Below are positions 1 through 64,000 of a stretch of DNA of 64,000 nucleotides, piece after piece; the stretch's first letter is position 1; each line of letters starts with the position of its first letter. Location: the NCBI GenBank assembly GCA_963082975.1, contig OY720345.1, positions 58,820,528-58,884,527 of the forward strand, given 5' to 3'. The DNA is from Labia minor. Lineage: Eukaryota > Arthropoda > Insecta > Dermaptera > Spongiphoridae. A model generated the notes under the pieces. That model was not told where the DNA came from. It worked only from the letters and a program-made list of their open reading frames with translations, and made no database searches. A program made the position numbers and the translations under genes.

Positions 1-1850
1 TACCAGTAAAGGATAGAAAAAAAATAAAGAGGGGAAAAAAAGGAAATCCTGGATTCGCCAATAAAACCTACGAGAAGGGTTTTCCAACTTGCTGGTTCAG
101 CAGGTGAATACGTACGACTGGTTTAGAGTTTAAATCAATATAATATATATAATATTATAAACAACACAGGTTGTCTAGAAATGATGACTAAATATCATCT
201 ATATCATAGATTTAGTTTTATTATCATTATTATTATTTAAACTATTGTCTAGTGAGAAAGATTATATTTAATTAAATAATAAAATAAATAGGTAAATATG
301 TATAATTTAATAAAATTAATCTCTTGTTCTTTTTAATAATTTTTGTTCTTCTTAAAAATAAATGATCGTATAATTCTTTTTTTTTCTTCTTCTTTTTCTT
401 CTTCTTGAATCCTAAGCTCTTCTTCGTATTAAATGGCTCTCTTCTAATTGCCTTGCGTTAGAATTTCGATAAATAATATTTAATGCCGGGATTTCCTAAC
501 TGAACAAAAACTCCTATAATTTCGTATTCGCTGACAGTGGTGTGGGGATAAAGTATTGTTAATTCGCTTCTCGCCCAATTTTCTTTCTCTGTTTAAAGAA
601 GAAAGCCTAGAAAGTGAATTGGGACTTCGAAGAAAATTGAAATGTAACCATCTGCGACGGGCACCTCCCCCACCCCCCTTCTTCCCACCCATCGCAATTT
701 TCCAATCAAACCTCTTTCTTAAATAAACATTTGGCCAACATCCAGAAAATATTATTTTCATATAGCAGTTGTTGATATAATATAATAATTCAAATCAAAT
801 AAATAAATTTCCATTTTAAATAATAATAATAATAATAATAATAAATGTAGTGACATTTTTTTCTTTTAATTTATTAAAATAAAATATTTTATAAAATTCT
901 AAAAAATAAATAATTTAAATGATACAATCTTTTTTTATAGTGCTTTTTCATATTTTTCCCTTTAATAAACTACTATATTTTTTAATTTTATTTTATTTTA
1001 TTTTTTTCAAATGAATTCTAATTAAAATTATAAATGAATATTGTATACCTAATAAGATTATGCTCAAGGCTCTAAAAAAAGCTTAATTTAATATTTACTT
1101 TACCTCTAAATTCCAATTTCTAGGTCCCAAATATTTACTAAACATCTTTGCCTAAAGGTTAGAAAATAAATTATTTTCTAAGTCCAAATTTTTTACTGAC
1201 ATATTTTAATCCAAAAAAGTTGGAATTAAATAAAAATATACAATTTTTTTTAGAAATTTTGATATATTTTTGACATTCAAACAAGATACTACACCAATCC
1301 TCCAAATATTGTTTTTATATTAAAGCACAGTCACTAATTACAAGTAAAAAAAGTTAATCTGATTATAATATTTTAATTTATTATATTAAGAGATTGGATA
1401 AATAAACAAAAATAGATAATCATATATACAAATTATGATAAATGAACATAATAAAAAATAATTAAAAACAACCATTAAAGAATACAGAATTAATTTTCTT
1501 TGTTTAATTAAGAAATGTAAGTTAGCATTGAATTTAGTTTGGTTTAGTGTTGTGTATTGCAAACATGTGGACTTGAATTTAACTACTCCAGGAAATCTCC
1601 TGAAATTCCAGGCTTTTTGCTTTCCTTAACTTTGGGAATGAATACTCATTAACAAATGCCGAAGAGTTCCTTTTGAATGAAATTCCAAAGCTAAGTAAAT
1701 TAACTAAAATAGAAACATTTATGGTATTTATTGATCCACATTTATTTCCTTTTATTTCGTTTCTTTGTATATATATATAATATATTTTTTTATCTCTCAA
1801 ATCGCTATATTAAATTGAAATATAAACACTTGAAAAAATCCATAAAATAA
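1..1850. other. AT-rich non-coding stretch with one GC-richer patch
   Basis: I see no gene. Bases 42-104 form a short open patch ending in a donor-like CAG|GTGAAT. Bases 490-760 are GC-richer with an open minus frame of 93 codons that resembles no family I know. An (AAT)n run sits at 819-843. Confidence 0.4.
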
Positions 1851-1854
1851 CAAT

Positions 1855-2449
1855 CTGGAGTGTTTCTACTCGACTATCTCGCAAATTTGAATTGGATTAA
1901 TTAACACATATATTATATTTAAATTAAATTTAATTAATAATATCTATTAAACCAGCGCGTGTTTGGCTCTTTGTTGATGGCACCTCGTCACATGTTGGCG
2001 CGTGAGAATTGCAGTGTTAAAAAATTAATTCCGGTACTTTCAGCGATTCAATCAAGCTGAAATTCTATAAATAGCAGTTTTATACAATTTTTAATCATGT
2101 GAAAAACTATCAAACATATATTTTTATTTTTACGGTCACTTTAGAGGAAAAAAATCAAAACGTTGTAGGTAATGACCCTCTTCCGGTTGAGCTACATTTC
2201 TCAAAAGTTGATAGAAAACTATGAATTTTGAATAATGTCCATGTACCAAATTCATCATTCTAGCTCAAACCGTTTTTGCGTAATCTTGCCTACATACATA
2301 CACACACACACACACACACATACACACACACAGACATTTTTCTCAACCTTAGTGAAAATGAATCAGGAACCTTCAAAACGTATAAAAACATCAAAATCTC
2401 AACATCGAAAATTTTCGTGATCGCAATACTATCTCTTACGAGATAGTAA
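1855..2449 (+). repeat. Family A interspersed repeat, copy A1
   Basis: Begins CTGGAGTG followed by CGACTATCTCGCAA and ends near ACGAGATAGT, so the inner ends are inverted (ACTATCTCG and CGAGATAGT). It contains the family signature AAACCAGCGCGTGTTTGGC, a (CA)n run at 2297-2331 and AAGTTGATAGAAAACTATGA. The 61-codon ORF across the CA run is not a gene. Confidence 0.8.
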
Positions 2450-2454
2450 AAAGT

Positions 2455-2613
2455 ATCAGCCTCCGATGTCTACATAAACACATACACACATATATACAGA
2501 AATTTTTCTCAACGTTAGTGAAAATGCCTCAGGGACCTTCAAAACGTATAAAAACATAAAATCTCGAAAACGAAAACTTTCGTGATCCCAATACTATCTC
2601 TAGCCAGATAGTA
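2455..2613 (+). repeat. Partial second tail of a family A repeat
   Basis: Repeats only the last ~150 bases of family A (TTTCTCAACGTTAGTGAAAA, then AAAACGTATAAAAACAT, ending GCCAGATAGTAAAAAA) directly after copy A1. This suggests tandem tail duplication or nested insertion. Confidence 0.65.
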
Positions 2614-3936
2614 AAAAAGAAAAACTAAAATTTATAGAATTACAGTGATATAGAATTAATAATATAATTTCTCAAATGACAAATACTTACATATTTATTT
2701 TTGGGGATGGTCAATTCCCTCCACTTCAATTTGCGAATTCAAAGTGAAATCATCTTCAGTATTTCGACTTTTCTTAGGATGGAAACGGATTCTTGGTATC
2801 CTCTATTACTTTTCAATAGTTACAATGTTTATACTAAACTTCATAAATTCTCACAACTAATCAGAAATTCATTTCTGTTGGAGTGAATAGCAAATAGAAA
2901 TAGTAAAACTAACCAATTATAAAGAGATATATATTTTTTATTATAATATTAAAGAGAAATATAGATAGAGAAATGGAAAAAACAACATTTTCTCACTCTC
3001 TAATTCATATTATATGAAATGTTTGAAAGATAAATGGATCACTGGTTCTTTGTTATTTTTCTTTCACTATCTGGAAGGGAATAGTTTCTCATAAGCTATA
3101 AAGGTATCGTCTTAATCCAGTCACCCATGTTAGAAGAGAGAATAACGAAAATAACGACATCCGGGATGGTGGAATGGGTGACATTGCCACGTGGCATAGT
3201 CAGCCTGAAACCTTCCTTGAATCTTCCAGTTGGGATTGCTTCAATTAAATGACATCTCGACACGAAAAATTTTAATAATAATCTGAAATTACCCTAATCA
3301 AGTAAACGCCATTTCTCTTCTGTACTTTGTCTATTTATGAAGCAACATCGTCTCTTATTTCATTCTAAAATGATTTATTAACAATACAAATGTTAATTCA
3401 ATCTTGACATTCATTAATATAATTAAATAGACTCGCTTCTCTTTGAACTTTCATGATCAATTAATAATATATTTAAGTTCAAGTACCCAATTTCATTAAC
3501 AAAGATCTACCAAGGAGTTGTATATAATATATTTAATCTTTGATGTAATAGCGATCCTCCCACAAATTCTATATAATAATAAATGATCCACAAAGAATAA
3601 AAGAAAATTGCCTTTTCTTTTGATTAATAGTTAGGCTATGATCTAGCAAAAAAATTTTATTTAACTTATATTGACGAAATGTCAAAACTGTAAATTAGAC
3701 AGAATTTTGTTTCTCAAAGTGTAATTATATATATACAATTTGAAAAAAAATTCTAATAGATCTAAAAATAAATGAATTAATGACCATTCTCTTTCCATAA
3801 ATTTATTTCTTTATTTTATTATTTATACATTCGCTCCTTTTATAGCAAATTTAGACCTTTAAGGAGGAAGATTGTTAATTTTCTGGTAAAATTATTGTAC
3901 AATAAAATATTTACATAATTTACAAACAACAAAAAA
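2614..3936. other. AT-rich non-coding stretch with an exon-like island at 3128-3247
   Basis: Mostly A/T-runs. The island at 3128-3247 is GC-richer. It follows an AG, is open in frame for about 40 codons (DGGMGDIATWHSQPETFLES) and ends in TAA. I do not recognise the sequence. Confidence 0.3.
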
Positions 3937-4424
3937 ATGAGGTGTGGCCAGGCACAGAACCGACCGACGATTTGAAATAAATAAATTTTCAAATAACATT
4001 ATATATATAAAGTATAATAAAAAATATTTTTAAAACTTGAATTAAAATGTCTAAATTATATTATTATGGTTTTTATTTTTAGTTTAATTACTTAAATATT
4101 AATTACCACTAAATTTTAAGAGAATTATTATTCCACAATGAATATAAAATTCATACTTTGTAAACTACCACTTCCTATTTCCGGATATACACCAAAAGTT
4201 GATCATACTGATGCATTAAGTAAATATACCAAATTTTATCAAAATTCATTGAGCCGTTCAAGTTGTACACGTCTATACAAACACACAACGGACAGACGGA
4301 CAGACATGCTAAAAATAATTTTTTCTGTTAACAAAATGCATGATTCGTGGAGATATGTAAAAATCTCTACGTGTGAAATTTGGTGTGAAAACAATACATT
4401 CCCTTCCTATCGTCCGTCTGTAAA
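3937..4424. repeat. Family B interspersed repeat, copy B1
   Basis: The left part matches the family end (GTGGCCAGGCACAGAACCGA, then CCGACGATTTGAAATAAATAA). The right part carries AAAAGTTGATCATACTGATG, the GACGGACAGAC run and ACGTGTGAAATTTGGTGTGA, and ends TCCGTCTGTAAAAA. The 104-codon ORF here is repeat sequence and not a gene. Confidence 0.75.
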
Positions 4425-4499
4425 AAAAAATACAAACAAACATCAAAAATAGAAAAAAAGAACAATAAAAAAAGCAAATTAACAATTTATTTACAATTT

Positions 4500-4960
4500 A
4501 TTCATTTAAGATAGATGACCTCAGTTTCAACACTGAATTCTCAATACATGGCATGAATAGTCGTTTATTCTAAGGGTGTTTACCCAGTTGGACTCCTTAA
4601 ATCAATGGTCTCTTATATTTCTATAAATTAGGCATCTTAAAAATATTAGGATCAAGTTCTCCTTCTCTTCCATGCTGCACAGAGTGCACAGCTGTGTCGC
4701 TTCTATTTTATGAGAGTTCCCCTCCCTTACAAACAATAGAACTCTCGATTTGATTTCACTGGGTAATAGTTTTTATTTTTTTATAGATCCCCCTTAAATT
4801 CTCCCAGTATCATAGATACTTTTATATATGGAGGAGTAATTAGATTATTTCAATATTGCGGTTCTTATTCAGACTAGCCATCTTCTCAATCAGCCGTGAA
4901 AATTGACTTGGGTCCTCTGTCACAGTTGTACTTCCCTCAATTCCTCAAACCACCCCTTTA
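4500..4960 (-). pseudogene. Relic of a non-LTR retrotransposon ORF2 C-terminus
   Basis: On the minus strand, 4770-4500 gives LCTLCSMEEKENLILIFLRC followed by LIYRNIR. This has the C-x2-C...C layout of the zinc-binding C-terminus of Jockey/R1-like ORF2 proteins, although the usual His is not clear. An upstream piece (TEDPSQFSRLIEKMASLNKN, 4930-4850) is open in another frame. Stops and frame changes break it. It is too degraded to assign to a clade. Confidence 0.5.
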
Positions 4961-5044
4961 ATTATACAATAAATATAAGAAAAATCTAGACACTTATACA
5001 TAAGATTGTGATTTATATATAATAACATAATAATTTATTTATAG

Positions 5045-5158
5045 GAACGCCACGCAATCAGGGAGTCTATTCTCAAGTGTGGAAAATAAAGATAAAAGTC
5101 AAGAGGAACCGTTGTACTCATCATGCAATACCTCTACCCCGCTTAGGTGGCAACCGAC
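5045..5158 (+). other. Exon-like island, origin unknown
   Basis: A GC-richer patch after an acceptor-like TTTATAG. One frame reads NATQSGSLFSSVENKDKSQE and continues to TGA at about 5156. Another plus frame and one minus frame are also open for part of its length. It could be a terminal exon of an unrecognised gene or more of the nearby LINE relic. Confidence 0.25.
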
Positions 5159-5169
5159 TTGATAGAAGC

Positions 5170-7465
5170 TGTCCATGATATGTCTGATTATAGTATCTAA
5201 CTTTCTGATATAAAATCAGTAATAAATATTATATTAATCAATTACATCTCAACTTTCATCGTTGTTATCTAAAAATTATAATATTTATAGAAAATGGTAA
5301 CATTAATTATTTAAGTTTTCTTTTTTTGACTTTAATATTTAAGATTGTATACACGCCAATGTAATAATTAATCTCAAATTACATTTCTCCGAATATTTAA
5401 GGAAACTTAGTTCAAGAATAGAACATTGGAGAGAAACAAGAAAATATCTTAAAATATTTTAAAATAATAATTTTATAATTAGGCAATTAAAATTTTATAA
5501 CTTTGTATTTTATTTATTCAATTACAAAATGGTTTTAATAATATATATGTAAATGACTGTGTTTTCTATCAAAGAATGATGACAAATAATTAATATCGCT
5601 ACCAATCTAAAGGTATTCATTTAGCCATTCATTATTTTGATGCAAAGACATAACACTCCTGGTGAAATTTTGAAAGCTCAACGCTTAATTATAATATATA
5701 TTTACAAGGTAATGGAATAAATTATGAATTGCAATTACGCTATGAAAGAGTTGACAGAAATTATCTATCTTGTGAGTTAATTAATCTTCATGCTTCGCGT
5801 ATTTGTCTCGAATAATTATTTTGAAAAATGATGGGTTGTTAAATATTTAATTTTGTTTAAGAAAGTAAAAAACAAAAATTGACAAAAACGATATATTTCT
5901 CGTTTAAATACAAATGAATTCAAATTTTAACTGCAATTAAAAAATATTTTTTCAAAGATTATGAAATTATATGTATAGTCACCTCCATTTTTATCATCTT
6001 TAACTTTGAAGGGATAATTTTAAGCAAACTTAATTTTGAAAGTTTATCTAAAAAAATTTCCAATATAATTTATTGAAATGTTGTTAACAAATATATACAA
6101 CCACATGTAACATGTAATATCCCCTAAAAAATAAATCATAATTGCAAGCTGCACTCCCCGTTGATTACCTTTTGAATGTAAATTATTCGAAAGTTTGAAG
6201 GTAAGTTTCCTTAATTAGTTCATTTACAATTAGTTTTGTCATTGAATTTAAGAATAGATTTTAAAGCTATTTTTTCATAGTAAATTCAATACCTCAACTC
6301 AAAACTAAAAGAAAAATTTTTAATAACATAATATTATCAAATCAAAGTATATTATTTAGTTATGTTCCAATTATTAATAATATATAAAATGTAATTAATT
6401 AAATGTGAAAGATTCTGGCTATAAGATGTTTATAAGATAAAAATGATGAATGGAAATACTTTTCTCTATATTAATTTTTTAAAAAAATATTTATAATTAA
6501 TTCGTTATATTCAATTTATTTACTGTAATATTTTAGAAAAGGTATCAAAAAGTTTTATTTAAAACCAGGAAAGTTTTCATATATTTTTCCTCTCCTGATA
6601 ATTCTTTTTTTTAATTATTTACTTTAGATTAAGAATATATAATCCGATTTTCACATAAATTAAAAAAAAAAATAACAATAAAAATGAAATATTAAAAAGC
6701 AACTTTTTTAAATAATTTTTGTATTTCAAATACAAATATATTATTCATGTTTGTATTTTATTTAATAAACAATCAAAACTCAACTTTATTTTTTCTACTA
6801 AATAGCAAAATTTCAGTCTGTCTCGGTTCCACAATCATAAATCACAAGATATCTTTTAATTAAATTGTAATAATATATATGATTATAGGGTTTGGTATAA
6901 TAGCAAAAGGAGATTTGAATTGAATAGGTTCGATAAAATTGAAATGAAATGTGTCAAGATTCAACATTTCAATTCATTCGTCTTAAAACTCATTAAAACT
7001 CATTAAAAATTAACTGACAACATTGATTTTAAGAAAAAAAATATTTTTCTAAAAAAAATGTTAATTTATAACTTATAACTTATAATTATGAATTCATAAT
7101 TGAGATTCCAATAATTCAGAAAATAATTTGTTGTAAACTTGAAATTTTATTTTAATAAAATTCTTTTTATTAATTTTTTTTTTATTATTTATAATTTAAA
7201 TTATTTTTTTATATGCGTATAGCGCGCGACATTAGAAAAATAAAAAGTGTCAAGCGTAACCCGTGTATGCTTTGTATTATATAATGTTGTGAAGCACGAC
7301 AAAAAAAATGACAAATCTCCCTGTTTAGTAGTAAAAAATGTTGCAGTGAATGGAGAGATTAAATTGAAGTGTAAATAAAAAAAAACTCTAAGAAATATTC
7401 TCCTGAGAAAAGATTTGTTCTTTTTGTTGGAGGTGCGAACGACCTCAATTCCTTTGATTATCATT
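5170..7465. other. AT-rich non-coding stretch
   Basis: Long A/T runs and no recognisable gene or repeat. The 87-codon minus ORF ending at 7201 has the composition of random AT-rich DNA. Confidence 0.5.
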
Positions 7466-7665
7466 AATGGGTTTTAGATCCAAGCCTTTTTCTAAATATA
7501 GTCTCTGGATGGGTGTCGACGACGATCAAGTTGTTTAGGGGGGAAGGGGGAGAGGTAGGGGTACGTGTCTTTTTCCGATCGGATCTTCCGTCATTAGCGC
7601 TCCTTGAATGCTGCCTGAGCCTTTGACTCAACGACGTTGATTGATGACGGCATCCCTCTGTTCGA
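7466..7665 (-). other. GC-rich, CpG-containing island of unknown nature
   Basis: Stands out from its surroundings (GTCGACGACGATC, GATCGGATCTTCCG). The minus strand is open through most of it in two frames: one Arg/Ser/Pro-rich (SLSRLRQHSRS-like composition), the other ending SSINVVESKAQAAFKER-stop. It could be a 5' UTR/promoter or an exon. I see no known domain. Confidence 0.25.
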
Positions 7666-7885
7666 AATGTTGGTCCTTATTCGCAAACTTTATAGTCTTA
7701 ATGTAAGAAGGAAGCAAACTCCGGGTCCAGATTCTAGGATAGGAAACAATTAATGGATGCTCTTTTAAACAATTGTTTGGATCTACTAGAATTTCATTAA
7801 TTTCTTTCCAGGCAGAACAAAAACAAAGCACCAATCTATCAATCTTCTTAAACAATCATTAATTCATAAATATATATATATATAT

Positions 7886-8147
7886 ATGGCTCTACTGAAC
7901 TCGAAAGTTCTTGGCAACAATATCTCTGACCCTATTCCTATCCTGATCTACACCCATCCAACTTTTATTTTCTCCCATCTCCCTCACCTCCCTTCATACA
8001 TTATCCAACCACCGCGTCTTTTGACTTCCAACCTGACGTTTCCCAATCGGTCTCCCCATAAATATATTTTCAGCTATATTTTTCGCTTACCTTTCATCTC
8101 CCATTCTAGCCACTTGTCCTGCCTATCGCATATATACCTATATTTAT
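7886..8147 (-). mobile_element. 3' end of a non-LTR retrotransposon (LINE)
   Basis: Reverse complement of the ORF2 C-terminus seen in longer form at 37562-38560. It includes the FPIGKR-type GRP... segment (CCAATCGGTCTCCCCATAAA) and the final AAGTTCTTGGC peptide region (AKNFRV-like). The copy is degraded by point changes and small deletions. Flanked by (TA)n. The 87-codon plus ORF is its antisense. Confidence 0.65.
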
Positions 8148-8328
8148 AAAAATATAAAATTTGGAGATTATTTTAATAGATCATAGACATAAATGATATT
8201 CTAATTATTTTTTAAAAGTTAAAATTGAAAATTGAATGTTTCTAATACTATATTTAATTATTTTGTAAGGGAATGAGCCTTAACATTTAAATTATTCCTA
8301 AACAAGACAAATAGAATAGAATTCATAT

Positions 8329-8416
8329 GCCGGGATTCGAGAGAGAGAGGATTTAGTGTAGTAAATCCCATTAAATCCTGTCAGTAACAGGAAGATGTTA
8401 CCGCTACCCTAAATAA
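8329..8416 (-). mobile_element. tRNA-derived SINE head
   Basis: Read on the minus strand, GGTAGCGGTAACATCTTCCT and TTACTGACAGGA look like the D-arm and anticodon arm of a tRNA. TCTCGAATCCCGGCA is a good B box. The spacing between them is stretched by CT repeats, so it is not a functional tRNA. No tail was identified. Confidence 0.4.
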
Positions 8417-8419
8417 TGA

Positions 8420-9490
8420 CTTTACCCTTAGTTTGTGTTGATGAATTAGAATAAGATTTGGACTCACAATTGAAGAAATTATTTTTTAAAATTTTCAAAA
8501 TTCTTGATAAATTTTTTTCATAGTTTACAATATAAAGCGTATTTTTCTTTTCTTCTGTCTTGGTTTTTGTAATTAATATACTTTATAGAATAAATGGATG
8601 ATTCAGCGATCCAAAGGGGCGGTGATGTCCACAGGTACATTTGGGAAAATCTTATTACCTTTCTATTGTGACTTGAAAAAAATATTTTGTATCTAAAATG
8701 TAACCAAAAGGGGAAAGATTATTCCAATCCTTGAATAATAATAATTTTAATATAGGTATAAAGTTCACAGACAAATACACTTTCAGGACTAATAAACGTC
8801 CAAAGGGCCTTCAATGTCATTTTTTCATTATATGTAATAATATTATTACATATAATTTAAGGTATTATAATATTTTTTATTAATTATTTTTAAATAATTA
8901 ATAAATTTATAAGTATTTAATTAAAAAGAAAAACATATTTTATATTATTAAAAATTATGTCTAAGATAAAAATAATAATTAAATTTTTTAAAATAATATT
9001 TTGAAATTTATTAATTAAAATTTATTCTAAAAAACTATGATATGTACCGTTTATGGGGTCTTCCTTGAATAAAGTATTATATTTTATTAAATAAACTATA
9101 AACTAATTAAAAGAAAATTTTAATTTTTAATTTATTTTAACTCGAATGAAAGTTGTTCCTATGTCAATATTAATTAATAAAAAAAATGATATTTTACAAA
9201 AAGAATAACACATTCCGATATTCATTTTTCTCAAAGGTTTTCTAATGTTTGAATTATAATATTTTTGGATATCTATTGATGTTCCATTTGATTAATTACT
9301 TTAATTTTAAATAAAATATGAATTAAATATTTAGAAATTTTAAAAAAATACGTTTACCCAAAGATGACGAAGATGACGATAAACCTAGATACTTAATTTT
9401 CAAATAAAATGCACTTTTCTATATAGATCCAATTATTAAACTTGATTATAAAATCATTTATTTCTATAAAATTCATTAAAACCATCTTCA

Positions 9491-9528
<38 letters not shown>
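8420..9528. other. AT-rich non-coding stretch with (TA)n
   Basis: I see no gene or recognisable repeat. A (TA)n microsatellite at about 9498-9530 directly precedes the SINE that follows. Confidence 0.5.
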
Positions 9529-9530
<2 letters not shown>

Positions 9531-9532
<2 letters not shown>

Positions 9533-9672
9533 ATTAGACTCTTCAGGGGTTTTGTGGTTAGCACGACAGTCTACCACACTGAAGACTCGAGTCTCGAGGC
9601 CTAAGGAAATTCAATAATTAATACTTTCTCTTTAAAGCTCTGCGTAATCTTCGGGGTCTATCCGCAAATAAT
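9531..9672 (+). mobile_element. tRNA-derived SINE, family 1 copy 1
   Basis: The head has an A-box-like GTGGTTAGCACGACAG and a decayed B box (GAGTCTCGAGGCC). The body GGCCTAAGGAAATTCAATAA and CTCTGCGTAATCTTCGG recurs in reverse at 33944-34052, where the B box reads AGTTCGGGCCT. Two copies that share head and body make a SINE family more likely than a pseudo-tRNA. Confidence 0.6.
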
Positions 9673-9679
9673 AATATAT

Positions 9680-12050
9680 ATAAATTAATGAAATAACGAT
9701 TGTTAATAAGATAACTTGATATATTTAAAGTAATGTTTATTATTATTGCAGATATAAAATAATAAATTAAAATATTTTATTAGATGTTAATAATAATAAC
9801 TATTAGAATATATATGCTATAAATTATAAAATTATCCGTAGTTTATAATGGAATATTAATAAAATATAAACATAGATTAAAATAAACATTATATATTATA
9901 TTGTATAAAAATTGAGTGGGCGGAAAGAAATATAACACCGAGGTTTCATAAGATACTTTTAAAATATGTATAAATAAAAAAATAAATAAATAAAGTTTTA
10001 TTTTGTAAATAAATATAGGATAACACAAAAAAAACTCAACTCTTTGAAATAATATTATTTCAAAACTTTTAATGATCATTTAAGTTTTCTGTTGTTTCAT
10101 AAATAAAATGAAATTTGCAATTGTTTATTCTAAATTGGATGATATTAAAAATAAAAAATTAAAAATTAAAAGTTGAATGAAAAGATCAATGTAGGTAAAT
10201 GAAGTTTTACTCTTTGTGAATGGAGCAGCTCTCTCTCTCCAGCTGTCTCCATTAGATAATATATATGTGGTGTACATTTTCCATTAAAGTGAGAGTTTTG
10301 ATCACCACTCCCTCTTATGTTAGAAGACAAGGCCTTTGATCTCTTCTAACTCGTAGCCAGAGGGCTGCTTAATGGAGTATTCAAGATTTTTCTTGTATTT
10401 TTTTCCCATAACATAACCAAAATATTTTTTGTTTAATTCATTGCTGGTAATTATAATGATGTTTTTAGAAAGAATTATATTTTAATAAATGAAATTTTAT
10501 TTATTTATAAATTTTTGATAATAATTAAAATAAGATGAAAATAATATTAATTTTATAGTAATAGATTTAAGTGTTATTAGTATATATATAATTAGAAAAA
10601 AGGAATTAGAGACAGAAGAAATTCTTTTATTTTTGTTGTCGTTTAGAACGTCAATCTAATTTTTTTCCAAGTCCAAAATTTATTATTAGATACTCTTATA
10701 AGGAGATGGCAAGAATTGTAAAATCGTTTTTTAAATGAGTCCTAGTTCATTCGATAGATTAGGTTGAGGAATGAAAAAGTGTAAAGGGGTTTGAGAGAAT
10801 GGGCCCTAGTTTTCGCGAAAATCGTAGGTAAAGTTTCACTTTTCTCGGACTTTAGTTAACTATCTTTGTAATATAAATAAAATATATAAATGTATAAATT
10901 AAGATATAATGTATATATATATATATAAATATATAATGTTTATAAATATATAAGTGCCTTTGCTTGCTCAGCTATCACGATTTTAAATATGATCATTTTA
11001 ATTCATTAAGAACATTTTTATAATAGAAATATCTTATACATGTATATTTATCTAATATTTCTTATTTATTTTTAATAAATAAATTGTTATTTTAAAAGTT
11101 TTGTTATTGTAAATACATGCAAAGAGAGAGAATGATCTATTTTACATGTAACCTACGATTGGCGTTATGGGTTATGTTCAGTAGTTCAGTAGTCTTTGTC
11201 ACCCTTAACATTACACAGGGTTTAACATCTATAAAATCCTTGAAAGGATATAATCAATCTAGTACTACTGATTAAAGGTGTTGTATGATCGTTACAACAT
11301 TTATTAATATTTCCAGACTAATTTGTAAAATTTTTAAAACAATATTTGTAGTTGGGAAAGAATATTTTTTTTAAAGAACAAAGGAGAAGTTCGGTGAACT
11401 AGGTGTTAGTAACATTAAATACTTATTATTTAATTAGAATTGGGATTTTGAATTTTTTGAATTATATAATTTTATTTTCTTTATATATATTAAGGTATAA
11501 ATTTAAAATATTAAAAAATAAATTAATGTTATAAATGATATTTGAAAAAATTCCTAATCCTTCGGTATCTCCAAGAGGAAATAGATGAACTTTTTGGCTT
11601 TAATTCAAAAGTGAAATGAAGTGAATGAAGAATAAATGAGAACCAATTCTCGCATAATTGAGAAATTAATCTAGTTTATTTTCAATTAACAATAAAAAAT
11701 TGGTATTCAAAATAAACTATAAAGAAAGTTCATAAGATATATTTAAGGTTTAAAAACTCAATAAAACTAATATAATAATATATAATATATTTATTTATTT
11801 ATATATACTAATTCATATGAGTAAACAGAAATGGAAATTATTTTATCGATTTAAAATTAAGATGTAAGTGAAATTAGGAAAGAATAGTAATTAGATATAT
11901 TATAGTTAGTTTAGATAATAATTAAATATGGTAATTGTGGCCAAGTACCTCAGTGTTTAGTAATACGACAAAGGTAGAAGTAAATATTATATAGAATATA
12001 TATATATATATATATATATTATTTGGGATCAGAAGAGTTGAAATAATTTT
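9680..12050. other. AT-rich non-coding stretch
   Basis: No gene seen. Several (TA)n tracts (10911-10925, 11998-12019). The ORF at 9843-10079 has random AT-rich composition. Confidence 0.5.
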
Positions 12051-12056
12051 AACTTA

Positions 12057-12432
12057 TGGTAAAGTATACAATCGTTGGTCCCGAAGCAGTCATATCACTA
12101 AAACACAAATAATAAGAGATTTTTATTTTAAAAATTGCGCTATTAAAACTATGGTTATGTAATCGTTTGTTTTATGGTTGTATAATTACTATAGAATACC
12201 TAGGCCAATAACTATTACAGGGGGCGCATAATTGTATTTTCTAGGATTTTTTTTTAAAAAGGTGCTTATTGAAAATGTCATGAGAAAATGATTTTTTTTT
12301 AATTCATCAAAATGCTCATAGTATCAATGTTCTGCAAAATTAATTTGACACAGATTGTTCCGCAATTTGCCCAGATATGCATAAAGACTGCTAGGAATTG
12401 CTTAAGGGGGCCAACGACTGTATGGTTTACCC
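12057..12432. mobile_element. Non-autonomous Tc1/mariner-type MITE with ~35-bp inverted ends
   Basis: The ends TGGTAAAGTATACAATCGTT and (reverse complement of the right end) GGGTAAACCATACAGTCGTT match at most positions, and both continue with GGYCCC. TA flanks both sides (12055-12056 and 12433-12434). The 376-bp interior codes for nothing. The superfamily call rests on the TA duplication and TIR form only. Confidence 0.65.
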
Positions 12433-12898
12433 TATAAACTTCATTATAAGAACCAAATACAGAGAGTTTATTTTTAGTCTCTAATTATACACATAGGTAT
12501 ATATATATATATACTCAATATATAGGTATATATTCAAATTCAAGTTAATAATTTAGTTAATTTATTCTTTATTAAAAAGTTAATAGGAATTTAATTATAA
12601 AATTCAAGGAAATTTCGAAGAGAATAATTAATTTTAATAATTTGAATTAAAAAAAAACGATATAATATATATAAAGTTTTCTTTATTTTTCTTTTTATAT
12701 ATTATTTAATGTTTATCATTAATCTTACAACAGGAATTAAAAAAATTAAGAGGTCCATTGTAATACATTAATGATGTAATCATGCCTTTTTAACGGAATT
12801 ACAATAAAAGATAAATACCATTTAAAATGGCTATCATGGATTTTTATTTAAAAAGAAGCGTAAATTCAATTTATGTTTGATTTTATTTCTCATTTTAG

Positions 12899-12944
12899 TT
12901 GAACTAGCTGAAATTGCTCTTTTAACGGATTCTCATTTTCAAAG
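12899..12944 (+). other. Candidate 46-nt internal coding exon
   Basis: A good acceptor (TTATTTCTCATTTTAG) and a good donor (CAAAG|GTAGGT) bracket 46 bases. They are open in only one frame, reading ELAEIALLTDSHFQ with split codons at both ends. I could not link it to a neighbouring exon, so chance is possible. Confidence 0.25.
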
Positions 12945-13467
12945 GTAGGTTGTAAAATCGAGCCAGTAATTCCCCTTGGTTTTGGAATATTCTCCACATC
13001 CAAATGTCAGTTCAACGAGATAAGCAAATTTCCACACTATCAGCACACAAGCAGAAAAAAAGGATTCTTTAAAAAAATCAACTTTTTTTTTTTGATCATT
13101 TTATTTCTTAAATCGTTACTTTCGAAAAATAAAATGACAAAATGAATTAAATAACAAGGATCCTTTTCATTTTATTATTTTAAAATTATCATTTATGTTT
13201 TTTTTTATCCCTAAATTGTTTTTATAATGTACTTTATGTAATGATATCTATTTTTATAATTTATTATTATTATTATTTATATTTATATTTATTTATTTAT
13301 TTTCAGGATGAAGACAATTTATTTGTTTCTAGATGTATATTTATTTTATATTAATATAAGTTATCCATTTACCAAATTTTAATTAACTATTGATTTTTAA
13401 ATTTAATACATTCAAATATATATATAATCAATGGGTTTACGGTCTTATCCGTTTATAAAAATTTGGA

Positions 13468-13787
13468 CACATATATTATATTTAAATTAAATTTAATTCA
13501 TTATAAATTATAAATTAAAATTAATAAATAATATTTATTAAACCAGCGCGTGTTTGACTCTTTGTTGTTGGCACCACATCACGTGCTGGCGCGTAATTTG
13601 CAGTTGTGTTAAAAAATTAATTCCAGTACTTTTAGGGTTTCAATCAAACTGAAATTCTTTATATAGCAGTTTTATACAATTATTAATCATGTGAAAAACT
13701 ATCAAACATATATCTTTATTTTTACGGTCAGTTTAGAGGGAAAAAAATGAAAACGTGGTAGGTAACTCTAGCGAGATAGTAAAAAAT
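13468..13787 (+). repeat. Family A interspersed repeat, copy A2 (internally deleted)
   Basis: Lacks the first ~60 bases. It keeps AAACCAGCGCGTGTTTGAC and TTCAATCAAACTGAAATTCT, then jumps from the AAAACGTGGTAGGTAA region straight to CTAGCGAGATAGTAAAAAA. The (CA)n part is missing. Confidence 0.75.
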
Positions 13788-14548
13788 CTTGTGTTGTAAA
13801 ATGTTTTATGAAATTACCTGCTAAAATCTACATATTAAATTAAATAAATTAAATTTTAATTTTTAATACATGCTTTTTTATCAATCAAATTAAAATATTG
13901 TGTTGCTCTCGCGCAAGTAAATATTACAATTTTATTGGTCTTTGATTAGTAATTTATTACTATTTTTAAAGTTAAAAACTAATTGGTTTGTTATATATAT
14001 AAGTATATTAATTTTAATTTATTATTATATAAAATAATTTTAGTCCATATGGGTATTAATTCTTTTTTAAAGATGATTATGATTTTTCTTTTTAATTTAT
14101 TTTTCTCTTCCAAAAGAGTATTATTTGAAAGGTAAGGCAATTCAAGAAGAGTACCAATATAAAAAAAGCTTCTAAGATGGAGTGATCTATAAACATTCTG
14201 CTTTTCCAGCCTTCCAACAAGATTTGTCTCTCCTTAAAAAAAGTTCATTTTTTTATTGGACTCATTTCGGGATGTCATGCGCGTCGGTGACTCCGGAAAA
14301 AGTCTGTTTCTACTTATAACATACGAGAGTAATAGATCCAGTTAAAGTGTACTTCATAGATCGTCATAAGACGACAGTTTACATTCGAAGAAAATAGAAG
14401 GGTGAATTGAATTGAATAAAAAGTTAAAGAATATAAGTGTTATTAAGGAAAGTTACATTCACATAGAACTCTCTAAATATATATATAAGAAATTAATTAT
14501 TTTCCCATAATTCCCATTTATCATCTCCACTAGCATGCAACAAATATA

Positions 14549-15052
14549 CAAGGACAGGTCAATAAGTCTGTGACTTTTTAAATGAAACACAGGTTTTTGG
14601 ATAAAAAATTATTTTATTTTTCTAAGTAGTCCCCTTTGAGCTCTATAGACTTCGTCCAACGTTTCTGCAATTTTATTATCCCTTCTAAAGGACATCAAAA
14701 TAGTTATTTGTTTGTGAGATGATCGTTAGAGTCAAATCTCTTTCCGCGGAGCTATTTCTTCCGCTTTGGAAACAAGAAATAGTCAGTCAGGGCTAAATCC
14801 GGAGAATAGGGTGGACTAGAGAGCAATTGGTATCTCGATTAATGGATTTTCATGGAAATTCACTTTTTTCATTTTTTTCTCAAATCACGAGCTAGCCTTC
14901 TATTAATAGATGTCAAACAAAAACTAAAAGACCCAGCTGATTTAAATTTCGACAGGAGTCAGATGTTAGTTGTCTACTGACAGGAGCAGTATTGGCATTT
15001 CATTTAAGAGCCAGGAAATTCAAAAAGTCACAGACTTATTGATTTACCCTCG
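14549..15052 (-). mobile_element. Internally deleted mariner element
   Basis: The ends share TCAATAAGTCTGTGACTTTT (left) and its inverse (right), and TA lies on both sides. On the minus strand, 14820-14600 encodes a broken mariner transposase C-terminus: YSPDLALTDYFLFPK, then RGKRFDSND and RWTKSIELKGDYLEK, with in-frame stops. The last catalytic Asp of the family (the D of SPDLA...) is present. Only ~150 bases of 5' sequence remain before the deletion. Confidence 0.75.
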
Positions 15053-16590
15053 TATATTAATCTGTTTTTCATTCATTAGAATTATGATAAAATAAAATAC
15101 ACACATACACACATATAAATAAATGTTGTGTTTTATATTGTTTAATATTATTTGAAGAATATGAAAAATTAAATTCTTTCAAAATTTGTCTCGTTTCATT
15201 ATTCGAAATTTCTTCTCCGTAGCAACCACATTCCTTCAAACGTTCTTAATCTGAGATATCACGCACTAGCTTATATTCTTTCCCAATTCTTGTATTTCTC
15301 CCTTTATTCTTCCTCAGTGTGTATCAACCCATTTTAGTTTCCCCAAAACCAAATTTTAGTAAATTATTTTAATAATAACAAATCAATTTTTATTTAATTA
15401 ATACAATTTCTATATTATATTGCTAATTTTATTAAATCGTAATTTTTCTAGGTAATAAATAATTAATTTTTAATATCATTGAATTTTATAAATAAGAATG
15501 TAATCTAAATGAATGATTAAAAATAAGTTAAATCTGAAAAAATTGTGATTTAGTTAATTCACTTTCTAAAGAACATATGCAAATAAATACAAATTTACAC
15601 TGAACTTTTCACGTGGTCTGTAGCATTTAGGGTCAACCAACATGAATTTAAGCAAATTCTAATTTAGAAGAATCCCCCAAGAGGTTAAACCCAATATTTA
15701 TAACTTCAAATGAACTCTCAACTTATCAAATTTAATATTGTAATTTATCCAACAGTGAATGTGTGTGAAATCTCAAAGTTCACAGTTCAACAATTCAATG
15801 ATACTTCATTGGACAAAGTTATTTTACGAATAATAATGGGCTTATGTTAAGTCAATTCATAAATTTATTAATTAAAAATTCCCACAATTATTATAAACGA
15901 AATTACTTTAAAATAAAATAATTAATACAAACGTTTAAACATAATGTTAGTAATCATTTCATATTTTTTTTATTTTTAAATTTGAATTCATTATGAAAAA
16001 CATTATTTTATAAGTTAAATAGGGGAAGTATGATTATATTAGTATATATTAATTATATTAATACTAGATTTCAAGTTATTTAAACTTTAATTAAAGTTAA
16101 ATTGTTTAATATTATAATTATATAACTTCGGTGGACATGTAAAAGGAAAATTTATCATCGGAGTAAAATTAATATTTTAAACCTGAATTTACTAAATGAA
16201 CTTTGCAAATCATGATTTAATTATTTTTAAATTTGCATGTTCTTCTTTTATTGACTTTTTTGTTCCTAAAAGATGGATGATAGCAACAATTATTCAAAAA
16301 TTTAAAAAAAAATGAAGTAACTAGGTCAGTAATTTTTACTTGTCAGTCGTCGATATATATATATATATATATAAAGTGGTTTAGTTAAATATAATTAATT
16401 ATGTTATTTTAATTTCAGATTTGTTTTTTATTAATACAATTCATATTTTTTAAAATCTAAGATAATACGTGAATGTTGTTTAACACGTTTCCGCCGGCTC
16501 CATAATTTGTCTATTTATTTTATGTGGAGGCATGAGCCACCGGGGAATGTGTTAATGCTATTTTTTTAAGTATATTTCAATCTTACTACT
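15053..16590. other. AT-rich stretch with a possible LINE fragment
   Basis: Bases 15220-15240 (GTAGCAACCACATTCCTTCAAACG) resemble the LINE 3' end seen elsewhere. The rest shows nothing recognisable. A (TA)n tract lies at 16353-16371. Confidence 0.3.
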
Positions 16591-16593
16591 CTA

Positions 16594-16656
16594 TGACTCT
16601 ACAGAACTCCAAAGTTCTTGACCACAGCAACCACACTCCTCCAAACGTCCAAACTG
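16594..16656 (-). mobile_element. Last ~60 bp of a LINE 3' end
   Basis: CTCTACAGAACTCCAAAGTT followed by AGCAACCACACTCCTCCAAA matches the terminal segment of the LINE copies at 7886, 26910 and 37562. It directly abuts the MITE at 16665. Confidence 0.55.
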
Positions 16657-16664
16657 TTGTAAGG

Positions 16665-16851
16665 GGGGCGTCATATTAGAACCAATTTTTTTTCTATCTA
16701 TAAAAACATTTTCGATTTTTTTCAATTTTTTCAATATCGTTACTATATTATGTGAGTATTTATTAAATAAGATTATTAAAAAAATTAAGGGGGACGCAAG
16801 AATTTTCTTTAAAAAAAGGGGGCGCCGGTTCAGAAAGGTTGAAAACCACTG
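16665..16851 (-). mobile_element. hAT-type MITE, one end lost
   Basis: The right end, read on the minus strand, is CAGTGGTTTTCAACCTTTC, a typical hAT terminus. TTGTAAGG and TTGTAAGT flank the two ends. The left end lacks the matching inverted repeat. The interior contains the shared core (GATATTGAAAAAATTGAAAA on the minus strand). The 99-codon minus ORF spans this MITE and the LINE tail and is a chance fusion. Confidence 0.6.
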
Positions 16852-17487
16852 TTGTAAGTAATAATAGTTATTTGGCTTTATACGGAACATAAATGAGATT
16901 GAAATGTTACTGTCAGAATTTCAATCTCTTTGTGAGTCATCTCCAGATTACCAGAGTAAGAAAATCATAATAATTCTTTGGAGTCTATTTAGGAACAAAC
17001 ATATAGCCAACTAACAAAAAAATATTAGAAAGGAATATAAAAATTAAAAAATATTAAAAGAATTTTGAATTCGGGTGTAAGCAATCATAAGAAATATTAA
17101 AGAAATGTTTAAATTTTATAATTAATTTTATTGTAAATCTTAATTAAAGAATAGTACTAAAACTACTTAATACAAATTCTATATAAACTAATTATTAATT
17201 GAACCTTAAAATATTTTTTTTCAGAAATATTTTAAATTTCTAATTTAATAATATTTCATTATCATCAGCCCTTAATATAAGTTTTCTTAATATTTCTCAT
17301 TTAAGCTGTCTGTTTACTTTGAAAACTTTAAATCCTCAGATCTATTCAACGAATGATTATAGCTTTCCTACGTATCACTTACTAAATCTATGTTAAACAA
17401 AGTCATTATCACTGTGTTTGATATTTGTAGATAAGAGCATAATCCAAACACGGTAGCAGAAGATCGTTAAATACCATCAAGAAAACC

Positions 17488-17573
17488 ATGGCCCTGATCA
17501 ATACGGAATACATTGTCATGGTGGAGATCCAATCAGCTAATGCAACCCAGAACATCGATACCATCACATTCAA
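17488..17573 (+). CDS. Candidate first coding exon of an unrecognised gene
   Basis: The ATG sits in a good context (AAAACCATGG) after an in-frame upstream stop. It opens 28 codons (MALINTEYIVMVEIQ, then SANATQNIDTITF) and ends at a strong donor CAA|GTAAGC. Codon choice and G+C are unlike the surrounding AT-rich DNA. I could not find the next exon and recognise no family. Confidence 0.4.
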
Positions 17574-18459
17574 GTAAGCATCCATTGTTTTCTCTCATTC
17601 AAGAAACAGGGCATACGAGATTTTAGAAATATAATCTATTTACAAATTAAATAAGGGAAAGAATTTGATCCCTTGAAATGTGTATATATATAGAGAGAGA
17701 GATAGACTTTTGAAAATTTTTATAGATATTTCAATGGATCCCTAGAAGGAATAGAAGAAAAATAATTGAATTATAATTAATTAATTGTAATAAAAAATTT
17801 TTATAAAATAACGTTTTTCCAATGGACTAAAAAGAATAAAATAATTTTTGTATAAGCCTGACAAACTATGGATGAGTTGCTTCATATTCAACTAAAAACG
17901 TTGGGCGCTTTTTGTTTTCATTTGATTTCTATGGAATTAACTTCATTTATATAGCTATAATTGATATATATATACACTAAAACACTTCATTAACAAGTAA
18001 CACTATTTTTTCAAATATACTCAACCATTTTGGATCTTAACCTATCAATTTTATTTAAAAAAAATTTGTCAGTTTATGTGTTTAATAAAATTTTTATTAT
18101 TACAAAAATTTGACTTGATTTTTCTTATAAATAAATAAAACTAAATGCACCCAACGTTTTTCGTTGAATATGAAGCGATTGATCCAGGCTTATACAAAAA
18201 TTATTTTATTCTTTTTAGCCATTAGAAAAACGTTATTTTATAAATTTTTTTTATATTTATATTAATATTAAATATATTTTTTTAACTAAGATGTCCTTTA
18301 ATGATATAAATTAAACATTGGTTTCATTAAACCATGTTCATTTTTCTGAGGACATCTATACAGAAATTTTTAAAAGAACGTGTTGTCATTATTAATATGG
18401 TATATAAACAATTTAAAAGTTGAAAAAATATCAACAAAGAAGTTATATACACTGAACCC

Positions 18460-18609
18460 CATCGTGGATATGAATATTTTAATATTCTGATTGAATTAAA
18501 ATGAATTAATACCTTTTGCATAAAGACTTTCAACTAAATACTATGTATTACTTCGAGGGTACACCCCCTGTCAAGGTACGAAGAGCGCCGAAGGCGCTCT
18601 GAGAAGCTA
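18460..18609 (+). mobile_element. Helitron-like 3' end, degraded
   Basis: Homologous (reversed) to 37331-37480. It has CTTTCAACTAAATACTATGT, then the hairpin AGAGCGCCGAAGGCGCTCT, followed by a decayed terminus AGAAGCTA where the better copy has AGCAGCTAG. Confidence 0.5.
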
Positions 18610-19029
18610 TTAATATATTATAAACAGCATCAACATAGAAATTATTACAGGCTAACCTCTTTTAACGACGTCTCGTATTGTGTCGTTTCGTTTTAATCTC
18701 AGTCTAAAATCTAAAACCTACATTTTTTATTTCTTTATTTTAAACTTTGTTATCATAATATGTAGTTTCAAGTTTCAAGTGCAAAATTTTTTAAATTGAC
18801 ATCTTAACTATTAACTTAGTAGTCTTTGATATTTATGTAAATTTGTTTAATAAGATATACTTTTTCTTGTATAATAAAACTTTTGTTGTAACATTATTTC
18901 AATACTTTTTATTACCTCGTAAGCGATGAAACACAACTTTATACTACATTTACCTGTATTTATTTCATTTAACTTTATATTATATATTAAATCATTAGAT
19001 ATATATTTAAAATTACCTGAAATTTAATT

Positions 19030-19160
19030 AGTAGTACCGGGACCCCGAGCCTCGGCTCGGTACTTAAGTTAAAAAAAATGATTCATTATTATTGGATTTG
19101 GCTGGTAATATTAATACCTGGGACACCGAGCTCTCGCTCTACCCTTTAAAAAATATTGAT
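19030..19160. repeat. Two short GC hairpins of one family
   Basis: CCGAGCCTCGGCTCGG at about 19045 forms a perfect stem. A related, broken one (ACACCGAGCTCTCGCTCT) follows at about 19118. Both are followed by TTTAAAAAA-type runs and resemble the hairpin at 34357-34390. Possibly ends of rolling-circle elements. Confidence 0.4.
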
Positions 19161-19607
19161 ACACAATTCTTTAATTATTTATTACAATTATTAAATGTTA
19201 CACATTTGCATCAATCTGATTAAAATTAATGAACTTGTGCTCCTCAATAATACATAAATATATAATATATAGGTACATATATTTTTTTTCTATAGTGTTT
19301 TTTTGAAAAACTGTTTAGCGCCCCAAGTGGTTATAAAACAAACTAAAGACAAAAAAACGTGCTTTGCAGCTTTTCGGAATTAAAAAAGCAAAATTGGCAG
19401 TCGTGGGACTGGCCGACAGAAGTGAAAACTTCTGCGTAAGAAATTTTAAAACAGACGAAATTCGCGCTATTTCACGAGAAAGATGAATTTCATATGCATG
19501 TATATATATATAACTTATATATTATTTTAAACATATATTTTAAACAAATTTGTAACTTATATTTATATATATATAAATACACAACTTTGTTTAAAATATT
19601 GCAATAC

Positions 19608-19758
19608 GAACTGTTTTATAATTCTTATCTCTAACATAAAATATATATTTATTATGTGAAGTTCATTTCGTATAATTTTGATTATATATGTATATATGAA
19701 ATGAACTTTACATAATAAATATATATTTATATGTTAGAGATAATTTATAAAACAGTTC
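19608..19758. repeat. Long near-perfect foldback (~60-bp arms)
   Basis: The left arm runs GAACTGTTTTATAATTCTTA to GTTCATTTC at 19669. The right arm runs from GAAATGAAC at 19698 to AACAGTTC at 19758. Arms match almost completely across a ~28-bp AT spacer. Outer, weaker inverted matches (AGAAGTGAAAACTTCT at ~19419 and AGAAGTTTTCACTT at ~19887) suggest a larger element. It overlaps the start of a meaningless 66-codon ORF. Confidence 0.75.
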
Positions 19759-20292
19759 TAATGACAATTCAAATTTCGCGCTCTGTTATAAGAAATTTGA
19801 AAGCAGATGGTTTCATGGTGTTGGTCACGATCACGCGAGTTCTATACTTTTTCCCCATCCCGCAAAAGTGCTCAACGCCGCTAAAGAAGTTTTCACTTCA
19901 AAAATTATTTAATATTTGGAAATATATCTGACTTATAGAAAAAATGAATATTAATTAAAGAAAGAAATAGTTTTTAAAATATCCTGAATAATATGTAACA
20001 ATTTTCAAGATAGAAATTTATTACAATATTACAATTATTAACTGTTGCATCATTGCATCAATCTGATTAAAATGAATGGAACTTCGGGTACTCAATAATA
20101 ATAAATAAAATAATATTAATAAATATATTGAATAATATTTTATTGAAAAAATATTAAAACTTATAAAACTATCTAAAACTTTATTAATAAAAGAACAATG
20201 AATAAATAAATATAGAATAGTAATTTATTAAAAAGTAAACAATAGATAAAAAGAAAAAAAAATAACAAAATCATTATTTTCATTTTTAAATA

Positions 20293-20367
20293 ACGATTCA
20301 CCCGGCGAGTTTCGAACCGACGAAATCCACTCGTTAAAACATCAGTCCAACCGCTGGACTATATGTA
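20293..20367 (-). pseudogene. tRNA-like sequence (pseudo-tRNA or SINE head)
   Basis: The minus strand has a D-arm with a 4-bp stem (GTCCAGCGGTTGGAC) and a B box GGTTCGAAAC. The anticodon stem and T-stem do not pair well and the acceptor ends do not match, so a working tRNA is unlikely. Confidence 0.4.
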
Positions 20368-20635
20368 TTTAGATAAAAAATTGTCATTTTTTTACTGTCT
20401 TAGCAGGCAGTATTAAAAATTTTGACGTTTTCCATATATAATTTTCAATTAAGAAATTAATAATGAAGCTGTATGTTTCAAGAGATATCATCAATAAAAC
20501 TTAATTTTTCTTTATAAATACTATATCTAGTGTGAATTTGAAAAAAATCGTTAGAGCGGTTTTTGAGAACCAATATATATAGATAAATACATATATACAA
20601 TTTTAGCTAGCATAATAAGATAAGATTATGTTTTT

Positions 20636-21016
20636 ACCGACCGACAATATTAAGGGAGGTATTGTTTTCACACCAAATTTCACATGTGGAGATTTTTACA
20701 TATCTCCACGAATCATACATTTTGTTAACCGAAAAAAGTCTTTATCATGATGTCTGTCCGTCTGTCCGTCCGTCTGAATAGATGTGTACAGCTTGAACGA
20801 CTCATCGGATTTCGATAAAATTTGGTATATTTACCTATTACATCATTATGATGGATTGATCAACTTTTGGTCCATATCCGGAAACCAGAAGTGGTAGTAT
20901 TACCGATCGACGATAGAAAGGGAAGGGTTATTTTAACACTAAAGCTAATGGTAGCTGGAAATTAATTTATTTCAAACCGTCGGTCGCTTCTGTGCCTGGC
21001 CATACGTCAACTTATT
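20636..21016. repeat. Family B interspersed repeat, copy B2
   Basis: Begins TTTACCGACCGACAATATTA, then TCACATGTGGAGATTTTTAC, (GTCC)n, TCATCGGATTTCGATAAAAT and TTGATCAACTTTTGGTCCA. It ends in TGCCTGGCCATACGTCAACTT. Shorter than B3 and B4 because the middle is deleted. Confidence 0.8.
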
Positions 21017-21024
21017 TAAATAAA

Positions 21025-22484
21025 GATGATTTTGACATGTTGATTTTGTTATTATTAAAAAATTAAATACTTATTAAAAAATAAAATATCACAATATTTA
21101 TAAATAGCTAAAAGAATAATTAGATTACACAAATGTTAAATATTTACAAATTTTATAATTCAAAGTTAAATACTAAAATGAACCTGAATATAGACAAATT
21201 GTTTATAGTATATTAATTTATAATATAAATGAACACAATTCTCTCTAAACAAATAACAACAAACAAAAACAAACTGCCCTCGTATAAATTATGTACTAAA
21301 TGATTTGTATGAAGTTGATTTTAGTCATAATTATCTGAGTGGGGTAAATAAAAAGTAGTTTAGGTGAACAATGATATACAAATTATAAATGTGGTTTTTA
21401 GGGAAAGGAGGGGGCTTGGTAATAATGCTCATATTAACATTTATATATATATATAAAACAAAAATAAGAATATATTTATATATATATACATATAATGGAA
21501 TTTTAACATAAAAAAATAACATTTAAATATATATTATACTCCTAATTTTAAACCACAAAAGTTTTAATGAATTTTAAATTTTTAATCGCATTCAAGCCCT
21601 ATAAAACCATAAATCTAAGTATCAGATTTTTGTATCATTACTCAGGTCTTGATATTTTCAAAGGTGTCAATAATTTCAGCGACCTGCATTAGTTAAATCA
21701 ATTCTTCACTTTCTTATTCAGAAATTAAATGAAAACTATGATATTCCTCTATCCTAAATAATTTTATTAATATTATTTGAAAAGATCTACATAAATAAAA
21801 TCATAGTCTAATTGTAAGAAATAAATTCTCTATTATAATACTAATGTATATTAAAAATGCATTACATTATTCGAGAGATGATTTGAGAATGTTCCTGAGA
21901 GTGAATCAAATGAATAATCTAAATACAGAGTAATTGAATTAGTATAGAATGTTTAGCCTAGAAACATCCTGTCACATTGAATCTTAATTTCCTTTCGTGT
22001 ACTATGTAAAGAAACATGGATCAAAGAAGAGAAATTACACCTGTTAAATAAATGGTTAAAGGGACAAAATGATACATCAGTTTGCAAAGCGTAAAATCCG
22101 ATTTTAGATCCCAGATCAAACAACTTTATTAAGCTTAATTAAATATAACTATAAATTTGACCAAAAAGGTAGAAGTCTGCTTCTGCAAAATAGGTAAAAC
22201 AATTCTGTACCAATATAGAATACCAAATAGATTTTCTGTTAAAAAAAATAAAATGCTATCCATATCATTTTCCTTGTGTTGATTGAATTGGTAAAAGGAA
22301 ATGGAGCGGCAGGGTAACACAATTTTATTCACTTGGAATATTTTCTGGACTTAAATTTGAGAAGGGGAGACCAAGATCTGAAGGGATCAGAGCTCGTGCT
22401 CGTGGGTCTTCTAGTGATCATTCAATTCACACCCTACCCTCTGACAAAGCCTTATATATAACATGTCTTATCATATAGATTATA

Positions 22485-22523
<39 letters not shown>

Positions 22524-22885
22524 CTTAAATGATGATTAAAATATTTTTTTCCAAAAATAATCCAATATAGTTTACATAAGAAACTAAAGATAGAAAAACT
22601 AAATTTCAAAGAATAATTAATTTGAAGAATTAATATAGGAATTCATATAGGATTTTTTCTTATTTAATTTAATAAAATAAGGAAAAGAATAAAAACAAAT
22701 TTGATATATAAAATTTTACTAAAATAGATCTTCTCATTTTTAATTGTTTTAAGGGGTTTCTTAAAATATATAATAATTTATATATGTTTTTTTTATAATA
22801 TTTAAAATTTTTAAAGCTGCTTTGATTCATTTCTTACTGAATTTCATATATTACTGGTATAATAACTATATATATATATATATAT
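21025..22885. other. AT-rich non-coding stretch
   Basis: No gene or repeat recognised. 22340-22450 is GC-richer but shows no long open frame. (TA)n tracts at 22494-22516 and 22868-22890. Confidence 0.4.
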
Positions 22886-22890
22886 ATATA

Positions 22891-23382
22891 TGTGGGAAGT
22901 GAAAGTTGTGGCCGAGAGACCATCGGTGACGTGGGTGTCGCAACCTTCTCACTCCACTCACTCTGGGAAGGGTTATTGTCGACATCCTAGATTGGAAAAT
23001 GTTTCTCTACTCCCAGTAACCCACATCAGCGGAAATGCCGCGGGTTTTCCCATCCCCAATGATGCTTGACGTTGGTGACGTAAAAGGGAAAGCCTCCCGA
23101 CCCTTCTCCCACCACAGTTAATGCTCGATAAGGGCGGGATAGATATATAAAACGCGGACACCAATAGAGAGAATGCTATGACGAGAGAGATTGCTTTGAG
23201 AAATTGCCTTGATGAGAGATCGTATTGAGAGTGTTTAAATTTTGAAGTTATTTGTATATTTATAGTAAATAAAATTTTATAAAATCTATAAGCATTTATT
23301 TTATTTAAAAGCCCAAAGAAGAAGTCTTCCTGTTGCTTACTCGAGAAAATTTACATGAGACACCGAACCGATCCCCTCCACA
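22891..23382 (+). mobile_element. Candidate solo LTR
   Basis: Starts TGTGGGAAGTG and ends CCCCTCCACA, i.e. TG...CA with a 5-bp inverted end. Inside, TATATAAAACGCGG looks like a promoter at ~23141, followed ~80-150 bases later by AATAAA. The GC-rich 5' half and AT-rich 3' half fit U3 and R/U5. No matching target duplication is visible (left flank is (TA)n, right is GTCTC) and no second LTR or internal gene was seen. Confidence 0.5.
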
Positions 23383-23517
23383 GTCTCTACATATATATTC
23401 ATATTAATTCATATAAATAATATTTATCATTGTTTTGGTGTCACATAATCTAAACTTCTAATTTCCCCCTCCTTGATACGACTCTCTTATCGATGCTCTT
23501 CCAAGAATGCCTTAGAA

Positions 23518-23696
23518 CAGTGTTTCTCAACCTTTAATTATTCACGGCTTAATTTTCAATCATAATTTTCATCGCCCCCTCCCCCCCATCTGAAATGTTT
23601 CAGAGCATCGTAAAGAACCATATTGAAAAAAAGTCGGGAATTTTCTCTTGGATATGTTCGCCCCTCTCCCCCCCACACACAGGTTGGGAATCACTG
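23518..23696. mobile_element. hAT MITE with perfect 8-bp target duplication
   Basis: The ends CAGTGTTTCTCAACCTT and AGGTTGGGAATCACTG are inverted repeats. CCTTAGAA lies directly on both sides (23510-23517 and 23697-23704). The 179-bp interior contains AGAACCATATTGAAAAAAAG, the core shared with other MITEs here. Non-coding. Confidence 0.88.
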
Positions 23697-23704
23697 CCTT
23701 AGAA

Positions 23705-24868
23705 GATAATTGACCTTTAAAGGACGTGCTTCCTGACTACGAGGAAAGTCTTTTTCGTTTTCTTTATATATTAAACCTATTATATTAATAAATGCACACC
23801 GCTCACGGGGAAAGTCTCGCATTAACAATATAAACGCACCTTTCAACACTATCATCTGCAATCGTCATTGAGAGATTAGACCACCCCCTCCCGCACATTA
23901 TTTGGTCTTTCGTACCAACATCCCTTAAAAACCTTCTTGGAGTACAATTTCATACTCTCAAACATACACCACACAATAACCTTTTTCTCTCTCTCTCTCA
24001 CACATTCCCTAGAATAATAATACCAAAACATTATAATTACAGAAAATAATTCATATATTATATTTTACAATTATAGATATGATTTCTTACAAATTTATAT
24101 AATATTATTACAAATTGAATTACAAAAGTAATAATATTGAAAAAAAAAAATTAATGAAAAAATCAATGTAATCTATTAAAAAATAGAAATTCTGAGAATT
24201 ATAAATAAGAAACTATTAAAGTAATTTTATAAATAATATTTATTCAAGGTCTTATGTACTTTATTATTTCTTATTCTCCTTAATCTTTGTCAACCCCATT
24301 TCATGCAAATTCATTTTATAATTTCTAAATTAAATTATATTTTAAATTATTTTTTAGATCAATCAATATTTTTTAGATCAATCAGAAGCTTATTTCAAAA
24401 TTTGAGTAAAACTAAAGTAAGACAAATATTTTATTATAGATTTCGATTTAATGTTTAAAATAATATCATACTAACCAAATTTAGAATAAATAATATAAAA
24501 TTAATTTGAATTAAAAATAATTTTTCTTTTTTTTTTCTAATTTCTAATGAAATTAATTCACTTTTAAATAACTTTAATTTAATTGATGGCACTACTTTTC
24601 AAGTTTTTACCATATTTTTAAACAATAGTTTTGACCACGATTTTACTTTAGATTTGTATTAATTATTTTAATATAGAAGAAAATTTGTTAAATATAAGAT
24701 ATTACAGGCATAACTAATAATATCAACTTTTATTATTTACCGATTCATCCATATTTTGTATTTATTACAGTTTTTAAGTATATACTTAAAATAAAATAAT
24801 TTGTGTAGATAAAGTATGTATGTACTAATAAAGTGTAGTATAAAAATCGACAACGTCAACAATAAATT
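23705..24868. other. AT-rich non-coding stretch
   Basis: Nothing recognised apart from a short (TC)n run at 23986-23999. Confidence 0.45.
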
Positions 24869-24869
24869 A

Positions 24870-25309
24870 GCTGGAGTGTCTCCACTCGACTATCTCGCAA
24901 TTTGAATTGGATTAAATAACATAATATATTATATTTAAATTAAATTTAATTAATTATAAATTATAAATAATAAATATTAAACCAGCGCATGTTTGGCTTT
25001 TTGTTGATGGCACCACGTCACGTGATGGCGCGTGAGATTTGCAGTGTTAAAAAATTAATTCTGGTAATTTCAGCGAATCAATCAAGCTGAAATTCTATAT
25101 ATAGCAGTTTTATACAATTATTAATCATGTGAAATATCTTTATTTTTACGGTCACTTTAGAGGAAAAAAAATCAAAATGTTGTAAGTAATGACCCTCTTC
25201 CGGTTGAGCTACATTTCTCAAAAGTTGATAGAAAACTACGAATTTTGAATAATGCTCATGTACCAAATTTCATCATTCTAGCTTAAACCGTTTTTGCGTA
25301 ATCTGGGTT

Positions 25310-25342
<33 letters not shown>

Positions 25343-25463
25343 GACACAGACATTTTTCTCAACCTTAGTGAAAATGATTCAGGAACCTTCAAAACGTATA
25401 AAAACATCAAAATCTCAACATCGAAAATTTTCGTGATCGCAATACTATGTCTTACGAGATAGA
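24870..25463 (+). repeat. Family A interspersed repeat, copy A3
   Basis: Complete copy from GCTGGAGTGTCTCCACTCGA to TTACGAGATAG. It has AAACCAGCGCATGTTTGGC, the (CATA)n/(CA)n run at 25311-25350 and TCAAAACGTATAAAAACATC. Confidence 0.82.
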
Positions 25464-25464
25464 A

Positions 25465-26247
25465 AAAATGTATATATTTTTTAAATTAAATAATATAATA
25501 TTTAAAAAAAAATACTCATTTCTAGAATCAAGTAAAGTATTGCATTCAAAAGTCACATTCCAATTTCCAATATTTAAAAATTGAATTACTACCATTACTT
25601 AATACCATTCAATGATAATATTTTTTTTCTGATCAATAAATAATCCTACGCATAATAATCGGAACTTGTTTCACAGAACAACATATTATAATTTTAAATT
25701 TAAAGAGTAAATATTTATCGGATGTAGAGTTCTTAAATATGCTAATTTCAATTTGTCTGTCGAAGAGGGTTCAGAACATTGAATTTTTTTTTTCCAATGT
25801 TATTACACATTTATTACGAAGCCTCAGTTCAATGGACTTGGTTTCTCTTTTTCACTACCCTCTTTTCACATTCCATCGGCAATTGAAAAATCAACTATTT
25901 GAGATCCATCCAACAACAAATAAATAGGAACCAACCATTCTCTTTCCACACTCATTTATACCATTCATGTTTATAGGAAACGATTCGGTTGCACAAATGC
26001 CATTGGCATTTCTGTTTTATTTGTTAATAGAGATACACCCACATATGTTATCTCCTATACGAACTTCTCGCATAACTCATCAAACGCTTCACAATCAATT
26101 TACATGTAATTTTTTAAAATGCCCTTCTAAAGGCTATTCCCTCACTTGTTTATATTCGATGGATGGCCATCGATTATGTTGAAAAATACCAAAATTTTAA
26201 ATTAAAACACAATATATACAAATTATAAAATAAATTCAAAATCAATT
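25465..26247. other. Spacer between two inverted family A copies
   Basis: Moderately AT-rich. It holds open frames at 25739-25927 and 25967-26182 without known domains. They look like chance ORFs, but G+C is slightly higher than in neighbouring spacers. Confidence 0.3.
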
Positions 26248-26361
26248 TTTACTATCTCGCCAGAGATAGTATTGCGATCACGAAAATTTTCGATGTTGAG
26301 ATTTTGATGTTTTTATACGTTTTGAAGGTTCCTGAATCATTTTCACTAAGGTTGAGAAAAA

Positions 26362-26406
<45 letters not shown>

Positions 26407-26877
26407 AGGCAAGATTACGCAAAAACGGTTTGAGCTAGAATGATGAAATTTGGTACATGGACATTATTCAAAATTCATAGTTTTCTATCAACTTTTGAGA
26501 AATGTAGCTCAACCGGAAGAGGGTCATTACCTACAACGTTTTGATTTTTTTTCCTCTAAAGTGACCGTAAAAATAAAGATATATGTTTGATAATTTTTCA
26601 CATGATTAATAATTGTATAAAACTGCTATATATAGAATTTCAGCTTGTTTGATTCGCTGAAATTACCAGAATTAATTTTTTAATACTGCAAATCTCACGC
26701 GCCAACACGTGACGTGGTGCCATCAACAAAAAGCCAAATATGCGCTGGTTTAATATTTATTATTTATTATTTATAATTTATAATTAATTAAATTTAATTT
26801 AAATATAATATATTATGTTATTTAATCCAATTCAAATTGCGAGATAGTCGAGTGGAGACACTCCAGCTAATTTATCC
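26248..26877 (-). repeat. Family A interspersed repeat, copy A4
   Basis: Complete copy in reverse orientation to A3. ACTATCTCGCCAGAGATAGT opens it, a long (GT)n run covers 26362-26402, and it ends TGGAGACACTCCAGCTAA. Its outer flank AATTAGC also occurs outside A3, so the true element end may reach that far. Confidence 0.82.
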
Positions 26878-26903
26878 ATAATATAGAATCTTTTAAATAG
26901 ATT

Positions 26904-27145
26904 ATATCTATCTATCTATCTCTGTGGCTCTACGGAACTCGAAAGTTCTTGGCCGCAGCAACCACACTTCTCCATCCACTACTCTCTCCCATCTCTCTTA
27001 CGTCCCTTTCTACAGTGTCCATCGCGGTCCTTGGTCTTCCAAGCGGACGTTTCCCACTCGGTCTCCCCATCAATATATTTTTCGCCATTCTTTCTCTCCC
27101 TTTCTAGCCACGTGCCTTGCCCATCGTAGCCTTCTATTTTTTGTT
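26904..27145 (-). mobile_element. LINE 3' end with (ATAG)n tail
   Basis: The minus strand carries the last ~80 codons of ORF2, including GCCACGTGGC...-type box and GGTCTCCCCATCAATATATT, ending AAGTTCTTGGCCGCAGCAAC. Directly after the stop region comes a (TATC)n tract (26904-26922 on plus), i.e. the tandem-repeat 3' tail used by some LINE clades in place of poly(A). Confidence 0.72.
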
Positions 27146-28070
27146 AAGATAAATAGATTATATTTATAATATAATATAATAATAATAAAATAAATACTTT
27201 TTATCAAGAATATAAAATGTCATGTTTTTGTTTGTTTTACACAATACACAAAACTTTTCCACAAATCCCCCTAAAGACTTTTTTATTTCTAATAACTCTT
27301 AGTTTATACAATAAAAAAAATGGTTAATTAGTAAATTTTATATATTGTTAAAACAAAAACAATAATTTACATAAAAAATAATTAAAAAACTTAATTTCTC
27401 TTCTGGAACTTCCCTTTTGTTCATAAATCACTTATGATTGTCGGCAAGGGTCCTAACCAGGAGCAACCCTATGATTAGTTTGAATTTGGTGAAGTGAAAT
27501 ATAGTATATATATATATTCACTCCGGAATATATATATAAATATATTTATTCCGGAAGCGGATAAATCATATTATATAGACTGTTACGATTTCACACATAC
27601 ATATGTATTGGAGTGCTTTAACTATAAGTACCTGGTCCACCGATACACTGCTAGGATATTTAAAAAATATTGTTGACATTGTTGCGAAAATTGTTTTAAA
27701 TACATTACGAATTTATTTAGGAATATTAATAACTTCTCTGGGATTGAATGAATATATTTATTTCTATTAATTAAATATATATCATTTAAATTATTGTAAA
27801 AATTCACACACAAAATTATTAAATTATAAAAATCATTATATTTATTTCTATTAATTAAATATCATTTAAATTATTGTAAAAGTTCTCATTGCGATTAATA
27901 TAATTGGACCATATTTATTGAATATTTTAATTTAAATAAAATTAATTAAAGAAATTGTTTTTAAAAAATCATATTTGTTAATTTTCAAGATCAAAAAGAT
28001 ATATACATGTATACATAATTTTTGCTAGTATATACAATAAGATTAGAATTATTTAATCTAGAACATTCAA
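27146..28070. other. AT-rich non-coding stretch
   Basis: No gene. A small palindrome CCGGAATATA...TATTCCGG lies at 27526-27557, and an exact-looking 25-30 bp direct repeat (ATTTCTATTAATTAAATAT) at about 27760 and 27843. Confidence 0.4.
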
Positions 28071-28076
28071 ATTCCA

Positions 28077-28384
28077 GGAGGCCTACCGTAGCGAATAACA
28101 AATTTGGGGATCCATGAAATGAAAATGAGGGTCTATGGGAGGCCACGTGTTTTCCCGGCTCTAAAAAAAAGGTAAATTGTTTTCCAACATTGATTTTTTG
28201 AATGTCTAAAAAAAGGTAAATCGTTTTTCCGACGTGGCTTTTGAAATATTTTTGATTTTTCAATAAGGCTCTAAAAAAAAAGGGCAAATTTTTTTTGTAA
28301 AAAATCAAAATCAATTTAGGGGGTCTACCCAAAACCGAAAAACATGGCAAGGGGTCTACGACACAAACAAGTTTGGGAATCTAT
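28077..28384 (-). mobile_element. hAT-type element fragment (CAGAGGTTCCC family)
   Basis: The right end, read backwards, gives ATTCCCAAACTTG, then GTCGTAGACCCCTTGCCATG, as in the element at 51205. The interior repeats a CTCTAAAAAAAAGG motif with TCAATAAGGCTC (the shared core). The left end is not clear. The 119-codon minus ORF lies inside and is not a gene. Confidence 0.6.
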
Positions 28385-29378
28385 GATTATGCTATTATTC
28401 TTTCTACAATTGATGGGTTATGATAATTTGTTAGATTTAAAAAAATAATTTTTATTTTTTTTAATAATTACTTAAATTGTTAAATATTTATTTTAACGGT
28501 TAAAAAATAATTTTATTGACTTAAATATTTTTAATGCTATTATGATTTAATTGTATGCCCCAAGTAAACATTTTTATTTTATTTATTTTTCCAATTATTA
28601 TTTTAAATTTGTCTGAACTTACAATTAGTAAAATTTAACAAAACATCTTTAATAATATCACTTCATAACTTCGAAATGTCGTTAATAATTTTTTACAAAG
28701 TAAAATATGCCTCTCTAAATATAAAAACTCTTTAATTTAAAGTCCATCTGATGTCATCACATACAATCAAAAGCTTGTTTCACTATAACATTTACCTCCC
28801 CTAGGACTGTGCCTGATCTCAAGAAATGAATGAATGAATATAACTGGGCAAATGCTCTTCGAGTTTATTTTACTGATATTCCTTCAGAAAGGATTTGAAA
28901 AATAGGACACATATCATAACACGGAAACTTTCATGGAGGAATATTTATAATACAATATAAATAAATAAAAACGATCAAGGATGCATTGTGGCACTTTCAA
29001 AAAAGCCCCAACAAGTTGTGACATTTGACAAATTTATTTCTAACTTTTTCGATGCTATTATGAAAAGTTTCTTATCATAAACTACCATCTGTTCTAAAAT
29101 AGACAAAGTTTTTTTTATATATATATAAAAGATAATTGGTTAAAAAATAATTGTTTAAAGGCAATTTTCTAATTAAAAACAAAATAATTTTTCTTAATAT
29201 ATTAAATTTAATCATTTTACTTAAACACAATTAAATAAACATAATAATAACACATACAGTATAATTGATCAATTTAACTATGATAATTGAATTTATCTAA
29301 TGTTCCTCTATTACTAATTATAAATAAAAAGAAAATGAACAACCATTTAATGAAAGAAATTCCAATTTATATAAAAAA
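28385..29378. other. AT-rich non-coding stretch
   Basis: Nothing recognisable on either strand. Confidence 0.45.
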
Positions 29379-29379
29379 A

Positions 29380-29934
29380 TCTGGAGTGTCTCCATTCGAC
29401 TATCTCGCAAATTTGAATTGGATAAAATAACATAAATTATATTTAAATTAAAATTAATAAATAATATTTATTAAACCAGCGCGTGTTTGGTTCTTTATAG
29501 ATGGCACCACGTCATTTGCAGTGCTAAAAAATTAATTCCGGTACTTTCAGCGATTCAATCAAGATGAAATTCTATATATAGCAGTTTTATACAATTTTTA
29601 ATTCTTATGTGTAAAACTATCAAACGTATTCTTTATTTTTACGGTCACTTTAGAGAAAAAAAAATGAAAACAAAATGAAATGACCCTCTTCCGATTTTTC
29701 TCAAAAGTTGATAGAAAACTATGAATTTTAAATAATGCCCAAGTACCAAATTTCATTATTCTAGTCCAAACCGTTTTTGCGTAATCTTGTCTACATACAC
29801 ACACAAACACACATAGACATTTTTCTTAACCTTAGTGAAAATGACTCAGGGACCTTCAAAACGTATACAATCATCAAAATCTCATCAAAAATTTTCATGA
29901 TCGCAACACTATCTCTGGCAAGATAGTAAAAACA
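29380..29934 (+). repeat. Family A interspersed repeat, copy A5
   Basis: Starts TCTGGAGTGTCTCCATTCGA and ends TGGCAAGATAGTAAAAAC. Several small deletions shorten the middle, and the (CA)n run has shrunk (29798-29814). Confidence 0.8.
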
Positions 29935-31512
29935 TACTGGTTTATTAGATATATATATATATATATTTAAAAAGAATAAACTAATTAAAATTTCTATATT
30001 GAATAAATTTAAAAATACCTACTATTTAAATTTTTTTCATGTACATTTTTTTATCTCTTTCAAATGAATTCATTTTACAATGAATTAAGATTAGAAATTC
30101 CTGAATTGTGCTGGCGATGCTCGTTCTGGTGACATTATTTTTGATTTATTAATTCTATTCTAATCGAATGTTTGAGATTCATTATTGAATTACATTTCAA
30201 TTTTGTATTTTTGACTATGCATATTTCTATATATTTCTATATAAATATAAATATATATTGCAAGTTCCTTATTTTGAATGGGATCTATCGTTTTCAATTA
30301 TATTTATGACATTATCTTTAAGCGGCCATAAACTATAAATCTATCAAATGATATTTTTCAGTTCTCACTTGACCTTAGGACCCAGACAATAATCTCAAAA
30401 CTAATTCATAATTCTCTGCCGGATTCTCTAAAACAAAATTAACATGCACTGTTCAATTAAATTTAATCTAATATTTTTATAATTGAATAAATTTGACATT
30501 TCTTTCCAAGTTTATTTTAAAATTTTGATTATAATTGTTTTTCTTTTCTTTAGCAATAATTCAATTACTTATAATTTATTAATCTTATACTATTTTAAAA
30601 TATATACTTATTTAGATTTATAATTTTCAGTATTAAATTAATTCTGTTTTAAAATAATTAATTTTCTTGTGGATTTTGAATACATCTAAATGCATTTTAA
30701 ATAAATTATAATTTTATTTGAATTTAATTATTAATTAATATTATTAATTTTGATGAAAACTTATTAATGTAGATGCTAAAAAAATAAATAATTTAACTAT
30801 TAAATATTTATAAATAAATTAAGAAAATTATCGTTTCTATTCAAATATATTTTTTTTATATTACTTGTAAGAAATTGTTTATTTGATATTATTGAATTCT
30901 CGAAACCCATATAATTTTCACCATTTTTCCCCTAATATTTCGCCTTCTCTTTTAATGTTGTTTAATTTTTTTAATAAATTTATTTTCAAATTAATATACA
31001 TGTTTATTGAAAAAAATGTAAATATGTAAAAAATAGACAGAAACATCGAATCCATAAAAATCTAATTAATTCATTGATTCATATTAATATATATGATTTC
31101 AACATAATTCAATGTTTTAATATTTGTGGGGGTGGATTGCACTTGAAATTTAATTTAAAATAAACTCAATTATTTTTGGGATATATTTCATTAGAATGAC
31201 ACCAAAAACAGAACTATCCGAATAAAAATATGTATATTGAAAATTTAATTAAGATCGAAGGGGTTACTTATGTTCAAATGAGCTATTATTCTAATTGGTA
31301 ATTCTATTAAATATAAATTAAATTATATTGATACCCATCAGCAGCTATAACCTGAATTTATTATATCTTTTAAATAGTGATATGTTTTAATTTTACATAA
31401 TGTAAAACTTTGAAAGTTCAAAAAAAATTATTCGATACTCATTCATATAAATTCTTAATTAATGTTAATTTTTAACAAATAATAAAATTACGATATTTAA
31501 AATTTTGTTACA
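29935..31512. other. AT-rich non-coding stretch
   Basis: No gene or repeat recognised on either strand. Confidence 0.45.
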
Positions 31513-31514
31513 TA

Positions 31515-31970
31515 TTAGGTTGTGAAATAAGTTCGGAGAACGCCAACTTTTCGTCAATATCATCGGAAAAAGATATGGTATTGGAAGACCGTCGATTGAC
31601 TAAAAAAGAATTAACAGAGGCTTTAGGCATTTCATTGGACACAGTGAGCAATATTTTGAGTGTTGATGTGGGTTTCAAAAAACTATATGCAAAATGGGTG
31701 CAGCAAAAACCACTGCTAAAATTGAATTGAAGTACGAACATTGAAGTTGCAACATCCAGCCTATTCGGCAGATTTAGCTCCCTCCGACTTCTGGCTCTTT
31801 CCACGCCTCAAACAATATCTCCGTGGAAAACGATTTTCTTCAAACGAACAGGTAATAGCTGCCGAAGAGGGATATTTTGCAGAGCTTCCGGAAAAACACT
31901 ACAGTCAAGGGATCTGTATATTAGAAGACCGTAGGAATAAGTGTATTGAAGTTGATGGAAACTACGCTTG
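31515..31970 (+). pseudogene. Internally deleted mariner transposase
   Basis: Begins with the mariner end TTAGGTTGTGAAATAAGT after TA. 31574-31733 encodes the second helix-turn-helix (LEDRRLTKKELTEALGISLD). An abrupt join at about 31735 leads to the catalytic C-terminus: HPAYSADLAPSDFWLFPRLK carries the last Asp, then RGKRFSSNEQ and CIEVDGNYA. The segment with the first two catalytic Asp residues is missing, so it cannot transpose itself. The 3' TIR is absent; a LINE tail follows instead. Confidence 0.8.
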
Positions 31971-32045
31971 GAGAAATGTGGTTGCAGCGGCCAAGAACTT
32001 TCGAATTCTGTAGAGCCACAGAGATAGATAGATAGATAGATAGAT
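31971..32045 (+). mobile_element. 5'-truncated LINE tail with (AGAT)n joined to mariner
   Basis: WRNVVAAAKNFRIL-stop is the same C-terminus found in the other LINE copies, in the same frame as the mariner peptide before it. TAGAGCCACAG and (AGAT)n at 32022-32044 end it. The LINE thus inserted into, and cut off, the mariner 3' end. Confidence 0.7.
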
Positions 32046-32049
32046 GTGA

Positions 32050-32807
32050 AATCTGAACCACGCTCCACAGTTCCATTCTCTATAATATGTAATATGTTGA
32101 ATAGTCAAAGAGACTTTCTAGCCAATCGGCAGATCTTTTTAAAATTTTTGACCTACCCACTACTTGTCTCAATTGTTTAATTTTACAATTTTGAATTTCT
32201 TAATTTCGATATATTTTTTGTGATAAATTGTTTGATTTTTTGGGTAAAAGAAAGGAAACAATTATTCTTTGGTATTTATCAATAATAAATATTTAATAAA
32301 CAAAAAATAAAAAATTATATCATTTAATATTTTTTAATAATTATTTATTTTTATTTATTGGTTGACAAGATATAATTCCATTTTAAATAAAATATACTTA
32401 AATTAAATATAAATAACTCAATTTTATTATTATCAAATGAATTTGTTATTAATACACCACTACAAAAATATATTTTAAAAATTTTCTTTAGATATTTTTT
32501 TATTATTATTAGTGAAGAATATTAAATAAATAACCAAATTTATAGTTTTGTTAATAAAGATATTATTTAAATTTGATAATATTTCAAACAAATATTTTTT
32601 ATTTAAATATAATGTAAGAGACTTATCCTTTTAGCATTAAAAAACTTGTATTCACTATTACTCTATTATCTATTTGAATACAAATTATATATATTTCGTT
32701 TAAAAAAAAAAGATTATTATAATACCTACAATGATAAAATGAAATATTTATTATTCAAGTTTATTTTTATTTTAAATTAAAATGTAAAATTTTTTTAAAA
32801 ATGTATA
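32050..32807. other. AT-rich non-coding stretch
   Basis: Nothing recognised. Confidence 0.45.
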
Positions 32808-32815
32808 CTTTATGA

Positions 32816-33098
32816 CAAGGGCCGGCATAGTGCCCGCGCAGCCATTTTCAAGTGCCCGCATTCGAATTTCTAAGTATAATATTAATTTAGTCATGACACA
32901 AAAAACACTAACATTTTCAATTTTTCAATATGTCTCTAAAATAAAGGTAAAATGTTTTTGCGATCAGGCTCTTAAACATTTTCGATTTTTTTTTCAATTT
33001 TTTCAATATGGCTCTAAGTATCACCAAGTGTGGCCACCCCTCTCTGTTATATTATTTCAGAAATGTGCCCGGCTATTGAAAAAGGTTGCCGAACCCTG
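32816..33098. mobile_element. hAT MITE with perfect 8-bp target duplication (CTTTATGA)
   Basis: Flanked by CTTTATGA at 32808-32815 and 33099-33106. Ends CAAGGGCCGGCA and TGCCGAACCCTG are inverted with mismatches. The interior has TTTTTTCAATATGGCTCT (inverse of the shared core) and AAAGGTAAAATG. The 118-codon ORF is not a gene. Confidence 0.87.
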
Positions 33099-33109
33099 CT
33101 TTATGAAAT

Positions 33110-33940
33110 GGGTAACTTGTTTTAAGAATGTATATGTCTTCAAGATTATTATTAAAATGGCTAATTGAGCTAATTATATTTAATGGTCATCCAGTCATGG
33201 ACCAGTGGGTTCCTTTTTTAATTCAAAAAAAAACTTTTCTTTTGCAATTTTTGCGAGTCGCTTCTAGTTTACGAGATAAAGAGGCTTAAATTAAAATATA
33301 AAAAAATATATCATTAAAAAGCTTCATTATAGCCGTTCATTTATTATCTCAATAGTATAACAAAAGGAAACTGACACCACGCGTAATGTTGTCTATGGTT
33401 TGTTTATTCCGCAAAACGTTCAAAATAAGTTGAACGGTCGATGTGTTTGTTTTGTGCGAGTGTAACAAGTTTCTACGAATATTATTATAATAACCAATAA
33501 GATCTAATATTTCCCAACAAAGATGCCATGCAATTAGGATTCTAAACATCGTGAATGATACACTGAAGAACAAAAAATTGCACGTAAAGAGCGCCTTGTT
33601 AGGATGATCCGACTTTGTGCTTCTCAATCACAATCATTGCTAACCACCATGGTTTTAAATTTTCACTCTAAATAAAATACCATTTAACTTAAATATTTTT
33701 TTGTAAATTAATATTTTTCATTAGCTATATTATCGTATGAAAAAGTTCTTTATGATTAATCAAAATTTGAAATGATATCAAAAACATTATCAAAAAACAT
33801 TAGACTTAACCCTCATATTAATTTTTTCATTTAGGAATTCTTATTAATCATTTATGAAATTATTAATTTATAAAATACTGAATTGCAAGTTTTGTTATTG
33901 TAAATAATATAAGAGCTCTACAATTACTAACGTATTATTA
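33110..33940. other. AT-rich stretch, no recognisable gene
   Basis: Includes a moderately GC-richer zone at 33370-33640 with broken open frames on both strands (EEQKIARKERLVRMIRL on plus) that I cannot place. Possibly a very old pseudogene. Confidence 0.3.
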
Positions 33941-33943
33941 TTT

Positions 33944-34052
33944 GAGGATCACGCAGAACTTTAAATAGAAATTATTAATTGATGAATTTCCTTAGGCCCG
34001 AACTAAAGTCTTCATTGTGGTAGACTGTCGTGCTAACACTAAGCCTAAGAGT
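33944..34052 (-). mobile_element. tRNA-derived SINE, family 1 copy 2
   Basis: Reverse complement matches 9531-9672: GTGTTAGCACGACAGTCTAC (A box), AGTTCGGGCCTAAGGAAATT (B box and body) and TTCTGCGTGATCCTC. Confidence 0.6.
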
Positions 34053-34059
34053 CTTGATT

Positions 34060-35394
34060 ACTAATGTAATAAAAGTGTTTAAATTTAACAAAAATACTCC
34101 GTTGAATGCTCATATTTCTATGTTAAACTTTATTAATTTACTTATATTACAAATCAAAAAATAAGGGTCTATTAAACGAGAAGAAACTTTAAATTGGGAC
34201 GACGTAGAAAAAAAAAATGAGAAACCCTGATATAAATAAATACTGTCCCTCAAAAACCTCATAATACATGAATTTCATATAAATCTTGTAGAAAATTTTC
34301 AAGATCACAAAGAAATATATATAATTATATTATTTTTGTTAGTATAATAAGTACTTCCTGGTTCACCGAGCCACCGCTCGGTACTTTAAAAAAATTACTC
34401 CTTATGAACTATGAATATTTAAGATTAAGATTATTATTTAAAATAAATAAACGACAAAATATATTAAACAATTTCAAATAAATTAAAAAAAAATAGTCAT
34501 AAAACATACAGCCCTTAAACGTACGTATTAATGAACTGAAAGACAGAAAAGTATGGCCTGTGGATATTAATTTTATTTTATTTACAATATTTTGTATTTC
34601 AGGAAGCGCTGTCTGGAGTTGCCAGGGGACATTTTTATATATTAAAATTCTTATTTTAAATTAAGAAAAAGATGATTTTTCCCGAGACTAATCCAATACA
34701 TATCAATTTGTATTAATAATAATTATCTATGTGGTGTGAATTTAAAAAAAATCCTCCGAGCGGTTTAATATTTCATAAATACAAATATATATATATATAT
34801 GTAAAATAATAATTATATTATTTTAATATTCCTAAGTTGGTATCACAATTTATTATTATTATGAATTATTTATAAATAATTAATATTATTAATTGGTATT
34901 AATAAATAAATAATATTAATTATATTAACTTAATATTTCTAAGTTTATATTACAATAATGAGCGGAATTGTTGTGTGTTAAGGTTAGGTAAATTAGATTT
35001 TATAAATTGAAAACCATTAGTTATACTCTTAAGTTATTTAGTTATTTACAAGATAAGAATTGACTATAAAAACCAATTTGTTTTTAGGTAAGAATATATT
35101 ATTGTATTTATTGTAATTATTTAAATTTTTTCTAATGTAAGAAAATGTTTTTAGCAAACAAATCTGTCTATAGTCCATTTGATTAAACCTACCATCTTAT
35201 ATATATATATATATATATTGAAAAATAATTGTCAAAGAATATGTAAAATAAATAAACTATGACAATTATTTTTGCGACATTTCAAATAAATAAATATTAA
35301 TTTTAATATAAATTGAGAATAAATAATTTTATTTAAAATAAAATTGAATTTTTTGTTATAATATACATATTAAAATTTGAAAATAATAGGGGAC
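34060..35394. other. AT-rich stretch with a GC hairpin
   Basis: The hairpin ACCGAGCCACCGCTCGGT at about 34362-34379 follows TTTTGTTAGTATAATAAG. The latter also occurs, with small changes, at 20600, 28018 and 57481. 34720-34790 carries GGTGTGAATTTAAAAAAAAT, also seen at 20530 and 55725. These are likely ends of a shared non-autonomous element, not resolved here. Confidence 0.35.
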
Positions 35395-35677
35395 TTAAAC
35401 CCCCAGAGTCCCTCAATCTCTACGCCCATGTTTCAGTGGATATTTTGTCAGTTGAGTGGTGGGGAATCGGAGGTTTTCGGAAGGGATAGCTGGAAGGGAG
35501 TGGAGGGGGCACCGGCTGGTTATAAGTGAACTGCGCAAACGATCTAACGCTCAGTTTGCGCTCCACCGTTCTCCTAAAAACATCTTGTTTTATTTCCAAT
35601 TTTTCTTTTTTTTTAAATTTTCCTAGCACTCTATGAGAATAACTATGGCCCCTCCCACTCTTTATTTAATCTAGAGA
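35395..35677 (+). promoter_or_regulatory. Probable promoter/5' UTR region of the moody-like gene
   Basis: This patch is clearly richer in G+C than its surroundings and lies just upstream of the first coding exon. It contains arthropod initiator-like TCAGTT at two places (GTCAGTTGAGTG and GCTCAGTTTGCG). The sequence ATCTAG just before AGAATGG could be an acceptor, so an upstream non-coding exon is possible. Confidence 0.35.
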
Positions 35678-35899
35678 ATGGAGTTGGAGATGTGGATTTT
35701 ACCGAATAAAGACAATGACACCCTCGCCGTCAACGACTCGGAACTTCTCGACGACGATAATATCCTCGGAGAAGTGCCTCTCTTCGAAGGATACCCGTCA
35801 CCATTGTTACACTTGGCAGCCGCTTGTTGTGCTCTTTTCATCTTGATGGGGGTTCCTGGAAATCTTATCACCATCGTTGCACTTTTCACCTGTAAAAAG
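35678..35899 (+). CDS. moody: moody-like exon 1: N-terminus and TM1
   Basis: Encodes residues 1-74. An acidic extracellular N-terminus (DSELLDDDN) is followed by TM1 ending in TCKK. The donor AAAAAG|GTAGGC leaves phase 0. No signal peptide is seen, which is usual for this family. Confidence 0.85.
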
Positions 35900-38800
35900 G
35901 TAGGCAGGCTTTTTTTTCTCTTTTGTTTTTCATTTATATTTAATGCATATCAGGCATTTAATAAGAAAATCTTTATCTTTTTTTTTGTAGTTGATCTAAA
36001 ACTAGGGGAGGGGAAGGGGAAGGGGTTTGTTTAAATAACATTTATCTGTCAAACTTGAAGTCGAGGTGTCAAACCCCGACAACTTCCTTCAATTTAAAAT
36101 TTTAGTAAACAATATTGAATAAAATATAAAAATATATAATAAAAAAATATGGTTTAATGCCCGAAGTCATAAATAAATAAAAAAAAAAAATAAGAGAAAC
36201 TGACTAAATAAATAATTCTCATTTTCTTTTAGATGATTTATTGTGAATAATAAATAAATATTTAACAAACAATATTAATTAATATCTCTTATCTTATTAT
36301 TTAAATAACTTCATATAATACAACTTGATATTCATTTCTCTTTTATTTTACTCTTTTTTTTAATATAAAGTAATATTTATTTTTTTCAAAAAATTTAATT
36401 ATTAATTATTTGTTATTGATGTAATTTTGAGTTTTTTTTTAAACAAACGTATATTCGACGTATAATCAACAAAAAAAAAAATGAAAAATATACTTTCGAA
36501 AGATTTTTTAAACATACTTATAAATAATTTAATGTATATTTTTTAATATCCAAAAAATGTAGATTTTTTATTTATTTTGTTTTACTATATCTATATATAT
36601 AAAAGGCAATGTATGTCTGTGTGTCCTTCAAATACTCAAAAACTACCCGTCCGATTACGGTGAAACTTTCAGGGATTGTTGTGGGCATCCCAAAGAAGGT
36701 TTTAGTGTAGTTAAATCCAAAATTAATTTATCCAAAATTATATAAAATAAATCTAAATATATATAAAAGGCAATGTCTGTCTGTGTGCCCTTTAAATACT
36801 CAAAAACTATTAAATATATAATAACCATTTTTCTTTAAAATTAAAAAAAAATCACTTATGTTTACTTCACTTGATTTACCTATAAATAATCATTAATATA
36901 AATTAGAAACAAATTATCAAAAATAGTTAATAGTAAAAGTGACTATATTTGTTTTTATATAGTTAATTCTTTCTGATAAATTGATTAATTACAATTTCTT
37001 TATAAAGGCTGTTCAGAACGTTTATTTCACCATTAAAAACTAAATAAAAAACAAACTTCTAAACGTTCTTCAATTCTAATTTATTTATAATTTTAGATTG
37101 TATCAATCCAAATGTTGAAATATTAATCGTTTTTTTTTTTTTTATAATTTTACAATTTACAATTTTTTTTACAATTGCCTAATCTGATTTTAAAAAAATG
37201 TTAATTTACAAATTATTTTTTCAATTTTCTTAAAAAGAACTCAACAAAAAAACATATTTAAATAAATTGGTTTTTACATAATTTAATCAAGGTAATTAAA
37301 TATTTAATATTTTCTATAATTTATAGATTACTAGCTGCTCAGAGCGCCTTCGGCGCTCTTCACACCTAGACGGGGGCTCCGCCCCCTGTACCCCCGGGTG
37401 GTACATAGTATTTGGTTGAAAGTAGTAAAAGGTTTTCATCCATTTTGTTTCAATCCGTATATTACATAAAACATTCATTTCTTTTTGTGTTCTTATTCAA
37501 AATCTATTTTAATTTAATCAGTAAATTAATTATATATATTATTATTATTGTATATGTTATATCTATCTATCTATGTGGCTCAAAGATACTCGAAAGTTCT
37601 TGGCCGCAACAACCACATTTCTCCAATTGTCCCTATCCTAAGCCCTTGTCCCATCTCTCTTACGTCCCTTCCTACGCGTCATTGGTTTTCCAAGCGGACG
37701 TTTTCCAATCGGTCTCCCCACCAATATCTTTTTCCTCTCCCATTCTAGCCACGTGCCCTGCCTATCGCAGCTTTTTCCCTTTTATAACCCTAACTATTTC
37801 TGAAGATGCAGAGAGACCATGCAATTTCTTGTTATGCTGTCTCCCCCATTCCCCGGTGACCTCATCTTTCTTTGGCCAATAAATGCAGGGAAGAATCCTA
37901 TTCTCAAATACTCTGAATCTACTCTCATCTCCCAGGGTCATAGACCATGCCTCCCACCCATATAATGCAACAGGCAAAATAATTTTTTTATATATTTCCT
38001 TTGATAATAATTTTGAAGAGATAAGCCTCTTTATTGCAAGATAACAAGTCGTTTCCCGATTGCAACCCCGATTTAAATTCTTCTCAAATATTATTATCCT
38101 TCGTGATTACATTCAATTTTTCTACATATTCAAATTCTACATTTTGTATCTTAAGATTTTGTATGTTAATACTCTTCCTCTTTGTTACTAAATATTTTTT
38201 CTTATCACTATTAATTTCAAACCTCCATTAATTTTTCCTCGCTATCTGCAATTGCAATTTCCTAATCTCCTATTATATTTAAGTCGTCTGGGTAACCTAA
38301 CATTTTACAATTGATTTCCGCATCTTATTCTTTCTTTACTACCTTCAAGACAAATTTGAAGATCAAAATTTGAAAAAGTTTATGCTGATCTATATTGAAT
38401 CATGTGTATGTTTTACTAAAGTCTACAAATAATTAGTGAACAGAAATATTGAATTCGCAGTTTTTTTCCTAATATCTGTCATAATGAAAATATCTTAATT
38501 AATGTTGATCGATTTGGCCTGAACCCGCAATGATATCTCCTAATATTTCCTCCGCTTATGGTTCTTAAGTATTTTCTATGTTATAATAGTGAAATAGAGT
38601 AATATTTCTTGATCATTACATTTTGATATTTTATTTTCATTGCTAGATTATTATTGAATATTTTTAATTATAATAAAACTTGAGAAAATGCAAAAATAGA
38701 TACTTGAGACAATTTATAAAAATTAACGCGGTATAAAACTATAGATAAATTACCAATATATACATTCATTAATAGTATTAATTTAAATTAATTGATTTAT

Positions 38801-41800
38801 TTGTTTTTTTATTATTAAGTTCATTTATTAATTTTTTTAGATCATAGTTATTTTCCTCCCTTAAAAGAAACTTATCTAATTCTGTGGTGCTAGGGGATTT
38901 GAAAATTATATTAGTCGCAATATGAAGATTTCGCTTACAGTTTTTCTGTCATGTCCGACCTCCGTCCAACAGTTATTTCCCTCAAGTTTCTTGATTCTCT
39001 TAATCATGTGATCTATATATTTAATTTTTTTTGATTCATTGTAATAAAATTTAAACAAATAAAAATTTTCACTTTGTTAATTTATATAAATTTCAATTTA
39101 CACTGATTGTGAGTGATACGCTTTGCCAATACTCTGAATAATTTGTGTATAGAAATATTGAATGTTCTTAGCGAGATTTTTTAACCTTTCACTTTCATAT
39201 AGAAAAGAAGAAATATTCAAATATATAGAAAGAATAAATAAAAATTAAGTTAATATAAATATGATCTAAATATTTTATTAAATTAATGAAAATGGGAACT
39301 TTTAGAATAAATGATTTAATTGAATTGATATTTAAATATTAGAATTTAAAATAAAAAGGGAAATATTATAATAATTCTTTTATTGGGAATCGCTATGATA
39401 ATTCATTGTTTGAAATAATTCCGCTAGGCCGGCAGTGAGCCGCGAGCTGCTCTTGAATGAACAACACGGAGAATTATATAAACTTTAAAAAATTAATTTC
39501 TGCGGTTATTGATAATATATTAATAAAATTTATAGCCTATGTTACTCTAGAGGTATATAAGAATATTGTGATGTAATTTCAAAGAAATCGGTTCAGCCAA
39601 TTCTGAGTCTATAAAATAGTAATTTTCCGGACAGACAGACCGACAGACAGACAGACAGACATGAAAAATTCTAAAGTCACTTTTGGATTCTAGAGGTCAT
39701 GAAACGCGAAGATATGCAAAAATTTTTAAATTCTGAGCAATGTGCAGACAAAAACCTTTTTTTATCTATATATATAAGCTAAATAATGTACCTGTAGTTA
39801 TACATATTACTATCCACACATGTTAAAAAGAACTAATGCCAACTTATAAGCAATAAACTGGAGGCTATTTTAAATTAATATATAGTAGAATTATATTTCT
39901 TTCTTTCTTTTTTTTAATTGGGAAAATAAATTTTCGTTTTAATATTTCTAGAGATATTAAATTCAGACTTGTCCTTATCCTTATTACACATAACACATAA
40001 CTACGGCTTAGCTGTGTGTGATTAGTCGTTTAAAGAAAATTGAACTTGTTATTTTATATATATATATATATATATTAATTTAAAATAGCCTTTATTTTGG
40101 ATATTTTTTTGCCTATAAGTAAACATTTCTGCTTCTTAACATGTGTGTATATAATTATCAAAAATAATAAATAACAAACTTTCAAAAACTAAAAACTACC
40201 ACCAAAAAATATATACATATATATAATCTCTTTTTCCGGTCACTATATTGTTTCTAATTAAATTCAATAAATTTATTTTTCACTATTTGGTGAATAATTT
40301 TTATTGGCATAATAGAAAATAATAAATATCGATAAAGCGGTACTGGAATAAAAAAATAATTAAAAATTAAATATTGATTTAAATGATATAATAATATATT
40401 AAAATTTAAAACAATTTCCAATACTCTTTTATAATTATTTATTTACATTCATTATTTCATTATTCTTACATTTACAAATGAACTGGCAAGTCTATCTTGC
40501 TATCTTTTCATCTTACCGTGGGACCCACGGGTATAGGAGCTCTTTTATTTACAACAAATAAAATTAATTAATAATTTTTTTTATTTAAATATTGTTCTCG
40601 CCATTTCTCTATACGTCACTTGTCATGCTGTGTCCTTGTTTTTGGCACACAGCAATTATTCTCATTTTTGCAATCTTCCGCATCTTAGACACTTTAGCGC
40701 CTTGGTATCTGTAGTCTATGTTTCCAAAAAGTTAACATTTGTAACACCAAGGTAGTTATCTTATCTGTTACTCTACATTTCCTCTATCCAATTTTTATTT
40801 TCCGTTGCTGTAGTATGTGTTAACCAAGTTTTACAGTGATCGTCAGTAGAGCTGAATTCCGGACTTTTCCGTTTTTAGGTGCTCTTTGTTCAAATATTTC
40901 TATGCCTGTAGTATTTTCATATGTGCCGTATGGATTGCATCTTGAATTTTTGTTTTATAGATTGTATCTTCCAGATTTTGAACAAATATCGCTATTCTTT
41001 TTTCTTTTCTTTTTGTAACCTTTTATTTCACAAAATTGTTAATAGCTCCTTTTTTATTCTTTCTAACCTTGAACATAATACTCTCTTCCATAGTTTTTTT
41101 ACTTCCATTATATTGTCTCCAGTTCTTATCTATATTTTTTTTCTCAGTTTTTTAACTAACCTATGCGTAGGAATTTATTTCTTTTTCATTTACTTTATAA
41201 AAATTAAGAAAGAAACAGTTATTGACGATAATGATCTGAGAATAATTGGGAACCTCTATTGGAACCAGGTCGCAACTTTAGATTAGAACAAGATCACACA
41301 GATTATATAAAAATAAAACGAGGAGTTCGACAGGGTTGCATATTTTCACCTCTTTTCTTCAATCTTTACTCAGAGCGCATGAATGGATCCCTATACAGCA
41401 TATAATCCGAATAAACAGGCATCGACTGAATAACATGGTACGCCGATGATACAATTGTCTTGCATGCATGTACTTTGAAAAGCGACATCAATTGGTGAAA
41501 ATGCGAAATATCAATGCAAACAAACTAATTTAACTATTAAATTCGATGGTTTTGACATATTTCTACATAAAATACAGATTTCCATTTATTGAGTATCAGT
41601 GTATATAGAGACTAATCATGGAACGTTCAAAATTTTCGACATTCATTAGTTTTGTTGTTTGATTTGAAGAAATCTCCTGCCGAAACCAATTTTTAGAAAC
41701 TTATGGTTTTGCTGCTTCATCGTTCCAATTGTCTGTTTTGGTTTCAACGATTTAAAAGTGGTAATTTTGATGTCAATGACAACAAACGGCCCGGAGGACC

Positions 41801-44800
41801 AAAAAGTTTGAAATAAAGACTTGCAAAATTTATTGGACGAGAATCCAGCTCCTACACTATATGGCTTCAGGAAAGGAAAATCCGCAGAGAATGATCATGG
41901 AAATAATCGAAAAAACAAAAATAAAAAGCTATAAGAGCAAGAAGTTATGTTTGATGGTGTGATTTTATGTAAAACAAATTTAACACACTACACTGAATTG
42001 TGAATGCCTAGAAAATATCAAGACATCGGACTATCTAACCACGATTATAAAGAACTACCAAACAGATATGATTATGTATTGGCACAGACAAGAGAGTGAT
42101 AGCGATTATTTAGGGTAGGCAGACAGTTGCAATTCCACATCTTCTCTTACACGCAACATGATAAGAGTTATTGATAGAGGCAATTTTAAAAAAATGCCAC
42201 TACACATACTTGATTTTAAAGGAGTCGTCTTAACGTGGAAATTTTTTGCAGAAAAATTGGATGTTTTATTTATATTTTTGTAATATAATTCATTTTATAA
42301 AGCAAAGTGAACATAATCGATGTTCTTTAACAACATCAAACCGTTATTGAGAGAATCCAACTAAATAAATAAAAATCGCTTAAAAAAAATAATTTTAAAT
42401 ATTTTACAAATATTTTGTCTCTTAACAATTTAGTTTTGAGGATTTTACTCAAGAATAATAATTCATTTTTAATGAGATTTAATATAACCAATTGTTCGTT
42501 TTGTAATTTAGATTTATACATAGTTAAACGCAAGGTCTTTATTTGCTCTAACATTGTTTACATATTATTTAACAACATTAAATAACTAGGTTCAGATAAA
42601 TTTTGAAATCATCTACAAGACTTTATTTAAGTGTTATGAGTGTCCAACTATCTACAATATCATTAGTGTCTCTATAAAGAATTTCATGAGAAGATTCACT
42701 ACTTATAGACATTTTTGAATTGGTTATATGAAACCACAATAAAAAAAAATTGTATTTATACTTACGAACTTTGGATTTTTTGGTCCACGAAACGTTCATC
42801 AAATATAAAATTGGTTTTAACTTGTCTTATCCTTTGTGAAAAAGGTTAAGAAAATTTTAACCTTTTCACACGGGTTGGAATGTAAAGGTCAGTTGGGAAT
42901 GCAACTCTGAAATAATGTCACCAAACAATAACATGTTACTTTCATCCCCAGTGCTTGGGGAAACTCTTAGGAAAACTAGATCAAAAGTTATTAGAAATAA
43001 TTAATTAAACAAAATGCAATTCTATAATAAGAATATCTAAATAAAACTTATTGGTTTACTATGGAAATAAAAAAAGTAGAAATATACTATATATATATAA
43101 AAAAGTTTTTGTTTGCACATTTCTTAAAATTTAAAATTTTTTTTTGCATATCTTCACGTTTCATTATGACCTCTAGAATCCAAAAGTGACTTTAGAATTT
43201 TTCATGTCTGTCTGTATGTATGTCCGGCAATTTATGACGTTATAGGCTCAAAATTGGCTTAACCGATTATTATGAAATTACATAATATTCTAACATACCT
43301 CTATTTCAACATACGCTATAAATTATATCAATATATATTCAATAACCGCATCAAGTAATTTAGAAAAAATAAATAATACTCCATGTTTATTCAGAACCTT
43401 TCGTGGCTCAATGAAGAAGTCGATTTATTTCCGACAATGAATATAAAATTAATAATAATTCACTCACAAAAAGAATGATTATAATAATTAAATTTTATTT
43501 TAATTTCTAATATGCAAATATCATTTGAATTTAATAATTTTAACTGTTTTTAATGGTTTTTAACAAAAAAATGAAATTATTTTAAATATTCAATATAAAT
43601 AAATATTTATTTTTAAAACGAAGCTTAAGACGAAGTTGTCATATTTTTTAGAAAATTTAATTTCATTAAATTACTAAGGTAAAAATAGATGTAAATTAAT
43701 TAAATTACAAAACAATAATTAGCTAATAGTAGCATAAATAGTTACAATGACTGCTGTTTTGTTTCCTCGCTCAGCCGTACAAATCAATTCTAAGGTGTCA
43801 CTAACTGTCATTAAAAAAATTTCCTACAAAAGCAAAAGTTTAGACCCAAGTTTAAAATAATGCCCCATGTGCGCGCACTTGGACGAACTTACTTTATAAT
43901 AAAATTTTACACTAAATACAAATTTTTTCACATGACCCCTTTGAATGTGATTTTAAATTAGTTCTAGGATTTTCATTAGGGCTTTTTCTGAATATTTCAG
44001 GTCCGAAATGCAACTGCAGTTTTCATCATCAATCTGTCCGTGTCGGATCTCATGTTCTGCTGTTTTAATCTCCCATTGGCTGCCAGCACTTTCTGGACTC
44101 GTGCCTGGAGGTATGGCCCTCTACTCTGCAGACTTTTTCCTTTGATGAGATATGGTCTACTAGCAGTTTCTCTGTTTACTGTCCTAGCGATCACAATTAA
44201 TCGCTATGTGATGATTGGACACCCCACGCTTTATCCCAAGTGAGTCCAACTAATAACCTCCGAAATAAATTGAGTTTAAATTTAATTTCTATTGAAATTT
44301 TTTAAAATTACTATATAAACCTAAATTGATTCATTTATAAGACTAAATTAAAATTGAGAAAATATTGTGAGCGGGTAGCAGTAGACGCCACTAATTTATC
44401 TAGATATTTTGCGTAGTTGACATAATAAATTTTGATAAAAGGAAAAATGTGTGTTACAGATTTAAAAATTAGAAGTATATTTCAAAAAAATCGTTAATTT
44501 ACGCCTCTCCACTGAATTTCATCTTATTTTATCAAACATTTTATAGTTATTGCTGTTAATTTATTTATGATAAAACAATTTGAAATTATAGAAATTCAAA
44601 AATCACATAAATTTTTGTTTCGTCTCTGGGCTTTGTTACCTGTAAAGATTTAAATCATATATCCTTTGTTATAATAATAATCTTTCCGGAGAAACATTTA
44701 TGTTTATATATTTTGCGCAGGAAAATCTTCACTAATAGGTTTGCTTTAGTTATTTCATGTAAAAATTTTAATTCACAAGTTACATTTTGAATGTATTAAC

Positions 44801-47800
44801 TTGAAACGCATTAAATAGTACTCAATTTGTTAATCATGTTACATCATAGTCCACTTCTTGGCATTAATGTAAATTTGTAAATGGTTGCAAAAAAAATTAA
44901 AAATTGTTTATACTAATCGGCGTCCTTCTACACAGTATATGATAAATTTGCAAATGTGTGTAACCTGTTTCACAATTTTTCAAGCCTTATAAATTTTTCA
45001 ATAGACTTTTGTTTTTAAAGATTGTTCTTCTTCACTTTCGCTATGAAATTAGGAAACTCTCCGTCACTTAACCTTCCCTGTCAGTTCCCATTGAAAGTTT
45101 AATTATGACTTCTGAAAAATTTAATCACAAGTTCAAAGAATATTAAACTGTTGAATTTTGAAAAAGTAGTTCTTTTATATATTAATCGGATAAAGGTTAA
45201 AAAAAATTTTTATGTATTCTTTTGCAAAATAGGAAAAGACTATATCGAGTAAAACTGCTCACGCTTATGATTTATTAATATTTTATTTTCATCTTTTATT
45301 TATGTCATTCTTTATAAATTATATTCCACTTTTTTACATTATATTATGATGAGAGATATAAGCTTCAAAAATTTCGAAATTTTGATTTTTTCTAATTATC
45401 ATAAATATATATTATTTTATTTGAGAACTAATGCCGTTTATGAAAACATAAAACATGGAATTATATATATATATATATATATAATATTATTTCATTAATC
45501 AAGTTTTATTCATTTATAAGAGAAAGAGGAATAAATATTTTTTTAATTTTTCTAATGAGTCCATTGTGGAGATTCGAAACAGGAATTAATAAGGAAAAGC
45601 TTAGTTAACCTGGCTTGTTTTAGGGATATTTTTCCAGACACTACCTAGGACACTAATAGGCGAGAAAAGTGAAAGGAGTGCATATAATGTTTATAATGAT
45701 TTTTAAATTTTTTTTATTAGAACTAAATAAGTTTATTTACAATTATACTATTTTACACTAGTTTCAATCACTGAAAGAATTCCCCTCCACCTCGCCTCTC
45801 CATTCCAGATCATTCTCGGGCGATTTCTATCCTCAAATGACTTCAGTGCCTCGAATGCTTAAGACGTTTCTTGAATTTTCATCTTATTTTTTTTAGTAAA
45901 CTCGATTATTGTTTATAGATTAATTCACGTTTGACATTTAATTTTAAAAATAAAAAAATTCCATTTGTATTTTATTTTATTTTTCAGATTATACCGAAAA
46001 CAATGGCTCGGTCTTATGGTAGCTGCAACATGGATTTTTGGCTTCGGAGCTCTCAGTGCTACATGGTTTGGAAAATGGGGCCGTTTTGGTCTTGATAGAC
46101 AAATTGGTTCTTGTTCCATAAAACCTGATGCAGACGGTCGTTCGCCTAAAGAATTCCTTTTCATCACAGCTTTTGTGATACCTTGTTTAGCTATTTCCAT
46201 ATGTTATGCTCGAATATTTTACATAGTACGTCGAACGGCAAGACGATCACGAAATCCACCAACAGGTCATATTACTGGAAGGGGAAGTGGAAGTAGCACC
46301 ACAGGCAATTCCAGTGCGACAGGAGGCCCTAGTCAAAGTGTTATAAGTGGATGTCAAAATAATACTTCAAGAATTTCAGCTGCTTCTGCTTATACCGACA
46401 CAAATAAAAGGTAAGATCGAATCATATTTTCCATATATTTGCAAGATATTTTAATCCCTGTTTTGATTTTTTAAAATAATTCGAATCATGATAATAAATA
46501 CGAACTTTTTTCAACCAGACATATAGCCTTATTAGATATATTTGCTGAACAAAACTAGAAAATCAATTTTTTCAAACTCGTACACAAGGATGAACTATCC
46601 CTTCCCCACTTCCGCAACCTGACATTTTTGCATAGCTTTTATTGTAACCCCGTTTGGATTTATTTCTGCTAAGTTATAAAATTCCATTATAAATATGGGA
46701 GTAGTAAGTCTTGAAAGGACCAGAAATAGTCCTATCCAATGCGATTGTAAGCAGAACGATTTTATTTTCTTTAGCTTAGTTCAGAACCTACATAATAATG
46801 ATTATTACAGTATCAATTATCCCGGTGCAGCTTTTTTTCCGAAAATGTAAAATAGCAACAAGTCAAACAAATTTGATATGAAAACAGTTTTGCCTTTAAA
46901 TAGCTAAATTCACATAATATTTCAGAAATATAAGCAAATAAAAACAAGTAGGAGCAATTTCATAATTAAAAGCAACAAATGATTGCACATAGATGAGGTA
47001 AACTAGGTTTAGTAGTCATCATGACCGCTACCGAGATTGTCAAACAGAACAAAAAATAAATCCTTGCAAACCCAATTTTTAAATGGAAACCATGTATCCC
47101 ACATGAATCAACTACCCCACCTTTCTCCTAAATAAGGCATTTAATTAAATGCTATTTACAGAAAGCCAATTATAAAAGATAATAAATATATAAAGATAGA
47201 GACAATAATTAATTATGAACCTGAACCATTAGATTTGTTTTTTTTTAAATTCTTGAACATCTTGCAAAACAATTCAATAAAAATGCATATTAATATAAAA
47301 AAATAAATTTTTATTTCAAAATTTACAGATCATCTGCAGAAGATTCGGCGCTTTCTTCTTGTAGTGGGGCTGGACTCACAACTACTGTGAGTACAGTTGA
47401 ACTCGCTATTACCTCTGGTCGTCGAAGTGGCGGTCCCCGAGAAGCCTCCTCTTCCTCTGGAGTTGATTGCTATGATGATTTTGATACCAGAAGTCTTACA
47501 TCTAGTCATCATCCTAGTCCTAGAGATCGAAGGGGTTCAGCCCTTGGTCAAGTATGTCGGTTATATTACATTTTTTAATGAATGGCATTCTATTTTAAGA
47601 TCACCATTGTGTAATGCTTGTTAGAAAGCGACCAAGGGGCTTATTTCTTTATTTTATTTCGGTAATAAATAAATAAAAATTCTATACTCATCTATGACCT
47701 TACTTTATGATAAATTTTTTTTCATATTAATAATATAATTGTATAACCAGGTAGGATTTGAGAATATTGTTTTGCAGGTCTGTCTTATTATTATCTTCGG

Positions 47801-48407
47801 ACAGATAATTTGTTGGGCCGATTATTATGTATATCTCTATTCTTTCTTGTCTTATAATTATTACTATTTCATAAACACAAAAGTTATTTTTTGGTATACA
47901 TCTCTTGATAAGAATTTTTTTAAAGCTGATCATCCGATGCAGAGAACCTGTTCTGCCTGCTCTTAAAATAAAATTTTACATTTTCATAAACGGAAATTTC
48001 AGGTTGCGGCAGCCGTTTTCCGAAGAAGACCTACAGGAGCCTCCTCCGCAACACCAACTGGACCACCTCAACCTGGTAAAATGTCCAATAAAGATAAAAA
48101 ACTACTCAAAATGATTTTAGTTATATTTTCTTCATTTGTACTATGCTACTTGCCAATTACTATTACAAAAACTTTCCATAGCTCATTGGAATTGCGAGCA
48201 CTAAATATTGCTGGTTATATTCTCATCTACCTCACCACCTGTATTAATCCTATTATTTATGTAGTCATGAGCAGTGAATATCGGCAAGCCTATAAAAATT
48301 TGTTAATGTGTCGAAGTGGAAGTGGAGGCGATATCACAGCCGGAGTTAAAGTGTGTAAAACAATGCCACCTACTGGACCATCTATAGGTAATATTCATAA
48401 GGTATGA
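35678..48407 (+). CDS. moody: Moody/Tre1-like G-protein-coupled receptor (five coding exons)
   Basis: Rhodopsin-family seven-helix receptor of the plasma membrane. In Drosophila, Moody acts in subperineurial glia through heterotrimeric G proteins to keep the blood-brain barrier tight. Exons 35678-35899, 44001-44239, 45988-46410, 47329-47551 and 48003-48407 all have GT-AG borders and join in phase to 503 residues. TM1 lies at about 45-69 with GNL. Residues 75-154 hold TM2 and TM3, with Cys117 and NRY at 141-143 in place of DRY. Cys196 is the likely disulfide partner of Cys117. TM4 and TM5 lie between 160 and 234. The third intracellular loop (about 235-402) is very long and Ser/Gly-rich. TM6 has CYLP instead of CWxP, and TM7 has NPIIY at 451-455. 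The start at 35678 is the first Met after an acceptor-like TAG; Met5 is an alternative. NRY and NPIIY support Moody/Tre1; choosing Moody over Tre1 is inference from memory of the family. Intron 1 is 8.1 kb and full of TE pieces. Confidence 0.88.
36591..36830 (+). repeat. Helitron-like or related repeat, two partial copies
   Basis: TATATATAAAAGGCAATGT, then TCTGTGTG and ACTCAAAAACTA, occurs at 36593 and again at 36753. The first copy continues with CCGTCCGATTACGGTGAAAC and TTTCAGGGATTGTTGTGGGC. The pattern is common in insect Helitron-like repeats; no CTRR end is seen next to it. Confidence 0.35.
37331..37480 (-). mobile_element. Helitron-like 3' end with hairpins and CTAG terminus
   Basis: Read on the minus strand: GGGGGCGGAGCCCCC hairpin, then AGAGCGCCGAAGGCGCTCT hairpin, seven bases, and CTAG followed by T. 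This is the Helitron 3' signature (hairpin then CTRR, insertion before T). A second copy lies at 18460-18609. Confidence 0.6.
37562..38560 (-). mobile_element. LINE fragment: RT palm to C-terminus, with (ATAG)n tail
   Basis: The minus strand runs from 38560 (INLRSDI-like region) past an RT active-site relic YPDDLNIIG (~38290) to the C-terminal LYGWEAWSMTLGDESRFRVF with FENRILPCIYWPK and IVRVIKGKK. It finishes with the GRPIGKRPLGKP...AKNFRV end and a (GATA)n tail at 37562-37575 on plus. Stops and frameshifts break it. This is the longest copy of the LINE whose 3' ends are scattered in the window. The plus ORFs here are antisense. Confidence 0.75.
38561..39415. other. AT-rich intronic sequence
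   Basis: Lies in intron 1 of the moody-like gene. 38760-39060 may hold more degraded LINE sequence (upstream of the RT), but I cannot show it. Confidence 0.3.
39420..39775 (+). repeat. Family C interspersed repeat, copy 1
   Basis: TTCTGCGGTTATTGATAATA, TTTATAGCCTATGTTACTCT, AAATCGGTTCAGCCAATTCT, a (GACA)n run at 39633-39660 and AAAGTCACTTTTGGATTCTA recur in reverse at 43085-43420. The layout resembles 3' parts of RTE-like retroelements or Helitrons; I cannot decide which. Confidence 0.65.
39776..41205. other. AT-rich intronic sequence
   Basis: 40580-40830 is less AT-rich, and its minus strand has cysteines in a broken frame that could be a LINE ORF1 zinc knuckle (CLRCGRLQK). The support is too weak to call. 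The ORFs at 40836-41286 are hydrophobic AT-driven frames, except for the LINE start at ~41215. Confidence 0.3.
41215..41500 (+). pseudogene. LINE reverse-transcriptase fragment
   Basis: DLRIIGNLYWNQVATLD is followed, past a stop, by DYIKIKRGVRQGCIFSPLFF and NLYSE (RT motif 4). The active-site motif WYADDT lies at 41433-41450. Domain order fits one RT of the Jockey/CR1-type group. Stops disrupt it. Same orientation as the host gene. Confidence 0.78.
41640..41880 (+). pseudogene. Mariner transposase N-terminal fragment
   Basis: One frame reads LLLHRSNCLFWFQRFKSGNF and then DVNDNKRPGGPKSLK, the linker between the two helix-turn-helix units of mariner transposases (WFxRFKSGDFDVxDxxRxGRP). Stop codons are present and no terminal repeats were found. 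Confidence 0.65.
43085..43420 (-). repeat. Family C interspersed repeat, copy 2
   Basis: Reverse complement of the copy at 39420: TAGAATCCAAAAGTGACTTT, (GTCT)n, ATTGGCTTAACCGATTATTA, ATAACCGCATCAAGTAATTT. The GACA run is shorter. Confidence 0.65.
44001..44239 (+). CDS. moody: moody-like exon 2: TM2-TM3 and NRY motif
   Basis: The acceptor ATATTTCAG precedes VRNATAVFIINLSVSDL (TM2). Cys117 starts TM3, and INRYVMIGHP follows at the cytoplasmic end. The donor CCCAA|GTGAGT leaves phase 2. A 65-codon ORF on the opposite strand here is only a shadow. Confidence 0.92.
44240..45987 (+). other. moody-like intron 2
   Basis: AT-rich, no TE recognised. (TA)n at 45464-45483. The acceptor is preceded by a T-rich tract. 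Confidence 0.6.
45988..46410 (+). CDS. moody: moody-like exon 3: TM4, ECL2, TM5, start of ICL3
   Basis: The acceptor TTTTTCAG completes Lys154 and continues with LYRKQWLGLM. The exon covers TM4, the second extracellular loop with Cys196, TM5 (FLFITAFVIPCLAIS) and the basic start of loop 3 (RRTARRSRNPP), which turns into a Gly/Ser/Thr-rich stretch. Donor AAAAG|GTAAGA. Confidence 0.9.
47329..47551 (+). CDS. moody: moody-like exon 4: Ser-rich part of ICL3
   Basis: Residues 295/296-369 lie wholly inside the third intracellular loop. The exon is rich in Ser, Arg and acidic residues (DSALSSCSGAG, SSSGVDCYDDFD) and offers many possible phosphorylation sites. It joins in phase on both sides (acceptor TTTACAG, donor GGTCAA|GTATGT). 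Two overlapping ORFs in other frames are shadows. Confidence 0.82.
48003..48407 (+). CDS. moody: moody-like exon 5: end of ICL3, TM6, TM7, C-tail
   Basis: The acceptor AAATTTCAG precedes VAAAVFRRRPTGASS. KMSNKDKKLLKM leads into TM6 (CYLP) and TM7 (TTCINPIIYVVM). The tail ends NIHKV-stop. Two donor-like sites sit inside the tail: ATAG|GTAATA (exon end 48387, phase 1) and CATAAG|GTATGA (exon end 48401, phase 0). The stop may therefore belong to an intron-retained or short isoform. Confidence 0.88.
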   Translation, partial: VAAAVFRRRPTGASSATPTGPPQPGKMSNKDKKLLKMILVIFSSFVLCYLPITITKTFHSSLELRALNIAGYILIYLTTCINPIIYVVMSSEYRQAYKNLLMCRSGSGGDITAGVKVCKTMPPTGPSIGNIHKV

Positions 48408-48413
48408 CCAAAA

Positions 48414-48419
48414 AATAAA
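48414..48419 (+). terminator. Polyadenylation signal AATAAA after the short moody-like stop
   Basis: A perfect AATAAA lies seven bases after the stop codon. Such short spacing is unusual but allowed, and the motif occurs by chance often in DNA this rich in A+T. Confidence 0.25.
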
Positions 48420-48424
48420 TGTAA

Positions 48425-51200
48425 AACTGTTATTAGAATTACGGTATTCTCTGAACACTCCGAGCCCAAACAAGAAGAGTAGAAAGGTTTACTCTCCAAA
48501 TGTCAGCAATATTTCATTTTTCAAAGAGAAATTAAATATAAATTGATACTTTCTAAAAACATTCCTGATCTGGATGATCTGAAAACAAATATGAATCAAA
48601 TTCAATTTTTTAACTATATATTATTTGTTTATTTTTGTATAAAAATAATAAATTTTGGAGTTTTTTTCTTAAGAATTGTAAAATATATTGAAGATAAAAA
48701 GAGAGGAGATAACATAGATTACAAAGTTACCGTAGTTGTGAAAGCTTATATTTCAATCATTTTTTTTTTTAATTATTAATATTAATTTGGTGAATTTTCA
48801 CTTACTTATTGATCTGAATCTGATACAAAAATATTCTATTCAATGTATTTTTCAAAAACAACTTGACAAATTCATATTCATATCAATTTCATATTTCATT
48901 GTAAACATTTTCTCAACACACCATGGACAGATTTTATATTGAGCCAGGTTGAACTAGAGAGAGGCCTATGCCTCCACTCTATTTTACTAATCACAAATGA
49001 CGTCACAGCTGCCATATTGTGTATACCAAAACATTATATTTTCCATTGATCTTAATGTTAATATATCATCAAATTTCGGGCCTTTTTTTGTGGAAAATTA
49101 TGTGAGCAAAAATTTTCTCATGAAGAAAAAACTAAATTTTATTTTATTTCAACTGCACGCCCTTTTGATATGCATATATGTATAAAAACAATTAAATGAC
49201 GCGGCAATTCATAATGCTAAAGATTATTCAATTAAAAAAATAAATTATCATTATTTTAATGGAAAAAATATTACAAATAATAAAATATAAACAAAAAATA
49301 TAGTTATTAATGTATTTTTTTAATTACCAAAATTATTAATTTAAATAAATTGTTTTACATTATGCTGAAATCAGCAGACCGGCTCTAGGAATTGGAATTT
49401 TGTAACCTGTGAATATTGTAGGAATGGAATTTTCTTTTAATCGAACATATACCAGCGACGTTCTATCAAAACACTCTTCTTCAAAATTATCTGAGCAGAG
49501 TAAAGAATATTTTGATGGCTTCCAATCTTTCCTCCGGACGGCGCCTATCCATTTCTTCCTTAAATTGCTATCTTTTGGAATTCTGAAAGATGTGAAATAT
49601 TCAAAATTTCTATTCTATTCCTCAATTTTTTATTTAACCAAGAGATATTGAGGTACTACAAGAATTTGTTACAATTAAGAAAATTTTCTAGGTAGCTGTA
49701 TCCTTTCAGATGAAATTAGCTAAATAATCAAAAAAAAAGTTTTTTATGTATTATGTCTTATGTAAAATTCAATTTGGTACACACAATATGGCCCACAAAA
49801 ATTTCTCCCTACTTTTTTGAAGCCACCCACCACTTCTTAAAACAAGCGTTGTGGTCACTCCCTACCTCCCTGGTTTTTATTTAAATTCTCAATGATCAAG
49901 GCACAATATTGCTGACTTCTAATTATAAAAATTTCTACACTTGTCAAAATTTGTCTGAGATATTTATTAAAGAATTTTTATATGGATATTTCCTAAGGGA
50001 CACCAAAGGATTAAAGTGATGATCAAGACTGGCTTTTATTTATATATGTTTTTATTTATTAAGATAATTAGAAATTAACTTAGTAAGAAAAAGGAAATTC
50101 AAAAATCAAATGTTTTTTAAATATTGTATCTACATGGGAGTTTTTTGACATTCAAATTTGTTCCAAATATTAATATTACTGTATATATGTATATGATATA
50201 TGGCCAGTGTGATATTTAATTGCATGTCTTTCTTAAATTCATTTTTTCAATTAAAAAAAAAAAATTCTTAATTATTAAGAATTGTCTTCTAAAGAAAATT
50301 ATTTGCTCACTTATCACTGCCTAGAGCTGCCAAAGTGCCTAATACAGGTGAAGTTCACTTATAATTCCAATTCATTTAAATATACATATCTTTCTAATAT
50401 TATTTTATAAAAAAAAATTCTGAATTTACAATTTATCTATAGTATATTTTATACATATTCGGCAACAAAAATATTTTTTCTAAATTCGCACAACTCTTCT
50501 CTTTGGCACAGTGAGCAGATTTATTGTACTATCTTAAAGATTAAGATTAGCCATCATATTGAAATACTTCTACTTTTATATTATTAAAATATTTCAATTC
50601 TTAGAGGATAATGTTTTTATATTAAAATAAATCTTTTATTATATTTTTATAAAGACAGAATATTTTGATCTCCAAGTCTAGAAACAATAAAATTATACTA
50701 TGTAATTATTTTCATCATCACAATGACTGAGAAGAAGAAGAAGAAGAAGAAATACATATTATTAGGAATTCAGATTATAATTTTAAATACCAAAGAATTA
50801 ATTTCTATATGTTGGCTAATATCACTTAAATAATTTGTTTTTTTGTAAATAGATTGTTTTTTATCATAAGTCAATCATTGTATATTATTTATTAATATAT
50901 TAAAATAAAAAATAAAAAATAAAACTTGTAAATTGGACTAAGTCGATTCTTCAAATCGACCATAAAAGCAATTTCTTTCCCAATAAAAAGATCTCAATTT
51001 TTATTTGTTAATTAAATTTTTTTTAATAAAATTTTGTATATAAAAATAATTTATGATTACAAAAAATATTGTAATATTTTATTTATCATATTTATACATT
51101 TCTTTTCCAAATAAAACTCATTTTTTTGAAACTCTTTATATTATCATATATTTAGGCATAGCTAGGTATTCATTTATTAATTAAATATCGTCTAAATATA
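48425..51200. other. Intergenic or 3' UTR sequence after the moody-like gene
   Basis: Apart from the candidate exon at 49422, I see no gene. TGACGTCA at 48998 is a perfect CRE-type octamer. A (GAA)n run lies at 50732-50751. Confidence 0.35.
49422..49651 (+). CDS. Candidate alternative 3' exon for the moody-like C-tail
   Basis: The acceptor TATTGTAG is followed by an open frame that joins in phase to the internal donor at 48388. The added tail would begin GMEFSFNRTYTSDVLSKHS. It is Ser/Lys-rich at first, becomes hydrophobic and AT-biased after about 45 codons, and stops at 49651. Drosophila moody is known to make two isoforms that differ in the C-tail. The pyrimidine tract before the acceptor is weak, so this is a proposal and not an established exon. 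Confidence 0.35.
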
Positions 51201-51415
51201 TATCAGAGGTTCCCAAACTTTTTTTGTGTCGTAGACCCCTTGCCATGTTTTTCGGCTTTGGGTACAGCCCCTACTTACCTGATATTGATTTTTTGATAAT
51301 TTCTAATCTTATTGAAGTTTAGTGTTAAAAACTTAAAGAAAATACATATATACATTTAGTAATTGAATTTAAATTGAAACTACTCAAAATAAAATTTTGT
51401 ATCTGTTATATAAAA

Positions 51416-51557
51416 CAGAGGTGGGCACAATTGGTGATACTTAGAGCCATATTGAAAAATCTAAAATGTATAAGAGACCAATCGGAAAAAAAATTTTACT
51501 TTTTTTTTTAATTGAACCACAATAGACTCAAAAAGAGCCTCGGTTTGGCCACCTTTG
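51416..51557. mobile_element. hAT MITE (CAGAGGTGGGC family) nested in the element above
   Basis: Ends CAGAGGTGGGCACAA and TTTGGCCACCTTTG are inverted. The interior has AGAGCCATATTGAAAAATC (shared core). The flanks are AT-rich and a clean target duplication is not visible. Confidence 0.65.
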
Positions 51558-51577
51558 TATTATAAGATAGTATAATG

Positions 51578-51814
51578 CAGTGGTTCTCATCCCTTTTGGC
51601 CCACTTCGTAAGGCCGGCTTCATAATTCGCCCCTCTATAAATTTTAACAGATAAAAATTCAAAATCATCTTACCTTTTTTTTTTGTTTTTTTTAGAACCA
51701 TATTGAAAAAATCGGAAAAAGCCTGTTCGCAAAATCATTTTACCTTTTTTTTTAAAGAGTTGAAAATGATTTCGCCCCCTTTAAGATGCCGATCGCCCAG
51801 GTTGAGAATCACTA
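51578..51814. mobile_element. hAT MITE (CAGTGGTTCTCA family) nested, TSD GTATAATG/GTATAAAG
   Basis: Ends CAGTGGTTCTCATCC and GGTTGAGAATCACTA are inverted. Flanking octamers match at 7 of 8 bases. The interior holds AGAACCATATTGAAAAAATC and CATTTTACCTTTTTTT (shared core). Confidence 0.8.
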
Positions 51815-53659
51815 GTATAAAGTAAGTAAATAGGTACTATCAGTGTATGTTGAGATCCACTATCGTGGACCCCTATTTTCACTTTATGAAAGCCGAAATT
51901 TTTTTTCACTGACGTAGACCCCTTGCTGGTTGTCATGGGGGTCGATATAGACCACTTGGGGAATCACTGGTCTAAATTAACAATGAATCGGAATCTATAT
52001 ATTTTCATTTTTTTTTTAGCATGGCAAATTAATTTATAGCGACAGATATTTACTATGAAAGTAATAATAAGTATAATTCCAAATGATATTTCATTAATTA
52101 TAACTATATCAAATATTGGGGTATTACACAAAATTAAGTGAACAGATTATGAATATTTTAGGCCTCTACTCAGAGTCCTAACTTTCCACTAGGCTCTAGG
52201 TTCTAGAAAAGGGCCCATTAATAAATTAATGATACAGAATTTCAAAAAGAGGCTACTACAATCCCCTCCCCCTACGTAGATAGGACAACAGCTAGGCCAG
52301 AAATGACGAGAAGGTGGTGTGCTAAACACTCCACACAATTCTACAGACAATACCAGAGAAAATTTCCAATCAACTCAGGCGCAACCAGGATTTGATCCTG
52401 GGGGGGGGGGGGGGTTTGACTAGCCGCTCCACCTTCTTATGGCGGGGTCCCCCCCGGGCTCTCTCAAAGACAAATTTTCATTGAGATTTTTTTTTTATAT
52501 TAAATATTTAAAAAAGTTGTAAATGGAACACTGATTTTAGAAAATCTGGCAAAAAAATTTAATTTTGTATTTTATTTACTCGTATTCAGTTTTAGAAAGA
52601 AAATATTTTTTTCCAGCTATAAGTAAATCATTTTAGCTTGTCGGATGGTCGGAAAATTTTGAAAATTTTTGCTCCGAGATTTTTCGAGATTTCCACTTTT
52701 CAGACGGTTCTGAATCCAAAACTGCAAAAAAAAAATTTTTGAACCGGCCGATTACGTCTAAACAAAATGAGATATTGTCTTGAAATTTGATATTTAGATG
52801 TTTTTTTTGGGAATGAATGGCGGGGATTGGATTGTTTTTGGACAAGATCGGACCATAAGTAAGGGTAGTTTAAAGAGGTGTCAAAGCACATTTTATAGAT
52901 TTTCTCAATAAATACCGATTTTTATGAGAATTATACTATCGTATTAAATTTATAGGGAATCGAATTTACTAAAAGTTTCATTATATTCATTTTTACCTAA
53001 ACTTAATTATAAGAGTTATCTATATCTATATATTTAATACGACAGTGTCCGTTCGTACGCAAAAAACTCCAGATCCTAAAATACAAGGAGTAAGGTAACC
53101 AAGGTGAAGGGTACCTCAAATGATGAAAAATAAAAAAGATATTAGAATCTTAGGTAACTCCTGAGCTGAGCTGCGGGTGTTCCATTTTCCAGAAATATAT
53201 ATAAAGGAGAGTGTTTGTATGTATGTATGTAATTTGTTTACTTTTTTGCTGTCATAGAAACAGATATATATATATAATTAGAACCTCTCTCTCTCCCTCT
53301 ATTTAGAATTTTAAAAAATGGAGTGTTCTAGCCAGGTAAATGAATTGGACTGGACGAGGAGACATGTGATTAGAGAAATTTGGGAAAAATCAACCGAAAT
53401 GTAATTAAACAAAAAAATTCAAGAATTATGCTACGGATACGACTTACATACAATTAACATACAAAATGTAGAATTTGAAAAAGTATAAATATTTAAATAA
53501 TTAAGATCTCTAATCACGAAGGATAATAATATTCGAGAAGAATTTAAATCGACGTGTAATTGAGTAACGCCTGTTATTATGCAGTAAAGGGGCTTATTTC
53601 ATCAAAGAGGATCAAAATTAAAATATATAAAACAATTATTTTTCATGTTGATCGATGAC

Positions 53660-53846
53660 TAGGGTGACCATATTTCGAAAACACCAAACCGGGACAAACG
53701 GTATACCTTTTTTTTAGAACTAAATTGAAAAAATTTTGAAAAACAAAATTACGAAATGTCCTAAATATTGAAAAAGCGGGACAGTAGGCTGTCCCGAAGA
53801 CATTTTTGGGACAGAGCACCTAAAGACGGGACGTTTGGTCACCCTA
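53660..53846. mobile_element. MITE with TAGGGTGACC ends, TSD TCGATGAC/TTGATGAC
   Basis: Ends TAGGGTGACCATATTTCG and TTTGGTCACCCTA are inverted. Octamers differ at one base. The interior includes GGACAGTAGGCTGTCC, a perfect palindrome around AGGCT, and the core-like GAACTAAATTGAAAAAATTT. The same family occurs at 59017 in opposite orientation. Confidence 0.82.
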
Positions 53847-53915
53847 TTGATGACACTGGGAGACGAGAGTAGATTTAGAGTATTTGTGAAAAATGAAAAA
53901 ATGTTTTTAGTGATT

Positions 53916-54556
53916 TTTACCGACCGACGATAGTAAGGGAGGTATTGTTTTCACACCAAATTTCACATGTGGAGATTTTTACATATCTCCACGAATCATT
54001 CATTTTCTAAACAGAAAAAAGTATTTTTAGCATGATGGCTGTCCGTCTGTCCGTCCGTCTCTCCGTCCGTATAGATGTGTACAGCCTGAACGGTTCAACC
54101 GATTTTGATGAAATTTGGTATATTTACTTAATGCATCAGTGGGATGAATTGATCAACTTTTGGTGCAATTCCAGAAACCGGAAGTGGTAGTATTAGCGAT
54201 CGACGATAGGAAGGAAAGGGTTATTTTCACACCAAAGGAGATTTTTTTATATATCACCACGAATCATGCATTTTGTATTGGTTTTATCCTCGGAAAAAAA
54301 TCATATTTATTAGTTTTTTCTTGATTTAAAATTATATGACGTCATCCAGCCATGCATGACGTCACAGCCTGGTCTTGCATATATATTATAAATAAAATAA
54401 AATTAAAAATGTTTATATTTATTATTTATGTATCCATATCTGTTTTTTATTACATTAATAGATATATGAAAATTATTTGAAATTGTTTCTGTAGCTGGAA
54501 ATTAATTTATTCCAAACCGTCGGTCGGTTCGGACCTGGCCACAGGTCAACTTATTT
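53916..54556. repeat. Family B interspersed repeat, copy B3
   Basis: TTTACCGACCGACGATAGTA through TCACATGTGGAGATTTTTAC, (GTCC)n, GTTCAACCGATTTTGATGAA, two TGACGTCA octamers (54337-54355), then GGACCTGGCCACAGGTCAAC-TT. Nearly identical to B4 over long stretches, so it is young. Confidence 0.85.
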
Positions 54557-55099
54557 TTCTTTTAGGGATTTTTTCAGTCAGCGATATTTTTATTTAGGGA
54601 TTTTCGGTTTTAGGGATTTTTACCCGTTTCCATTTTGAAAAAAATAGTCTTCGCTTCATAATTTTTATGAAATTAGCAATTAATGTATTATTAATAAAAA
54701 ATATTTAGAATTTGAGTAATATTTTTATTTATATTATATTTAAATAATAGTCAAATTGGAAAATTTCACAATCATCTAGTAATCTTATATTAAGTCTTGT
54801 TTTTTATGATTTAGGAGAAATAATAAAATAATTTTTTATTTCTTATATTTAATTCTGTACGAAAAAATAAGCAATTTTTATTTTTGTTAAAATTTTTTTA
54901 AAATAAAATAAACTTACTTATTATACACTAAGTTATACTTTAAGAATTATTTTTTTTTAAATAAAAAGGATTATATTTTTTCTTTTCTATTTGTAATATA
55001 GTACATAATATACAGCAATTTGTATTTTTTTCTCTCCTGGGGGGGGGGGGTTAACCCCCAAACCCCCCCTGGTTGCGCCACTGAATCAACTCCTTACTC

Positions 55100-55500
55100 T
55101 TCCTTTATTACCTTGCAGACAAATTTGAATCATAAGTACTAGTTTTTTGGGAATTCCCATTAAGATCAAATTTTGAAAGTTTTTCCACGTCTATTGAGTC
55201 ATATGCTTTTCGAAAGTCTACAAAAAATTGGTGAACAAGAATATCTAATATCTAATATCTGCCTTAATGAAAATATCGGATCTCAAGTTGATCGATTTGG
55301 CTTGAACCCGCATTGATATTTCCTCTTCATATGATCTTAATTTATTTGAAAAATTCGAGAGAATCTTATACGATGTCGTCAAAAGAGATATTCCCCTATT
55401 TCCATTCTTAAAAGGTGGGATAATAACTGACTCCTGCTATTTTAAAGGAATCTTTTCCTTATGCCAGGTCGAAAGATTAATAAATAGTTTTCGTAATTTG
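55100..55500 (-). pseudogene. LINE reverse-transcriptase fragment (5' part)
   Basis: The minus strand reads PLKXQESVIIPPFKNGN, then a GISLLTTSYKILSNF-like segment, and an FVDFRKAYDS-like segment in another frame (TATGCTTTTCGAAAGTCTAC on plus). This order (PIFKKG, N-Y-R-x-I-x-L, DFKKAYDS) is RT motifs 1-3 of the same LINE type as 38300-38560, which shares AGTTGATCGATTTGGCTTGA. Confidence 0.7.
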
Positions 55501-55819
55501 ATTCTAAAATATTATTAAAATAATTATTTTAAATTTTACCTCGAAATTAAATAAAAAATATTAATACTATATCAATTAAAAAGAATGACGAGGAAAATTT
55601 CAATATAAATGACGTCATTTAAATCTACTTTTTTAAAATAAGAAAATACTAATAAAGTTGATTTTTCTCGAGGCAGAAACCAATACCAACCAGATCGATT
55701 TATCTTTATAAATATTATCTATGGTGAGAATTTCAAGAAAATCCTTAGAGCGGTTTAATATTTCAAAAATTTACAAATCTATATAAATACAATACTATAT
55801 ATATATGCATATAAATATA

Positions 55820-57465
55820 CAGAGGCGGATTATCCGTAAGGCAAACTAGGCACGTGCCTAGGGGCGTGTAGTTACAAGGGGCGCGCGAGCTCAGAATTTT
55901 TAAATAATAAAAAAAAAATAACATATCAACGATTAAGAACTAAATGCTGATTATATTCTAAATCTATAATAGATTATATTACACAAGCATCTATATAATC
56001 GATGCAATATTGCGCGTTTGTTGTGTCGTCGCGTCGTTCTCGAGCGTCGGACAGGGTCGAGGCGCTGCCAAGCCCGCTTTTTCGACAATTACTTAGTCGT
56101 AAAGCTCCCAGAGCTAAAAGCAATGTTTCAAAATTTAACATTGACTGTCATACCCATGGTCGTCAGTCAGTTAAGCGCGCTTCTATTGTTTACGTTCTCT
56201 CTGAGTATTTGTGTGTATCCATTACCTTTTAGAGTATTTCTCAAAGAATGAGTGAATTGGAAAAAAAAACATAGTGGTGCATCATATAAAAGGAAGGCTA
56301 AAGAAAAAGAAGAAAGACATCAAAATGTAATAAAGCACACGAAAAATATTGTGACATATTTTTCAAAACCAAAAAGTGATGATTCGGAATTGTCTAACGC
56401 AATTGTGCACAGTGTGTCTATAACCGACCCTGTTCAAAGCGAAACTCCTAATAGTTCTAGACAGCCACAAGATTTGTTCGTGACCACGCCGTCTACTTCG
56501 TCAGCAGTAGTTGTTGTTCAGCAGTCACAAAATACAATAATTATCGTGGATTGTGACCCAGCCAAGTAGAGTATTAATAACGAAATACAAGAATATATTG
56601 CACTAAATGGTTTCAATCAAAATATAAACGTAGATTATACATTGAGTAAGAGAATATATGAAGATAGTCTTACGTTTTTTGACAAAAACAATGTTTGAAC
56701 GGAAATTGTTAAATAGAGAAAAACGTCCAAAAAAAATGGCTTATTTACTCTCCAAGCACAGGGAAATTTTTTTGTGGACCTTGTTTATTATTCGGTGGAG
56801 GAACTAGCTTTGGAAAACAAGATGTAGGTTTCAATGATTGGAAGAACGCGTCGATTCGGTTAGAAAGCCATGAAAACTCATGTGAACATAAAACATGTGT
56901 TTTGGCTTTGCAACGTAGATCTGACATTGTCGGTAGTGTCGATCATGAGCTCGTCGCTCAATTTCAAGAAGAGCTAACTTATTGGTGTGAAGTTTTGAAA
57001 CGGGTGGTGGCGACTGTGTAAAATCTTTAGCATTGCGTGGATTATCTTTTAGGGGGCATGAAGAAAAACTTGGGTCTTTTCATAACGGAAATTATTTAAT
57101 GACGTTGGAACTCATAGCGGAGTTTGATCCGTTTTTAAGTAAAATATTGCTCAATATGGCGGCAAAGGAAAGGGATGTACCAATTACTTGAGTTCTACAA
57201 TATGTGACGAATTTATTGAGTTGATGGCAAACAAAATTTGATCCCTCTTGATTTCTTCTCAGTTATAATGTCAAATTTCATTCGCGCATTAGCGTAAGTA
57301 CAGGGGTCCTGGTCTACTAAAGTCTAGGGTTTGATGATACAACGTCATCGTAATTGCAAAAACAACTAGTTACAATTTATAGTATTATGATGGCCATTTA
57401 TGGCCGATACAGGGGCGCCGATAAAGTGATTGCCTAGGGCGCTCTAGACATTTAATCCGCCTCTG
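55820..57465 (+). mobile_element. hAT element with decayed ZMYM1-like transposase, TSD TAAATATA
   Basis: Ends CAGAGGCGGATTATC and TTTAATCCGCCTCTG are inverted. TAAATATA flanks both sides perfectly (55812-55819, 57466-57473). Inside, on plus: KKHSGASYKRKAKEKEERHQ (N-terminal motif of ZMYM1/hAT proteins, 56255-56315), a TTF-type zinc-finger region (KKMAYLLSKHREIF) and LALRGLSFRGHEEKLGSFHN with NYLSSTICDEFIELM at 57030-57230. Frameshifts and missing sequence, including the hAT dimerisation end, make it inactive. Confidence 0.85.
56255..57235 (+). pseudogene. Broken ZMYM1-like hAT transposase
   Basis: The open part starts inside WKKKHSGASYKRKAKEKEE and stops at 56569 after ~105 codons (acidic, Ser/Thr-rich linker). 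Further pieces appear in other frames up to FIELMANK at 57233. About a third of a normal-length protein of this group can be read. Confidence 0.7.
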
Positions 57466-57702
57466 TAAATATATATACAATTTTTGCTAGTATGATAAGT
57501 TGAATAATTATTAAGTTAAAATAATTTGTAATTGAAATTAGTTAAGTCTATATATAAACTTAAAATATATACAAATTGATAATATTAATTTAAATATATT
57601 TATTTTTATACTTTCTTCGCTTTTCAATTGGTTTTCACACAAACAATCCTATACAAAAAATAGACAGCAAGTAGATTTAAAGATTTATTTTAATATTGAA
57701 TA

Positions 57703-57708
57703 TTTATT
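57703..57708 (-). terminator. Polyadenylation signal of the secreted-protein gene
   Basis: AATAAA on the minus strand, within the sequence CAATAAATATTC, lies 55-60 bases after the stop codon. That is a normal distance. Confidence 0.45.
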
Positions 57709-57762
57709 GATTGTTACATGAGTATATTACAACACAAGAGGGAACAATAACAAAATTTAATT

Positions 57763-57909
57763 TTAAGAAAATACAATTTTGCATTGGAAACAAAAATCTG
57801 GTTTATTATCTACCAAAGCAATTATAAGTATTTTCCAAATTCCCCGTAAAAACGGATATTTAGCTAATTTTTTAGTACTGAATCTTGCATTATTTATACG
57901 GATTACCCC
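57763..57909 (-). CDS. Secreted protein exon 4 (terminal)
   Basis: The acceptor CTATTTTCAG opens GVIRINNARFSTKK. RGIWKILIIALVDNK follows, the exon closes with two cysteines (DFCFQCKIVFS), and TAA is at 57765-57763. An AATAAA lies about 55 bases further on. Confidence 0.7.
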   Translation of the reverse strand, partial: GVIRINNARFSTKKLAKYPFLRGIWKILIIALVDNKPDFCFQCKIVFS

Positions 57910-60900
57910 CTGAAAATAGAAAAAAATAATATATAATTAAAATTATCTAATTATTGTATGTTTTTAAATAAGTATTCAAATATAATCATGTAAATTTATA
58001 AAATCCTTTCTAAAGGGTGATTTTTCTTTCAAGAGTAAAGTTTTTGAAAAAAGGTTCGTGGCACTGGTTGGTAATGGCGTACAAACGTTAAAGTGAAAAG
58101 TTTTCAGCATACTCTGACATTTCATCATGGAAAGACTTACAAACATCATCGGTCCATTTTTCTTCAAAGAAGACCTCCACGGTCAACAGTGAACGATTTC
58201 GAGCCATGATACGCAACTTTTTTTTTGCCCCAGCTGGCCGAGTTGAACTTGGTTGACATGTGGTTTCATCAAGACATGCTACACAGCTCGTGAAACAATG
58301 AACATGTTGAAGGATGAATTTGAAGAGCAGCTTTCGAAATGGTCCTGTGAATTGACCGCCAAGATCATGCAATATGACGCCTCTTGATTATTTCTTGTGG
58401 GGTTATGTAAAGTGGTTAGTGTATATATATATATATGTGGACAAGTCGAACACGATAGAAGCCTTACAGGATAACATAACACGCGTAAATCGTGGAATAC
58501 AGGCCGAAATGCTCAAAAAAGTGACACAAAATTGAACCTTCAGAATGAACCATTTGAAATGAAGCCACGAACAACATTTACATGAAGTTAACTTTAAAAT
58601 GTAAATGGCAAAGGCCAATTTATCAATTCCAATAAAAATTTTGAATATATGATGCAAATTGAGTGTTTTATTCGATTTTTTAAAAAACTACGCTTAAAAA
58701 ATCACCCATTATTCTTGTAGAGGTAAGTAAGAAGCCGTTTATTCATAAATCATATTATTAAGGAATATTCTGGCTATAGTGGGTACACTTAAAGTATTAT
58801 CATTTCTGGTTTCATTCTGATTAGTTTTCAGCATTGATATGGAATATGGAGAGTTAAGCCTCATTCTCACAAATCAACTTTTATTGATCAATTTTAGTTA
58901 TTCATTTAATATTGAATGAAACCCTAGTCAGAACTTTTATGTCAATAAAGCTGATCAACTTATTAGTATATCAAGGAAAGCTTGAATAAATCTAACTTTT
59001 TCCGTTCATGTATAAGTAGGGTGACCAAAAGTCCCGTTTTTCCGGGATTGTCCCGTTTTTAGGTGCTCTGTCCCGGCGTCCCGAAAAAAGTCTTCGGGAC
59101 AGCCTATTGTCCCGTTTTTTTTTAATATTTAGTATATATCGTACTTTATTCAAAATTTTTTCAATTTGCTTCCAAAAAAAAGGTAAACCGTTTGTCCCGG
59201 TTTGGTGTTTTCGAAATGGTCACCCTATGTATAAGTCACGTTCGAGTTGAACCTCGTCTGAACATGAATCCGTATAATGTTCAAAAAAGTGAAGCCGGTA
59301 CAGAGGATATATATGTGTCTAACCACTTCGAGCATCTCAAAGTAATTGAAAATAGAAAAATATAATATGTATTTAAAATTATCTAATTATTGTATATTTT
59401 TAATTTCATTTTAAATAAATATTCAAATATAATTATGTAAATTTATAAAGTGCTTTCTATTTGTAAAATTTCTAGTAGTGTTACGGAACGCAGAAGTTAT
59501 TAGGTATTGTGGGCACACTTGAAGTATTGTCATTTCTTATTTCATTCACTTTTTTCTAATATGTCCTCCAAATTCTAGATCTCAAGGTAGATTCATGGAC
59601 AGGTCTATATGTGATTAGGAACAAATATTGATTAAAATCACGTTAATGTTTTGATACTTCATTCACACTTAAAGCACTTTTATTTAACATTTTATTTCGT
59701 CTTTTACTCATTAGAAATGTTTAGGTACTTTTTCTAATGATGCTTGAACACGGAAATATCCATCGCATGTTCTATTTTGTAACACTTTATTTCATTTGTG
59801 GTTTATTTGCTTGTATCGTCCTAATTTTCTAGCTTTCTTATTAATCACTAGTTTTTCAAAATCAAATGAATTACATTGTTCTAATAAATATTAATTTCTG
59901 ATATATAAGAACTACTTCCCAATTGATTTTTTTTTTTGTTTAAGTTTTCATGTATGCATAACAATCAATGCAAGTTACATTTCTTGAGACAATAACTCAT
60001 TAATTCTCCAACACCACATCATCATCAACCACTGTAAGGAATATATTTTCTCTTACTAAATTCATATAGCAAATTAAAATAATCCTAACATGTTCATTTC
60101 AAAATTATTCATAAACTTACTTTTTGGACAGGAAAAACAAGCTTAAGATCTTGTAGGAAAGTACTCCAAATTCCATCATTTTTTTCCATTTCTGCTTTAA
60201 TATCTTTTAACGTTTCTTCAATTATAAATGAGCATCGGTTAAAAAGTCGAGTAGAGCATTTCCATACTTTATATTTGAACTAAAAATGCACAAAACAAAT
60301 AAATATTTATCTAGATATACTACATGGGCTGAGAAGTCCCGGGATTTTTCAATAGGTGACGCCACTAGAAAATGAATGTCTTGATTAAACATTGTTCTCG
60401 AAGGAGCAGATGTGGGATAACATTCCTGCAACCACTGCAATGATTGTTCATAAGTTTTTCCCATTAAAAAACAATATTTAATCAAGACGCGATATTCAGA
60501 TTTTTTCATTTTTCTTATGAAGGCGAAAGTAGCGTCACTCAAACATCTGTAGCTTGTAAACGAATGGACGAAATGTCATGATTAGGGACACGATATCGAA
60601 AGGCTAAGTATCGATTCTTCGATAGTTTCGGACTCCAAAGTATCGATACTTTAGTATCGGTATATTTTTCCCGCCACTTTATGACTTGTCCCTAGGTGGG
60701 GGGCTTGGTGAGTTTTTTAAATGTATTTTTATTTAGAAGGAATAATTGGAATGAAAAAAAAAAATTTTGAAAATCCCAGTTAAATGAAAAATTATTTATT
60801 TAGAGGTAAAACTGACATTTCATAAAAAAAATTTTATTTTTTTCATATTTTTGCTGAAACGTTGGTTTTATCTCCAAAAAAATTATTTTTCATTTAACTG

Positions 60901-63852
60901 GGATTTTCACAATTTTTAAATTGCAGCTAGAAAATTTACACATATAGATAAAAAGAGTAATGTTTTATATGTAATATATTTATTTAAAGAAAGATAAAAA
61001 AATTAAAACAAAAATTGCATCGAGCAGATTTGTAGTCAACCCTGGTAAAATGCTTTCACACTTCAATCTTCGGCGGAGACACAGGGCCGGTTTTAGATAT
61101 ATTTCTAGTGTAAGCGAACAACATTCCGGCGCCCCCCCCCCCCTAAAAAACCTAATAGGTGGTAAGGATTATCCCTCGATACATTAAAAAATCCGAGTAA
61201 ATATAAATGCTTCAAAATGACGGAAACTTGGGAAATATGAATAAACATAAAGGTTTAATTATTAGCTTATATTAAACATGCTCCCCTTATTTATTGAATT
61301 TAGCACTTAAAATTAAAAAAAAATATTACATATATAAAATTAATTAAGTGTGAACAAATAAATAAATACAACAGTCTGTTTTAAAGAAACTATACAATTT
61401 ATTTACTTGTTGCTTTTATATAAAACTAAGTTCAGTAAGAAGTTGTATCTCATCCGTAATTTTTTGCGGCCACTCTCCACAGTCCATCGGTAGTAGCATT
61501 TACAGAAGCTGTTGTAACAGTATCGTCCTTGTCCAGCATCGTTGATGAAGTTGAAACCGTAATAAATTTGTGTAGTTTGATTGTATTTTATCTTCTTTTG
61601 CGTGCTGCAGTTTTTTTGCCGTTGAAAGACCCAGAGGGCTTTTTACTACTACTGCCAGCACAGTACTAGACATAACGTTACGCTTAATAAACAACGAAGC
61701 ACTAGAATGCGAATTTAAGCGGCATTTCGTTTTCTATGATTAGGATCGAACGATACAATGTCACTATAACGCATGACAAGAGGCAGTAGATGACCGAGTC
61801 ACTGAGTGACGCGAGGGTCGCGAGGCTCGACGGAGGAGTGGGGCGTCTGCTGGACGAGTCCAAGTAGAAGTTAGAAGGGGCCTGACGGAGTCCAAGTAGA
61901 TAAGTTGACCTGTGGCCAGGTCCAAACCGACCGACGGTTTGAAATAAATTAATTTCCAGCTACAGAAACAATTTCAAATAATTTTAATATATCTATTAAT
62001 GTAATAAAAAACAGATATGGATTTCCAGCTACAGAAACAATTTCAAATAATTTTAATATATCTATTAATGTAATAAAAAACAGATATGGATACATAAATA
62101 ATAAATATAAACATTTTTAATTTTATTTTATTTATAATATATATGCAAGACCAGGCTGTGACGTCATGAATGGCTGGATGACGTCATATAATTTTAAATC
62201 GAGAAAAACTAATAAATATGATTTTTCTCGAGAATAAAACCAATACAAAGTGCATGATTCGTGGTGATATATAAAAAAATCTCCTTTGGTGTGAAAATAA
62301 CCCTTCCCTTCCTATCGTCGATCGCTAATACTACCACTTCCGGTTTCCGGAATTGCACCAAAAGTTGATCAATTCATCCCACTGATGCATTAAGTAAATA
62401 TACCAAATTTCATCAAAATCGGTTGAGCCATTCAGGCTGTACACATCTATACGGACGGACAGACGGACGGACAGACATCATGCTAAAAATACTTTTTTAC
62501 CGACCGACGATAGTAAGGGAGGTATTGTTCTGTTAAGAAAATGCATGATTCGTGGAGATATGTAAAAATCTCCACATGTGAAATTTGGTGTGAAAACAAT
62601 ACCTCCCTTACTATCGTCGGTCGATAAAAAATGTCAGGCACCCCTCCGTTATTACCGACCGACGATAGTAAGGGAGGTATTGTTTTCACACCAAATTTCA
62701 CATGTGGAGATTTTTACATATCTCCACGAATCATGCATTTTCTAAACAGAAAAAAGTATTTTTAGCATGATGTCTGTCCGTCCGTCTGTCCGTCGAGCCT
62801 CGCGTCTTAAAATTATTTGAAATTGTTTCTGTAGCTGGAAATTAATTTACTTCAAACCGTTCGGACCTGGCCACAGGTCAACTTATTATTATTAGTGATT
62901 AAATGAAGTATGAGTATGCGAAAGGGTCCTGCCTGCGATATACGACTTGCACTAACTTATTACACCTAGAATTTGGCAATGTAAATCAACTTCAACCTCT
63001 AGCCTTCTTCTGAACATTGGAGAGCACTTAGGCGCCTCGGCGCCCCCTTTAGCTTAGCGCCCTACTTTGCTTACCCCTTAAACCGGCCCTGCGGAGACGT
63101 TTTATATATTTATAATTATAATATATATATTTTATATATTTAAATTTAAATATTAAGATTGAACGGGCGTGTTTAGAACGGAAGGTCTCAACTCTCAACG
63201 AAATGTCCACATGACCAAATGACCAAATAGCCGAAATAGCGTCGGCTGGTCGGCTGCTTGGCTCAAAGGTCAGGAGAAGAGAGAGGACATTCTGCTGTCT
63301 TCTTGTCGGTTCGGGTGGTGGCTGCTAGTATCGATACATTTTTAGTGTCTCTAGTCATGATACTTCATACATAAACTAGCCTCTCGAAATGACTTATGTT
63401 CATTTTCTCATTGAAAAACCCCGAGACTTTTCAGCCCATGTAGTATATATATGAAAATTATATAATATAAATATCTTTATTTTTATAGCTACATCAAAAT
63501 TTGGAACTTCATGTAGAAAATGCAATTCTCCATTACTTAAAACATCCACATTTCCTTGCCATGTATAATTGATTAGTGGTACATTGTTAGGATAATCCTC
63601 ACAATTCTCTGCTTCCAAATGCTCAACAATCAAATCTTTATTCTGAAAAAAATTAATACGTTAGTTGTTTCTTGATTAACTTTAAATTAAATAATTCTTA
63701 TTTTTCTAAAAATCATTTAAAATATATGTGATATTTTAAAATGAATATTTTCAGGTTCTTAAAAATTATTTATTTACCTTTGGAAGTGAAAGTGACAAAG
63801 TAATTGCAGTATAAACGATGCATGTTAATAAAAAATGATATAAAATTTTCAT
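57763..63852 (-). CDS. Secreted DUF1091/ML-like protein, 176 residues, four exons
   Basis: Reading from 63852 leftward, exons 63852-63778, 63642-63493, 60279-60121 and 57909-57763 contain 25, 50, 53 and 48 codons plus stop. Every junction is phase 0 and GT-AG. The product starts MKILYHFLLTCIVYTAI, a signal peptide of about 21 residues. It has an NYT glycosylation site at 50 and cysteines at 39, 83, 91, 168 and 171. The end pattern (FPVQKG at 124-129, RGIWKILI, then CFQC) resembles DUF1091/MD-2-related lipid-recognition proteins, which are secreted and thought to bind lipids. Family assignment is inference; the exon structure is seen directly. Intron 2 (3.2 kb) contains a four-deep TE nest; intron 3 holds a mariner and a MITE. 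Nothing shows how it is regulated. Confidence 0.72.
58013..58709 (+). mobile_element. Mariner-type element with GGGTGATTTTT ends, in intron 3
   Basis: Ends AAGGGTGATTTTTCTTT and AAAAAATCACCCAT are inverted with TA on both sides (58011-58012, 58710-58711). The plus strand encodes transposase pieces: MWFHQDMLHSS (second catalytic Asp in HQD), LDYFLWGYVKWLVY (after the third Asp position) and NTIEALQDNITRVNRGIQAE with MLKKV. Frames are broken. The minus ORFs across it are shadows. Confidence 0.78.
59017..59227. mobile_element. MITE with TAGGGTGACC ends and perfect TSD TGTATAAG
   Basis: Ends TAGGGTGACCAAAAGTCCCG and GAAATGGTCACCCTA are inverted. TGTATAAG lies on both sides (59009-59016, 59228-59235). 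Same family as 53660, in opposite orientation. Internal CGGGACAGCCTATTGTCCCG forms a stem. Lies in intron 3 of the secreted-protein gene. Confidence 0.88.
59236..60120 (-). other. Intron 3 sequence without recognised elements
   Basis: AT-rich. 59365-59460 resembles 57935-58010 (TTAAAATTATCTAATTATTG), a small local duplication within the same intron. Confidence 0.4.
60121..60279 (-). CDS. Secreted protein exon 3
   Basis: The acceptor CATTTTTAG opens FKYKVWKCSTRLFNRCSF, which carries two cysteines. It continues through an amphipathic Glu/Lys-rich stretch to LKLVFPVQK, with a strong donor AAAAA|GTAAGT. It lies just 40 bases from the end of the inserted mariner, so the insertion narrowly missed the acceptor. 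Confidence 0.7.
60766..60917. repeat. Foldback inside the second-level hAT
   Basis: GAAAATCCCAGTTAAATGAA at the left and TTCATTTAACTGGGATTTTC at the right are exact inverses. Pairing continues inward less perfectly (AGGTAAAACTGAC against GTTGGTTTTATCTCC). Confidence 0.75.
61082..63091 (-). mobile_element. Third nest level: hAT element, TSD CGGAGACA/CGGAGACG
   Basis: Ends CAGGGCCGGTTT and AAACCGGCCCTG are perfect inverses. The flanking octamers differ at the last base (61074-61081, 63092-63099). On the minus strand near 61640-61500, SSSKKPSGSFNGKK resembles the N-terminus of ZMYM1-like hAT transposases, followed by a stop. Without the inner repeat it is ~1.0 kb. The 64-codon minus ORF is the same region in another frame. 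Confidence 0.82.
61902..62884. repeat. Fourth nest level: composite family B repeat, copy B4
   Basis: Ends AAGTTGACCTGTGGCCAGGT and ACCTGGCCACAGGTCAACTT are inverses and the similarity runs inward for ~80 bases. The interior contains two opposite-facing copies of the CCGACGATAGTAAGGGAGG end, so it looks like two family B units joined tail to tail. A ~68-bp segment is tandemly duplicated (~61951-62090). Two TGACGTCA octamers lie at 62160-62187. Confidence 0.83.
63493..63642 (-). CDS. Secreted protein exon 2
   Basis: The acceptor TTTTTTCAG opens NKDLIVEHLEAENCED and the exon ends at ELHFLHEVPNFD with donor GAT|GTAGCT. The open frame runs on past the donor into the terminal repeat of the inserted mariner, and that extension is not part of the protein. 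Confidence 0.65.
63778..63852 (-). CDS. Secreted protein exon 1: signal peptide
   Basis: ATG at 63852 opens MKILYHFLLT CIVYTAITLS followed by LSLPK. The hydrophobic core spans residues 4-19. Donor CCAAAG|GTAAAT. The exon is too short to stand out as an ORF. Confidence 0.68.
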
Positions 63853-64000
63853 TTTTGATGACCATCTATGGTATCTACAGGTAATAGTATATAAATGAAT
63901 TTCATACAAACACCGGTTATATATTCAATATTTAAATAACAAGGAAATCTATTGTAAAAATAAATTATTTCATTATTAATACATAATAATACCTTTCATT

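Follow-up and report, generated by a model that had tools for sequence, protein, structure and literature searches.

Nested transposable element relics in a predicted short intron of the insect Labia minor

Introduction

Nesting of transposable elements in insects has been described at several scales. Within a 600-kb region of Calliphora vicina, 11 of the 322 repeats (3.4%) are given as nested, and two of these lie within fragmented copies of DD37E_Cv1, a TA-inserting element (PMC3630058). For Rhodnius, the account of its Tc1-mariner elements includes some that are nested in other miniature elements; it also gives Rpmar5, an element of the irritans subfamily from Rhodnius prolixus, as 1285 bp long with the TIR ACACATGGGCTGAAAAGTCCCGGGCCTAACACA (PMC4678618). 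Nested transposons are the material of established methods, among them interruption analysis (PMC2517846) and the tool TinT (PMC3014933), as these are presented in their sources.

Here we describe a nest in a stretch of 64,000 nucleotides of Labia minor (“the window”), which as a whole is AT-rich. The locus shares with the Calliphora vicina region the nesting of insect elements, some of them within a TA-inserting one, whereas the nest here is four levels deep; this comparison covers the counts of nested elements in that source (PMC3630058), not the depth of nesting there. We met no published account of the locus; a literature search is unfit to find one intron, and we therefore do not claim that none exists. 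Our reading, to which we give a probability of roughly 0.87, is that a short intron of a probable insect gene has been filled by dead transposable elements in a nest of ordinary kind.

Results

The nest occupies the second intron of a gene model derived from reading frames and splice dinucleotides (Table 1). A sequence-only reading had claimed that the frame of the host gene is intact despite the nest, and this holds: exons 2 and 3 are both open, in phase with each other, and bounded by AG and GT. The predicted spliced protein has no Pfam family above the cut-off and no convincing counterpart in the PDB, where the one match has an E-value of 0.25. Subtraction of the nest and of one TA leaves 87 bases of predicted intron 2, a length to be expected of a short intron, which fits the view that the nest is the whole of the intruding mass. 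A small intron grew from about 90 to 3,200 bases through dead transposon remnants nested in each other. Elsewhere in the window, a rhodopsin-type receptor has an exon at 45935-46414 (Pfam 7tm_1, E 9e-8); the open frames 35675-36034, which is without a Pfam match, and 47967-48407 appear to belong to the same receptor gene.

Table 1. Features of the nest, its predicted host gene and the related copies in the window.
Feature	Position	Strand	Details
Exon 2, predicted gene	63493..63642	-	50 codons, open; AG before, GT after; from translation and splice dinucleotides
Exon 3, same predicted gene	60121..60279	-	53 codons, open; AG before, GTAAGT after; in phase with exon 2
Predicted intron 2	60280..63492	-	3213 bases
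Mariner relic, level 1	60320..63443	-	345 bases of own sequence without insert; 155 bases precede the ATG-like start
Outer hAT-like relic, level 2	60583..63353	.	753 bases of own sequence
Near-palindrome in outer hAT-like relic	60760..60917	.	AT-rich; arms of 73 nt, 85%
Inner hAT-like relic, level 3	61082..63091	-	1,023 bases of own sequence
Family B copy B1, level 4	61900..62630	+	97.5% identical to the copy at 53.9-54.6 kb (618/634, gaps excluded)
Family B copy B2	62649..62886	-	Tail-to-tail with B1; middle deleted; filler 62795-62806
Inverted match across B2 deletion junction	62789..62804	+	16 nt exact, to hAT 61819-61834
B1/B2 hairpin	62525..62754	.	Two 106-nt arms, 96%, 18 nt between; formed between B1 and B2 at their 3' ends
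Family B solo copy	3943-4427		A run at 3' end; direct repeats 13/14 nt, ACAAACA(A/T)CAAAAA
Family B solo copy	20631-21018		A run at 3' end; no direct repeat at ends (best 10/12, displaced)
Family B solo copy	53914-54554		A run at 3' end; direct repeats 13/14 nt, AAAAATC(C/A)CTAAAA

The outermost level is a mariner relic with ends of the irritans type. It starts with CTACATGGGCTGAGAAGTCCCGGG at 60320, and the reverse complement read from 63443 is CTACATGGGCTGAAAAGTCTCGGG; both ends conform to the consensus CTACATGGGCTGA(G/A)AAGTC(C/T)CGGG, and CATGGGCTGA occurs twice in the 64 kb, both times at these ends. The TA target duplication is present on both sides (60318-60319 and 63444-63445), with the boundary uncertain by 3 bp, since the inverted symmetry also spans an inner TA (60321-60322 / 63441-63442). 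Each end is identical at 21 of 24 positions to ACACATGGGCTGAAAAGTCCCGGG, the first 24 TIR bases published for Rpmar5; the bases that follow are ATTTTTCAA and GTTTTTCAA here, as against CCTAACACA there, and the 1285 bp given for Rpmar5 compare with a relic which we read as internally deleted (PMC4678618). On the minus strand a frame starts with MKKSEYRVLIK at 60509 (MKKSEYRVLIKYCFLMGKTYEQSLQWLQECYPTSAPS) and runs into terminal sequence (...SRDFSAHV). This start presumably resembles an N-terminal mariner transposase, and we read the frame as such a start joined to the far end of the element through the internal deletion. In searches with the frame, Pfam gave no family for a 63-residue piece at a limit of E 10, nor for 116 residues at a limit of E 1, and the PDB gave no relevant match; the papers searched give no match to CCGACCGACGATAG, and the end pattern has 0 matches in prokaryote and viral contigs, a weak test for an animal element.

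Two relics with different ends, both of which we take to be hAT-like, form the second and third levels. The outer one reads GTCATGAT | TAGGGACAC ... GTGTCTCTA | GTCATGAT, with a target duplication matching at 8/8 and a short TIR, TAGGGACAC/TAGAGACAC, matching at 8/9; AGTATCGATAC lies subterminally at both of its ends and is otherwise absent from the window. Six-frame reading of this relic gave no recognisable transposase frame, and a non-autonomous relic need not encode one. It contains an AT-rich near-palindrome (60750-60925 folds to -62.5 kcal/mol, z -12), which may be a further insertion or a native part of the element; no flanking duplication was seen by eye. The inner relic reads CGGAGACA | CAGGGCCGGTTTTAG ... 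CTTAAACCGGCCCTG | CGGAGACG, its TIR, CAGGGCCGGTTTTAG/CAGGGCCGGTTTAAG, matching at 14/15 and its target duplication at 7/8, the latter in a sequence that, as we understand it, does not fit hAT target preference. Both occurrences of CAGGGCCGG in the 64 kb are at the ends of this relic. Its minus strand has a short broken frame with a basic stretch, closing on KKPSGSFNGKKTAARKRR and a stop; we assume a likeness to a hAT N-terminus, the basic stretch being hAT-like, and an approximate version of the frame found no match in Pfam. There was no match to CAGGGCCGGTTTTA in the papers searched, and among the matches listed for CAGGGCCGG together with hAT the titles look unrelated. Set beside the features expected of non-autonomous hAT elements, the two relics agree in having 8-bp duplications, TIRs starting TAGGG and CAGGG, and no long reading frame, and differ in that no transposase domain was found in either.

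How far such ends could arise by chance was gauged on Markov sequences of the whole window. Pairs combining an 8/8 duplication with a TIR of at least 8/9 number 15 in the window and 3-15 per control (40 controls); when the TIR is 10 nt long with no more than one mismatch and the duplication reaches 7/8 or better, there are 7 in the window and 1-11 per control (20 controls). The latter 7 include the mariner and the inner hAT-like relic, while the outer one is missed because the 6-base seed of the scan must be exact. A bare count of TIRs with duplications was accordingly rejected as proof, the controls yielding as many: a short TIR with an 8-bp duplication is, taken alone, not rare in an AT-rich window. 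Two more specific features, both picked after the elements had been seen, separate the outer hAT-like relic further: an 8/8 duplication and a TIR with at least 5 G/C are found twice in the window (this relic and a small element at 59017-59227) and twice in the 40 controls pooled, and an 8/8 duplication with a common subterminal 11-mer once in the window (this relic) and twice in the 40 controls pooled. What supports the nest is the agreement of several features at each level, together with the published mariner ends and the exact nesting. Apart from the nest, 25026-26704 has perfect 10-nt inverted ends (TGGCGCGTGA) and flanking sequence matching at 7/8, and is either another element or a product of chance.

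The innermost level is made of a repeat, here called family B, of which further copies are seen elsewhere in the window. All three long solo copies, when aligned, are single-arm and one-directional, starting near TGGCCAGG and ending in GGTCGGTAAAAA or a variant of it. Retroelements of the LINE/SINE kind are one-directional, with an A-rich 3' end and direct repeats of about 7-20 nt, and family B is probably LINE/SINE-like: its copies run in one direction, their 3' end is A-rich, and two of the three solo copies have direct repeats of 13/14 nt. These repeats are themselves A-rich; among 300 random flank pairs one has a repeat as good near both ends, and shuffles of a copy's own flanks give one in 3/200 (the 3.9 kb copy) and 0/200 (the 54 kb copy). 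The likeness is one of copy structure, and the version in the nest differs in being a rearranged inverted pair. That family B might be a normal internal part of the inner hAT-like relic was rejected, given the three long copies elsewhere in the window, none of them inside a copy of that relic.

Several smaller observations concern the surroundings of these copies. A weak match to family B (75% over 81 bases) lies at 55609-55689. Two short elements, 53660-53846 and 59017-59227, share the TIR start TAGGGTGACC, are each flanked by an 8-bp duplication (TCGATGAC/TTGATGAC for the former, TGTATAAG/TGTATAAG for the latter) and form a hAT-like miniature family in the window; the first of them is about 70 bases from a solo family B copy.

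Within the nest, family B is present as two copies, B1 and B2, whose history appears to include local copying. B1 carries an exact 69-bp tandem duplication (61952-62089) that does not appear in any of the three other long copies, and the start of B2 recurs in it as an exact direct copy of 33 nt (62497-62529 = 62652-62684). The deletion junction of B2 carries GAGCCTCGCGTC, in which GAGCCTCGCG extends a 6-nt microhomology into the 16-nt inverted match to the surrounding hAT-like relic; the first 6 nt of this match are the B-derived microhomology and the last 10 nt are filler. The filler between the two copies (62631-62648) resembles the inverted hAT flank at 61876-61889 (7 exact nt, GTCAGGC), too weakly to count. 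A gap in the GGACAGAC stretch was considered as a trait of B1 and B2 only and discarded as uninformative, since it is also present in the 4 kb and 20 kb copies. Just before B1, GAGTCCAAGTAGA is seen by eye twice (~61855-61867 and 61888-61900), the second touching its 5' end.

We think it probable that the pair goes back to a single retroelement insertion or to two, with template switching at the site afterwards. Whether B1 and B2 are two independent insertions in opposite orientation, and not a local inverted duplication, has somewhat less than an even chance in our estimate: base differences separate the copies at several positions, among them the 5' end and the 3' tail, and family B is common, with four loci in 64 kb, whereas no target duplication was found for B2, and template switching is suggested by the fillers, which were copied from the hAT-like relic nearby and from B2. 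B1, B2 and the 54 kb copy resemble one another too closely in their 3' halves to decide between the two.

The four pairs of ends are where they had been placed (60320/63443 for the mariner, 60583/63353 and 61082/63091 for the hAT-like relics, 61902/62884 for family B), and the order mariner, hAT, hAT, family B stands, every element lying fully within the preceding one and inside the predicted intron. Ends, duplications and containment can be read off directly. An inner element that interrupts an outer one is the later insertion; the nest therefore orders events in the lineage of this DNA, not necessarily at this locus. The levels had also been described as dated by their target duplications, and here the claim must be narrowed, as the duplications show insertion and relative order and give no ages. 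The better-kept duplication (8/8) belongs to the older hAT-like relic and the poorer (7/8) to the younger; this difference of one base is no evidence of age in either direction.

Nesting and duplications, taken alone, are also compatible with the inner elements having already been inside an outer one when the latter jumped into the intron, in fewer than four steps, and the TIRs of the outer elements remain well matched. We consider such a transfer unlikely: on general grounds a mariner relic of 345 bases, loaded with 2.8 kb of foreign sequence, would be a poor substrate, and the composite has no second copy in the 64-kb window, a small search space. No second copy of the mariner or of either hAT-like relic is seen in these 64 kb either. 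We infer, as the more probable course, successive insertion at this locus in the order given.

The innermost level had been counted as the fourth transposable element, and its two ends imply an element bounded by TIRs; the three outer levels of that count stand, but a single inverted-repeat (foldback) transposon inserted as a unit is very unlikely here, since the inverted end blocks (61900-61987 / 62807-62886; 54 nt at 98% and 28 nt at 96%) are set against three of three other long copies in the window that are single-arm with a 3' A run, two of them with 13/14-nt direct repeats, against the lack of a direct repeat flanking the pair (the best is 8/10, 29 bases from the end), and against filler copied in part from the inner hAT-like relic.

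The tail-to-tail arrangement of the rearranged pair gives the intron a long hairpin. The minus strand from 62520 to 62760 folds to -176.5 kcal/mol, compared with a mean of -49.6 for shuffled sequence (z -26), and this hairpin is the one feature of the nest with a possible effect, as far as predicted folding goes. It would be a long shot to suppose that the pair has made the intron a source of hairpin RNA whenever the host gene is transcribed, its near-perfect stem of about 106 bp being diced into small RNAs that match the dispersed copies of family B (97.5% identical at 54 kb); were this true, the nest would serve as a minor locus of its own making that silences family B, the repeat at its core.

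Discussion

The nest can be accounted for by a series of ordinary steps. First, an AT-rich TA site in an intron of about 87 bases would have received a mariner with irritans-like ends. The mariner would next have taken up a hAT element, which in turn would have become the target of a second hAT whose ends are different. The second hAT would later have received family B, as a LINE/SINE-like retroelement; a duplication of family B, or its renewed insertion in the other orientation, accompanied by short fillers from template switching, would have given the tail-to-tail pair. On this account the later insertions fell in DNA that was already dispensable and would have been tolerated, the exons being kept intact and, if the gene model is right, the enlarged intron still being spliced out. 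A current function of the nest is neither needed nor indicated, and most likely it does nothing.

Nested transposons are commonplace, and the nest described here is a tidy but ordinary genome scar; a single four-level nest in one intron alters no general view. It provides a clean worked example of relative ordering through nesting, and the analysis corrects the nature of the innermost element. Its practical use is as a marker, every level predicting an empty site in relatives.
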